From: Faecalimicrobium dakarense
Lineage (GTDB): Bacteria > Bacillota > Clostridia > Peptostreptococcales > Peptostreptococcaceae
Length of the DNA stretch: 46,163 nucleotides
Direction of reading: 5' to 3'
Assembly: GCF_000499525.1 (NCBI RefSeq)
Contig: NZ_HG529344.1
Span: forward strand, 1 to 46,163
Part shown: positions 1 to 46,163 of the stretch, piece by piece
Layout of the letters: each line of letters begins with the position of its first letter
Numbering within the stretch: position 1 is the first letter of the stretch
Notes under the pieces: generated by a model
The model's database searches: none
Seen by the model: the letters and a program-made list of their open reading frames with translations, nothing else
Told to the model about the DNA's origin: nothing
Translations under genes and position numbers: made by a program

Positions 1-439
1 GTATTATAACTTTTTTGTAATTATATTTTTTTAGTTCATTATATATATCAATTTCGGCACCTTTAGTGTGTAAATTCACTATTTTATTTCTCTTTACACT
101 TTCTGCTAATATAAACTTAAATACTTCTCTTTGTTTTTCATAAGTTGATGTATCTTCTACCCATACATAATCTAGTCCTATTTCCCCTATTAATTCACTT
201 TCTTCTATATAAGGAATAAGTTTTTTTAAATCCCCATTAAATTTTGAAGCTCTCCAAGGATGTATTCCAAAACAAGGTTTTATATATTCACTTTTTTTAC
301 TGTATTCTTTATTTTTTAAATAGCTTTCTATATCCATACTATTAGCTAATGTAATTATTTTATTTTTATTTATTTCATTTATTGCAATTTCTATATTATC
401 TTCAAAAAAATCTAAATGTGTATGTGAGTCTATATACAT
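1..439 (-). CDS. TatD family metal-dependent hydrolase, 3' end cut by window edge
   Basis: Seen by translating the minus strand from an ATG at 439, preceded by a GGGAGG ribosome binding site. The frame stays open for 146 residues to the window edge, so the C-terminal part of a normally ~255-residue protein is missing. It opens with the metal-binding DSHTHLD motif, then GIHPW, GEIGLD (metal-ligand Glu) and a NLHTKG segment where family members carry a conserved His. TatD proteins are TIM-barrel deoxyribonucleases or related phosphoesterases in the cytoplasm. The substrate cannot be told from the sequence. It appears to be transcribed alone, as a terminator separates it from the next gene upstream. 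Confidence 0.85.
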   Translation of the reverse strand, partial: MYIDSHTHLDFFEDNIEIAINEINKNKIITLANSMDIESYLKNKEYSKKSEYIKPCFGIHPWRASKFNGDLKKLIPYIEESELIGEIGLDYVWVEDTSTYEKQREVFKFILAESVKRNKIVNLHTKGAEIDIYNELKKYNYKKVII

Positions 440-568
440 AAATCCTCCCAATTCTAATATTTTTAGTAACAAATTTCTTCTATTTATAAATTTAGTTATG
501 ATATTTATAATCAATTGTATATTCTATAAATATAATAATATCACTTTTTAATCAATGCTATCATAATT

Positions 569-612
569 AAATAAAAAGCTCTACTTAATAGCCAAGTAGA
601 GCTTTTTATTTA
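569..612. terminator. Terminator between yyaL-like gene and TatD gene
   Basis: Near-perfect inverted repeat with arms AAAAAGCTCTACTT and AAGTAGAGCTTTTT around a 7-base loop, flanked by A and T runs on both sides. It lies immediately after the stop codon of the minus-strand gene that starts at 2625 and should terminate it. A close copy of the stem recurs at 3407-3438. Confidence 0.8.
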
Positions 613-2625
613 ATTTATACTTTCTTTTAATTTTTCTATATCGTTGAATGGTTGTGAACAACTATTATTTTGACAAATATAATATGTTGTTTTATTATCT
701 TTTAATCCATAGTCCGATAAGTATGGTATCAATTCTTTTTTATAATTTTCATCTTTTACTATCACTATAGTATTTGGATTATAAATTTCATTTAATACAT
801 CTTTTAAAGCTTTTACATCTTCTTTATTTTTAGCCACACATACTATCTCTTTTGAAGGATATATTTTATACATTAATGCAGTTAGATAAAAACTATATCC
901 AGTTGGTTCAGATTTTAAGCTATGAAGATATATTTTTAGTTGTTTTTGCGCTAATTCTTCTAGATTAACATCTCCTGTAATACTTGCTAATTTAATTAGA
1001 TTATAAGTAGCTACTGAGTTTCCTGATGGTTTAGCTCCATCATCTAAGTCTTTTGGTCTGCTTATTAATTCTTCTGCATCTTTTCCATATAAGAAGAATC
1101 CTCCATTTTTATTATCCCAGAAAAGTTTTATACTTTCTTTATTTAGTTTAATAGCTTCTTCTAAATATTTTATATCAAATGTTGATTCATATAGTGAAAT
1201 ATAAGCCCATACTAAAAATGAATAATCATCTAAATATGCTAGAAAACCTGCATGATTATCTCTGTATCTAGCTAATAATCTACCTTCTTTATTAACAAGT
1301 TTTTCTTTTATAAATTTAATACAATCATTAGCATAACTTAAATAGATTTTGTCTCCTAATAATTTGTAAGCATTAGAAAGAGCTACTACCATTAACCCAT
1401 TCCATGAAGTAAGTATTTTATCGTCTTTGTGTAAGGTAGTTCTATTTAATCTGTAATCAAATATTTTCTTTCTAAATTCATTTATTTTTTCGTCTTCTTT
1501 ATCAAATTTATCATTATTTAAAAGATTTAATATATTTTTCCCTTCAAAATTACCACTGTCAGTTACTCCATAATAACTATTGAAATACTTAGCATCTTCC
1601 TCTCCCAATACTTTTATTATCTCTAATGGGTTAAATACATAAAATTTACCTTCTTCACCTTCGCTATCAGCATCTTGTGCAGAATAAAATCCTCCATCAT
1701 TATCTCTTAATTCTCTTATTACATAATCAATAGTTTTTATAGCTATATTTTTATATAGTTCTTTTTTAGTTATACTGTAAGCCTCTAAATAAGTAATTAT
1801 AAGCATTGCATTATCATAAAGCATTTTCTCAAAATGAGGAACTAACCACATTTTATCTGTTGAATATCTAGAAAATCCATATCCTATATGATCAAATAAT
1901 CCACCTCTATACATATATTCAAGAGTTTTTTCAGCCATAGCTAAACTTTGATTATCTCCTTCTAACTTATAATATTTTAAAAATAGTAGTATATTTTGAG
2001 GTGCAGGAAATTTTGGTTCTTGACCAAATCCACCATATTCTCTATCATAAGCTAATTTAAATATTTTAACAGCGCTGTCTACTAAAGATTTATCTAAATT
2101 TCCTTCTATACTTTTAGGCTCAAAGCTTTTTTGTACAAAGTTTAATATTTCTTCTGTTGATTCATTTATTAAATTTTTATCAGTTTTGTATTTATGAGAT
2201 AATTTCTCTAATAAATCTATAATTCCTATTTTATTATATCTCTGATATTTTGGAAAATATGTTCCCGCAAAAAATGGCTTTTTATCAGGAGTCATAATAA
2301 TAGTTAGTGGCCATCCACCACTTCCTGTTATAGCTTGACATACTTTCATATATACACTATCTACATCAGGCCTTTCTTCTCTATCTACTTTTATAGATAT
2401 AAAGTTATCATTTAAAACTTCGGCTACTTCTTCATCTTCAAATGACTCCTTTTCCATAACATGACACCAGTGACAAGTTGAATATCCAATACTTAAAAAT
2501 ATGGGCTTATCTTCTTCTTTTACCCTTTCAAAAGCTTTGTCGCTCCAAGGATACCAATTAACTGGATTATATGCATGTTGTAGTAGATAAGGACTTTTTT
2601 CATTAATAAGATTATTTGATTTCAT
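610..2625 (-). CDS. YyaL-type thioredoxin-domain protein (DUF255 / SSP411 family)
   Basis: 671 residues, the usual length of this family. The N-terminal thioredoxin-like domain (about 1-165) carries the signature [15 protein letters not shown] with a CxxC at 51-54. The remainder (about 180-600) looks like the alpha/alpha toroid of six-hairpin glycosidases and epimerases, with motifs such as [23 protein letters not shown] and [15 protein letters not shown]. There is no signal peptide, so it is probably cytoplasmic. The biochemical role is not established for bacterial members; a redox or sugar-modifying function is only inferred from the folds. The start is supported by AAGGAG just upstream. 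Terminators on both sides suggest a single-gene unit. Confidence 0.9.
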
Positions 2626-2706
2626 AATTTATCTCCTTAGAAATTACGTTTACTTTATTAGTTCCCATTTAAAGTTTATATTAAAACATTAGTCTATATT
2701 TTATAT

Positions 2707-2751
2707 ACTAAAAAACTCTCTTATTAATTATTAACAAGGGAGCTTTTTAGT
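2707..2751. terminator. Bidirectional terminator
   Basis: Arms ACTAAAAA-(A)-CTCTCTT and AAGGGAG-(C)-TTTTTAGT with one G-U pair and one internal mismatch. It follows the stop of the minus-strand gene at 2763-3338. Confidence 0.7.
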
Positions 2752-2762
2752 ACATAAAATAA

Positions 2763-3338
2763 CTATTCTAGATTAATATATTTATTATCATAAGTATTAA
2801 ACACAACTTCTATCAAAGTATCATCACTTGATTTATAAGATGAAATTATAAGATCTTCAATAACCCTTACAGTTATTTCATTAAAATTTCCATATATATC
2901 ACTTAAATCATCATTAAAAAATTGAGTTATAGATTTAGAAAATAAGACAACTACTTTACCTGATAGAGGTTTAGGTATTTCACTTTGAGGAACTACTACT
3001 ACTCCTTTAAATAATATATTATCTTTAAAGGCTGCATTCATTAGTAACTCTACATCATCTAATGTATATTCAGTTTTGCCATCTGGATAAGGTATAACTC
3101 CTATCATAGGATTTTTTATAACTATTTTAACATTTATATTACCTAGTTCAAAGACTGGCTTAATTACTTGTCTAAGAGCTAGAGCAGTTGTCATTTTTTT
3201 TGCAGTTATTTCTATTTTATAATTTACATTATCTATGTTTTCTAACTCTCCAACTAATAATTCTTGATCATTTGAAAGAGTATAATATATTTTTCTCCAT
3301 AGCGTATTCCACGGTGGAGTTAATTTTAAATCTTGCAT
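2763..3338 (-). CDS. Conserved clostridial protein of unknown function
   Basis: 191 residues, starting at an ATG with AGGAGTGG seven bases upstream. The N-terminal sequence LTPPWNTLWRKIYYTL followed by NDQELLVGELEN is of a kind I recall from hypothetical proteins of anaerobic clostridia, but I cannot attach a function. There is no signal peptide, membrane segment or recognisable catalytic motif. The composition looks like a soluble alpha/beta protein with several beta-type stretches (KVVVLFSKS, ITVRVIEDLIIS). It is flanked by terminators on both sides, so it is probably monocistronic. It may be a real housekeeping gene because it is intact in a window with many broken small genes. Confidence 0.8.
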   Translation of the reverse strand: MQDLKLTPPWNTLWRKIYYTLSNDQELLVGELENIDNVNYKIEITAKKMTTALALRQVIKPVFELGNINVKIVIKNPMIGVIPYPDGKTEYTLDDVELLMNAAFKDNILFKGVVVVPQSEIPKPLSGKVVVLFSKSITQFFNDDLSDIYGNFNEITVRVIEDLIISSYKSSDDTLIEVVFNTYDNKYINLE

Positions 3339-3406
3339 ATTACCACTCCTCTTTTTATTTCTTTAATATTATATTCATTTTTAGACATTTTGTTACAAAA
3401 TAAGAC

Positions 3407-3438
3407 AAAGCCCTACTTGCTTTCCCAAGTAGAGCTTT
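3407..3438. terminator. Terminator after the HugZ-like gene
   Basis: Hairpin AAAGC-(C)-CTACTTG / CAAGTAG-(A)-GCTTT with one mismatch, next to the stop codon of the gene that starts at 4104. The right arm AAGTAGAGCTTT is the same as in the terminator at 569-612. Confidence 0.7.
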
Positions 3439-3444
3439 ACATTT

Positions 3445-4104
3445 TTAATTTCTATGTCCTATTCCAGTTACTTGCTTTGATTGTATCTCCCCATCAACAA
3501 ATTTTATGTCAAAAGCTTGACCAAATCCTTTTACAAGTCTTCCGTGCATTATATCAAATTCAAACATGTCAAAATCCATTTTTTTAAACATTGCCATCAT
3601 TTTAGGATCATGTACTTCATCAAATTTGTTAAATACAGATTCATTAACTGCTTCTAAAATTTTGGCTTCACAGTCAAATGATAGTCTAGCCCTCGCAAAT
3701 ATTGTTTGAGCTTTACTTTCATCTTCTATTATCATAACTGAGCACTTTTTATTATCTCTTAAGTTATAATAGTGGTTAGCTGCTTTGCTTAAGTATACAT
3801 ATATTTTTTCACCTATCATAACAAAAGGTGCATAACTTATTGCTGGATTGTTATCTTTATCTATTGAACTTATCATCAAACTTTTTTGATCTTTTAATAA
3901 TTTTTCCATGGTATTATTCTCCTTATGTCCTATAAACTTATATTTAATATCAACTTCAATACCTAGTCCTTTTAATAATTTATTTATACCCATAACTGAA
4001 TCATAATCACAAAATATTGAAACTTTTTTACTTTCTTCATAGAAGTTAAATTTACGTTTAATTCCAAATATATGATTTTTCACACTCTTTATCTCATCAT
4101 TCAT
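3445..4104 (-). CDS. HugZ-like haem utilisation / PNPOx-fold protein
   Basis: 219 residues. The central and C-terminal part (about 65-200) looks like a split-barrel flavin-type fold of the pyridoxamine phosphate oxidase superfamily (SLMISSIDKDNNPAISYAPFVMIG...YVYLSKAANHYYNL). The C-terminal GRLVKGFGQAFDI closely matches the haem-binding tail of HugZ/HutZ haem oxygenases. HugZ proteins bind haem and release iron from it; that activity is inferred here. The N-terminal 60 residues fit the extra domain of the HugZ type. The start ATG has only a modest purine tract (GAAGAG), with an in-frame stop 12 bases upstream. No clear Fur box was seen upstream. Confidence 0.75.
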   Translation of the reverse strand: MNDEIKSVKNHIFGIKRKFNFYEESKKVSIFCDYDSVMGINKLLKGLGIEVDIKYKFIGHKENNTMEKLLKDQKSLMISSIDKDNNPAISYAPFVMIGEKIYVYLSKAANHYYNLRDNKKCSVMIIEDESKAQTIFARARLSFDCEAKILEAVNESVFNKFDEVHDPKMMAMFKKMDFDMFEFDIMHGRLVKGFGQAFDIKFVDGEIQSKQVTGIGHRN

Positions 4105-4137
4105 TTTAGCTCTTCACTATAAGATAAGGAATTTTAA

Positions 4138-4260
4138 TTTTTCGATACAGGAAAATCTTTAGGTGCTAACCCTATATTAAAAATGGGCTCTGGTGTAGCA
4201 TGGATAATGCCGTTTCAAAGTGCAATATTGGCTCCTTTAAATAAATATACAATTTTATAA
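4138..4260 (+). pseudogene. C-terminal remnant of an unidentified (membrane?) protein
   Basis: A plus-strand frame with no start codon encodes 40 residues that read like real protein: GKSLGANPILKMGSGVAW followed by IMPFQSAILAPLNKYTIL and a stop at 4258. An in-frame stop lies just before it at 4135. An intrinsic terminator follows at once. The hydrophobic stretch suggests the last membrane segment of a transporter. I cannot identify the family. It probably marks the deletion scar of a former plus-strand gene. Confidence 0.45.
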
Positions 4261-4263
4261 AAT

Positions 4264-4293
4264 AAAAACAGCTAAATTAATTTAGCTGTTTTT
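4264..4293. terminator. Bidirectional terminator
   Basis: Perfect hairpin AAAACAGCTAAATT / AATTTAGCTGTTTT followed by a T8 run on the plus strand and preceded by an A run. It serves the plus-strand remnant and the minus-strand LytTR regulator gene that ends at 4304. Confidence 0.8.
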
Positions 4294-4303
4294 TTTATAA
4301 ATT

Positions 4304-5043
4304 TTATACAGAATTTTTACTATCTACCATATTGTCTATAATCTTATTTATTAAAAGCATCGAAATAAGACATCTGCTTCCATCTTCCATAAATAAAATT
4401 CTTTGCTTTTTATCAATACGTGATACTTTATCTTTATTTACAATAAAAGATCTATGGCATTTGATAAATCTTTTATCTAATTTATCTTCTATATCTTTTA
4501 AAGTTCCTTTAAATTCTACATAACTATCATATGTATGTAAGGCTATTGTTCTTTTTTTGCAGTCTCAAAGAAAAGAATATCATCATACCTTATTCTCTCT
4601 ACACATTGGTTATTTTCTATTGTTATGTATTCACTCTCAATATTTTTACTAAACTCTTCATCTATAAAAGTCAAACATTCATCTACTTTTTTATAAATCC
4701 CTTCTATACTATCTTTAACTATATAATCTACAGCCCGTATGTGATATTTAAATGTAAGCTGACTCATTTCTGGATGAGATGTAACCATTACTATAATGGC
4801 ATTTTTATCTATATCATTTATTCTTCTAGCTAATTCAATACCATTTATATCTTGACCTATTTCTATATCTAAAAAATAAACCCCATTAGATTTATTTTTA
4901 CGTATATAATCTAATATTTCATATGCTGAATTTGTGGATAATTGTACTTTTCCTTTTATCCCTTTGTTAATTAATATTTCTTCTATAGTATTTTTTAAAT
5001 TTTTTCTTTGTTCTTTATTATCTTCACATATAAATATATTCAA
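4304..5043 (-). pseudogene. AgrA-like LytTR response regulator, interrupted by a -1 frameshift
   Basis: Frame one (5043 to 4543) encodes a receiver domain with ICEDN at the start, phospho-acceptor Asp59 in GVYFLDIEIG and a VMVTSHPE segment, then the first strand of a LytTR DNA-binding domain (RIRYDDILFFET). It stops at a TAG after GCA AAA AAA GAA CAA. The -1 frame continues as IALHTYDSYVEFKGTLKD and on through the conserved FIKCHRSFIVN to a stop at 4304, completing a ~246-residue AgrA-type protein. One missing base in the A7 run (plus-strand 4552-4558) explains it. The codons present a canonical A AAA AAA slippery heptamer, so recoding cannot be excluded. The partner kinase lies 13 bp upstream. 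Confidence 0.85.
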
Positions 5044-5056
5044 ATATCTCTCTCCC

Positions 5057-6316
5057 CTAGCTATATATCTCTAGTTTTTGTATAAAATTTTCATCTAACT
5101 TAATTGAAAAACAAATATCTTCATATTTGTCTAATATATCATTTAAATTACTCAATCCTATACCTCTATTTCTTCCTTTTGTAGAAATGCCTCCTTTAAA
5201 TAATTCGGCTAAACTGTCTATTTTCTTTATATATGTATTTGAAATTAAAAAAGATGTACAACTCGAATTTGTATCTATGCATATATCTATACTAGGTTCT
5301 TTACATTCTAGACTTGCTTCTATACAGTTATCTAATATAATGCCTATGACCCTACATAAATCTACAACATTCATATTAATATTTTTTATATTCTCATATA
5401 TGGTTATATTTATATTTATTCCTAAGTCTTCAGCCTTTATTAATTTAGATAAAATTAATCCCTTAAGTTCTATATTCTTTATATTTGATATTGATGTAAT
5501 ATTAAAATTATATGAATCTAAATTTTCGCTTAAAGGCTCTATATTAGAATTGAAAAACTTTTTTAAACCTTCCATATCATTTTCTTGCATATACCCGTTC
5601 ATAGACAATAAAATATTTTTATAGTCATGTCTAAATTTTTTCATTTCGTTGGTCATAACTTCTAACTTCTTATTATATTTATTTATTTCGTTCAATCTAT
5701 TTTCATTGTTTATCATACTTACTAAAAGTATAAATGCTATAAATGTTATAAAATATAAAATCAATAGTATTCTTCCTGAAGGTTGACTTATATCTTCTAT
5801 TCTAAGTAACTTTATTTGTCTCATAGTCTCTAAGTATATTAGAAGTACTAATATAGACGTTAGTATAATCATTGTTTGAATTTTGACATTGAACTTTTCT
5901 ATATTTCTCATTACTGATTTATTTATATATCTAGCCAATAAAAATAGTAACAGATAAATAATTATATAGTATATTCCTATATTTAATATATTACGATCTT
6001 TATATATGCTTATATTAAACATATCAAAATGTATATTGTAACAAACAATATTAACAACCATACTTAGTAAAGTTGTACTAAGCGGAACTATAATAGTAAG
6101 TGATATCTTCTTTGTAGCTTTATATATAATAAATGACATAATAACATTTCCAACGTACAAAGGTGATATTTTTAAATATTTATAAGCGCTTAATAACAAT
6201 ATATATATAATAAAAGAATATATTATTATTAAAAATTTATTAACTTTTAATTTATATATGTTTGTAAAAGTTAATACCATACCTATATATGCTAGAATTG
6301 TATAAAAACATATCAT
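5057..6316 (-). CDS. AgrC-like GHKL sensor histidine kinase
   Basis: 419 residues. About six hydrophobic helices fill residues 1-200, followed by a coiled segment and the phospho-acceptor motif KFRHDYKN (His230), typical of AgrC/ComD-type kinases. A GHKL ATPase domain follows, with the N-box DLCRVIGIILDNCIEASLE and the G-box RGIGLSNLNDIL. Such kinases sense peptides through the membrane domain and phosphorylate a LytTR regulator. The regulator gene lies directly downstream. No agrB or agrD gene is visible, so the signal may be the transport substrate of the upstream ABC genes rather than an autoinducer (inference). The start has AAGGGGAAAT upstream. Confidence 0.9.
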   Translation of the reverse strand: MICFYTILAYIGMVLTFTNIYKLKVNKFLIIIYSFIIYILLLSAYKYLKISPLYVGNVIMSFIIYKATKKISLTIIVPLSTTLLSMVVNIVCYNIHFDMFNISIYKDRNILNIGIYYIIIYLLLFLLARYINKSVMRNIEKFNVKIQTMIILTSILVLLIYLETMRQIKLLRIEDISQPSGRILLILYFITFIAFILLVSMINNENRLNEINKYNKKLEVMTNEMKKFRHDYKNILLSMNGYMQENDMEGLKKFFNSNIEPLSENLDSYNFNITSISNIKNIELKGLILSKLIKAEDLGININITIYENIKNINMNVVDLCRVIGIILDNCIEASLECKEPSIDICIDTNSSCTSFLISNTYIKKIDSLAELFKGGISTKGRNRGIGLSNLNDILDKYEDICFSIKLDENFIQKLEIYS

Positions 6317-6387
6317 TTTATTTCCCCTTTAAATAGTATTGCTAGTAATTAAAAATCATTTTTAAATCTTTAACTTGTTATATTTCT

Positions 6388-8015
6388 CTATGCTTTAAAT
6401 ATTTTATTCCAGCTTAATTTAATAAATAGTAATAATACTATAAAATAAATTCCTGTATATAATAAACTACTACTAGCTATAAAATGTATTATAGTTATAG
6501 TCCCTACAACAAACATTGACTTTATCATAGTTAAAATATTTTCACCTGAGTTAGTATTTTTATACTCTGATGAAAAAGGAAGCTCTTTTTTATTAAGTTT
6601 AAATGTAACCATAGAAGTAACTATTATAGCTTCAAACATAACAGCTAAATGAATTATAACTTTAGCTTTAAATATTAATAAAAATCCTATACTTAATGCT
6701 ATAAAGACAGGAAGTATTAACTTATATATACTAGCTTTAAACATACCTGAATATAAATTTTTCTCATCTTTTATAGGAAGTACATCATAAATCCAAGATG
6801 CTTCATACTGACTTGAGAACTTAAGAGTAGTAACTATAGTTTGACTCATTAAAACAAACATATAACCCATTAGGTAATATTTCTCATTGCTTAAACTATT
6901 TATATAATTTATTATCCCACTTGAATCATATGAAGACATCATCATTATAAATGGCATGAAAGTAGCTAGGGCTAACGATGGGTACACTTTAGTTTTAAAG
7001 TCTCTATCTTTATCTAATACATTATATACGAAATTGAAAAATGTTCTTTCTTCTTTATCTTTACAAATAATTTTACTTGCTTTGTAAGACACGCTCTCTT
7101 TATTTTTTATGCTCTTATAAGTATTATCACTTAATTTTTGAAGATTATATTCAAATGTTGGTATAAGCTTTATATATATAAATATTGATACTATCGGTAC
7201 TATTAATGATAGTACACTTAGTACTCTTATTATATTATTTGGTTCATTTCCTAAAAATATATTAAAGTTAGCTCCAAACCACATTGGAGGAAGTAGTATA
7301 TTCCAAATTTTAGGAACATATACAAACTTCATATCTACAAAACTAAAAGCTCTAATTACAAATTGATATCCTACTACAAATATAAGCAAAAATCCTATTT
7401 GGAATGCATTTATCATATCTTTTAGCTTTTCCCCACTATATAACTTTAATATAACAAAATACATACTTGCAGTTATTATAATCATCAATATATCTATAAA
7501 TAATATGCTAACTAAAAGTAATACAAAATACATTATACCATATCTAAACGATGCAATAAGTCCACCTCCACCTATTGCTAAGCTTAAAAGAGATATGTAT
7601 ATAAATATATGCGTAATTTTTGCTGCATTTAACGTTTTTGGATCTACCCCTTTAGTGGCTATTATATCTTTATCATTTATATCTAATATAACGCTTGAAA
7701 AATCTGATATAAAAACGCTTAAAATCATTATCATAAAGAAACTAAAATATAAACTCATTTTTATAATAGGATTTATATCCATAATAATTATGGGTGCTGA
7801 AAATAATCCTATTATTGCATAAACTATTAATGCAGTAAAAAATAGTTTTTATCTTTAGTTGTATCTTCATTAAATCCTGCTACATTTTGCCCACGTCTTC
7901 CATCCATTACTAATTTAGATTGGACAATTAATCTCATTATCTTATAGTTTACTCCAGATTTTTGGTAGATACCTTTGAATAAATCTAAGATTTTTAATAT
8001 AAAAAATTCCTTCAT
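6388..8015 (-). pseudogene. ABC-2-like transporter permease, interrupted by a -1 frameshift
   Basis: The ATG at 8015 opens two bases after the ATPase stop codon, with AAGGAG inside the end of the ATPase gene. The first 62 residues (FFILKILDLFKGIYQKSG...) stop at 7827. The -1 frame runs on without a break (TALIVYAIIGLFSAPIIIM) into the long membrane ORF starting at 7782. Joined, the protein has about 542 residues and roughly 12 membrane segments, comparable with large two-component ABC permeases. The shift lies in a T6 run (plus-strand A6, 7837-7842). The codons TTT TTA sit in a U UUU UUA heptamer, a well-known -1 slippery site. Deletion, assembly error and recoding are all possible. Confidence 0.85.
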
Positions 8016-8017
8016 AT

Positions 8018-8803
8018 CTATTCTCCTTTTAAAATATCTACAAATTTATGTGCAAGTTCACTATGTTCATCAAATCCTGTAAGATTATTAAATATTTCTT
8101 CCAGAGAACCTTCAAAATTACAATTTTTTATTTCTTCAAAGTTACCGTCAGCCACTATATTACCTTCATTTAAAAGTATTATTCTATCACTAAGCTTTTC
8201 AACAACTTCCATTATATGAGATGAATAAAAAATAGTCTTGCCATCTTCTTTTAGCTTTTGCAGTATTTCTTTTATAAGAAGAACACTATTTGCATCAAGT
8301 CCACTTAGTGGCTCATCTAAAAATAATATATCTGGATTATGAATTAAAGCTGATATTATTACAACCTTTTGCTTCATTCCCTTTGAGAAAGAAGATAGCC
8401 TTGAATTATATGCTTCTTCTATACCTAAAACTTCCATAAGCTTCAAAGCCTTTTCATCACATTCTTCATAATCAAGGCCATATATTTGCCCTGTAAATGT
8501 AAGATATTCTCTTGCCGTTAAGCTCTCATATACTTTTGCTATTTCTGGAACATATCCTATTTTTCCTTTATAATTTTTATCTTCATTTTCAATATCTTGT
8601 CCAAATATAGATACTTCTCCACTATATCCTTTTACTAAACCTAAAAGTATTTTTATTGTTGTACTTTTTCCTGCACCATTTGAACCGATATATCCTATTA
8701 TATTCCCCTTATATATCTCTAAGTTTATTCCTTTTAAGACTTCTTTATCGCCATAAGTCATTTTAAGGTTTTTTATTTCTATTATTTTTTCTGAATTACT
8801 CAT
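8018..8803 (-). CDS. ABC transporter ATP-binding protein
   Basis: 261 residues from the ATG at 8803, chosen because GGGAGG sits seven bases before it. A TTG four codons upstream falls on the ribosome binding site itself. Walker A is GSNGAGKST, the signature is a variant SSFSKGMKQK and Walker B is ILFLDEPLSGLD. This arrangement is typical of ABC-2 exporters for peptides or antibiotics. It heads an operon with the permease, kinase and regulator that follow within a few bases of each other. It is intact, although its permease and the regulator are frameshifted. Confidence 0.9.
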   Translation of the reverse strand: MSNSEKIIEIKNLKMTYGDKEVLKGINLEIYKGNIIGYIGSNGAGKSTTIKILLGLVKGYSGEVSIFGQDIENEDKNYKGKIGYVPEIAKVYESLTAREYLTFTGQIYGLDYEECDEKALKLMEVLGIEEAYNSRLSSFSKGMKQKVVIISALIHNPDILFLDEPLSGLDANSVLLIKEILQKLKEDGKTIFYSSHIMEVVEKLSDRIILLNEGNIVADGNFEEIKNCNFEGSLEEIFNNLTGFDEHSELAHKFVDILKGE

Positions 8804-8927
8804 TTTACCTCCCAATAAAGCTATTAATCATTTGATATTATTATAACATAAATATCTATAACTATTAGTTTCAAATTATTAACCATTATCTTAAGCTTTC
8901 GTTGCTTTTTGTTAAAATCTTTAGCAT

Positions 8928-8972
8928 AAAAAATATCGGATAAAGTTATTTAACTTAATATCCGATATTTTT
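8928..8972. terminator. Terminator of the formate/hydrogenase operon
   Basis: Arms AAAAATATCGGAT and ATCCGATATTTTT with an additional inner AAGTTA/TAACTT stem. It lies 25 bp after the last gene of the fdhF-hydA operon, with a T run in the operon direction. Confidence 0.8.
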
Positions 8973-8997
8973 CGTTTATATTAATTTTTGGTTATGA

Positions 8998-9525
8998 TTA
9001 AAAAGACATGCTACTAGATGCTAACCTTCTTTTATTTTTTACAGAAATATCTAAATCTTCTTTTTTAACGATTTTAAAAGCTTGCGTTGGACATACTTTA
9101 ACACACTGAGGACCTTCTTCACTTTCAACACATAAGTCACACTTATTAGCTACTATTTTTTCTTTAAAACATAACTTATTTTCATCAATTTCTTTTAAAT
9201 TTGATAAATCTATTGCACCTATAGGACAAGCTATCATGCAAGTTTTGCATCCTATACATTTTTCCTCTAAAATTTTTATCGAGTCTTTAACTTTAACTAT
9301 ACATCCATTTGGACATGCATTTACACAAACTGCATCCTCGCAATGTCTACATTGTATAGGAGCGCTTACTTTATTAGTCTTTATAACCTCTAATTTAGGA
9401 TTAAAATTTATATCATCTATATTCTTTTCAAAAATATTTTCGTTGCTATGAGCAACTACACAAGCTATCATACAAGTTCTACATCCTATGCATTTATCCG
9501 GATCTGCTATTACAAAAGAGTTCAT
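8998..9525 (-). CDS. HycB/HydN-like polyferredoxin subunit (second copy)
   Basis: 175 residues with four [4Fe-4S] cysteine clusters in order: CIGCRTCMIAC, CRHCEDAVCVNAC, CIGCKTCMIAC and CDLCVESEEGPQCVKVC. This is the 16-Cys pattern of HycB/HydN electron-transfer subunits, which carry electrons between formate dehydrogenase and hydrogenase. Its ATG overlaps the hydA stop codon by one base (TAATG), so the two are translationally coupled. It is a paralogue of the gene at 10919-11470, and two such subunits around HydA match the make-up of hydrogen-dependent CO2 reductase. Confidence 0.9.
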   Translation of the reverse strand: MNSFVIADPDKCIGCRTCMIACVVAHSNENIFEKNIDDINFNPKLEVIKTNKVSAPIQCRHCEDAVCVNACPNGCIVKVKDSIKILEEKCIGCKTCMIACPIGAIDLSNLKEIDENKLCFKEKIVANKCDLCVESEEGPQCVKVCPTQAFKIVKKEDLDISVKNKRRLASSSMSF

Positions 9526-10901
9526 TAATTAGTCACTTCCTTTCCTATACAATACTTTGTGTGTAATAGTTGATGAGACTTTTCGCTTAATGGTTCATCT
9601 AAGTAATCTTTATATATTTGTTTTATTGCTGGATTTTCATGAGATTTTCTAACCTCTAAGTTACTATCATGGTTGTAAATTGATTTTGATCTCTTTGCAT
9701 ATGCAATATTTCTATGCTCTTCTAACAATAACTTTGGTTGTCCCCCTCCACTTACGCACCCAGCAGGACAAGTCATAACCTCTATAAAATCTAAATCTAA
9801 ATTTCCATTTTCTAAATCTTTCAAAATTGATACTACATTCTTAAGTCCGCTAATAACTCCAACTTTTAAATTTAAATCTCCAACTTTTATAGTTGACTTT
9901 CTAATTCCGCTCTCTCCTCTTACCTCTAAAATATCTATTTTAGGTATACTTTCTTTAGTTATTAGTTCATATCCAGTTCTAATAGCAGCTTCCATCACTC
10001 CACCAGTCACTCCAAATATTGTAGCAGCTCCAGTATAGTCTCCTAATATATCATCAAACTTATCTTCTATAATATTTTTAAAATCTATATCCATTTCCTT
10101 TATTAAATAGGCTAATTCTCTCGTTGTTAAAACAACATCTACATCTTTATATCCACTTGAATTCATTTCTTCTCTATCACACTCATACTTTTTACAAGTA
10201 CATGGCATTATAGATACACTATATATTTTTGATGGTTCTATTTTATTAAGTTTTGCACCATAGCTTTTAAATATAGCTCCTCCCATTTGCTGTGGTGATT
10301 TACATGAAGACAAGTGATTAGTTAAGTGGGGATAATTATCTTCCATAAATTTAACCCAAGCAGGGCAGCAAGAAGTAAACATAGGTAAGTTTTTATTTTC
10401 ACTTACTCTTTTTATAAGTTCACTACCTTCCTCCATTATAGTTAAATCTGCTGCAAAATTTGTGTCATAAATTCTATCAAAGTTTAATTTTCTAAGAGCT
10501 GCTGCCATTTTTCCTGGTGTTAAAACTCCTAAATCATAACCAAAATCTTCACCCAAAGCTACCCTTACCGCTGGTGCACATTGAACTACTGTAAAAGTTT
10601 CTGGGTCTTTTAATGCTTCTTTGACTTTTTCTATATCACAAGTGTTAAATGCTGCAAATAATGGTTCTTTTACACTATCAGGAAGTTTTCTTTCTTTTCG
10701 TTTATTATCTACAAACTCATAACCTTCATCTATTATAGAAGCATATGATTTACAAATTTGAATACACTGGCCACATATGACACATTTATTGATATCTATT
10801 TTTTGAGGTAATCCTTCTTCTCCATAAATCGCATCTACCGGACATACTTTAGAGCATTGTTTGCATCCTGTACATACCTCTTCATCTATATTAACTATCA
10901 T
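9525..10901 (-). CDS. hydA: [FeFe] hydrogenase catalytic subunit
   Basis: 458 residues from the ATG at 10901, which has GGGGGA upstream; a longer in-frame ATG at 10913 lies upstream of that site. The N-terminus has two [4Fe-4S] motifs (CTGCKQCSKVCP and CVICGQCIQIC). The H-cluster motifs are all present: TSCCPAW (L1), MPCTCKKYE (L2) and a C-terminal MTCPAGCVSGGGQP (L3). The catalytic site therefore looks intact. The short domain layout (two clusters plus H-cluster) is like the HydA2-type enzyme of hydrogen-dependent CO2 reductase. It is placed between two HycB-like subunits and downstream of fdhF-fdhD. Confidence 0.93.
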   Translation of the reverse strand: MIVNIDEEVCTGCKQCSKVCPVDAIYGEEGLPQKIDINKCVICGQCIQICKSYASIIDEGYEFVDNKRKERKLPDSVKEPLFAAFNTCDIEKVKEALKDPETFTVVQCAPAVRVALGEDFGYDLGVLTPGKMAAALRKLNFDRIYDTNFAADLTIMEEGSELIKRVSENKNLPMFTSCCPAWVKFMEDNYPHLTNHLSSCKSPQQMGGAIFKSYGAKLNKIEPSKIYSVSIMPCTCKKYECDREEMNSSGYKDVDVVLTTRELAYLIKEMDIDFKNIIEDKFDDILGDYTGAATIFGVTGGVMEAAIRTGYELITKESIPKIDILEVRGESGIRKSTIKVGDLNLKVGVISGLKNVVSILKDLENGNLDLDFIEVMTCPAGCVSGGGQPKLLLEEHRNIAYAKRSKSIYNHDSNLEVRKSHENPAIKQIYKDYLDEPLSEKSHQLLHTKYCIGKEVTN

Positions 10902-10918
10902 AAAATCCCCCATATACT

Positions 10919-11470
10919 TTAGTTTTTAGCCATTAGTAAGCTTATTGCTGCTTTTTTATTTTTGCGTTTTTTATCATCTATCGGATCAATTAACTTTAAA
11001 GCTTTATTAGGACATGCATTTATACACGCTATTTTTTCGCTATCTTTACATAAATCACATTTATATGCTATTTTCTTTTCATCTTCTAAATTTATTTGCT
11101 CTACTTTTTTTCCTTCTTGATATTGAGGTTGTAGGTCTATTGCCCCTATTGGACATGCCAATAGACAGGTTTTACACCCTACACATAAATTTTCATCTAT
11201 AAACATTATATTATTTTCTTTTTTAATCGCTCCATTTATACAGCTATTTAGGCATGGTGCATCTTCACAGTGTCTACACTGTATTGGCATACATAAATGT
11301 TTATCCTTTACTAAATACAATCTGGGTATAAGTGGTACTTCAACAGTTCCAACTGTAAATCCTATATTATTATTTTTATTATGAGAAGCAAAACAAGCTA
11401 CCTCACAAGCTCTACAACCTATACACTTACTGTAGTCTGCTACTACAAATGAAGATATACATTTTTCCAT
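10919..11470 (-). CDS. HycB/HydN-like polyferredoxin subunit (first copy)
   Basis: 183 residues with four [4Fe-4S] clusters: CIGCRACEVAC, CRHCEDAPCLNSC, CVGCKTCLLAC and CDLCKDSEKIACINAC. It resembles the copy at 8998-9525 along its whole length. It likely passes electrons from the FdhF active site to HydA. It sits 30 bp after fdhD and 17 bp before hydA in the same operon. The start follows a GGTGGGGGAAT ribosome binding site. There is no signal peptide, consistent with a cytoplasmic complex. Confidence 0.9.
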   Translation of the reverse strand: MEKCISSFVVADYSKCIGCRACEVACFASHNKNNNIGFTVGTVEVPLIPRLYLVKDKHLCMPIQCRHCEDAPCLNSCINGAIKKENNIMFIDENLCVGCKTCLLACPIGAIDLQPQYQEGKKVEQINLEDEKKIAYKCDLCKDSEKIACINACPNKALKLIDPIDDKKRKNKKAAISLLMAKN

Positions 11471-11500
11471 ATTCCCCCACCTTTTAAACTTAAATTAAGT

Positions 11501-12214
11501 TTACTTAATTATAATTCTGTGTTCATTCGCATAAATATTCATTCTTCTTCCTCTTACAAATCCAATAAGAGTTATATTTAGTTTTTTTGCAAGTTCTATT
11601 GATAAATTAGTCGGAGCTGATTTAGATACAACTATAGGTATATTGTTATTAACAGCTTTTAACATCATTTCCTGAGAAATTCTACCACTTACTACAACTA
11701 TTTTATCTTCTAAAGATATATCATTAATAATACAATATCCTATAGCCTTATCCATTGCATTATGTCTTGCAACATCTTCACATATTATAAGTTCTTTATT
11801 ATCATCAAATATGGATACACTATGAACTCCTCCAGTATCTTTAAATAAACTTGAGTAAGTTAAATTTCTCTCCATAATCTTATATATTTTTTCTATATTT
11901 ATATTAATATCTGATTTTGAAATACCTAATTTTTCAGTTTTTATTCTTTTATCATGGGTATTTACTATAGCAACTCTACTTTCTTTATCTATTTTTAAAG
12001 CATCTATATCTTTAAATTTTTCTATATATCCTTTATTTTTAATAAAACCAACAATAAGTTCATAAAGATTGTATGGGGTACATAACAAGGTACCTATATC
12101 CACATCATTTAAAATAACCTTTAGTGGATATTCAACAATAATATCTTCATCCAAATTATTCATTTTAGAATCTTCAAACTTTACTATTGGTACTTTTAAG
12201 GTTGAATCTATCAT
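11501..12214 (-). CDS. fdhD: Formate dehydrogenase accessory sulfurtransferase FdhD
   Basis: 237 residues. Conserved blocks are TPYNLYELIVGFIKNKGYI, TGGVHSVSIFD, CEDVARHNAMDKAIGYC, SGRISQEMMLKAV and SKSAPTNLSIELAKKLNITL. FdhD passes sulfur from a cysteine desulfurase to the molybdenum cofactor of formate dehydrogenase. The CxxC loop that many family members carry before the TGGVH motif is not present here (the segment reads LTYSSLFKDTGG). The only cysteines I see are in LLCTPYNL, IICEDV and GYCI. The ATG overlaps the fdhF stop by four bases (ATGA). Confidence 0.92.
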   Translation of the reverse strand: MIDSTLKVPIVKFEDSKMNNLDEDIIVEYPLKVILNDVDIGTLLCTPYNLYELIVGFIKNKGYIEKFKDIDALKIDKESRVAIVNTHDKRIKTEKLGISKSDININIEKIYKIMERNLTYSSLFKDTGGVHSVSIFDDNKELIICEDVARHNAMDKAIGYCIINDISLEDKIVVVSGRISQEMMLKAVNNNIPIVVSKSAPTNLSIELAKKLNITLIGFVRGRRMNIYANEHRIIIK

Positions 12215-14361
12215 ATTTTATCCTTCTTAATCATCATACTTTCTCTTATTTTTTTATACTCATCTTTTATATAATTTTCTGCCCATTGTTGATTTTCAAT
12301 TTTTTCAACTTTAACAGCACAGTATTTGTATTCTGGTGTTTTAGAAATAGGATCTAACTTAGCAATAGTAAGTTCATTACAAGCTCCTATCCACCATTGA
12401 TAGGTCATATAGGTAGCACCCTTTTTAACTCTATCAGTTACTAATGCTCTAGTTATTACACTACCTCTTCTTGAACTTACTCTTATTAATTCATTTTCAT
12501 TTATATCTAAGTCTTTTGCATCTTCAATACTTATTTGAAGGTAACCTGGTTCATCTTCAAGACTTCTTAATGCTCTACAATTTCCTGTCATAGTTCTAAC
12601 TGAATAATGTCCAACCTCTCTTACAGTGCATAAACTAAAAGGATATTCCTCATCTTCCATCTCAAATGGAGGCCTCCACTCTGTAGCAAATAAATTACCT
12701 TTACCATTTGGAGTTGAAAATTTTTCACCTTCATATAAATACTTAGTTCCTATATCATTCATGCCCTCACTTTCACATGGCCATTGGACAGATCCTAATT
12801 TCTCCATTTTCTCATATGTAGCACCGTAGAAACTTGGACATAAACTTCTCATTTCATCCCATATTTCTTTAGTGTTGTTATATTCCATTTTATATCCCAT
12901 GGCTGTTGAAATTTCACAAATTATCTGCCAATCGGTTTTTACATCACCTTTTGGCTCTACTGCTTTTCTCATTAATTGGAACCCTCTATCTGCACAAGTA
13001 TAAACTCCATCATGTTCCCCCCATGAAGTAGATGGCAATACTACATCTGCATGAAGTGCTGTTTTATTCATAAATATATCTTGGACAATAACAAATTCTA
13101 ATTCATCTAAAGTTTCTCTCACTTCATTTGCATCTGGGTCACTTTGTACTGGGTCTTCTCCAAATATATAATATGCTTTTAGCTTGTTTTCTTTTAAAAC
13201 TACATCTGGTACTTGAGTTAAACTATATCCATTGTTAGGTGATAGATTTACACCCCATGCTTCTTCAAATTTTTCTCTTACTTTTTCATCTGATACATCT
13301 TGATATCCTGGGTATACATTAGGAAGTACTCCCATATCACAAGTTCCTTGGACATTATTTTGCCCACGAACTGGTCCTATTCCAACGCTTTCTCTTCCAA
13401 AATTTCCAGTTAAAAGCGCAAGTGATGCTAATCCTTTCACAACATCTACTGCCTGTGAAAATTGAGTAACTCCCATTCCATAAAGTATCATTGCATTTTT
13501 ACCTTTTGCGTATTCCCTCATTGCTCTTCTTATTAAATCAGCTTTAACTCCTGTGAATTTTTCAGCATATTCTGGTGTGTATATTTTAACGATTTCTTTA
13601 TATTCTTCAAATCCTTGGGTATGTTTTTTGATAAATTCTTTGTCATAAAGTTCTTCTTCTATTAGTACATTTCCAAAAGCATTTACTAAAATCATATTAG
13701 TTCCACCTTTTATAGGTAAATGCATATCAGCAATTCTTGCTGATTCAGTCACCCTTGGATCTGTTACTATTATTTTTGCTCCTTTTTCTTTTGCTCTAAC
13801 TATTCTTCTTGCTACTATTGGATGTGAATCTGCTCCATTGTATCCAAATATGAAAAGTACATCTGAGTTTTCTATTTCTGGTATAGAATTAGACATTGCG
13901 CCATTACCTAATGAGTAAGCCAGACCGGCTACTGATGGTGCATGTCAGACACGAGCACAGTGGTCTATATTGTTAGTACCTATTGTAGCTCTCATAAATT
14001 TTTGCATTATATAATTAGCTTCATTTCCTGGCCCTCTCGCAGATCCAGTTCCCATAATAGAATCTGGCCCATACTTTTCTTTTATTTCATTTAATTTATT
14101 TGCAGTATAACTTATAGCTTCATCCCATTCTACCTTCTCTAAAATTCCATGCTTTCTTATCATTGGCTTTTTAATTCTTGATGTTAATATTTGTGGATCA
14201 TTTAAAAAGTCCCATCCATAGTAACCTTTTAAGCATAAGTTTTCTTCATTAGTTCTGCCATTAGCAGGTTCTGCTTTAATTATTTTGTCATCTTTTACTA
14301 CTAAGTAAAGTTGACATCCTGCTCCACAGTATGGGCAAACCGTTAAAACTTTTTTCTCCAT
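12211..14361 (-). CDS. fdhF: Formate dehydrogenase H-type catalytic subunit with selenocysteine
   Basis: One gene read through an in-frame UGA (13945-13947): residues 1-138, Sec139, then continuing to the stop at 12211, 716 residues in all. The N-terminus carries the [4Fe-4S] motif CPYCGAGCQ followed by C at ENLCLKG. Around the UGA the sequence is HCARV-U-HAPSVAGLAYSLGNGAM, matching the Sec140 site of E. coli FdhF. Molybdopterin-binding segments follow (FGYNGADSHP, VRGQNNVQGTCDMG, and a C-terminal dinucleotide-binding domain with YMTYQWWIGACNELT). It reduces CO2 or oxidises formate. The start has GGGAGGAG upstream. Downstream genes fdhD, hycB, hydA and hycB are cotranscribed. Confidence 0.95.
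13915..13932 (-). promoter_or_regulatory. SECIS-like hairpin for UGA recoding in fdhF
   Basis: On the minus strand, starting 12 bases after the UGA, the RNA can fold as GUA-GCC-GGUCU-GGC-U-UAC: a short stem with a bulged U and a GGUCU apical loop. E. coli fdhF has the same GGUCU loop and a bulged U needed for SelB binding, although there the bulge is on the other strand of the stem. Position and loop sequence make this the likely selenocysteine insertion element. Confidence 0.75.
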
Positions 14362-14410
14362 TTAAACTCCTCCCAACATCCTTTTTACTATAAATCCTAA
14401 TTTAAAATTA

Positions 14411-14454
14411 AAAAAGAGTATGACAAATTCTTATCATTTAAATTTGCCATACCC
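14411..14454 (-). terminator. Terminator of proC
   Basis: Minus-strand stem GGGTATGGCAAATT / AATTTGTCATACTC (with G-U pairs) followed by T6. It lies between proC and the fdhF start, separating the two units and leaving only about 45 bp for the fdhF promoter. Confidence 0.7.
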
Positions 14455-14551
14455 TTTTGAATGCTATATCTTTATTATGTATATTTTAAATTGTAGCACA
14501 AATATACTCTATTTGCTTAATATATTCATCTGTATTTTAGATGATGCATTT

Positions 14552-15349
14552 TTATTTCATTCTCTTAGATTTATCAACACATGCACCTATCGCTTTTATT
14601 ACAGATGATCTCATTCCTTCTTCTTCTAATACTCTTACTGCCTCTATTGTTGTTCCTCCTGGAGAACAAACCATATCTTTTAGCTGACCTGGATGCATAT
14701 TAGTTTCTAAAACCATCTTAGCTGCACCTAAAACACCTTGAGCACAAAACTTATATGCTTTATCTCTTGGCATACCATTTATTACGCATGCATCAGCCAT
14801 AGCTTCTATAAACATAAATACATATGCAGGAGAAGACCCACTAGCACCTATTACAGCATCTATTAAGTATTCTTCAACAACTTCACTTTTTCCAAAAGAA
14901 TTAAATATGTCTTTTACTTTTTTTAAGTCTTTTTCATTTATATTTTTATTTGGACATATGGCACTCATACCTTCATTTACTAATGCTGGAGTATTTGGCA
15001 TAGTCATTACTATCTTTTTGTCACTTCCTATTATACTTTCTATGCTTTTTATACTTTTTCCTGCTGCTATAGTTACTATTATCTTACTATCATCTATTAA
15101 ATCATTTATTTGATTTAATACTAGGTCATATATATTTGGCTTTACAGCAACTATTATTATATCTGATTTTTTAGTGACTTCTCTTGAATCCTTAGTTACA
15201 TTTATATTAAATTCTTTACTTATTCTATCTAGAGTTTCTTCACTTTTTGCAGATGCTATAATATCTTCTGAACTTACAAGATTTGATTTAATTATTCCAC
15301 CTATCATAGCACTAGCCATATTACCTGCACCTATAAATCCTATTTTCAT
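14552..15349 (-). CDS. proC: Pyrroline-5-carboxylate reductase
   Basis: 265 residues, the usual family length. The N-terminal Rossmann motif GFIGAGNMASAMIGG binds NAD(P)H. Other family blocks are VKPNIYD, MPNTPALVNEGMSAI, the ASGSSPAYVFMFIEAMADA substrate segment and SPGGTTIEAVRVLEEEGMRS. The enzyme makes proline from pyrroline-5-carboxylate in the cytoplasm. In proline-fermenting clostridia it may also serve redox balance (inference). The start is supported by GGAGAAAAG. It is intact and probably monocistronic, with its own terminator. Confidence 0.93.
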   Translation of the reverse strand: MKIGFIGAGNMASAMIGGIIKSNLVSSEDIIASAKSEETLDRISKEFNINVTKDSREVTKKSDIIIVAVKPNIYDLVLNQINDLIDDSKIIVTIAAGKSIKSIESIIGSDKKIVMTMPNTPALVNEGMSAICPNKNINEKDLKKVKDIFNSFGKSEVVEEYLIDAVIGASGSSPAYVFMFIEAMADACVINGMPRDKAYKFCAQGVLGAAKMVLETNMHPGQLKDMVCSPGGTTIEAVRVLEEEGMRSSVIKAIGACVDKSKRMK

Positions 15350-15394
15350 GTCTTTTCTCCTTTATGTATTAATATTCTTAACTTCGATTATAGT

Positions 15395-16035
15395 CTAATT
15401 CACCTTATTCGCAGAAACATATTTATTGTCTTTTATATAGAATCTCCATAAATAGTCCTTGGCCTCCTCTGCATAATCTATGTTTATACGTTTACTAGTT
15501 ACTATTTCAAAATCATTATCGCTATATATTTTTTTATCTTTATCATAATAAAAATCACTTATATATAATTCACCATCTAAAATGCTCTTAGAATTTAATT
15601 CTTTATTAATATTTAATGCCATGCAAAGTTTTCCCGGGCCATTAGTAATATTTTTTCTTTGATAACTACTTAAATTTTCATAGCTTTTACCAAATCTATT
15701 ATAAGATATATCTTCAATGCCATTTATAGGCTCTACCGCTCTTATTAAAACGCATTCTGGTATATTTTCTATATTTGCAGATAAATTTAAACAATAATAC
15801 ATTCCATAAATTAAATAAACATATATATGTCCACCATCTAAGTATGTAAAGGTTTTGTTCTATCTGTTTTTTTATCTTTATATACATGAGCAGCCTTATC
15901 ATTTATTCCCATATACCCTTCTGTTTCTACTATTTTTGTTACTATTTTTTTATTATCATACTCTCTTATTAAATATTTTCCTAATATCCCTTTTGCTACA
16001 CTTATTCCATCTTTTCTAAAAAAATCTATATCCAC
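15395..16035 (-). pseudogene. DNA-3-methyladenine glycosylase (AAG/MPG family), frameshifted
   Basis: Residues 1-65 from 16035 (DIDFFRKDGISVAKGILGKYLI, then KIVETEGYMGINDKAAHVYKD) match the N-terminus of alkyladenine glycosylases. The frame stops at a TAG at 15838, just after DRTKPLHT. The next frame gives LDGGHIYVYLIYGMYYCLN, the conserved core, then VLIRAVEPINGI and NGPGKLCMALNI to the stop at 15395. The two parts need two bases removed (or one added) near 15841-15850, where the minus strand reads TTACATACTTAG. Removing CA restores the family spacing (PLYLDGGHIYVY). This is not a simple homopolymer error, so true inactivation is more likely here than elsewhere. Confidence 0.85.
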
Positions 16036-16056
16036 ATAAAACGCTCCTTATATTTT

Positions 16057-17131
16057 TTATTGTAAGCTTACTATAACTCTAATTACACTTGGAAATATTA
16101 CTATTACACTTACAAGTCTGGTTACTTGAAGTAAAGCTATATCTGCTCCATTAGCTCCAAGCTCACTCGCAATTAATGCCATATCTGATGCTCCTGCTGG
16201 TGTACAACAAAACATTGCTGTTATAATATCTATATCAAACCATTTACTTATTATAAATCCAATAAGTCCACATATAATAGTATAAGCTATTATCATAGAA
16301 ATTATAGGAATTATAAATGATTGTAAGCTATATACAACCTCTATAGTTATACTACTACCTATAAATGCTCCAGCTACTACCTGCGCTCCTTGCTTTATTA
16401 TTGGATATATATATCCTTTATTGCTATAAATTTTTAATCCTGCCACTCCTATTAATGAAAATATCATAGTTCCTGCTGGTATTTTCGTTATCTTTCCTAT
16501 AACTCCAAATATAATTGCAATCATTAAAGTAAGTATAATCTCTTTATTTTTACTACTATAATTACAATTCTTTTTATCTATATTTAATTCTATAGTAGAA
16601 GCAATATCACTTTGGTCACTATTATTATAAACCATTCTTTTTTGAACTTGCTTTATAAGTGTCGGAAATATACTTATAACTGATATAAGCCTTGCTAATT
16701 GGAACACTGCCACCATTGAAGTATCTGCTCCCATTTCTGAACTTATTATAGACATATCTGCCATACCACCTGGCACTGCAGCAAATAAAGATGATAATAA
16801 ATCTAGCGATGTAGTTTTATAAATAAATAAACCTACTAATATATTAAGTATTAAAAGCCCGATTACCATTACTATCGCTGGCTTTATTAATTTTTTATTT
16901 CTATTAATTTTCTTTATCCATGTCTATACCTATAAATGCTCCAGCTATAACTTGCACAAAAAATCGAGTTGAATTTTCTACATATGCTACCCCTGTTAAA
17001 ACATTAAATATACCAACTAATATCATAGATCCAACCATAGCACCTGCTGGTATTTTTAATTTTTTTGCTATAAATGCCCCTATAATTCCTACTAAAATTG
17101 TAATAAAAAAATATAAAATCATACTTTTCAT
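16057..17131 (-). pseudogene. AbrB-family (ammonia monooxygenase-like) membrane protein, +1 frameshift
   Basis: AbrB-type transporters have two repeats of a glycine-rich membrane unit. The first (VGIIGAFIAKKLKIPAGAMVGS ... QVIAGAFIGIDMD) ends at a stop at 16904. The second frame (KKLIKPAIVMVIGLLILNIL ... AAVPGGMADMSIISSEMGAD) continues to 16057 and repeats both motifs (KITKIPAGTMIFS, QVVAGAFIGSSI, CTPAGASDMALIASELGAN). Deleting one A from an A4 run (plus-strand 16908-16911) joins them into a ~357-residue protein. The substrate is unknown. A GGGGGG ribosome binding site precedes the ATG. A TATAAT at 17150-17155 next to the upstream terminator could be its -10 element. Confidence 0.8.
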
Positions 17132-17156
17132 GCCCCCCTATATAAAGCCATTATAC

Positions 17157-17193
17157 AAAACAAAGGCATGGAATAATTCCATGCCTTTGTTTT
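17157..17193. terminator. Terminator of the oxaloacetate decarboxylase operon
   Basis: Perfect hairpin AAAACAAAGGCATGGAA / TTCCATGCCTTTGTTTT with a 3-base loop, 114 bp after the last gene of the operon and 25 bp before the next start codon. Confidence 0.85.
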
Positions 17194-17306
17194 ATAAATT
17201 TTGTATTTTATAAATATACTAACTTAAATTATACCTTATATTTTTATTTTACTAATATAATAGCATAACTTTTATCCTAATAAGTGTTTATTTTGTGTTT
17301 ATTTAA

Positions 17307-18437
17307 TTACCCAAAGAATTTAAGCAATATACCTGCAACTACAGCTGAACCTATAACTCCTGCTACATTCGGACCCATTGCATGCATAAGTAAAAAGTTT
17401 GAAGGGTTCTCTTCTTGCCCAACTTTTTGAACAACTCTTGCAGCCATTGGTACGGCTGATACACCAGCTGCCCCTATCATTGGGTTTACTTTACCTTTAG
17501 TTAGTTTGTACATCAACTTTCCACCTAAAACTCCTGATGCTGTTCCAACTGAAAAAGCAAGTAACCCCATTGCAGTTATACCTAATGTTTGTACCGTTAA
17601 AAAAGTTTCTGCATTTGCAGTTGCTCCAACTGTAATACCAAGCATTATTGTTATTATATATAAAAGTGAGTTTTGCGCAGTTTCAACTAGTTTAGGTACA
17701 ACCCCTGATTCTTTTAATAAATTTCCAAACATAAGCATACCAATTAAAGGTGCTGCAGTAGGTAATAACCCTATAACGATTATCATTGCCACTATAGGAA
17801 ATATTATTTTTTCAGTCTTAGACACTGGCCTTAGCTGCTCCATTTTTACACTTCGCTCTTTTTCTGTTGTTAAGGCTCTTATTATTGGTGGTTGTATAAC
17901 TGGTACTAATGCCATGTATGAATAAGCAGCTAGTGCTATAGTTCCTAGTAAATGTGGAGCTAATTTAGATGTTAATTGTATTGCTGTTGGACCATCTGCT
18001 CCTCCTATTATACCTATTGACGCCGCTTCAAATCCGCTAAATCCTAAGAATATTGCTCCTAGAAAAGCAAAGAATATCCCAAACTGAGCAGCAGCTCCAA
18101 GTAGTATTGTCTTTGGATTTGCAATCATTGGTCCAAAGTCTGTACTTGCACCTATACATAAAAATATAAGTGGTGGAAATATTCCAAGCTTAACTCCTTG
18201 ATATAAATAATAGAGTAGTCCCCCTACTTGAGTATCAGTTGGAGCTTTCATAAGGTCTACTCCAGGCATATTAACTAGTAACATACCTACTGATATAGGT
18301 ATTAATAAATATGGTTCATAACCCTTTTTTATAGCTAAATATAAAAATATACATGCTATAGCTATCATAATAATTTCTTTATATGTAATCATTGCAAACC
18401 CTGATTCTGTAAAAAAGTCAACTAATATATTACCCAC
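17307..18437 (-). CDS. oadB: Na+-translocating oxaloacetate decarboxylase, beta subunit
   Basis: 376 residues, almost wholly hydrophobic, with the hallmark GIIGGADGPTAIQLTSKLAPHLLG that holds the Na+-site aspartate. This is followed by AYSYMALVPVIQPPIIRALTT and GATANAETFLTVQTLGI. The subunit decarboxylates carboxybiotin and pumps Na+ out across the membrane. It is the last gene of oadA-oadG-bccP-oadB. The length is shorter than proteobacterial OadB (~430) but normal for Gram-positive members. The start GTGGGTAATATA region follows a GGGGGAATTTTAAA tract; the first codons (MGNILVDFF) are consistent with it. Confidence 0.92.
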   Translation of the reverse strand: MGNILVDFFTESGFAMITYKEIIMIAIACIFLYLAIKKGYEPYLLIPISVGMLLVNMPGVDLMKAPTDTQVGGLLYYLYQGVKLGIFPPLIFLCIGASTDFGPMIANPKTILLGAAAQFGIFFAFLGAIFLGFSGFEAASIGIIGGADGPTAIQLTSKLAPHLLGTIALAAYSYMALVPVIQPPIIRALTTEKERSVKMEQLRPVSKTEKIIFPIVAMIIVIGLLPTAAPLIGMLMFGNLLKESGVVPKLVETAQNSLLYIITIMLGITVGATANAETFLTVQTLGITAMGLLAFSVGTASGVLGGKLMYKLTKGKVNPMIGAAGVSAVPMAARVVQKVGQEENPSNFLLMHAMGPNVAGVIGSAVVAGILLKFFG

Positions 18438-18466
18438 TTTAAAATTCCCCCTTCAGTTAGCTTGAG

Positions 18467-18817
18467 TTATACTATTTGTAATAAGTTATCACCAAGGTTC
18501 ACATTTTGACCTTTACTAACACTTATACACTTCACTTTTCCATCAACTGAAGATACTATCTCATTTTCCATTTTCATAGCTTCAAGTATTGCTACTACTT
18601 GACCCTTTTTAATATTTTCTCCTTCTTTAACTAATAGATTTAATATTGTTCCAGGCATCGGAGCATTAATCATTTCTCCATCTTTATTTTCTATTGGATT
18701 TGAATTTGTTTTGGTTTCTTTTACAACTTCTCTATTAGTATCTTTAGATTCTACTTCCTCTATTTCAACTTCATATACTTTTCCATTTAATTTTATATGA
18801 TATGTTTTAGCGTTCAT
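18467..18817 (-). CDS. Biotin carboxyl carrier protein of the decarboxylase
   Basis: 116 residues. The C-terminal lipoyl/biotinyl domain has MPGTILNLLVKEGENIKKG and the biotinylation site EAMKMENEI (Lys82), then VSKGQNVNLGDNLLQIV. A Thr/Asn/Glu/Lys linker (about 23-45) connects it to a short N-terminal strand. In many bacteria this domain is fused to OadA; here it is a separate gene between oadG and oadB. It carries CO2 from the alpha-type carboxyltransferase to the membrane beta subunit. AAGGGGGATA precedes the ATG. Confidence 0.92.
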   Translation of the reverse strand: MNAKTYHIKLNGKVYEVEIEEVESKDTNREVVKETKTNSNPIENKDGEMINAPMPGTILNLLVKEGENIKKGQVVAILEAMKMENEIVSSVDGKVKCISVSKGQNVNLGDNLLQIV

Positions 18818-18856
18818 ATTAATATCCCCCTTTATAAACCTTGAATTTATAAATTA

Positions 18857-19156
18857 TTATTTAATTCTTGTAATTCTCTTTATATGAAGATTTGGATTTA
18901 TTTTTCCTTTACCGGCCATTATAGATGCCGCCATAGCTACAACTATTTTTTCTTCATCATCTTCATCTGTTACTGCTAATTCCTTGTTACTTTGACTATT
19001 AGATTCATATGCTAAGTCTTTCTTGTTATTATTTTCCTTAAAAATATGTTTAAAACTACTTAATACAAATGAAATTATCAATAAAATTATAAATACCAAA
19101 CTCATACTTGATAAACTTATATATAGTCCCTCTAGTAAATTCACTTCATTTCCCAT
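18857..19156 (-). CDS. oadG: Oxaloacetate decarboxylase gamma subunit
   Basis: 99 residues with one membrane helix near the N-terminus (SMSLVFIILLIISFVLSSF) and a charged middle part. The C-terminal IVVAMAASIMAGKGKIN and HIKRITRI tail resembles the family. OadG links the carboxyltransferase to the membrane beta subunit. The position between the carboxyltransferase and biotin carrier genes supports the call, as this subunit is poorly conserved in sequence. Confidence 0.8.
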   Translation of the reverse strand: MGNEVNLLEGLYISLSSMSLVFIILLIISFVLSSFKHIFKENNNKKDLAYESNSQSNKELAVTDEDDEEKIVVAMAASIMAGKGKINPNLHIKRITRIK

Positions 19157-19173
19157 ACTTCAATCCCCTATCT

Positions 19174-20565
19174 CTACATAGTTACTGTTATATATGAAAT
19201 TTCATCTTCAACCTTATCACATTTTTTACCATACTTACTTTCTAAGAATTTCGGTGCTACTTGTGGAAATAAAGCATATGCTAAAACATCTTCATCGCAT
19301 TTTGCCAAATCTCCAATTTCTTTTTTCATACTTTCAAATTCTGGCTTTAATAAATCTGCCGGTCTTATAGTTATAACTTCTTCATTTCCTATTATTTTTT
19401 CCCTTATATCTTCGCTTATAGGAGCTGGAGCCTTTCCATATTGTCCTCTTACATAATCTTTTATCTCTTTTGGTACTAACTTATATCTCTCTCCACTTAA
19501 TACATTGAATAATGCTTGAGTACCAACCATTTGGCTCATTGGTGTTACAAGTGGTGGATAACCTAGATCCTTTCTTACTCTAGGAACTTCTTTTAAAACT
19601 TCTTCATATTTATCCTCAGCATTTTGTTGCTTTAGTTGTGATAATAAATTTGATAGCATTCCTCCAGGCACTTGATACTTAAGTGCTTGTGGTTCTGTTA
19701 ATAATACTTTAGGATTTAATATATTTTCTTTCATATATCTGTCTCTTATTGGTTTAAAGTATTCTGAAATTTTTAAAAGCTTTTCCATATCTAGATTTGG
19801 ATTTCTTTCCATTTCAGAAAATGTTACTGCTAATGATTCTGTTGGTGGTTGACTCGTTCCTCCACTAAACGGTGATATTGCAGTGTCTATTATATCTACC
19901 CCTGCCTCAACAGCCTTCATATATATCATATCTGCTATTCCACTTGTGCAATGTGTATGAAGTTGAATAGGAAGTGTAGTTATTTCTTTAATTTTTTTTA
20001 CTAAGTCATAGGCATTATATGGAGTTAATACTCCTGCCATATCCTTTATGCAAATTGAATCTGCACCCATATTTTCCATAGTTTTCACTAGTTTTAAGTA
20101 ATAATCTGTAGTATGTACTTCACTAGTTGTGTACGATATTGCACACTGACAATGACCTTTATACTTTTTTATTGCTTTCATTGATGCTTCTATATTTCTT
20201 ACATCATTTAATGCATCAAAAACCCTTATTATATCTATTCCATTTTTTATAGATAGCTCTATAAACCTATCTACAGTATCATCTGCATAGTTTCTATACC
20301 CAAGTAAATTTTGTCCCCTTAAAAGCATTTGAAGCTTTGTGTTTTTTACTTTTGATCTTATCTTTCTTAATCTTTCCCAAGGATCTTCATCTAAAAATCT
20401 TATACATGCATCAAATGTAGCTCCACCCCATACCTCTAAAGAATGGTAACCCACTTGATCCATAGTCTCTAATATTGGTACTATTTCTTCAGTTTTCAAT
20501 CTAGTCGCTATTAAGGATTGATGCCCATCTCTTAAAGCTGTTTCAGTTATTTTAAGCTGATTCAT
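19174..20565 (-). CDS. oadA: Oxaloacetate decarboxylase carboxyltransferase subunit (alpha, without biotin domain)
   Basis: 463 residues. The N-terminus ITETALRDGHQSLIATRLKTEE is the metal-binding start of the carboxyltransferase TIM barrel. SICIKDMAGVLTP contains the catalytic lysine, and QLHTHCTSGIADM supplies two metal-ligand histidines. A conserved C-terminal domain ends near residue 450, and the biotin domain found in fused OadA is absent because it is encoded separately downstream. The enzyme transfers the carboxyl group of oxaloacetate to biotin, leaving pyruvate. It is first in the operon. GGGGGGAG lies 13 bases before the ATG. Confidence 0.93.
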   Translation of the reverse strand: MNQLKITETALRDGHQSLIATRLKTEEIVPILETMDQVGYHSLEVWGGATFDACIRFLDEDPWERLRKIRSKVKNTKLQMLLRGQNLLGYRNYADDTVDRFIELSIKNGIDIIRVFDALNDVRNIEASMKAIKKYKGHCQCAISYTTSEVHTTDYYLKLVKTMENMGADSICIKDMAGVLTPYNAYDLVKKIKEITTLPIQLHTHCTSGIADMIYMKAVEAGVDIIDTAISPFSGGTSQPPTESLAVTFSEMERNPNLDMEKLLKISEYFKPIRDRYMKENILNPKVLLTEPQALKYQVPGGMLSNLLSQLKQQNAEDKYEEVLKEVPRVRKDLGYPPLVTPMSQMVGTQALFNVLSGERYKLVPKEIKDYVRGQYGKAPAPISEDIREKIIGNEEVITIRPADLLKPEFESMKKEIGDLAKCDEDVLAYALFPQVAPKFLESKYGKKCDKVEDEISYITVTM

Positions 20566-20822
20566 TTAAATATTACACTCCCCCCTAAAATTTGCTTAAG
20601 CTAAATGTGATATTACCTAAAATTAATAATTCACTAAAATACTAAATCTTAGTTTTTTATTAATTTATTAAAACACAATCTCTTATACTCCTAAAATATT
20701 AACCTATTTATATATTTTTACTTAACTTCTTTATACAAGATAATTATATAACGTTTTCCTGTTTTTTTTAATAGATTTTTATGTTTTTTTATGTTTTTAT
20801 TTTTTTAAAAATTTTGCATGAT
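20566..20822. other. Intergenic region upstream of the decarboxylase operon
   Basis: About 250 bp of very AT-rich sequence without a convincing ORF. It holds the oadA ribosome binding site and presumably its promoter, but no -35/-10 pair stands out. A candidate CcpA site is listed separately. Long T runs at 20760-20810 appear to be composition only. Confidence 0.5.
20745..20760 (-). promoter_or_regulatory. Candidate CcpA (cre-like) site before oadA
   Basis: On the minus strand AGGAAAACGTTATATA fits most of the clostridial CcpA motif RRGAAAANGTTTTCWW, with three mismatches on the right half. It lies about 180 bp before the oadA start. Catabolite control of this operon would make sense, but the match is imperfect in AT-rich DNA. 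Confidence 0.3.
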
Positions 20823-20856
20823 AAAAAGTACTATAAATAATTTATAGTACTTTTTA
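20823..20856. terminator. Terminator after the orphan kinase
   Basis: Perfect hairpin AAAAAGTACTATAAAT / ATTTATAGTACTTTTT with a 2-base loop, just past the stop of the kinase gene. Confidence 0.85.
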
Positions 20857-20867
20857 TATCTAAGCAT

Positions 20868-23657
20868 TTATTTGTATATGTCAAAGAATTCTATTTTAAA
20901 TTTTTCTATATTGTTGCTGTATTCAACAATTGTTTCCTCTTCTTCTTTTACTTTTTTAATAGGAAACTCAACTATAATTTCTGTACCTTCATGTAATTTA
21001 CTTTTTATATCAATGCTTCCATCTTGAACTTCTACTAATGATTTTGATAGATATAGCCCTATTCCACTACCAAACTCATTTGATACCCCTCCATCTTCTA
21101 TCTGTTTGAATCTTCCAAATATATCTGTAAGTTTTTCTTCCTCTATACCTACTCCATTATCTTTAACTATTATTTGTACTTTATTTCCTACTTTATATAC
21201 TGCAACTAATATTTCACCTTTAGATTTTGTGAACTTAATAGCATTAGATAGTAAATTTAGAACTATCCTTTCAATGGTCTCAGGATCTAATCCTACTAAT
21301 AATATTTCTTCATTAGTATCAAATATTAAGTTTAAATCTTTTGCACTTGCGTATGGCTGTACAGAGCTAACTATTTCTTCAATTAAATACACAATATCAA
21401 AGTTTACAGATTTTATCTTGTAAATTTCAGACTTTACTTGTGATATATTTATAATATTATCAATAAGCCTTACTAATCTAAGCATATTTTGCTTTATAAT
21501 CTTTACATGATTTGATATTTCATTATTTCCATCTTTTACTTTATTTTTATTATATAAATTTTCTACTAGTTGAGTTGAACTATATATATTATTTAATGGA
21601 GTTTTTAACTCATGAGACATATTAGCATAAAACTCCATTTTTAATTGATCATACTCTCTTTGCCTTATTAGTATCTCCTTTATTCTTTCAGCTTCTCTTT
21701 GTTGTCCTAGATCATCAATCAACTTTACTTTAAATCGTTCTTCTCCCATATACCAAGTTTTAGTTGATATCTTTATTTCTTTTATTTTTTTGTCTTCATT
21801 AACTATATATATGCTTTTGTCTTTTTCTCCAACATGTAAGTTATATAAAAACTTAGTATATAATCTATCTCTATATTTAATTGATAAATTTTCTATTTTT
21901 TCTCTATCTCCTCTTATACCAAATATTTCTCTAAATTTTTTGTTAGTATAAATTATTTTTTCAGTTCTTGCTGATTCAATTATTATACCCTCCGGTATCG
22001 AGTTTAAGACTTGTCTATAAATCTGGTTTTGTCTATTCACACCTCTATATGTATTTATTTCCTCAGTCATATCTTTTAATATTAATATCTTATGATTACT
22101 ACCATCTTCTATGTAATCGTCTACAGTTATTTCTATGTTTCGATTTGTACATTCTTTATCTTCCATAACCGTGGTTATAAGATTATAGTCTTTTGCATTT
22201 TCTTGTATATTTTTAATTTTTTCCTCAATGGTTAAACTTAATTTATTATAATGTTTATTATCTAAAAATTCGATATTAAATGTTTTATAATAATCTAATA
22301 AATTCATACCTTCTAAGTCCTCTTTACTATATCCAAATAACTTTGAAAAACTTTTATTTATGCCTAAAATATCAATCTCTTCTATTGAATTACTAGAAGT
22401 TCTAATCATTATAGAACATGGTATGTTCTCAATTATATACTCATACTCTTCTTTTATATCTTTAAGTTCCTGTTCTAATTTAACTTCTTTTGTAATATTG
22501 TTTAAACAAATTAAATAAGTGCTATCTAATAAATTGTTATTTATATTTAAAGTATAAATATCTTCATTTAAATAAATAATTTTATCTGCTATGCACTCTT
22601 TATTTTTATTAATTATAATATCTTCTTTTATTTGTTTATAATCTTTTATATCTATTATTAAATCAAAAAAGTTTTCTATATCTTCACTAAAAATATTTTT
22701 ATATTTATTATTTGTATATAATATATTAAATTCATAATCTGTAATTATCCATATATTTGGCATAGCATCTAAAGACTGATTTAATAATTCATTTCTTTGG
22801 TTTATATATTTTTTTATTTTGTTGCAAATTTCAATTTCATTTTCAATTGCATTATTTATTTTATTTAATTGTTTTGATTTATTATCAAGTTCTTTATTTG
22901 TATTTAATAGCTCACAATATGGATTTTTTATTATATTTTTTATACAATACTGATATCCATAATATGTATAATTAAATAAAATAAGATATATAATTCCTTT
23001 AAGTAAGTATACATGAGTTAAACTATACTTAAATATATATACAACATACAAAACACCTAATATGTTACCAATTAAGGATATAACCGATAAGTTTTTTATC
23101 ATCTCATAATGCTTCATATTTTTATTTTCTTTCTTTTGAGATAATAATACATTATAAAGAGCTATCCCGAGATTAGTAACCATAAATAAATTATTAGTTA
23201 GTATTTTATTTATATGAACTATGCACATACTATATAAAAGTGCTAATATTATATAAAAAATTATTAGACTATATCTTTTTATTATTTTTTTTTCATTATG
23301 TCTAATATATATATAGTTAGTTAAGTTTATTATAATAAAATTTAAAATAAAAAATTGAAATACATTTTCCTCTATCTTAACAGCACTCAATCCAGCTAAA
23401 ATAACTAATACTATACTACTTACGTTCATTATATTAAAAAATTTTTGATTTTCTGAAACTATATTATGACCTATTGTGTATATAAATATCCACAATAAGC
23501 TTATTCTGCCTATATTTATGAATGTAGAATAAAGATCAATATTTATTATTCCAATAATAGTAAATATTATATTTATTATTATATAACCTCTACAATCTTT
23601 AATTAATCTCTTTAAATCATTACTATCTTCTTTTATATCAGCACAACTTGCATTCAT
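20868..23657 (-). CDS. Orphan membrane sensor histidine kinase with PAS domains
   Basis: About 929 residues from the ATG at 23657, which has GTGGGGA six bases before it; the GTG four codons upstream is part of that site. Residues ~15-235 hold seven or eight membrane helices of a MASE-like sensor. A coiled segment is followed by three PAS-like domains (~285-390, 400-520, 535-640). HisKA contains ANMSHELKTPLNN, and the HATPase has NLLSNAIKFT, DNGVGIEEE and GSGIGLYLSK. No response regulator gene is near. Clostridial orphan kinases of similar layout control Spo0A phosphorylation; that role is only an inference here. A terminator follows. Confidence 0.9.
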   Translation of the reverse strand: MNASCADIKEDSNDLKRLIKDCRGYIIINIIFTIIGIINIDLYSTFINIGRISLLWIFIYTIGHNIVSENQKFFNIMNVSSIVLVILAGLSAVKIEENVFQFFILNFIIINLTNYIYIRHNEKKIIKRYSLIIFYIILALLYSMCIVHINKILTNNLFMVTNLGIALYNVLLSQKKENKNMKHYEMIKNLSVISLIGNILGVLYVVYIFKYSLTHVYLLKGIIYLILFNYTYYGYQYCIKNIIKNPYCELLNTNKELDNKSKQLNKINNAIENEIEICNKIKKYINQRNELLNQSLDAMPNIWIITDYEFNILYTNNKYKNIFSEDIENFFDLIIDIKDYKQIKEDIIINKNKECIADKIIYLNEDIYTLNINNNLLDSTYLICLNNITKEVKLEQELKDIKEEYEYIIENIPCSIMIRTSSNSIEEIDILGINKSFSKLFGYSKEDLEGMNLLDYYKTFNIEFLDNKHYNKLSLTIEEKIKNIQENAKDYNLITTVMEDKECTNRNIEITVDDYIEDGSNHKILILKDMTEEINTYRGVNRQNQIYRQVLNSIPEGIIIESARTEKIIYTNKKFREIFGIRGDREKIENLSIKYRDRLYTKFLYNLHVGEKDKSIYIVNEDKKIKEIKISTKTWYMGEERFKVKLIDDLGQQREAERIKEILIRQREYDQLKMEFYANMSHELKTPLNNIYSSTQLVENLYNKNKVKDGNNEISNHVKIIKQNMLRLVRLIDNIINISQVKSEIYKIKSVNFDIVYLIEEIVSSVQPYASAKDLNLIFDTNEEILLVGLDPETIERIVLNLLSNAIKFTKSKGEILVAVYKVGNKVQIIVKDNGVGIEEEKLTDIFGRFKQIEDGGVSNEFGSGIGLYLSKSLVEVQDGSIDIKSKLHEGTEIIVEFPIKKVKEEEETIVEYSNNIEKFKIEFFDIYK

Positions 23658-23752
23658 AAAATTCCCCACTTTTTATATTTTATATAAATATATTAACATT
23701 AATTCCCAAAAAAATTTGTCGTTTTATGATTTTATATAAACTTTTTTAAATA

Positions 23753-23783
23753 AAAAAGGAGTAACCAACAGTTACTCCTTTTT
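23753..23783. terminator. Terminator of the metNIQ operon
   Basis: Perfect hairpin AAAAAGGAGTAAC / GTTACTCCTTTTT with a 5-base loop, directly after the metQ stop codon. Confidence 0.85.
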
Positions 23784-23789
23784 ATTAAA

Positions 23790-24583
23790 TTAAAATGATG
23801 GAATTATACTCCCTTTATACTGTTTTTCTATAAACTCTTTTACTTCTTTGCTAGTTAATGCTTTTGATAGTGCTTTTATTTTCTCACTATCTTTATTTTC
23901 TTCTTTTACAGCTAATATATTTGCATATGGTGAATCTTTAGATTCTATTATTATTGCATCTTTAGTTGGATTTAAATTTGCACTTAATGCATAGTTAGTA
24001 TTTATTACAGCCGCATCTACCTCTGTAAGAACTGATGTTAATTGCTCTGCTGCTAATTCTTTAACTTTTATATTTTTAGGATTTTCAGTTATGTCTTTGG
24101 CCCCTATAAGCTCTCCTTCTTTGACCTTTATTAATCCTTCATTTGCAAGCAGTTTAAGTGCTCTTGCTCCATTTGTTGGGTCATTTGGTATTGCAATAGT
24201 TGCTCCATCTTTTATTTCATTTATAGATTTTAAACTATTAGAGTATAATCCCATTGGCTCTAAATGTATTTTTTCTGTGTAAGTTAGTTTATACCCTGTT
24301 GATGCTACTGTTTCTTCTAAGTATGGTACGTGTTGGAAATAATTTGCATCTATTGAACCTTCCTCTAATGCGGTATTTTCAAGTGGATAATCATCAAATA
24401 CTTTTATTTCTAACTTATATCCTTCTTTTTCTAGCTGTGGCTTTATTACTTCTAAAATTTCAGCATGAGGAGTTGATGATGCTCCTATTACGATTTTATT
24501 ATCATCTTTCGAACTAGAACATCCTACAACCGATACTAATATTGCTGACGATAAAGCTAATGTTAATAATTTTTTAATTTCAT
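23790..24583 (-). pseudogene. metQ: Methionine ABC transporter substrate-binding lipoprotein MetQ, frameshifted in the signal peptide
   Basis: The ATG at 24583, after GGGGGATTTTAAA, reads MKLKNY and then stops. The -1 frame reads LLTLALSSAILVSVVGC, a complete lipoprotein signal ending in a lipobox, then the full NlpA-family protein: IVIGASSTPHAEILE, YFQHVPYLEET, HLEPMGLYS, IAIPNDPTNGARALKLL. One extra A in the A6 run (plus-strand 24570-24575) would give MKLKKLLTLAL, a typical start. As given, translation of the lipoprotein needs a slip or an internal start. The mature part, about 245 residues, has no other defect, which argues for a sequencing error or a very recent mutation. Confidence 0.88.
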
Positions 24584-24596
24584 TTTAAAATCCCCC

Positions 24597-25250
24597 TTAT
24601 TTTAATTTATTATAAACCAAGTTACCTACTCCTTGGATTATTTGAACTAGTATTATAAGTATGATTACTGTATACACCATTACTGCTGTATCATATCTTT
24701 GGTGACCATAAATAAGTGCTACATTTCCTATGCCTCCCGCAGCTATTGCACCTGCCATTGCTGTATAACCAAGTACTGCTATTGCTGATAAAGTTATACC
24801 CGATATTATTGAAGGCATCGCTTCTTTTATCATAACTTTAAACACAATTTGTAATTTTGTAGCCCCAAATGATTTTGCTGCTTCTATAAGACCTTTATCA
24901 ACTTCATTTAATGCACTTTCTATAACCCTCGCTATAAAAGGTGTTGCGCCTATAGTTATAGGAACTAAAGCAGCTGTTGATCCTATACTTGTTCCAACTA
25001 TTATTTTTGTTAATGGCCTTATTGCAACTAAAAGTATTATAAATGGAAAACTTCTAAGCACATTTACTATAAATCCTAATGACTTATTTATTGATAGGTT
25101 TGGCTTTAATCCATCCTCTTTAGTTATTACCAATATAATTGCTAGTAAAAATCCAAAAATAGTTGCAAGCACTGTTGGAATTATCGTCATATATATTGTT
25201 TCAATCAATGCTTGTGGCAATATGTTAGTTAAAAATTCACTTAAACTCAT
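24597..25250 (-). CDS. metI: Methionine ABC transporter permease MetI
   Basis: 217 residues with five hydrophobic helices and the permease EAA-type loop (EAAKSFGATKLQIVFKVMIKEAMPSI) that contacts the ATPase. The N-terminus ETIYMTIIPTVLATIFGFLLAI is typical of MetI. Its ATG overlaps the metN stop (TAATG), so the two are translationally coupled. It works with MetN and MetQ to import methionine across the membrane. Confidence 0.93.
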   Translation of the reverse strand: MSLSEFLTNILPQALIETIYMTIIPTVLATIFGFLLAIILVITKEDGLKPNLSINKSLGFIVNVLRSFPFIILLVAIRPLTKIIVGTSIGSTAALVPITIGATPFIARVIESALNEVDKGLIEAAKSFGATKLQIVFKVMIKEAMPSIISGITLSAIAVLGYTAMAGAIAAGGIGNVALIYGHQRYDTAVMVYTVIILIILVQIIQGVGNLVYNKLK

Positions 25251-26209
25251 TATTTAATCTCCTCCCATCTTACATTTTTACGATTTAAATACTCTTTAAC
25301 TTTTTTACTATTTTTAAGTTCTGTATTTATAATTAAAGATCCTAGTATATCTTCTCTAAACTTTTCTAATCTTCCAAATACAATTGAAAAATCTATATCC
25401 AATTCTCTAGCCATAGTAGTTATAATAGTATCGTTTGATGTTTCCTTTGGAAATAATATTTTTATATTCATTCCACTAGGAAGTACTATTTGTTCTTCTC
25501 CTATTAATGTTTGAAGCCCCTTAGTATTTTTTAAAAATATTTCTTCTGTATCACCGATTTCTAGTACTTCTCCACCTTCCATTATGGCAACTTTAGTACA
25601 TATTTGTTTTATAACTTCCATTTGATGAGTAACCATTATTATAGTAATATTTAACTTTTTATTTATATCTTGTAATAATGATAGTATGGATTTTGTAGTG
25701 TTTGGATCTAGTGCAGATGTTGCTTCATCACAAAGGAGCACTTTAGGATTTAATGCTAATGCTCTCGCTATTGCAACTCTTTGTTTTTGCCCTCCACTTA
25801 AGTTTCTTGGCTTTGCATCTTTTTTATCAGATAATCCAACTAAATCTAGCAGGTTTAATACTTTATTATTTATCTCGTTTCTTGAATATTTAAAACATTC
25901 TAGAGGCAATGCAATATTTTCAAATACAGTTTTTCTCTCTAAAAGTGAGAAATGTTGAAATATCATTCCTAAATCTTTTCTTAAATTTCTTAAATCTTTT
26001 TCATCTAAATATTTAACCTCTTTTTCACCAACTAATATACTACCTTCTTGATAATTTTCTAATCCATTTATACATCTAAGTAATGTAGATTTACCAGCTC
26101 CACTATGGCCTATTATCCCAAATATTTCTCCTTTATTTATCTTGATATCTACATTTTTAAGCACCTTTGAATTATCATAATATTTACTTACATTTTGAAT
26201 ATTAATCAT
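25250..26209 (-). CDS. metN: Methionine ABC transporter ATP-binding protein MetN
   Basis: 319 residues from the ATG at 26209, placed nine bases after GGGGG. Longer in-frame extensions run back into the SAM riboswitch and are not real. Walker A is GHSGAGKST, the signature LSGGQKQRVAIARAL and Walker B VLLCDEATSALDP. The C-terminal ~75 residues (IKILFPKETSNDTIITTMARELD) form the NIL/ACT-like domain that senses methionine in this family. It is the first gene of metNIQ and lies downstream of a SAM-I riboswitch and its terminator. Confidence 0.95.
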   Translation of the reverse strand: MINIQNVSKYYDNSKVLKNVDIKINKGEIFGIIGHSGAGKSTLLRCINGLENYQEGSILVGEKEVKYLDEKDLRNLRKDLGMIFQHFSLLERKTVFENIALPLECFKYSRNEINNKVLNLLDLVGLSDKKDAKPRNLSGGQKQRVAIARALALNPKVLLCDEATSALDPNTTKSILSLLQDINKKLNITIIMVTHQMEVIKQICTKVAIMEGGEVLEIGDTEEIFLKNTKGLQTLIGEEQIVLPSGMNIKILFPKETSNDTIITTMARELDIDFSIVFGRLEKFREDILGSLIINTELKNSKKVKEYLNRKNVRWEEIK

Positions 26210-26264
26210 TTTAGTCATCCCCCAATTTAATAAATAACCTATAAATAGTACATAGATTATTTTA

Positions 26265-26305
26265 TATAATAATAAAAGCCTAAGTATAAACTTAGGCTTT
26301 TTAAG
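26265..26305 (-). terminator. Riboswitch-controlled terminator before metN
   Basis: Minus-strand hairpin AAAAAGCCTAAGTTTATACTTAGGCTTTTATTATT-type (stem AAGCCTAAGT / ACTTAGGCTT) followed by a T-rich tail. It lies between the SAM aptamer and metN and is the expected expression platform. Confidence 0.85.
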
Positions 26306-26316
26306 CAATTTATACT

Positions 26317-26414
26317 CATCTATCAGCAATACGCTGCAGGATTTAGCACCATGTATATATAATATACTGGTTGCCGGGTTTCATAGGGCCAGTCCCTCCA
26401 CCACTCTGGATAAG
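26317..26414 (-). ncRNA. SAM-I (S-box) riboswitch
   Basis: On the minus strand the conserved S-box core is clear: CTTATCCAGAGTGGTGGAGG at the 5' end, then ACTGGCCCTATGAAACCCGG and CAACC, a variable arm, GGTGCTAAATCCTGC, and GATGAG closing P1 (CTTATC pairs with GATGAG). High SAM should favour the downstream terminator and switch off metNIQ. It is the only riboswitch I found in the window. Confidence 0.95.
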
Positions 26415-26453
26415 AAAGTATTTAATTTTTTATATTATTTATTTATATTTTTA

Positions 26454-26482
26454 ATGATATAGATGTTATTATTATTTGTCAA
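26454..26482 (-). promoter_or_regulatory. Promoter of the metNIQ riboswitch transcript
   Basis: Minus-strand TTGACA (26477-26482), a 17-base spacer and TATCAT (26454-26459). The distance puts the start of transcription about 30 bases before the SAM aptamer. Confidence 0.7.
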
Positions 26483-26532
26483 CCAATTTTCAGAATTTTT
26501 TAATTTTAATCAGTTTTTAAATATATAAAAAT

Positions 26533-26571
26533 AAAATGCCTCAATAAAAAATTATATTTATGAGACATTCT
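26533..26571 (-). terminator. Terminator after the first lipoprotein gene
   Basis: Minus-strand hairpin with arms AATGTCTCA and TGAGGCATT (one G-U) around a long AT loop, followed by TTTATTTTT. It follows the gene that ends at 26593. Confidence 0.6.
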
Positions 26572-26592
26572 ATTATTAATATTTATAATATA

Positions 26593-27216
26593 TTATTTTT
26601 GTGTATTTGTATTGTTAGTAGTATTAGGCTTGAATCCTAATGCTTTATTCATATCTTCTAACATTTTATTAAACCCATTTTCAGTTTTATCTTTTATTCT
26701 TGTAGCTTCATCAACTGCTGTTATAAATTCATCTTGGCTTTTATTCATTATATCTTTTGGAAGTTCATCTAGTTTTTTAATTCTTTCATCTAAATTAGCT
26801 ATTGTCTTTTCTCCCTCTGCAATTAAATCTTCATTCATTTTCTTTAACTTTGCATCTTCTGTTTTTCCATCATTTTTTAAAGAATCTACAAATGATTTAA
26901 CTTTATCTCTACTATCTTTATACGCAGCTTTTAAATCAGCTACATATTTTTCATTTCCTGGATATTTATTTGTCTTATAGTATTCATTTACGCTTGCTGT
27001 ATCTTTATACATACTATAATTAGATAATCCTGTCATATAAGCATTGTAACTTTTAGAATAGTTTTCTGAGTAACCATTTCCTGCAGGTACATTTTTTTGA
27101 TCTGTTGTTGATGGTTCTGGTGTTGGTGCTGGTGCTGGTGTCTTTTTAGTACATGCTACTGCTCCTAATGATATTGCTATTGCCATACCTACTGTTACTA
27201 GTTTTTTACCTTTCAT
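26593..27216 (-). CDS. Lipoprotein of unknown function (paralogue A)
   Basis: 207 residues. A signal peptide with lipobox (LGAVAC, lipidated Cys22) is followed by a proline-rich linker (TPAPAPTPEPS) that would hold the domain off the membrane. The rest is a charged, mostly helical domain (about 45-195) with the stretch DAKLKKMNEDLIAEGEKTI. It shares its layout and several motifs with the next gene upstream (27291-27887): a Y..Y repeat near the start, a DS....K.F..S segment and DAKLK..N..L..E. Function is unknown. The ATG has AGGAGGAAG upstream. Confidence 0.8.
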   Translation of the reverse strand: MKGKKLVTVGMAIAISLGAVACTKKTPAPAPTPEPSTTDQKNVPAGNGYSENYSKSYNAYMTGLSNYSMYKDTASVNEYYKTNKYPGNEKYVADLKAAYKDSRDKVKSFVDSLKNDGKTEDAKLKKMNEDLIAEGEKTIANLDERIKKLDELPKDIMNKSQDEFITAVDEATRIKDKTENGFNKMLEDMNKALGFKPNTTNNTNTQK

Positions 27217-27290
27217 ATTTCTTCCTCCTGTGTTTATACACTTAATTTATTTTTAATTGATATGTATCAATTATTCCTTAATATATTTAT

Positions 27291-27887
27291 CTAACTTTCT
27301 AAATTTATACCTAATATATCTTCTATCTGATTTAAAGTTTCATCAAATTTATTTTTTTCTGTTATGTCATCGTCTAAATTAATTTTTAAATACTCTATAA
27401 GATCTTTAGTAGATTTTTTTAAAGTATTTTCATCAATTTTAGCTATTTCATTTTCTTTAACTTTTATATCATCCATTAATACTTTGCATTCTTCTACTAA
27501 TTTATCATTTAAATTTTTTAACTTAGCATCATCTATTTCTAATCCTGTAATAGATTCTTCAAATGCTTTTATATTTATTTTGCTGTCATTTAATGCTTCT
27601 TCTAAATCATTTAAGAATTTTTCGTGATTTATTTCACCTTTTTTAGCTAACATATTTTCTAAGTCGTCATAATCCTTTAAATCTAATGGTTTTATGTATT
27701 TTTCATAACTTTTAACTAAGTTTTCTTTATATTGTTCCTTAGTCATAGGTGATTTTTGCTTATCTATATTCTCTTCTATTTTATTTGGTTTTGTAGTTGG
27801 TTCTTCTGTCTTCTTAGGTTGTGATGTACATCCTGAAATGTTAGAAATAAAAAGTATAAAAAGGCCTAATAGCAATATATGTTTCAT
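27291..27887 (-). CDS. Lipoprotein of unknown function (paralogue B)
   Basis: 198 residues with a lipoprotein signal (ILFISNISGC, Cys20) and a Lys/Thr/Glu-rich linker. The helical domain carries KSYEKYIKPLDLKDYDD, DSKINIKAFEESI and DAKLKNLNDKLVEECK, recognisably related to the gene downstream (26593-27216). The two lie 74 bp apart and probably arose by tandem duplication with strong divergence. The product is anchored to the outer face of the membrane. No enzyme motif is visible. AAAGGAG precedes the ATG. Confidence 0.8.
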   Translation of the reverse strand: MKHILLLGLFILFISNISGCTSQPKKTEEPTTKPNKIEENIDKQKSPMTKEQYKENLVKSYEKYIKPLDLKDYDDLENMLAKKGEINHEKFLNDLEEALNDSKINIKAFEESITGLEIDDAKLKNLNDKLVEECKVLMDDIKVKENEIAKIDENTLKKSTKDLIEYLKINLDDDITEKNKFDETLNQIEDILGINLES

Positions 27888-28003
27888 AAATTTTAACTCC
27901 TTTCTTTTAAATCTTTATTCTTATATATTATTTCTAAATTTTAGATAATTATTTATATAAATTTTAATTTAAAATAATTAATAATTTTATGAATATTCTT
28001 CAT

Positions 28004-28018
28004 TGAAAGTGGTTATCA
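28004..28018 (+). promoter_or_regulatory. Candidate Fur box before the DUF3793 gene
   Basis: TGAAAGTGGTTATCA matches the 7-1-7 Fur consensus TGATAATNATTATCA at 11 of 14 defined positions. It lies 54 bp before the start codon of the plus-strand gene, where a promoter is expected. The right half-site is perfect. Confidence 0.45.
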
Positions 28019-28072
28019 TTTGTTAAATAATACTTTTTATTTATTATCACTTTTAATTAAGGAGATTTAATT

Positions 28073-28659
28073 ATGAACTGTTACTCTTGCAAAAATAAGA
28101 TGAATTCATCTTATATAAAATGGCTTATAGAATTATTAGGCCCTGTACTTCTGGGATCTAAACCTTGTGAAATAATTACAATCCCAGCCTTTGATAATGA
28201 TAAAGAAAATAAATTAAAAGATATTTATATGTATTTTAATAATTGTAAAAAATAGATGTTATAGTTATTAATAAAAACAAAAATGGATACAAGGTTCTAT
28301 TTGTAAATAAAGAATCTTTAACTAAACAGCTAGATAATATAAAAACTAGAAATTTCTTAAAATTTTTAGGCTATCCTACAGATATTAATATTGAGCCTGC
28401 CCTTTCTCATTTAATAGATAAATTAAAGGGAGATGTTTTTCCCGATGAGATTGGAATATTTTTAGGCTATCCACTTAAAGATGTTGTTGGATTTATGGGG
28501 TATGGAAACTATAAGTTTCATAATACAAGATGTTGGAAAATTTATGGAGATCCAAAACCTTCTGAAGATTTATATTATAAGTTTTTGGAACATAGAAAAG
28601 AGATTAGAATAATGCTTGACTTTAAAAGTATTGATGTTGTAATTGCATCATTTCAATAA
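28073..28659 (+). pseudogene. DUF3793 family protein, interrupted by a -1 frameshift
   Basis: Starts at an ATG with AAGGAGATTTAATT upstream. Residues 1-60 (LLGSKPCEIITIPAF...) stop at TAG after TGT AAA AAA. The -1 frame continues as IDVIVINKNKNGYKVLF and includes the family hallmark FPDEIGIFLGYPLKDVVGF, then CWKIYGDPKPSEDLYYKF, ending at 28659. Joined, the protein has ~195 residues. One missing A in the A6 run 28247-28252 explains it. DUF3793 proteins are common in anaerobic Firmicutes and of unknown function; the Cys-rich start (CYSCKNKM) and candidate Fur box suggest a link with metal (inference). Confidence 0.85.
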
Positions 28660-28674
28660 TTAGTTTAATTGAAA

Positions 28675-28706
28675 AAAGCCCTTATAGTATACACTATAAG
28701 AGCTTT
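28675..28706. terminator. Bidirectional terminator
   Basis: Hairpin AAAGC-(C)-CTTATAGT / ACTATAAG-(A)-GCTTT with one mismatch, between convergent genes ending at 28659 (plus) and 28732 (minus). Confidence 0.8.
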
Positions 28707-28731
28707 ATATAATTAAAACTTTTAATAATTC

Positions 28732-29337
28732 CTATTTGAATATTCCAAATGGCTTTCCAACTGGTAAAAATACTTTTCCAAAATGAGTATTTAAAACAGA
28801 TGCACCACATCCATAGAATGAGAATATTGCTATTAATAATTCAGAGTATGCGGCTATTTGATGAGCTAACTCTGGTATTATGTTAAATGATGTTAATGTT
28901 AATCCTATAAATAAGAAGTCTATAAGTACAAATATTATAAATAATACTTTATGTGTTTCCATTGCTCCTATAGTCATAAATAATGTGAATATTAAGTATC
29001 CTAAATATGCAAATCCTAATTGCTTTGTATCAATACTTGAAGCAAGCTCCGCTCCGAATACTCCATTTTGTATTAACCATGTAAATCCAACAGCAAACCA
29101 GAAAAATGCATATGCTCCAAATGCTGTTGCTCCAAAAGTATTATTGTGTTTGAAATCATTTATACATGCCATTAACTGAGCTGATGCACCTAAAAAGATT
29201 GCCCATGGTATTATTAATGATACTCCTGATGTTAATCCTAATTTTTGAGATGATGCCACAAGTGTTATGATTGCTAATCCAAAAAGTCCTAATGCTGATG
29301 GATCCGCTACAACTATTTTTACTTTATTTTCGTTCAT
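28732..29337 (-). CDS. Acetate uptake transporter, GPR1/FUN34/YaaH (SatP) family
   Basis: 201 residues with six hydrophobic helices. The N-terminal DPSALGLFGLAIITLVAS corresponds to the family motif NPAPLGL. FGATAFGAYAFFWFAVGF and FTLFMTIGAMETHKVLFIIF are other conserved segments. Members are membrane channels or proton symporters for acetate and succinate. A strong GGAGGA ribosome binding site precedes the ATG, and a terminator follows. It is transcribed alone. Confidence 0.9.
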   Translation of the reverse strand: MNENKVKIVVADPSALGLFGLAIITLVASSQKLGLTSGVSLIIPWAIFLGASAQLMACINDFKHNNTFGATAFGAYAFFWFAVGFTWLIQNGVFGAELASSIDTKQLGFAYLGYLIFTLFMTIGAMETHKVLFIIFVLIDFLFIGLTLTSFNIIPELAHQIAAYSELLIAIFSFYGCGASVLNTHFGKVFLPVGKPFGIFK

Positions 29338-29524
29338 TTTGTCCTCCTACTATAATTGCGCTTAGATTTATATTATAAATTCAGATTTAAGTTTTTGCAA
29401 TAAAAACTTTTTATATTTTATTATTTATTTAATTTTAATATTTTATACCTTCCATATGTAACACATATTAATTCATACCCATAACTTATTATAGATATTA
29501 CTATAAAATAAAGGAGGGAAAAGT

Positions 29525-30109
29525 ATGGATTTCCAATCTCCAGGATCAAACCTTAAAGCTGTAACTACTAGTGATTTATACGACATTATTGATAAATGTA
29601 AAAATAAGACTCTTAGAATTACTTATTGTTCTTTAACGCTAAATAACCAATGTATAAATACTAAAACAATAACAATAAAAATAAATAAAATAAATAGACC
29701 TTGTGAAATGGTCGAGGGTGTAGTACTAAGAAATGGAGAGCCTGCTGAAGATATTATATTAAAAAATAGCCAAATTTTAAATATTCAATGTGTAGGCGGA
29801 GGCCAAACTCCAGATAAGTCTTATATTTTTGATATAATCAGAAACTGTAGGGGATTTGTAAGAATAACACAATGTACAAACTTAGAAGGAGGCCAATGTA
29901 AAAATACAACAAGCTTTCCATTTTTAGTTACTGATATAGATGAAAAAAATAATAATATTAAAGGATATAGAATAAGAAATAACTCTATACCTGAATATGC
30001 TTTAATTGATGTAAGCTTAATTACTAGAGTTGAATGTTTAACTCAAAATAGCGCGCCTAACTTACCTTGGAATCTAATTTCATACCTAAAAAACACCTTA
30101 AATAAATAA
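29525..30109 (+). CDS. Unknown protein with an internal cysteine-containing duplication
   Basis: 194 residues; I do not recognise the family. It consists of two repeats of about 74 residues (17-90 and 99-172). Each repeat has four cysteines in matching positions (25/108, 35/117, 43/125, 89/171) and shared text such as DII..C, RIT.C, QC.NT and G..(L/I)RN. There is no signal peptide or membrane segment. Repeats rich in beta-strand pattern and regularly spaced Cys would fit a small structural or spore-coat type protein, but that is a guess. GGAGGG precedes the ATG. The next gene follows 22 bp later and is probably cotranscribed. Confidence 0.75.
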   Translation: MDFQSPGSNLKAVTTSDLYDIIDKCKNKTLRITYCSLTLNNQCINTKTITIKINKINRPCEMVEGVVLRNGEPAEDIILKNSQILNIQCVGGGQTPDKSYIFDIIRNCRGFVRITQCTNLEGGQCKNTTSFPFLVTDIDEKNNNIKGYRIRNNSIPEYALIDVSLITRVECLTQNSAPNLPWNLISYLKNTLNK

Positions 30110-30131
30110 ATTTTAATAAAGGAATGATATT

Positions 30132-30404
30132 ATGAAATATTTAAGCTATTCATGCGGCTATATCATTGATATTAGAAAAATAGATAATGATACTACTTTT
30201 ATAACTATAGGTAAAGATATTAATAATATTTATAGTTATCTTACTTTAGTTGTATCACCTAAAACTTTAATTTTAGACCCAGAATGTAATGAAATTTCTA
30301 TAGAGGGCCTAAATCTTAGAGATACAATACTAGCTTATCACTCTAACGCAATGACTAAGAGTATACCACCTCAAACAAAAGCTTATATAATTGAGGTAAA
30401 ATAG
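30132..30404 (+). CDS. Small conserved protein of unknown function
   Basis: 90 residues. The first half is beta-rich (YIIDIRKIDNDTTFITIG), and the C-terminus ILAYHSNAMTKSIPPQTKAYIIEV is a motif I recall from small clostridial hypothetical proteins with an OB- or beta-barrel-like pattern. No function is known to me. It has AAAGGAATGATATT before its ATG and follows the duplicated-cysteine protein at 29525, so the two probably form one operon ended by the terminator at 30413. Confidence 0.7.
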   Translation: MKYLSYSCGYIIDIRKIDNDTTFITIGKDINNIYSYLTLVVSPKTLILDPECNEISIEGLNLRDTILAYHSNAMTKSIPPQTKAYIIEVK

Positions 30405-30412
30405 TAAATAAG

Positions 30413-30442
30413 AAAAAGAGCATACTTAAGGATGCTCTTTTT
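30413..30442. terminator. Bidirectional terminator
   Basis: Perfect hairpin AAAAAGAGCAT / ATGCTCTTTTT with an 8-base loop between the plus-strand operon ending at 30404 and the minus-strand permease ending at 30442. Confidence 0.85.
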
Positions 30443-32325
30443 TATTTTGTTATTTGTATATATTTTCTTGCACTAGCAATATAATAAACTATATAAATAA
30501 GTGTAAATATAAGTATTGATCCAAATGTTACAATATAACCACTTTCATTAAATAAACCATTAATTGCATATCCTGCAACTATACTATGAATAACACCTAC
30601 TATTATAGGCATTGAGAAAAATATCCCTACTTGCTTATATATAGCTTTATTTATATATTCCTGGCTAATGCCTAATTTTCTCAGAGTTTCAAATCTTACT
30701 TTATCAATGCTTGCATCAGATATACATTTAAAATACATTATACTTCCAAGTGATACCATAAACACTAATGTTAAGAAAATACCAATAAAGTATACTGAGT
30801 TTATAAAGTTATAATCATCTTCATTAAACATATCAAAACTAAACATAGACATATCTGTATATTTTTTTATATAACTTGATATTTTATCTGTATTTTCATA
30901 ATTTCTTAAAGTTACACCTCTAAACTTTATTTTTTCGTCGTATTTTAAAGTATTTTCAAAGTATGAATAGTCCTTATCATTTACAATTAAAATTATCGAA
31001 TCTGTTAATACTCCAGTTATAGAAGATGCAAATCCATCATTTACTTTTATCTTTTTATTTCCTATATTCATATTTATTTTTAAGTTAAATGCATTTATAA
31101 GATTTTTAGGAATTATTATTATCCCTTCACCTTCTTTAGGATTATTTTTTATTATTTTCTTTTCATTTACCAGTTTTTTATTACCCATAATATGTTCTAT
31201 ATCTGAGTATCTAATTATATTAAAATCATTTATATATGGATTTAAATTCGTTTTATATGGTATAAAATCTAGATTTGCTTTAAAATCTATTTCTTCTTTA
31301 CTTAATTTAATAGCTTCATCAACTATTTTATCATCGTTAGAGCTTTGACTAATATAATATAAACTATAAGGAACCTCTACTTCCCTTCCTCCTGAATTTA
31401 AGTTTTTCATACAAAATGCAGTTATAAGACTTGTTAGTGTACAAGTTATTAAAATAGCAACTTGAGCTAATGTTTTATTGTTATTTTTTATTCTAAATAT
31501 TATATTATTGTAACTTACTATATTAGTAACCTTATATAATATCTTCTTATTTTTTATTATTTTAGTTATAATAAATGTAAAAAATCCTTTAAACAAATAC
31601 ATAGTACCAATCATAACCATAATAACTGTACCCATTATAGCTATTGGAAATGGTATATTAAATCTTTTATATCCTACAATAAATATATAAGCTAGTATTA
31701 TTACAAAAAAACCTAATAATCCTTTTAATGTAGATCCTTTAATATTTTCAAATTGATAGACATTTTTTGCATTTATTAATTTTGTTATATCTGTTTTTAT
31801 TAAAGTTATATACTCTTTTATAAATACAAATAAAAGTATACTTAAAAATACTAAAGAGGTTTGAATTATAGCTAGACTTGATACTTCAAACTTTATAGCT
31901 ACATTTATTTTAGCTACTTTTACAATTCCCATTAAAAATAGCTTATTAACTAGTATTCCTAAGAATATCCCAACTATTAATGCGATTATTCCTGTAATTA
32001 ATCCTTCAATTGCAAATAAAAGTGCTATCTTATTGTTTTCTACTCCCATAAAAGTATATATTCCAAACTCTTTTTTTCTTTGTTCTATAAAAAAACTACT
32101 TGAATAAGATATAAAAAATATAAAAAATAAAACCAAAACTACTGCACACATATTTGTTATCATAACTACTGTTTGTAGTTGAGATAGTTCTCTAATTTGC
32201 TCACTAAATATAAGTGATATAAAATTATAAAAAACTGTTATTGAGAAAACCATTGAAAATATATACATTCCATAGTTTTTTACATTTTGTTTCAAATTCA
32301 TCATTGATAGCTTAAATAAGTTCAT
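30442..32325 (-). CDS. Bce-type ABC transporter permease (FtsX fold)
   Basis: 627 residues, ten membrane helices expected, with a large extracellular domain between helices 7 and 8 (about residues 310-510). That layout is specific to BceB/VraG-type transporters for antimicrobial peptides. The start MNLFKLSMMNLKQNVKNYGMY and the segments FIEQRKKEFGIYTFMGV and RFETLRKLGISQEYINKAIY are typical. It forms a complex with the sensor kinase in known systems and senses flux. The gene overlaps the ATPase by 14 bp. Confidence 0.9.
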   Translation of the reverse strand: MNLFKLSMMNLKQNVKNYGMYIFSMVFSITVFYNFISLIFSEQIRELSQLQTVVMITNMCAVVLVLFFIFFISYSSSFFIEQRKKEFGIYTFMGVENNKIALLFAIEGLITGIIALIVGIFLGILVNKLFLMGIVKVAKINVAIKFEVSSLAIIQTSLVFLSILLFVFIKEYITLIKTDITKLINAKNVYQFENIKGSTLKGLLGFFVIILAYIFIVGYKRFNIPFPIAIMGTVIMVMIGTMYLFKGFFTFIITKIIKNKKILYKVTNIVSYNNIIFRIKNNNKTLAQVAILITCTLTSLITAFCMKNLNSGGREVEVPYSLYYISQSSNDDKIVDEAIKLSKEEIDFKANLDFIPYKTNLNPYINDFNIIRYSDIEHIMGNKKLVNEKKIIKNNPKEGEGIIIIPKNLINAFNLKINMNIGNKKIKVNDGFASSITGVLTDSIILIVNDKDYSYFENTLKYDEKIKFRGVTLRNYENTDKISSYIKKYTDMSMFSFDMFNEDDYNFINSVYFIGIFLTLVFMVSLGSIMYFKCISDASIDKVRFETLRKLGISQEYINKAIYKQVGIFFSMPIIVGVIHSIVAGYAINGLFNESGYIVTFGSILIFTLIYIVYYIASARKYIQITK

Positions 32326-33067
32326 TTACTTCACCTCCAAGAGACGTTAGTAAATCCATTATATTTTTGAAAAATTCTTTTCTGTTTCCATTGCTATCTA
32401 TTCTTGCGCTTAATTTTCCATCTTTTATAAAAATCACTTTTTTAGAATAACTTGCTGCAAATGCATCATGAGTTACCATTATTACTGTAACATTAAACTT
32501 TTCATTCATATCCTTTAAACAATTTAAAAGTTCTGATGATGATTTAGAATCAAGAGCTCCAGTTGGTTCATCTGCAAATATTATAGATGGTGATGTAATT
32601 AACGCCCTAGCCGCTGCAACTCTTTGTTTTTGTCCTCCTGATAATTCATATGGATATTTTTTAAGATGCATATCTATTCCAAAAAACTTTGATAATCTAG
32701 TAATTTCTGATTCTATATAACTTTGTTTCTTTCCTCCTATAACAAGAGGAAGTGCAATATTATCTTCTACACTCATACTATCCAGTAGATTATAGTCTTG
32801 AAATATAAACCCTATATTATCTCTTCTAAATTTTGATATTTCTTTATTATTTAAAGCATGTATATCTTTGTTGTCATAATATACATTTCCTTCACTAGGC
32901 TTATCTACTGTTGATAAAATATTTAAGAGAGTAGTCTTACCCGCACCTGATGGTCCCATTATACTTATAAATTCACCTTTTTTAACTTCTAAATTTATAT
33001 TATCTATAACTTTAAATTTATTAGTTTGAGTTTTATACTCTTTTTTTAAATTAACGACTTTTAACAT
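32312..33067 (-). CDS. Bce-type ABC transporter ATP-binding protein
   Basis: 251 residues. Walker A is GPSGAGKTT, Q-loop FIFQDYNLLDSMSV, signature LSGGQKQRVAAARAL, and Walker B IIFADEPTGALDSKSS. It belongs to the MacB/BceA-like group that pairs with a large FtsX-type permease, which overlaps it downstream. GGAGGTAAATT precedes the ATG. It lies 120 bp after the kinase gene, with a BceR-type operator in between, so it is likely a separately inducible unit. Confidence 0.92.
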   Translation of the reverse strand: MLKVVNLKKEYKTQTNKFKVIDNINLEVKKGEFISIMGPSGAGKTTLLNILSTVDKPSEGNVYYDNKDIHALNNKEISKFRRDNIGFIFQDYNLLDSMSVEDNIALPLVIGGKKQSYIESEITRLSKFFGIDMHLKKYPYELSGGQKQRVAAARALITSPSIIFADEPTGALDSKSSSELLNCLKDMNEKFNVTVIMVTHDAFAASYSKKVIFIKDGKLSARIDSNGNRKEFFKNIMDLLTSLGGEVNELI

Positions 33068-33159
33068 ATTAATTTACCTCCAAATAATAACTATACATAT
33101 ATTTTATAAATTTAAGCACTTATAATCCATCCATCAGCCTTACAATTTAGAGGTTAAAA

Positions 33160-33173
33160 TTACATTTATGTAA
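33160..33173 (-). promoter_or_regulatory. BceR-type operator before the ABC transporter genes
   Basis: Palindrome TTACATTTATGTAA (same on both strands apart from the spacer), matching the published BceR-like pattern TNACA-N4-TGTAA exactly. It lies in the 120 bp gap between the kinase and the transporter genes, about 93 bp before the ATPase start. A weak TTGTAA and TTATAA follow in the transcription direction. Confidence 0.65.
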
Positions 33174-33187
33174 TATTAGAGTTTTAT

Positions 33188-34213
33188 TTAGAGTGTAAAG
33201 TAATCTGATAAATTGTAAAATGTAATATATATATCACAAAATTCACCTTGAGTTGAAAATACATCTATGCTATGACTTAATTTACTCAGTATCTTTTTAG
33301 ATATATAAAGACCCATTCCCGTTGATTTAGTTTTTTTACGGCCATTTTCTCCTGTAAATCCTTTGTCAAAAACTCTTTCTATATCTTGTGGTGCTATTCC
33401 AATTCCATTGTCTTTTATATGTAACTTTATGCTTTTCTCATTTTTAGTTGCATAGATTTCAATTTGTCCGCTTTTTTCTATATATTTACATGAATTGTCT
33501 ATTATTTGCTCTACTATGTGAGTTATCCACTTTTTATCAGTCAAAACATTAATATCTAAATTCTCTAGTTTCAAATCTATCTTATTGTATATAAATAAAT
33601 GTTTGTTTCGCCTTACAATTTCTTTTATCACTTTTTCTAAATTAACTTCTTCTATTAAAAAATCTGAACTATAGTTTCCAGACCTTGATATATACAATGC
33701 TTGACCAACTAAGCTCTCGATTCTTTTTAATTCTATATTTATTTCTTTATACAAATTACTTTCATTATGTAAATTATTTTGATTTTCTAATTCTTTAACT
33801 CTTTGAGATATTATTTCAAGTACTGCTATTGGTATTTTAACTTGATGTATCCAATTTGTCATATAATCATTTATTTCTTGAAGTTCATATTTTAAATTTT
33901 GTATATTATTTTCATAGCTATCTAACTTAGTATCTATGACATCATAAAAATATGGATTAAATAAACTATTTTCTTTTTTTATATTATTATTTACATGATT
34001 ATACAACTCATTGTATTTTTTCTTATACTCTAAGTAGCCAAGTATAAAAAATACTATACAAGTTATTACTATTAATGTATTTATATAAATTAAACTATTT
34101 AATATTTTTGATAAGCTTAAATCTAACACTACATTCAAATTTAAAATAATTAATATAGAAATAACCAAAAATAAATATATTTTTACTTCTTTTAAATATC
34201 TAAAAATACTCAT
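33188..34213 (-). CDS. Bce-type intramembrane-sensing histidine kinase
   Basis: 341 residues. Two membrane helices near the N-terminus (VISILIILNLNVVLDL and NTLIVITCIVFFILGYL) have almost no loop between them, as in BceS-like kinases that sense through the transporter. The phospho-acceptor motif is NWIHQVKIPIAVLE; the HATPase motifs are IVEQIIDNSCKYI, DNGIGI and KSTGMGLYISKKI. Its ATG overlaps the regulator stop codon (TAATG). It should phosphorylate the regulator upstream. Confidence 0.9.
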   Translation of the reverse strand: MSIFRYLKEVKIYLFLVISILIILNLNVVLDLSLSKILNSLIYINTLIVITCIVFFILGYLEYKKKYNELYNHVNNNIKKENSLFNPYFYDVIDTKLDSYENNIQNLKYELQEINDYMTNWIHQVKIPIAVLEIISQRVKELENQNNLHNESNLYKEINIELKRIESLVGQALYISRSGNYSSDFLIEEVNLEKVIKEIVRRNKHLFIYNKIDLKLENLDINVLTDKKWITHIVEQIIDNSCKYIEKSGQIEIYATKNEKSIKLHIKDNGIGIAPQDIERVFDKGFTGENGRKKTKSTGMGLYISKKILSKLSHSIDVFSTQGEFCDIYITFYNLSDYFTL

Positions 34214-34887
34214 TATATACTATACCCTTGCCCTTTTTTAGTAGTTATAAAATTATCTAAACCTATTGTACCTAGTTTTTTTCTAAGTCTATTTATATTT
34301 ACTGTTAATGTATTTTCACTTATAAACTCATCACTATCCCAAAGTTCTTCTATTATTGTATCTCTATTTACAATATTACCTTGATTTTTAATTAAAATAT
34401 TAATTATCTTAAATTCATTTTTAGTTAATTCAACAAACTCTTCTTTAAAATAAATTTTACTTTCCAAAATATTAAGTACTACATCTTTATATTTAATTAT
34501 ATCGCTATTTAAAGTATTATTATATGAATATGTTCTTCTAAGTATAGCCTGAACTTTTGCTACTAAGACCTGTGGTGAAAACGGCTTTATTATATAATCA
34601 TCCCCACCTAGATTGATAGACATTACTATATCCATATCACTATCTCTTGATGATATAAATATTATTGGTACTTTCATAAAGTTTCTAATTTGACTACACC
34701 AATAAAATCCATCATAGCAAGGTAAATTAATATCCATTAATATAAGTTTTGGATTAATTTTTAATACTTCATTAGTTATATCTTCTAAATTTTTTACTTC
34801 ATATACATTATACCCCCACTTACTTAGATGTGTACTAATCTCCCTGCTTAAGGCCTGATCATCTTCCACAATAAATATATCTATCAT
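34213..34887 (-). CDS. Bce-type OmpR-family response regulator
   Basis: 224 residues from the ATG at 34887 (AAGGTGG upstream; a GTG three codons earlier is in that site). Receiver domain has VEDDQ, the phospho-acceptor in LILMDINLPCYDG, and IIKPFSPQVLVAKVQAILRR at its end. The C-terminal winged helix has LTKNEFKIINILIKNQGNIV and LTVNINRLRKKLG. It probably binds the TTACA-N4-TGTAA site before the transporter genes. Confidence 0.92.
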   Translation of the reverse strand: MIDIFIVEDDQALSREISTHLSKWGYNVYEVKNLEDITNEVLKINPKLILMDINLPCYDGFYWCSQIRNFMKVPIIFISSRDSDMDIVMSINLGGDDYIIKPFSPQVLVAKVQAILRRTYSYNNTLNSDIIKYKDVVLNILESKIYFKEEFVELTKNEFKIINILIKNQGNIVNRDTIIEELWDSDEFISENTLTVNINRLRKKLGTIGLDNFITTKKGQGYSI

Positions 34888-34947
34888 ATTTACCACCTTC
34901 TTATTTTTTATTGTAATATCTTATCTGAAAATTATTGTATCAGAGTT

Positions 34948-34962
34948 TTACAAATTATGTAA
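34948..34962. promoter_or_regulatory. Second TTACA...TGTAA palindrome before the regulator gene
   Basis: TTACA-AATTA-TGTAA, the same half-sites as the operator at 33160 but with a 5-base spacer. It lies about 60 bp before the regulator start, where self-regulation would act. The unusual spacer makes it a weaker candidate. Confidence 0.35.
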
Positions 34963-34990
34963 ATTTATAATTTATAGATAATTAAATACA

Positions 34991-35030
34991 AAAATACCCA
35001 AACCTTTTATTTAACAGATTTGGGTATTTT
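34991..35030. terminator. Terminator of nrdJ
   Basis: Hairpin AAAATACCCAAA / TTTGGGTATTTT with an AT-rich loop, just downstream of the nrdJ stop on the minus strand. Confidence 0.8.
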
Positions 35031-35042
35031 AAATATAAACTC

Positions 35043-37181
35043 TTAATTACATTTGCTATAACCACATTGAAGGCAAATTGCACATCCTCCAGTTGGTATT
35101 ATTGTTTCACTTTTACACTCAGGGCATACAAACTTTTCTACTTCGTCAGTAGTTATAGATATTTCTTTTTCTTCACTAATACTTTCTTCATTTTCTATCT
35201 TTTTATCTTTTTTTGGCTTTTCATTTAAAAGTATTCCACTTCTTTTACATCCGTCTCTGTATATAGTTATTCCTTTTAAACTATTTTTATAAGCTTCAAC
35301 ATATATATCATAAACTTCTTCAACAGTTGCTTCATGTGGCAAGTTTATTGTAGAAGAAATAGATGCATCTATACTTTTTTGCCATGCGCTTTGCATTTTT
35401 ATTCTTTCTATTGGCTTTAGCGTCATTGCCGTTTCAAATATATTTGGTAGCTCATCTTCATTGTCTATATTGTTAATATGCATATATTCAGATACTACTG
35501 GTGTATATACTTTGTAATATACATCATCATCATGCAATGATTCTGTTTTTCTAGTATATGATGTATTAAACATTGGCTCAATTCCGCCACTAATTCCTAA
35601 CATTGTAGATATTGAACCTGTAGGTGCTATAGTTAATATCTGTGAGTTTCTAAGACCATATTCTTTAACTAAATCAGCCACTTCTTCAGTAATATTTTCT
35701 TTGAAAAACTTAGAACTTAATACTGCTTCTTTATTATATTTTTTATACGTTCCTAGTTCCTTAGCTAACATTGCTGATTGTTTTACTGCTGCATTTAACA
35801 TAGTTTTAGATAACTCTCTACATAGTTTTATAGATTCTTCACTACCATATCTTAAATTAAGTTTTATTAGCATATCTGCAATTCCCATAACGCCTAATCC
35901 TATTTGTCTATAGTTTGTAACTGCTTCAATTTGTTCATCAAGAGGATGTAAACTTAAACCTTCTTCTAACACTTCGTTTAGTCCTATAACACAATCCGAT
36001 ACGCATGATTTAAATTTTTCTATATCAAATATCGCATTTTTTGTAAATGGCTCTACTATAAATTCTGCTAAATTTATAGACCCAAGTAAACAACTTCCAC
36101 CTGCAGGAAGCGGCTCTTCTGCACATGGATTTACTCCTGCATACTTGAAATTTTTGTCTTCACTTAATAAATGATTTTTTTCTATATTATCCCAAAATAG
36201 TATTCCTGGTTCTGCATAGTCCCAGTTATTTCTTATTAATTTCATAAATAATTCTTTAGCATCTACTTTTTTAACTATTACTTGTCCAGTGTCTCTAACT
36301 TCGAATTTGCATTCATATTCTTTATCATTTAATACAGCATCCATAAATTCTTTATTTATTCTTACTGATATATTAGCTTTAGTAACTCTTTCTAAGTCAG
36401 TTTTTATATCTATAAATTCTTCTATATCTGGATGATTTACATCCATTGATATCATAAGAGCACCACGTCTTCCCTTTTGGCCTATAAGACCAGTTGTCAT
36501 AGAATAAAGATCCATAAAAGATACAGCACCTGTAGTAGTTCTTGCAGAGTTATGAACTAAAGCACCACTTGGTCTAAGATTTGATATATCAATCCCTACG
36601 CCTCCACCATAACTAAATGTTTTAGCTAATTTTTTTGCAGTATCAAATATGCTTTCTAAATTATCTTCTGGTTTATTAAGTACATAACAATTAGAATATG
36701 TTACTTTTATTCCATCTTTATTTAAACCTCTATTTGCTAATATTCTTCCTGCAAATAAAAATTTACGTTCTCTTATTAATTTTGATATTTTTTTATTTCC
36801 TCCAGATACTCTTTCAATCCAACTGTCAAAATTTTCATTTTCGTATTGATATTTCTTAGACCAAATTGATTTTTGTAGTTCATCCATTTTCCATTTAGAA
36901 CTTCTTACATCAGCTCTTTTTTCTCTATATAAAATATACTTTTTAGCTACATCTTTTCTATTTGATTCCATAAGTAAGTCTTCAACTTTATCTTGTATTT
37001 CCTCTACTGTAAAATCTTTTTTACTATTTTTTATTTCATCTTCTATTTTTAAAGATATTGACTTTGCTAAATCTATATCTGTTCCAAATTTACTATTTAT
37101 ACTAGATTTATAAACAGCATTAAATATTTTATTTTTATCAAATAGTTCTTCACTTAAGTCTCTTTTTATTACTTTACACAT
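35043..37181 (-). CDS. nrdJ: Adenosylcobalamin-dependent (class II) ribonucleotide reductase
   Basis: 712 residues. An ATP-cone-like region covers 1-95 (VIKRDLSEELFDKNKIFNAV ... YILYREKRADVR). The catalytic barrel has YSNCYVLNKP with the first redox cysteine, FSYGGGVGIDISNLRPSGA, NPCAEEPLPAGGSCLLGS with the radical cysteine site, and ILTIAPTGSISTMLGISGG. The C-terminus is a zinc-ribbon type tail (CPECKSETIIPTGGCAIC then QCGYSKC) that can reload the active site. The enzyme makes deoxyribonucleotides with B12 and works without oxygen. Paired NrdR boxes lie upstream. Confidence 0.93.
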   Translation of the reverse strand: MCKVIKRDLSEELFDKNKIFNAVYKSSINSKFGTDIDLAKSISLKIEDEIKNSKKDFTVEEIQDKVEDLLMESNRKDVAKKYILYREKRADVRSSKWKMDELQKSIWSKKYQYENENFDSWIERVSGGNKKISKLIRERKFLFAGRILANRGLNKDGIKVTYSNCYVLNKPEDNLESIFDTAKKLAKTFSYGGGVGIDISNLRPSGALVHNSARTTTGAVSFMDLYSMTTGLIGQKGRRGALMISMDVNHPDIEEFIDIKTDLERVTKANISVRINKEFMDAVLNDKEYECKFEVRDTGQVIVKKVDAKELFMKLIRNNWDYAEPGILFWDNIEKNHLLSEDKNFKYAGVNPCAEEPLPAGGSCLLGSINLAEFIVEPFTKNAIFDIEKFKSCVSDCVIGLNEVLEEGLSLHPLDEQIEAVTNYRQIGLGVMGIADMLIKLNLRYGSEESIKLCRELSKTMLNAAVKQSAMLAKELGTYKKYNKEAVLSSKFFKENITEEVADLVKEYGLRNSQILTIAPTGSISTMLGISGGIEPMFNTSYTRKTESLHDDDVYYKVYTPVVSEYMHINNIDNEDELPNIFETAMTLKPIERIKMQSAWQKSIDASISSTINLPHEATVEEVYDIYVEAYKNSLKGITIYRDGCKRSGILLNEKPKKDKKIENEESISEEKEISITTDEVEKFVCPECKSETIIPTGGCAICLQCGYSKCN

Positions 37182-37244
37182 TCAAATCCCTCCAATTTAA
37201 AATACTATTTTAACATTTACTTCATACCCAAGTTTTCGATACAT

Positions 37245-37260
37245 ACACAATATATTGTAT
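37245..37260. promoter_or_regulatory. NrdR box 1 upstream of nrdJ
   Basis: ACACAATATATTGTAT fits the NrdR consensus ACACWATATATWGTGT with only two mismatches at the end. It is the box nearer the nrdJ start, 64 bp upstream, and overlaps a likely -10 element (TACAAT on the minus strand). Confidence 0.8.
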
Positions 37261-37275
37261 CACACTTTTTATATT

Positions 37276-37291
37276 TTCCTATATATTGTGT
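37276..37291. promoter_or_regulatory. NrdR box 2 upstream of nrdJ
   Basis: On the minus strand ACACAATATATAGGAA, the same consensus with a degraded right end. The gap to box 1 is 15 bp (31 bp centre to centre, three helical turns), the standard arrangement of NrdR operators. Confidence 0.75.
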
Positions 37292-37493
37292 TTTATAATT
37301 GTTATAAAGTAGAAATCGTAAATATTAGAATTCATTAATTTTATCTTTTAGATGTATATTTTAGATATATTTTTAGCTTATTTAAATATTTTTTTGAAAT
37401 AGTACTTGTTTTTATTTTTTATATAATATATACTTAGGTAACAGACTTAGTTTAATAAGTTTGGATTTTTTAAATACACGGAGGATTTTTCTA

Positions 37494-37694
37494 ATGAAAA
37501 ACGGAATAGTAAAATGGTTTAACAGTGAAAAAGGATTTGGATTCATATCTGTAGAAGGTGGAGATGACGTTTTCGTACATTTCTCAGCTATACAAGGTGA
37601 CGGATACAAGACTTTAGAAGAAGGCGAAAAGGTTAGCTTCGAAATAACTGATGGAGCTAGAGGACCTCAAGCTGCAAACGTAAATAGAATATAA
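37494..37694 (+). CDS. Cold-shock protein (CspA family)
   Basis: 66 residues, the normal size. RNA-binding motifs are KGFGFI (RNP1) and VFVHF (RNP2), within the five-strand OB fold that starts [14 protein letters not shown]. The start at 37494 follows CGGAGG by nine bases; an earlier in-frame ATG at 37461 lies before the ribosome binding site and is not used. A 5' leader of unknown length precedes it, as is common for cold-shock genes. It is divergent from nrdJ, with a terminator downstream. Confidence 0.95.
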
Positions 37695-37726
37695 TTATAT
37701 TAATATAGATATATTTTTATTTCAAA

Positions 37727-37748
37727 AGAAGAGCAAATGCTCTTTTTT
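37727..37748 (+). terminator. Terminator of the cold-shock gene
   Basis: Hairpin AAGAGCA / TGCTCTT with a short loop followed by T8 on the plus strand. Confidence 0.8.
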
Positions 37749-37773
37749 TTGCGTTATAATTAACTTTTAATAT

Positions 37774-37805
37774 AAAAAAGTACCTATCTAATAGGTACTT
37801 TTTTT
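37774..37805 (-). terminator. Terminator of the sigma/anti-sigma/PBP operon
   Basis: Perfect hairpin AAAAAGTACCTAT / ATAGGTACTTTTT with a 3-base loop, two bases past the PBP stop codon. Confidence 0.85.
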
Positions 37806-37806
37806 A

Positions 37807-39813
37807 TTATCTTTCTAAATAGTGTTTTATTGAATTACTTACCTTTTTAACTACAAATTCACTTCCACCTTTGTCTTTTACATCTTCTATAATCATAGAT
37901 ACTACTATTTTAGGATTATCAGTGTTTAATGCAACAAACCATCCATTTTCGCTTCCATTAGTATCTTCCTTACTTTTTTTAATTTCAGCAGTTCCTGTTT
38001 TGCCTGCTATGTTTATTCCATCTATCTTTCCAATACTAGCAGTCGAGTCACTTTCATTTACAACAGCAGAAAATGAATCTACTAATTGATTTATATAACT
38101 ACTATCTATTGCTTGTTTGTAGACTTTAGATTCTTTATTTTCGCTTATAACTAATCTTGGTGTCATTATATTCCCATCATTGCCTAAAGAACTGTATGCC
38201 ATAGCTACATCTAAAGGGCTCATTAAAACTTCTCCTTGACCATAACCTGTATCAGCTAGTAATATTTCATTATCTAAATTTTTACTGTTAGATATTTGTG
38301 ATTTTTGCATAGGATATTCAAATTTAATTTCTTCTCCTATCCCAAATTTTTTACTTCCTTCTATATATTTATCACTTCCTATTTTAAGTGCTTTATCTGC
38401 AAAATATATATTATCAGAGTATTTAACTGCATCCTTTAAATTAATATATAACTTATCGTCTTTAACCCTACTTATTTTGTAATTTCCCCAAGAGCTATCT
38501 TTTTGCCAATCTTTATCTTTTATTTCCATAGCTTCATTTGGATTAATCACTCCATTTTCTAGGCCTATAGCTGATGTTATCAATTTCATTGTAGAACCTG
38601 GAGAATATACATCATTTGCTCTATTTTGAAATTGTGCATTATTGCTATTTTTGTATGTACTTTCTATCTCTTTTGTTTTATATGTTACTAAGACATTAGA
38701 ATCATAAGATGGAGAGCTTACCATAGCTAATACTTCCCCAGTTTTAGGGTCTAATGCTATTGATGCTCCTTTTTCTTTATTCATTTCATTGTATATTTTA
38801 TTTTGTAAATCTGAATCAATAGATAATTTTATATCTTCTCCATTAATGGGATTAGTTTTTTGTATCGTTATTTTTTCTTCTCCTCTTTCTAAGTATATAT
38901 GAGCTCCATCTTTACCTCTTAGCTTTTCTTCATATATGGATTCTAATCCTGATTTTCCTATCTTACTATATGGACTATATCCTTTGCCTTTATTTTTGTC
39001 TAATTCCTCTTTATTTATTTCTCCTATATATCCAATTAGATTTCCTAGTGCTTCACCTTGTATATATACCCTTGAGTTTTTTTTATATACTTTAACACCT
39101 TCCATTTCAAATAACATAGTCGCTTTATCTACTTCATGCTCTGACACGTCTACTATAGGAACTAAGTGTTCTGGATTAGTATTTTTATTTAGTTTATCTT
39201 CTATATAACTTTCATCAATATCTAAAATTTGAGCCATCTTACTTATATTTTCTTCTTTTTTTACTTCAAATACACTTGGATGTATTTCTATAGAGTTTAC
39301 AGTACCATTAGTTGCTAGTTTATTTCCATTTCTATCTAATATGCTTCCCCTTTCTGCAAAATTATTTACTACCCTTACTTTATCATCTTTTATCATATTA
39401 GGAAGTATTAAATTTTCCTCCCATTTTACTTTATATGTTTCATCCTCTTTAACTAAATCTATATTAAGATTATCAAATTTTAAATCCCCAGCTATTGTGT
39501 TCATACTTACACTTATTAGCATATCAGATGAATTAGATTTATCATCTTTATTTATATCTATTTTTATATTATTAGCTCCTATTGCTGAATATATATTTGT
39601 ATATCTTTTTATGAACGTATCCTTATCTATATATTCCTTAGAATCTTTAGATAATAATTCATACATATTTTCATAACTTTGACTGCTCCATGCTTTTATA
39701 TATTTATCTAAGCTATCTTTTTCTTTATCTGATTTATTACATCCTATAATATTCAAACTAATAGTAATTATAATTAACAATATTAAACTAATTTTTTTAT
39801 TTATATTTTTCAT
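37807..39813 (-). CDS. Class B penicillin-binding protein with MecA-type N-terminal domain
   Basis: 668 residues. A lipoprotein-like signal (ISLNIIGC, Cys25) is followed by an NTF2-like MecA_N domain (~28-140), a dimerisation domain (~145-310, with ERGSILDRNG) and a transpeptidase domain. Active-site motifs are STMK (407-410), SDN (466-468) and KTG (605-607). Proteins of this layout include the low-affinity PBPs of staphylococci and enterococci and B. subtilis PbpC-like enzymes. It crosslinks peptidoglycan outside the membrane. It is the third gene of an ECF sigma operon, 16 bp after the anti-sigma gene. Confidence 0.92.
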   Translation of the reverse strand: MKNINKKISLILLIIITISLNIIGCNKSDKEKDSLDKYIKAWSSQSYENMYELLSKDSKEYIDKDTFIKRYTNIYSAIGANNIKIDINKDDKSNSSDMLISVSMNTIAGDLKFDNLNIDLVKEDETYKVKWEENLILPNMIKDDKVRVVNNFAERGSILDRNGNKLATNGTVNSIEIHPSVFEVKKEENISKMAQILDIDESYIEDKLNKNTNPEHLVPIVDVSEHEVDKATMLFEMEGVKVYKKNSRVYIQGEALGNLIGYIGEINKEELDKNKGKGYSPYSKIGKSGLESIYEEKLRGKDGAHIYLERGEEKITIQKTNPINGEDIKLSIDSDLQNKIYNEMNKEKGASIALDPKTGEVLAMVSSPSYDSNVLVTYKTKEIESTYKNSNNAQFQNRANDVYSPGSTMKLITSAIGLENGVINPNEAMEIKDKDWQKDSSWGNYKISRVKDDKLYINLKDAVKYSDNIYFADKALKIGSDKYIEGSKKFGIGEEIKFEYPMQKSQISNSKNLDNEILLADTGYGQGEVLMSPLDVAMAYSSLGNDGNIMTPRLVISENKESKVYKQAIDSSYINQLVDSFSAVVNESDSTASIGKIDGINIAGKTGTAEIKKSKEDTNGSENGWFVALNTDNPKIVVSMIIEDVKDKGGSEFVVKKVSNSIKHYLER

Positions 39814-39829
39814 ACTAATCCCCCTGTAT

Positions 39830-40672
39830 TTACCTAAAATGGCTATTTTTTATATTTTCTATTTCTCCATAATGCAGACCTATGGCTTCTCCTACTTCTC
39901 CATTTAACGCTCTCCATACATAATTATGTAATTCTACTCCATTTTCAAAATTTCCAGCTTCCCATTTTTTAAGTTCATTATATAAATAACTTTTACTACT
40001 TTCATCAGACATATTTTCTACTCCTTTTAAAGCTGCATCTATTGTTTTAGGACTTATTTCTGTATAACCTCTAGAGTAATCTCTAGCAACTATTATCCCA
40101 TTTGCCATTTCATGTATTAGGTTTATAGTTTCTTCATCTGTCACTGGTACATCTACATTCTCTTCGTATACCTCTATATACTTCTCGTCTTCTTCAGGTT
40201 CATATTTAACTTCTTGTTTATGTACCTCTTCATCAGTCTTTGATAAACTCGGTTGTACTATAGGCTCTTCTTTTCTTACTTCAAATTTTATCTTCCCATT
40301 TTTATCTAGTTTAGCCTTCGGCAAAATCTTATCTATACCTGTAATACGCGCTATCTCATCAATATGTAGTGTGTTATTTATATTTTGTAATAACTTTTCT
40401 ATATAAGGCATTTCATGTGCTAATATAGGATTATAAACTCCAATAGATAATATTACTGTTATACTTGCTGCTAAAGATGTTGATATTTTTTTTAACTTTT
40501 CTTTTTTCATATCATTTTCTGCTTTATCTATTGATTTTCTTGCTAAAGACATCATATCATTAGGCACTTTTATATTACTTATTTTTTCTCTATCTATATA
40601 AAATTCTTCCATTTGTTTATCTAGTTCTTTTATATCATCTAGATTATTTTTATTTATCTTTTCCTTAGTCAT
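39830..40672 (-). CDS. Probable membrane anti-sigma factor
   Basis: 280 residues. A cytoplasmic part (1-62) with KVPNDMMSLARKSIDKAEN resembles the start of DUF4179-type anti-sigma factors. One membrane helix (about 64-82, SLAASITVILSIGVYNPIL) follows. The outer part holds a Glu-rich linker and a C-terminal domain (VTDEETINLIHEMANGIIVA ... ALKGVENMSDESS) of a type I only vaguely know from clostridia. It should hold the upstream sigma factor until a cell-wall signal arrives. Its ATG overlaps the sigma gene by 8 bp, and the PBP gene follows. Confidence 0.75.
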   Translation of the reverse strand: MTKEKINKNNLDDIKELDKQMEEFYIDREKISNIKVPNDMMSLARKSIDKAENDMKKEKLKKISTSLAASITVILSIGVYNPILAHEMPYIEKLLQNINNTLHIDEIARITGIDKILPKAKLDKNGKIKFEVRKEEPIVQPSLSKTDEEVHKQEVKYEPEEDEKYIEVYEENVDVPVTDEETINLIHEMANGIIVARDYSRGYTEISPKTIDAALKGVENMSDESSKSYLYNELKKWEAGNFENGVELHNYVWRALNGEVGEAIGLHYGEIENIKNSHFR

Positions 40673-41192
40673 TTTTATATCCCTCCCTCAATAAATTTTT
40701 CATATCACTTATAGCTTTTCTTATATGTGTTTTTATTGTATTTACAGGGCGATTTAGTGTATTTGCTACTTCTTCTACTTTCATATCATGAATATATCTA
40801 AGGATAATTACATCTTTATACTTATCTTCTAGTTCATCTATAGCATTATATAAATCTATTTTTATCTCCATTTGATCTTCTACAACTACCTCTTTTATAA
40901 ATGCTTCTTCCTCATGTTCTAAATCTATAATTCCGTTCTTTGATAAAAAATCATTAGATACATTTATAAGTATTCGAGTTATCCATGTTTTAAAGTACTC
41001 AGGTTGCCTCAGTTTTTTTATTCCCCTAAATGCTTTGTATACTGTTTCTTGAACTACTTCCTTAGCATCATCTTCATATTTAGTTCTTAGGTATGCCTCC
41101 CTATATAAATAATTCATATGTACTTCTATTAACTGTTCAAAGGCTTCCCTATCACCTTTAATAGCTCGTTTTACTGTAACTATATCTTCCAT
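40665..41192 (-). CDS. ECF-type RNA polymerase sigma factor (SigV-like)
   Basis: 175 residues from the ATG at 41192, placed after GGGAGAAAAT; a longer frame starting at 41219 lies before that site. Region 2 is EAFEQLIEVHMNYLYREAYLRTKYEDDAKEVVQE-like with TWITRILINVSND; region 4 is EDKYKDVIILRYIHDMKVEEVANTLNRPVNTIKTHI. It has no extra domain. An anti-sigma gene overlaps its end. A TAAAAC-N17-GGTC element upstream looks like an ECF promoter, suggesting autoregulation. Confidence 0.9.
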   Translation of the reverse strand: MEDIVTVKRAIKGDREAFEQLIEVHMNYLYREAYLRTKYEDDAKEVVQETVYKAFRGIKKLRQPEYFKTWITRILINVSNDFLSKNGIIDLEHEEEAFIKEVVVEDQMEIKIDLYNAIDELEDKYKDVIILRYIHDMKVEEVANTLNRPVNTIKTHIRKAISDMKNLLREGYKND

Positions 41193-41237
41193 ATTTTCTC
41201 CCTTATTATATACTTTCATTTATGATTGCACTTATTA

Positions 41238-41264
41238 GACCTTCCCCTTAAACAAAAGGTTTTA
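41238..41264 (-). promoter_or_regulatory. Candidate autoregulatory ECF promoter
   Basis: On the minus strand, TAAAAC (41259-41264), a 17-base spacer and GGTC (41238-41241), close to the SigV-type pattern TGAAAC-N16/17-CGTC. The start of transcription would be about 40 bases before the sigma factor ATG. Confidence 0.4.
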
Positions 41265-41304
41265 AAAATTTTAATTTTTTATTAAAACTATGGTTTCATA
41301 AAAT

Positions 41305-41335
41305 AAAGCATAGAGAAAATTCTTCTCTATGCTTT
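41305..41335. terminator. Terminator upstream of the sigma operon
   Basis: Hairpin AAAGCATAGAGAA / TTCTCTATGCTTT with a 5-base loop, 180 bp after the stop of the small gene at 41516. The flanking T run is short. Confidence 0.7.
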
Positions 41336-41461
41336 TATTTAACTAATTGCATCATAAATTAGTACCCAAATTTTTTTGATAATTTATTTTATATTAAAAT
41401 TATTTTACGAATATTATTTTATACCAGCTTTTATCTTATTGTAAATGTATAAATCTTACCA
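41336..41461. other. Intergenic AT-rich stretch with no recognised feature
   Basis: I see no ORF, promoter or repeat that I can support in this part. It lies between a terminator and a long palindrome. Confidence 0.5.
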
Positions 41462-41524
41462 ATTATTTAAAGCCCATAGGTATATAAATTAAAAATATTT
41501 ATATACCTACAGGCTTTAAATAAT
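41462..41524. repeat. 63 bp near-perfect palindrome without a T tract
   Basis: Outer arms ATTATTTAAAGCC / GGCTTTAAATAAT and inner arms TAGGTATATAAAT / ATTTATATACCTA, all exact, with a 2x2 mismatch between them and a 7-base loop. It overlaps the last codons and the stop of the small gene that starts near 41721. It could form a very stable hairpin, but neither strand has a terminal T run. Confidence 0.8.
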
Positions 41525-41736
41525 CACTTCTACATAGTCAGTATAATAGTTTTTACTACTATCCATAGAATCCGATGGTCTTATTACTTTTATTAAATAA
41601 TAATTATCTTCTAGTTCCTCATATTCTTTTACATAATAATTTCCTATAATATCGTTAAATTCATTATATGTTATTTGTTTTTTCTTAATAAATTATCTAG
41701 TATCTTTAATTCTTCTTCCATTGCATTAATACACAT
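41516..41736 (-). pseudogene. Small unknown gene, interrupted by a -1 frameshift
   Basis: An ATG at 41736 (or 41721, better spaced from AAGGATG) opens a frame reading MEEELKILDNLLRKNK and stop. The -1 frame continues as QITYNEFNDIIGNYYVKEYE, then ELEDNYYLIKVIRPSDSMDS to a stop at 41516. One missing A in the A6 run (plus-strand 41678-41683) would join them into 68-73 residues. The family is unknown to me. It is acidic, soluble and beta-rich towards the end. The stop codon lies inside the palindrome. Confidence 0.55.
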
Positions 41737-41816
41737 CCTTATTTATAATCTGCATTATCTTCTCCATATAACATCATTGACATGCATCTAAACCAATTTT
41801 AGTAAGCTATAATAAA

Positions 41817-41847
41817 AAAGAGCTAACTAATAAGTAGTTAACTCTTT
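41817..41847 (-). terminator. Terminator of the UvrC-like gene
   Basis: Minus-strand hairpin AAAGAG-(T)-TAACTA / TAGTTA-(G)-CTCTTT followed by TTTTATT, directly after the gene's stop. Confidence 0.8.
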
Positions 41848-41854
41848 GAATTTA

Positions 41855-42844
41855 TTAAAGAATAATATAATTAATCTCTTCATGATTTTTTATATATGAG
41901 TAAATTATATTAATAAAATCTATATCATCTTTATTTATTAAGTTTTGTTTTTCTTTAGGCTCTATATCTTTTTCTTTCATTTCTGTTATTAAATCATTTA
42001 TATTAATTAAATCAAAGTTTTTAGTTTCTACTATCTTAGAGCTTTTTAGTATTCCATATTCTATTATGTAAACTTTGTATTTATTTTCGTTTAACTTAAT
42101 CCAAGCAAATATTCTTTCTTTTTTATTCATAGTATTTATAATATTTTGCTTAGATAAAAAACTTTTAAGTAAATCTATTTTATTGTTTATTATTGATGCT
42201 TTTTCAAAATTAAGCTTTAGTATTTCATCTTGCATTTTATTTTCTAGGCTTCTTAATATATCTTTATTTTTTCCAATTAAAGTATCTTTAACTTTATCTA
42301 ATATTTTATTATATTCTTCTTTAGTAATTGTTTCTCTACATGGCCCTATACATTGATTCAAGTCATATTTTACACATTTTACTAATCTTTTACATGATCG
42401 TATTTTATAAAATTCAACTAAAATTTCTTTTATTTCTTCTATTTTTCTTTCCATACTATACGGTCCAAAATATAAACTATCATCATCTATTTCTTTTACC
42501 ACTTCTATATATGGATAATCTAAGTTTTTCTGAATTCTAATATACTTATAGTTTTCATGATTTTTCATTAATTTGTTGTAAATAGGCCTTATTTTTTTAA
42601 TCATTTCACACTCTAATAAAAGTGCATCTAATTCTGTATCTGTAGTTATAATTTCAATATCATAAATTCCTTTTACCATTCTAGTTACTTTCCTTGAATG
42701 GTTTGACGAATTCACAAAATAACTTTTTATTCTGTCTCTTAATTTTTTTGATTTTCCAACATATATGATATCTCCATTTTTATCTTTCATCATATATATA
42801 CCTGGAGTTTTTGGAAATTGACTTATCTTTTCTTTTAGTTTCAT
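41855..42844 (-). CDS. Cho-like UvrC homologue (GIY-YIG nuclease, no C-terminal endonuclease domain)
   Basis: 329 residues. The N-terminal GIY-YIG nuclease (PKTPGIYMMKDKNGDIIYVG, SKKLRDRIKSYF, LLLECEMIKKIRPIYN) is that of UvrC. A cysteine group follows (CKRLVKCVKYDLNQCIGPC), as in UvrC, and a short UvrB/C-like helical region near 200-225. The RNase-H-like endonuclease and HhH domains of ~600-residue UvrC are missing, as in E. coli Cho. It would make the 3' cut in nucleotide excision repair, possibly on bulky lesions. It is intact; the end is natural, with a terminator 8 bp on. Confidence 0.85.
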   Translation of the reverse strand: MKLKEKISQFPKTPGIYMMKDKNGDIIYVGKSKKLRDRIKSYFVNSSNHSRKVTRMVKGIYDIEIITTDTELDALLLECEMIKKIRPIYNKLMKNHENYKYIRIQKNLDYPYIEVVKEIDDDSLYFGPYSMERKIEEIKEILVEFYKIRSCKRLVKCVKYDLNQCIGPCRETITKEEYNKILDKVKDTLIGKNKDILRSLENKMQDEILKLNFEKASIINNKIDLLKSFLSKQNIINTMNKKERIFAWIKLNENKYKVYIIEYGILKSSKIVETKNFDLININDLITEMKEKDIEPKEKQNLINKDDIDFINIIYSYIKNHEEINYIIL

Positions 42845-42995
42845 AATATCCTCTTTATTTTACAGCTATATAATTTATTAGACTAAATACTACTATATAA
42901 CTATTATATATATTATTTTTTATTTATCAAGAACCAAACTTTTACAAATATCATATATTATATTAGGCTTTATATCTCATAAAGGAGTTGATAGT

Positions 42996-43238
42996 ATGAC
43001 TAGATCAACTGAGCAAATGCCTGAAAATTTTTATAATTATCTTTTAACTTTTTTAAATGAATATGTAGAGCTTTACACATATTTTAGCCTTGATCCTTTA
43101 TATGGTGAAGTGGTAGAAGTAACTCCTTTATTAATTGTACTTGATTCAAAATATTTAGGTAAACTTAATTCATCTTTTAATGAAAGTTCAAAATTTTACC
43201 TACCTTTAAATTCAATAGTATCTATTAAGAAATTATAA
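42996..43238 (+). CDS. Small protein of unknown function
   Basis: 80 residues starting after AAAGGAGTTGATAGT. The sequence has an aromatic helix (NFYNYLLTFLNEYVELYTYF) and a beta-rich end (VVEVTPLLIVLDSKYLGK ... FYLPLNSIVSIKKL), like a small Sm- or SH3-like barrel seen in some Firmicutes spore proteins. I do not recognise a family. It is transcribed alone and followed by a hairpin. Confidence 0.7.
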   Translation: MTRSTEQMPENFYNYLLTFLNEYVELYTYFSLDPLYGEVVEVTPLLIVLDSKYLGKLNSSFNESSKFYLPLNSIVSIKKL

Positions 43239-43253
43239 TTATAAAAAGTTAGA

Positions 43254-43276
43254 GCCACAGAATTATATACTGTGGC
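43254..43276 (+). terminator. Hairpin after the 80-residue gene
   Basis: GCCACAG / CTGTGGC stem with a 9-base loop followed by ACTTTT. The T run is short, so this is a weak terminator. Confidence 0.55.
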
Positions 43277-43509
43277 ACTTTTCTGAGTAAATATTTTACT
43301 ATTTATCAAAAATTTCATTTTACAAAATACGTCATTCCTTAATTTATCCACAGTATTTTCTAACCATTTTTATTATTTTGCTTTGTTTTAATATTTTTAT
43401 AGACATAAATTATTTATTTTCCCTAATTTTTATAAGCAGATATTGGAGAATGATTTTAAAAGGTATTTTAACTTTTAAGTTCAATTTTATAAAAATAAGG
43501 AGTGATGAG

Positions 43510-44567
43510 ATGAGATATAAAAAATATTTAATTATTTTAAATATATTATTAATGAGTATTTTTACTGGTTGTTCAAGTGTAAGCGCTGAAAATTATATTC
43601 CAAACATAGATGTTCGAGGGTTGACTCTAAAGACATCTTTAATTCAAACAGCATACGAAATGTATAATGTAAATCTAGGAAATCCAGATACTTTTTCAGA
43701 AGCTTTATACAAGGATTACGGAAAAGAATCTCATAAGCATTATAAATGGCTTGTGTCCTCATATAATGAAATGAGTGATGGCATGAAAAAAAGTTTAAAA
43801 ATATTTTTACATATGGTAATCATTTGGATTATGCATATAGTATTATAGATTTAGATGATAATACTACTACTAAAGAAATAGTCAATACAATTATCAATGA
43901 TGAAGGTTTAAACTTACCTGGCTACTTGAAAAAAGATATTAGTAATTTTTTAAATTATTTCTATAATAATTACTTTAAGTCATATTTTAATAAAAATATA
44001 AATAGATTTGATAAAAAATCAGATAAAATAAATGAAATTTTGGAAATAAACGATGTTAATGTTATAAAGTTTATGGAAGATACCTCTGGAATAAAATTTA
44101 ACAAAAAAATAAAATCAGTTTTTTATTATAATTTTAATCCAATTCAACCTCAGGAATTCAAAAAAGGAAATGTATTATTATCAACTATACAACCAGATAC
44201 AACCGCCAAAGATATTTTAAGCATTCCTTTTCATGAATATTCTCGCTCTTTATTTAAGACATTTACTACAACTCCAGAATTTTTAGATGTGTGCAATTTA
44301 CTAAAAGAAAATAAAGAGTTTATAGAAGCTTATAATGATATCGGAAAGGGCCTTTACACTTTTGAGGAGTGGTGTGAAATAAATTTAATAGAGGGATTCT
44401 CAAAGTACTTAGATTATAAATATTATAAAAGTGCCTACGAGTATACTAGATATATTTATGATTTAGATTTTTATAATTATTTAAAAGATAATAGTTTTAA
44501 TCCTAATAAAATTTCTTTGAAAGATATTAGTATTAAATTTTACAAAAGCAAATTAAATACTAATTAA
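43510..44567 (+). pseudogene. Lipoprotein of unknown function, interrupted by a -1 frameshift
   Basis: Starts at 43510 after AAGGAG, with a lipoprotein signal (ILLMSIFTGC). The first frame runs to 43848 but its last ~20 residues are the wrong frame. The -1 frame continues as NIFTYGNHLDYAYSIIDLDD and on to 44567. The shift is in 43786-43808, which contains A7, A5 and T5 runs; the exact run cannot be decided. Joined length is ~352 residues. The segment IPFHEYSRSLF recalls a zinc metalloprotease HExxH motif that has lost its second histidine, so catalysis is doubtful. No family is recognised with confidence. Confidence 0.75.
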
Positions 44568-44583
44568 CATTGAATTAAATAAT

Positions 44584-44629
44584 AAAAAGGAGTTATAATG
44601 TTAAATATTCACATTAATAACTCCTTTTT
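44584..44629. terminator. Bidirectional terminator
   Basis: Perfect arms AAAAAGGAGTTAT / ATAACTCCTTTTT with a long AT loop, between convergent genes ending at 44567 and 44640. Confidence 0.8.
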
Positions 44630-44639
44630 GTTATTTAAT

Positions 44640-45365
44640 CTAATTATTAAGTTCTTTACTTCTCATTCTATATGAAAATATTGCAGTTTCACTAAGTTTG
44701 TCTATTAGTTTTCCATTTACATAAAATCCTACAAATGCACCTACTCCAGGCATAAGTTGAAAAAATTTCGCTAAATCTAGATAGTCTCTATACTGTTGCT
44801 GAAAATTCTGCCAATCAAAATCGTTTATATCATCGGGAAATGTCTTTACATATTCGTCCCAGTTTTCCATTTTATAAAATGTCTCATTCATATTTTTTTT
44901 ACTTGAAAATGCTAGTTGCAATATATGTAGTATATAAATTCTTTCTCTATAGTCAGATACATCATGTCCATATATAGCCGCAATATCATAAAGTAACTTT
45001 ATTTTAATTCCAAGTAATAATGGTAAATCAGTAAGTCCTATAAGTATGCCAGCAGCCCCTGTTGAAGCTCCTTCTATTCTAGCTGTAGTTTTATATGTTT
45101 TAGTCTTTTGCTCTACTAATATTTCTCTTTCCTCTAATGAAATATTTTTGTATGGCTTCTTTGTTATATATTTATATCCAAATAAAACTGACTTTGTCAT
45201 ACTTTTTATTGCTTGCGTCATTATTTCATGATATTTCTGTGGTAATACTTCATTAAACTTATTTTGTACTCCTTTTGATGCCCTTTCAATTATAGATGGC
45301 TTTTTACACATAGCTTTTTTCCATTTATTTAACTCTTCTCTTGCAATAATATTATAATTATTCAT
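44640..45365 (-). CDS. EcsC family protein
   Basis: 241 residues from the ATG at 45365, spaced six bases from AGGAG; an ATG two codons earlier is too close to it. EcsC features are the central hydrophobic GASTGAAGILIGLTDLPLLLG followed by IKLLYDIAAIYGHDVSDYRERIYILHIL, and a second glycine-rich segment MPGVGAFVGFYVNGKLIDKL. The family is membrane associated, with unknown biochemical function. Here there is no EcsAB transporter nearby. A nitroreductase gene lies 9 bp upstream, so they may be cotranscribed. Confidence 0.85.
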   Translation of the reverse strand: MNNYNIIAREELNKWKKAMCKKPSIIERASKGVQNKFNEVLPQKYHEIMTQAIKSMTKSVLFGYKYITKKPYKNISLEEREILVEQKTKTYKTTARIEGASTGAAGILIGLTDLPLLLGIKIKLLYDIAAIYGHDVSDYRERIYILHILQLAFSSKKNMNETFYKMENWDEYVKTFPDDINDFDWQNFQQQYRDYLDLAKFFQLMPGVGAFVGFYVNGKLIDKLSETAIFSYRMRSKELNN

Positions 45366-45374
45366 CTTCATCTC

Positions 45375-46131
45375 CTAATAAAATATATATCCTCCATTTT
45401 CATACTTCCATCTACCCATATATCCTTCACTATAAGCTCCTAACTGAAAATGTAGCATAGATATACCTAAATCAATCTTTTCGTACCCATGATTTTTTTT
45501 CATTATTTTAGCTTCAACTTTATTGTCTTTTAGCTTGTAGGCTACTATTTTTTTATTTAATGCTGAAGGTGCTTTTGCTGTACAGTCTATTCCAACCTTA
45601 ACCCATGACGGTATTTCTTTATTGTGTGATATTAGTATATCATTAAAAGATTTTTCATTTTTATTAAGTGTTTTTACAAGTTTTTCTTTAATAGATAAAT
45701 TTTTATCAACATTGCCTATTGCTATTATGCATACTAGTTCTTCATTATCTTTAAACTCTATATATTTTTTACATTCTTCTTTTTTATATGTTCCACCTAT
45801 CCAACAAGTTCCAAGCTTTAAATTAGTAGCTTCTAAAACTATACTTTCTCCATAATATCCAAGTTTTTCTTTGTAGTTTCTTATATTTTTGTCCCCTACT
45901 AATGCTATAAATGATTTTGCGTTAGATATCATTCCATAGGATGCCTTAAATCCACTTATATCATCTTTCCCATCCTTTATATATTGAATATTTAACTTTG
46001 TTCCTTTATTTATGCTATCTATTAATTCTTTAAGTATTTTTACGTCTTTTCCATCTATATCTTCTTCAGTATAAGTTCTTCTAGACTTTCTGTTGTCTAT
46101 TGCATTTATCCACGATTTTTTTTAATTCCAT
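45375..46131 (-). pseudogene. Nitroreductase family protein, +1 frameshift near the start
   Basis: The ATG at 46131, after AAAGGAG, reads MELKKIVDKCNRQQKV and stops. The frame that carries the rest gives SWINAIDNRKSRRTYTEEDI, the flavin-binding start of nitroreductases, then FIALVGDKNIRNYKEKLGYYG, LEATNLKLGTCWIGGTY and GISMLHFQLGA to 45375. Removing one A from the A8 run (plus-strand 46116-46123) joins them (MELKKSWINAIDN), ~251 residues. Such proteins are FMN oxidoreductases. The break is only in a homopolymer, so a sequence error is possible. An internal ATG at 45932 would remove the flavin-binding N-terminus. Confidence 0.82.
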
Positions 46132-46163
46132 AGTATAAACTCCTTTATATATAAATTATATAT

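Follow-up and report, generated by a model that had tools for sequence, protein, structure and literature searches.

A putative ECF sigma-controlled operon pairing a DUF6241 anti-sigma factor with a MecA-type penicillin-binding protein in Peptostreptococcaceae

MecA-type penicillin-binding proteins (PBPs), the kind of enzyme behind MRSA-type antibiotic resistance, are familiar chiefly as constitutive enzymes or under the control of BlaR1/MecR1 repressors, and DUF3298 is the lysozyme-binding domain of the anti-sigma factor RsiV. RsiV of Bacillus subtilis has a signal-peptidase-like site and a juxtamembrane amphipathic region of the DUF4179 type (PMC6066255), the sigmaV-RsiV lysozyme system also occurs in C. 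difficile (PMC9044953), and PBP5 of C. difficile is a MecA-type PBP from the same bacterial family as the organism studied here (PMC10128037). The nearest precedent for the present locus is sigmaP/RsiP/PbpP of Bacillus thuringiensis. There, PbpP is required for sigmaP activation and its overproduction activates sigmaP (PMC8092216, PMC8844934), activation of sigmaP-RsiP proceeds via signal peptidase and site-2 protease (PMC8092216, PMC8844934, PMC8791391), the regulon includes beta-lactamases, and sigmaP has been reclassified to ECF265 (PMC8092216, PMC8844934, PMC8791391).

The window, a stretch of 46,163 nucleotides of Faecalimicrobium dakarense (contig NZ_HG529344.1), holds three genes, all on the minus strand, encoding an ECF sigma factor, a predicted membrane anti-sigma factor and a MecA-type class B PBP (Table 1). 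The sigma and anti-sigma genes share 8 bp and the PBP gene follows after 16 bp, distances that support the single transcript of the original prediction; the ECF-type promoter expected ahead of it was also found, and is of the autoregulatory type. This promoter and a hairpin facing a convergent cold-shock gene form the outer bounds of the region from 37,774 to 41,264. Between positions 37,300 and 41,900, three terminator-like sites were detected, against a mean of 0.9 in shuffled sequences. A hairpin 5' of the promoter would insulate the operon, and we infer that the one beyond the PBP gene could serve as its terminator, a tentative assignment because the minus-strand T run falls inside the counted stem. 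The sigma factor scores 184.9 bits against TIGR02954, just below the cut-off of 188.5, and does not reach the SigV equivalog (111.5 bits, cut-off 190). As judged from the ribosome-site-ATG arrangement in orthologues, its true start is probably the ATG at 41192, after AAGGGAG, giving 175 aa. The orthologous gene of genome G077 was considered as a broken copy and this was rejected, as the reported stop precedes the gene start.

Table 1. Coordinates of the predicted features of the locus
Feature	Position	Strand	Details and basis
Terminator-like hairpin 5' of promoter	41305..41335	-	terminator scan
Putative ECF-type autoregulatory promoter, TAAAACCTTTT-N13-GTCTAA	41235..41264	-	-35 at 41264-41254, -10 at 41240-41235
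ECF sigma factor gene	40665..41219	-	184 aa as called; Sigma70_r2 and Sigma70_r4_2 (Pfam)
Membrane anti-sigma gene	39830..40672	-	280 aa; Pfam, 12-sequence alignment, topology read from sequence
Signal-peptidase-like site I-L-A, residues 83-85	40418..40426	-	just outside membrane, followed by amphipathic stretch
DUF6241 domain, putative sensor	39857..40117	-	Pfam
MecA-type class B PBP gene	37807..39813	-	668 aa; STMK, SDN and KTG motifs
Hairpin between PBP gene and convergent cold-shock gene	37774..37804	.	terminator-like on + strand only

Both the sequence and the spacing of the promoter are conserved across genomes. Of the 14 genomes with this sigma factor, 12 carry the pattern TTAAAACYTTTT-N13-GTCTAA, or a near match, 5' of its gene, one base off in two of them (G003 and G083). 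At the sigma genes of the other two, G008 and G077, a weight matrix of 12 sites, including a second site at the G085 locus, found no promoter (-5.6 and -13.3 bits). The sigma promoter of G083, which is absent from the 11-site matrix used below because, being one base off, it was missed by the pattern, scores 31.7 bits with the 12-site matrix. Exact sites number three in the whole source genome, against none for a reversed control pattern, and the site of Table 1 is the sole one in the window at up to three mismatches, a laxity at which 49 of 100 shuffles give at least one. Two further genes of the source genome carry the promoter, so that 'self-contained' is too strong a term for the system. 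With two mismatches allowed, counts stayed below the reversed control (6 versus 8 sites in G000, 7 versus 9 in G001), and the wider regulon was therefore limited to exact and one-mismatch sites; the exact-pattern search covered 14 genomes, with G083 and G084 outside it. Three exact sites may be due to chance: no likely gene start follows L107 or L110 at short distance (the nearest frame to L110, of 56 aa, is 594 bases away), and the nearest frame to L116 is at 354 bases. A similar promoter precedes the RsiV-type operon of the source genome, and the sigma targets could therefore overlap with that system.

The trio, whose conservation had been named as a check, is contiguous in 6 of 71 genomes of the family, representing four genera (G000, G001, G018, G074, G073 and G013). 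The similar overlaps (8 to 14 bp) and gaps (11 to 18 bp), together with the conserved promoter, argue for more than a chance arrangement. Co-inheritance is likewise supported: the sigma factor occurs in 14 of the 71 genomes (at least 57% identity) and a close PBP in 11 (at least 54%), all within the 14. By genus, a close PBP accompanies the sigma factor in 6 of 7 cases and is found in 0 of 16 genera without it, a Fisher comparison that is only indicative, because the genomes are related and both cut-offs were chosen after viewing the matches, with the next PBPs, those of g11, at 52%. When all PBPs are counted, they are present in 22 of the 71 genomes, only half of which (11) have the sigma factor. 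The PBP-bearing genomes without it are five of g11 (49 to 52% PBP identity) and six of the eight of g17 (37 to 40%), the latter being, by inference, the C. difficile group; the seven g11 and g17 PBPs scanned have no sigma promoter.

Outside the trios, the promoter test covered 12 of 16 PBP upstream regions (those of G045, G046, G047 and G057 were left out). A weight matrix of 11 sigma autopromoters was run on 220 upstream regions. Its 11 best scores fell to eight sigma genes, whose sites had gone into the matrix, and to three unlinked PBPs whose sites had not, those of G083 (32.2 bits), G082 (31.8 bits) and G003 (11.3 bits); among unrelated regions the highest score was 5.5 bits. The PBP of G084, scanned separately, gave 31.8 bits. 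For G085, which has the sigma factor and an unlinked PBP, a scan of 250 bases 5' of the PBP gave no promoter (-16.6 bits). The promoter thus lies 5' of the PBP in four of the five sigma-bearing genomes with an unlinked PBP, which suggests that the PBP is a genuine target of this sigma factor. The four cases count as two, since G082, G083 and G084 belong to a single genus and share their surroundings, and the site in G003 is weak. In a tree built from the PBPs of 15 of the 22 genomes (G013, with an interrupted frame, and G084, G043, G045, G046, G047 and G057 were left out), genus g14, whose PBPs are unlinked, branches next to the trio PBP of G018, which fits a gene move with the promoter retained; the position of g11 among the close PBPs is unresolved in it. 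It is highly improbable that the PBP merely happens to sit 3' of the sigma/anti-sigma pair. Such chance proximity would agree with the occurrence of the pair without a PBP in G014 and of g11 and g17 PBPs without this sigma factor, but it is weakened by the six trios in four genera and by the matrix scan of the unlinked PBPs.

The predicted anti-sigma factor consists of a cytoplasmic N-terminus, one transmembrane segment, a DUF4179-like switch, a linker and DUF6241 on the outside. DUF6241 is matched at 70.4 bits (Pfam cut-off 27), and DUF4179 weakly, at 24.7 bits, under its cut-off of 30.1, as is also the case for the RsiV-type protein of the source genome (26.6 bits). The candidate cleavage site conforms to [IVA]-L-A. 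Among 11 anti-sigmas that go with this group of sigma factors, 9 have the motif and the other two are shortened proteins; it is not kept in L030, L031 and L032, where DUF6241 anti-sigmas are paired with other sigmas. We rejected an assignment as RsiV: the juxtamembrane region is RsiV-like, but outside the membrane DUF6241 replaces DUF3298, of which no Pfam match was listed up to an E value of 1. Moreover, the source genome has a separate RsiV-type anti-sigma factor with DUF3298, adjoining a sigma-like gene. For these two reasons lysozyme, initially suggested as a trigger, is unlikely. AlphaFold models, confined to the window anti-sigma and its L025 orthologue, were too poor in confidence for a fold search (mean pLDDT 39.4 for the whole anti-sigma and 57.9 for DUF6241 alone, all helical), and a search with a 12-sequence anti-sigma profile gave no relative among solved structures, the best hit being to ribosomal proteins at an E value of 0.21.

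We consider it probable, with some reserve, that this operon acts as an inducible switch for cell-wall repair. In the resting state, the sigma factor would be retained at the membrane by its single-pass anti-sigma factor, and a wall-damage signal perceived by DUF6241 would unmask the signal-peptidase-like site in the juxtamembrane region. Cleavage there, followed by intramembrane cleavage, would, by analogy with RsiV, free the sigma factor to transcribe its own operon, from the promoter described above, and a few other surface-protein genes. The raised MecA-type lipoprotein transpeptidase could then continue to cross-link the wall under conditions that block the usual PBPs. Several observations speak against this reading: the g11 and g17 PBPs occur without the sigma factor, G014 has the sigma pair and promoter but no PBP, the unlinked PBP of G085 has no promoter in the stretch scanned, DUF4179 stays under its cut-off, and the targets could overlap with those of the RsiV-type operon.

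The PBP does have the domain layout of low-affinity enzymes with which it had been credited: MecA_N, PBP_dimer and Transpeptidase follow in order, all above cut-off (78.8, 127.5 and 230.4 bits), the motifs are STMK (SxxK), SDN (SxN) and KTGT (KTG), residues S407, K410, S466-N468 and K605-G607 are invariant across 15 aligned sequences, and IIGC, read by eye, predicts a lipoprotein. Low affinity does not follow from the layout alone, and a possible, if less probable, explanation is an auxiliary wall enzyme with normal beta-lactam binding, called upon by growth phase or by antimicrobial peptides, bile or osmotic shock. This would be in keeping with scores under the cut-offs of the nearest NCBIfam equivalogs, PBP4(5) (569 bits, cut-off 700) and PBP2a (MecA; 412.2 bits, cut-off 750), with a best PDB relative named 'Penicillin-binding protein 3' and with the fact that we know of no ligand of DUF6241. 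Nevertheless, membership in the sigma regulon suggests a conditional need, and the PBP5 chains that follow in the PDB ranking include one entry (6g0k) named low affinity.

The PBP might, in addition to or instead of acting as effector, be the beta-lactam sensor, with acylated or accumulating PBP promoting anti-sigma cleavage. PbpP plays such a role toward sigmaP in B. thuringiensis (PMC8092216, PMC8844934), and the PBP lies here within the operon; furthermore, the PBP, the DUF6241 part of the anti-sigma factor and the sigma promoter are missing together from G008 and G077, a pattern that also fits the repair switch. This joint loss could, however, be a single deletion; in G014 the PBP is missing while sigma factor, anti-sigma factor and promoter are retained; and at L030, L031 and L032, loci with no PBP, DUF6241 anti-sigmas accompany other sigmas. 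Moreover, the PbpP gene lies outside the sigP-rsiP operon and RsiP is without DUF4179. We regard a sensor PBP as unlikely. Equally doubtful is the bolder idea that DUF6241 represents a new class of wall-damage receptors for ECF switches and reads here the co-encoded lipoprotein PBP, of which the drug-bound or idle form would lead to anti-sigma cleavage; if true, one cluster would sense the drug, activate itself and supply its own bypass enzyme.

As an inducible repair switch, the locus suggests that a natural lineage has placed a MecA-type PBP under a membrane-gated ECF sigma factor with an unstudied sensor domain, and that in some genomes the PBP was kept in the sigma regulon after a gene move. 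This would be another way to switch on a spare transpeptidase; it may offer relatives of gut Clostridia a route to beta-lactam tolerance that can be induced, and makes DUF6241 a testable receptor. Our literature search, confined to open-licence papers and thus leaving absence in print unproven, found no paper on DUF6241 or on this sigma/anti-sigma/PBP arrangement in Peptostreptococcaceae.

With PBP2a, enterococcal PBP5/PBP4 and the 'PBP3' of PDB entry 7bn9, presumably of the Bacillus type, the PBP shares the three-domain order and near-full-length similarity. It differs from them in staying below the cut-offs of the equivalogs matched and in its predicted control by an ECF sigma factor rather than MecR1/MecI; inspection by eye of the ORFs listed for the trio loci recognised no BlaR1/BlaI genes, unlike the g17 PBP loci typed (L095 and L096), which are convergent with a BlaI/BlaR1 pair and have no sigma promoter. 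The sigmaV-RsiV system appears to have in common with ours an amphipathic, DUF4179-like stretch beside the membrane with a site resembling those of signal peptidase, and is set apart by DUF3298 in place of DUF6241 and by the absence of a MecA-type PBP as operon partner. The sigmaP-RsiP-PbpP system likewise combines an autoregulated ECF sigma factor with a single-pass anti-sigma factor, regulates PBPs and has a PBP gene close to the pair. For sigmaP, signal peptidase and site-2 protease have been shown to bring about activation, as they may do here. In contrast to our operon, which includes the PBP and whose anti-sigma factor has a weak DUF4179 match, PbpP is encoded outside sigP-rsiP and acts as a sensor, and RsiP is without DUF4179. 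Judged by its gene and domain content, this combination thus appears to differ from both the sigmaP and the RsiV systems, as a variant that unites a putative DUF6241 sensor and a MecA-type PBP in one ECF operon.

Sequence comparison supports an operon of the ECF sigma factor, its anti-sigma factor and the MecA-type penicillin-binding protein (PBP), with the PBP as a target of this sigma factor. The tight packing of the original prediction was confirmed on measurement, with an 8-bp overlap of the sigma and anti-sigma genes and a 16-bp gap before the PBP gene. The true sigma start is probably at 41192, given the AAGGGAG ribosome site ahead of an ATG, an arrangement as in the orthologues. One terminator-like hairpin lies upstream of the trio promoter, whereas a hairpin 3' of the PBP gene is listed by the terminator scan on the plus strand only.

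Genes of the trio
Feature	Position	Strand	Domains
ECF sigma gene	41219-40665	minus	regions 2 and 4
Anti-sigma gene	40672-39830	minus	weak DUF4179 match, clear DUF6241
PBP gene	39813-37807	minus	MecA_N, PBP_dimer, Transpeptidase

The PBP indeed has the predicted domain layout of low-affinity enzymes, and it carries the STMK, SDN and KTG motifs. As the signal region ends in IIGC, we read it as a predicted lipoprotein. Its best solved relative is 'Penicillin-binding protein 3' (7bn9, 468 bits), followed by PBP5 and PBP2a chains. The window makes up a single contig in a genome of 3.73 Mb, the closest named relative being Clostridium sp. CCUG 7971, filed by NCBI under Clostridium; it probably belongs to the Peptostreptococcaceae. 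Two genes away from the trio, an FtsX-type permease, an ABC ATPase, a histidine kinase and a response regulator follow one another (30442-34896), a row that resembles a Bce-type peptide-antibiotic module. At 43378-44567 on the plus strand, what looks like one gene is interrupted, giving frames of 156 and 247 aa, either by a real break or by an assembly error; its counterpart in the sister species is a single 393-aa frame (L025:37-1218).

The anticipated ECF-type promoter, TTAAAACYTTTT-N13-GTCTAA, lies ahead of sigma in 12 of 14 sigma-bearing genomes. The seventh base of the TTAAAACYTTTT box varies among sigma promoters, two of the 12 sites, those of G003 (ATCTAA) and G083, differ at a single base, and scoring of the upstream regions in G008 and G077 revealed no such promoter. 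Across 14 chosen genomes, with spacers of 10 to 14 bases permitted, the exact pattern occurs at 23 sites in 11 genomes (versus 1 for the reversed control), some of which may not be real; the spacer is exactly 13 in 22 of them. The three host sites precede the trio, a gene for a 271-aa predicted lipoprotein and a relative of a BNR-type membrane protein. All three sites recur in the sister species, where one contains a mismatch and is separated from the BNR-type gene by a 125-aa frame. The BNR-type relative occupies two frames of 180 and 197 aa in the host (G000:C101, L182:163-1352), a 272-aa frame open to the locus end in the sister species (L131) and 405 aa in G003 (L123).

Conservation of the trio was likewise examined: it is contiguous in 6 of 71 family genomes (G000, G001, G018, G074, G073 and G013, the last with one TGA inside the PBP frame). 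PBPs of this type occur in 22 genomes, at identities of at least 54% (11 genomes), 49-52% (5, genus g11) and 39-40% (6, genus g17), and the sigma factor, at 57% identity or more, in 14. With these cut-offs (54% and 57%) chosen post hoc, once the hits had been seen, sigma is present in 11/11 genomes with a close PBP and 0/11 with other PBPs. By genus, close PBPs are found in 6/7 with sigma versus 0/16 without, or 6/7 versus 2/16 when all PBPs are counted. The G024 sigma match is limited to residues 6-89.

Three genomes (G014, G008 and G077) have sigma and no PBP. G014 keeps sigma and anti-sigma, with no PBP match in the family-genome search; it also encodes an L,D-transpeptidase with choline-binding repeats (L113:1502-3005), 278 bases downstream of an exact promoter copy. 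In genus g8 (G008 and G077; L033:6032-7100, L178:6293-7250), the sigma frame is open and the cold-shock and ribonucleotide reductase neighbours are kept, while DUF6241, PBP and sigma promoter are all absent; the short anti-sigmas (150 and 148 aa) are possibly part of a sensor-less remnant.

We then asked whether the promoter still precedes PBPs separated from sigma. We built a matrix from the autopromoters of 11 sigma genes and scored 220 upstream regions taken from 24 loci. Eight of the top 11 regions belong to sigma genes that had contributed their sites to the matrix; the other three precede the PBPs of G083, G082 and G003, none of which had contributed. The next-best, unrelated region scored 5.5. 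The G084 PBP region reached 31.8 by the same matrix, and the G003 site is weaker (11.3 bits). The promoter thus precedes 4 of the 5 unlinked PBPs in sigma-bearing genomes, representing two independent cases, since G082, G083 and G084 belong to one genus with shared surroundings and G003 is the second. The matrix found none ahead of the unlinked G085 PBP or the scanned g11 (4) and g17 (3) PBPs. In a tree of 15 PBPs, those of genus g14 nest next to the linked G018 PBP. The pattern fits an ancestral trio from which the PBP later split off; the reverse order is possible.

The outside domain of the anti-sigma is DUF6241, found above cut-off in 20/71 family genomes, in only 3/391 genomes sampled across the class (host included) and in 0/14 control genomes. 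It is not a PBP-only part, as small proteins with a single hydrophobic segment at the N-terminus contain it too, as do other sigma pairs without a PBP; the open-licence literature searched yielded no paper naming it. All 9 full-length anti-sigmas examined carry Y[NS]P[IVA]LA and then an amphipathic stretch (hydrophobic moment above 88 to 99% of shuffles) after a single membrane segment. The site is not kept in the short G008 and G077 proteins or in DUF6241 anti-sigmas from three other sigma pairs. This membrane-side layout is similar to the RsiV switch, in which, according to PMC6066255, the signal-peptidase site lies within the DUF4179 amphipathic helices. We infer that the anti-sigma binds sigma and that wall damage would most likely act on DUF6241, whereupon the switch would open and proteolysis would free sigma to amplify its own synthesis and supply more of a putatively spare transpeptidase. 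Lysozyme, one of the triggers initially proposed, is unlikely, because the host has a separate DUF3298 and DUF4179 anti-sigma beside a gene reading as sigma (L147). The L147 promoter is similar to that of the trio, so some cross-talk between the two sigmas is possible. An operon read as sigmaV/RsiV-like in G082 (L124) also has a promoter of this type, its spacer being 14 bases long, so the two sigmas may overlap in promoter specificity.

Loci of two large-genome g17 relatives (L095:529-5299 and L096:6010-10638) place a MecA-type PBP convergent with the BlaI and BlaR1 genes of another beta-lactam switch, so relatives may have MecA-type PBPs under two different switches. C. difficile PBP5 (PMC10128037) seems a distant cousin of the trio PBP. 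As a working precedent, sigmaP of Bacillus thuringiensis comes nearest: two reports describe a PBP that senses beta-lactams and PBPs within the regulon (PMC8092216, PMC8791391). The trio departs from it by placing the PBP within the sigma operon and by the domains of its anti-sigma.
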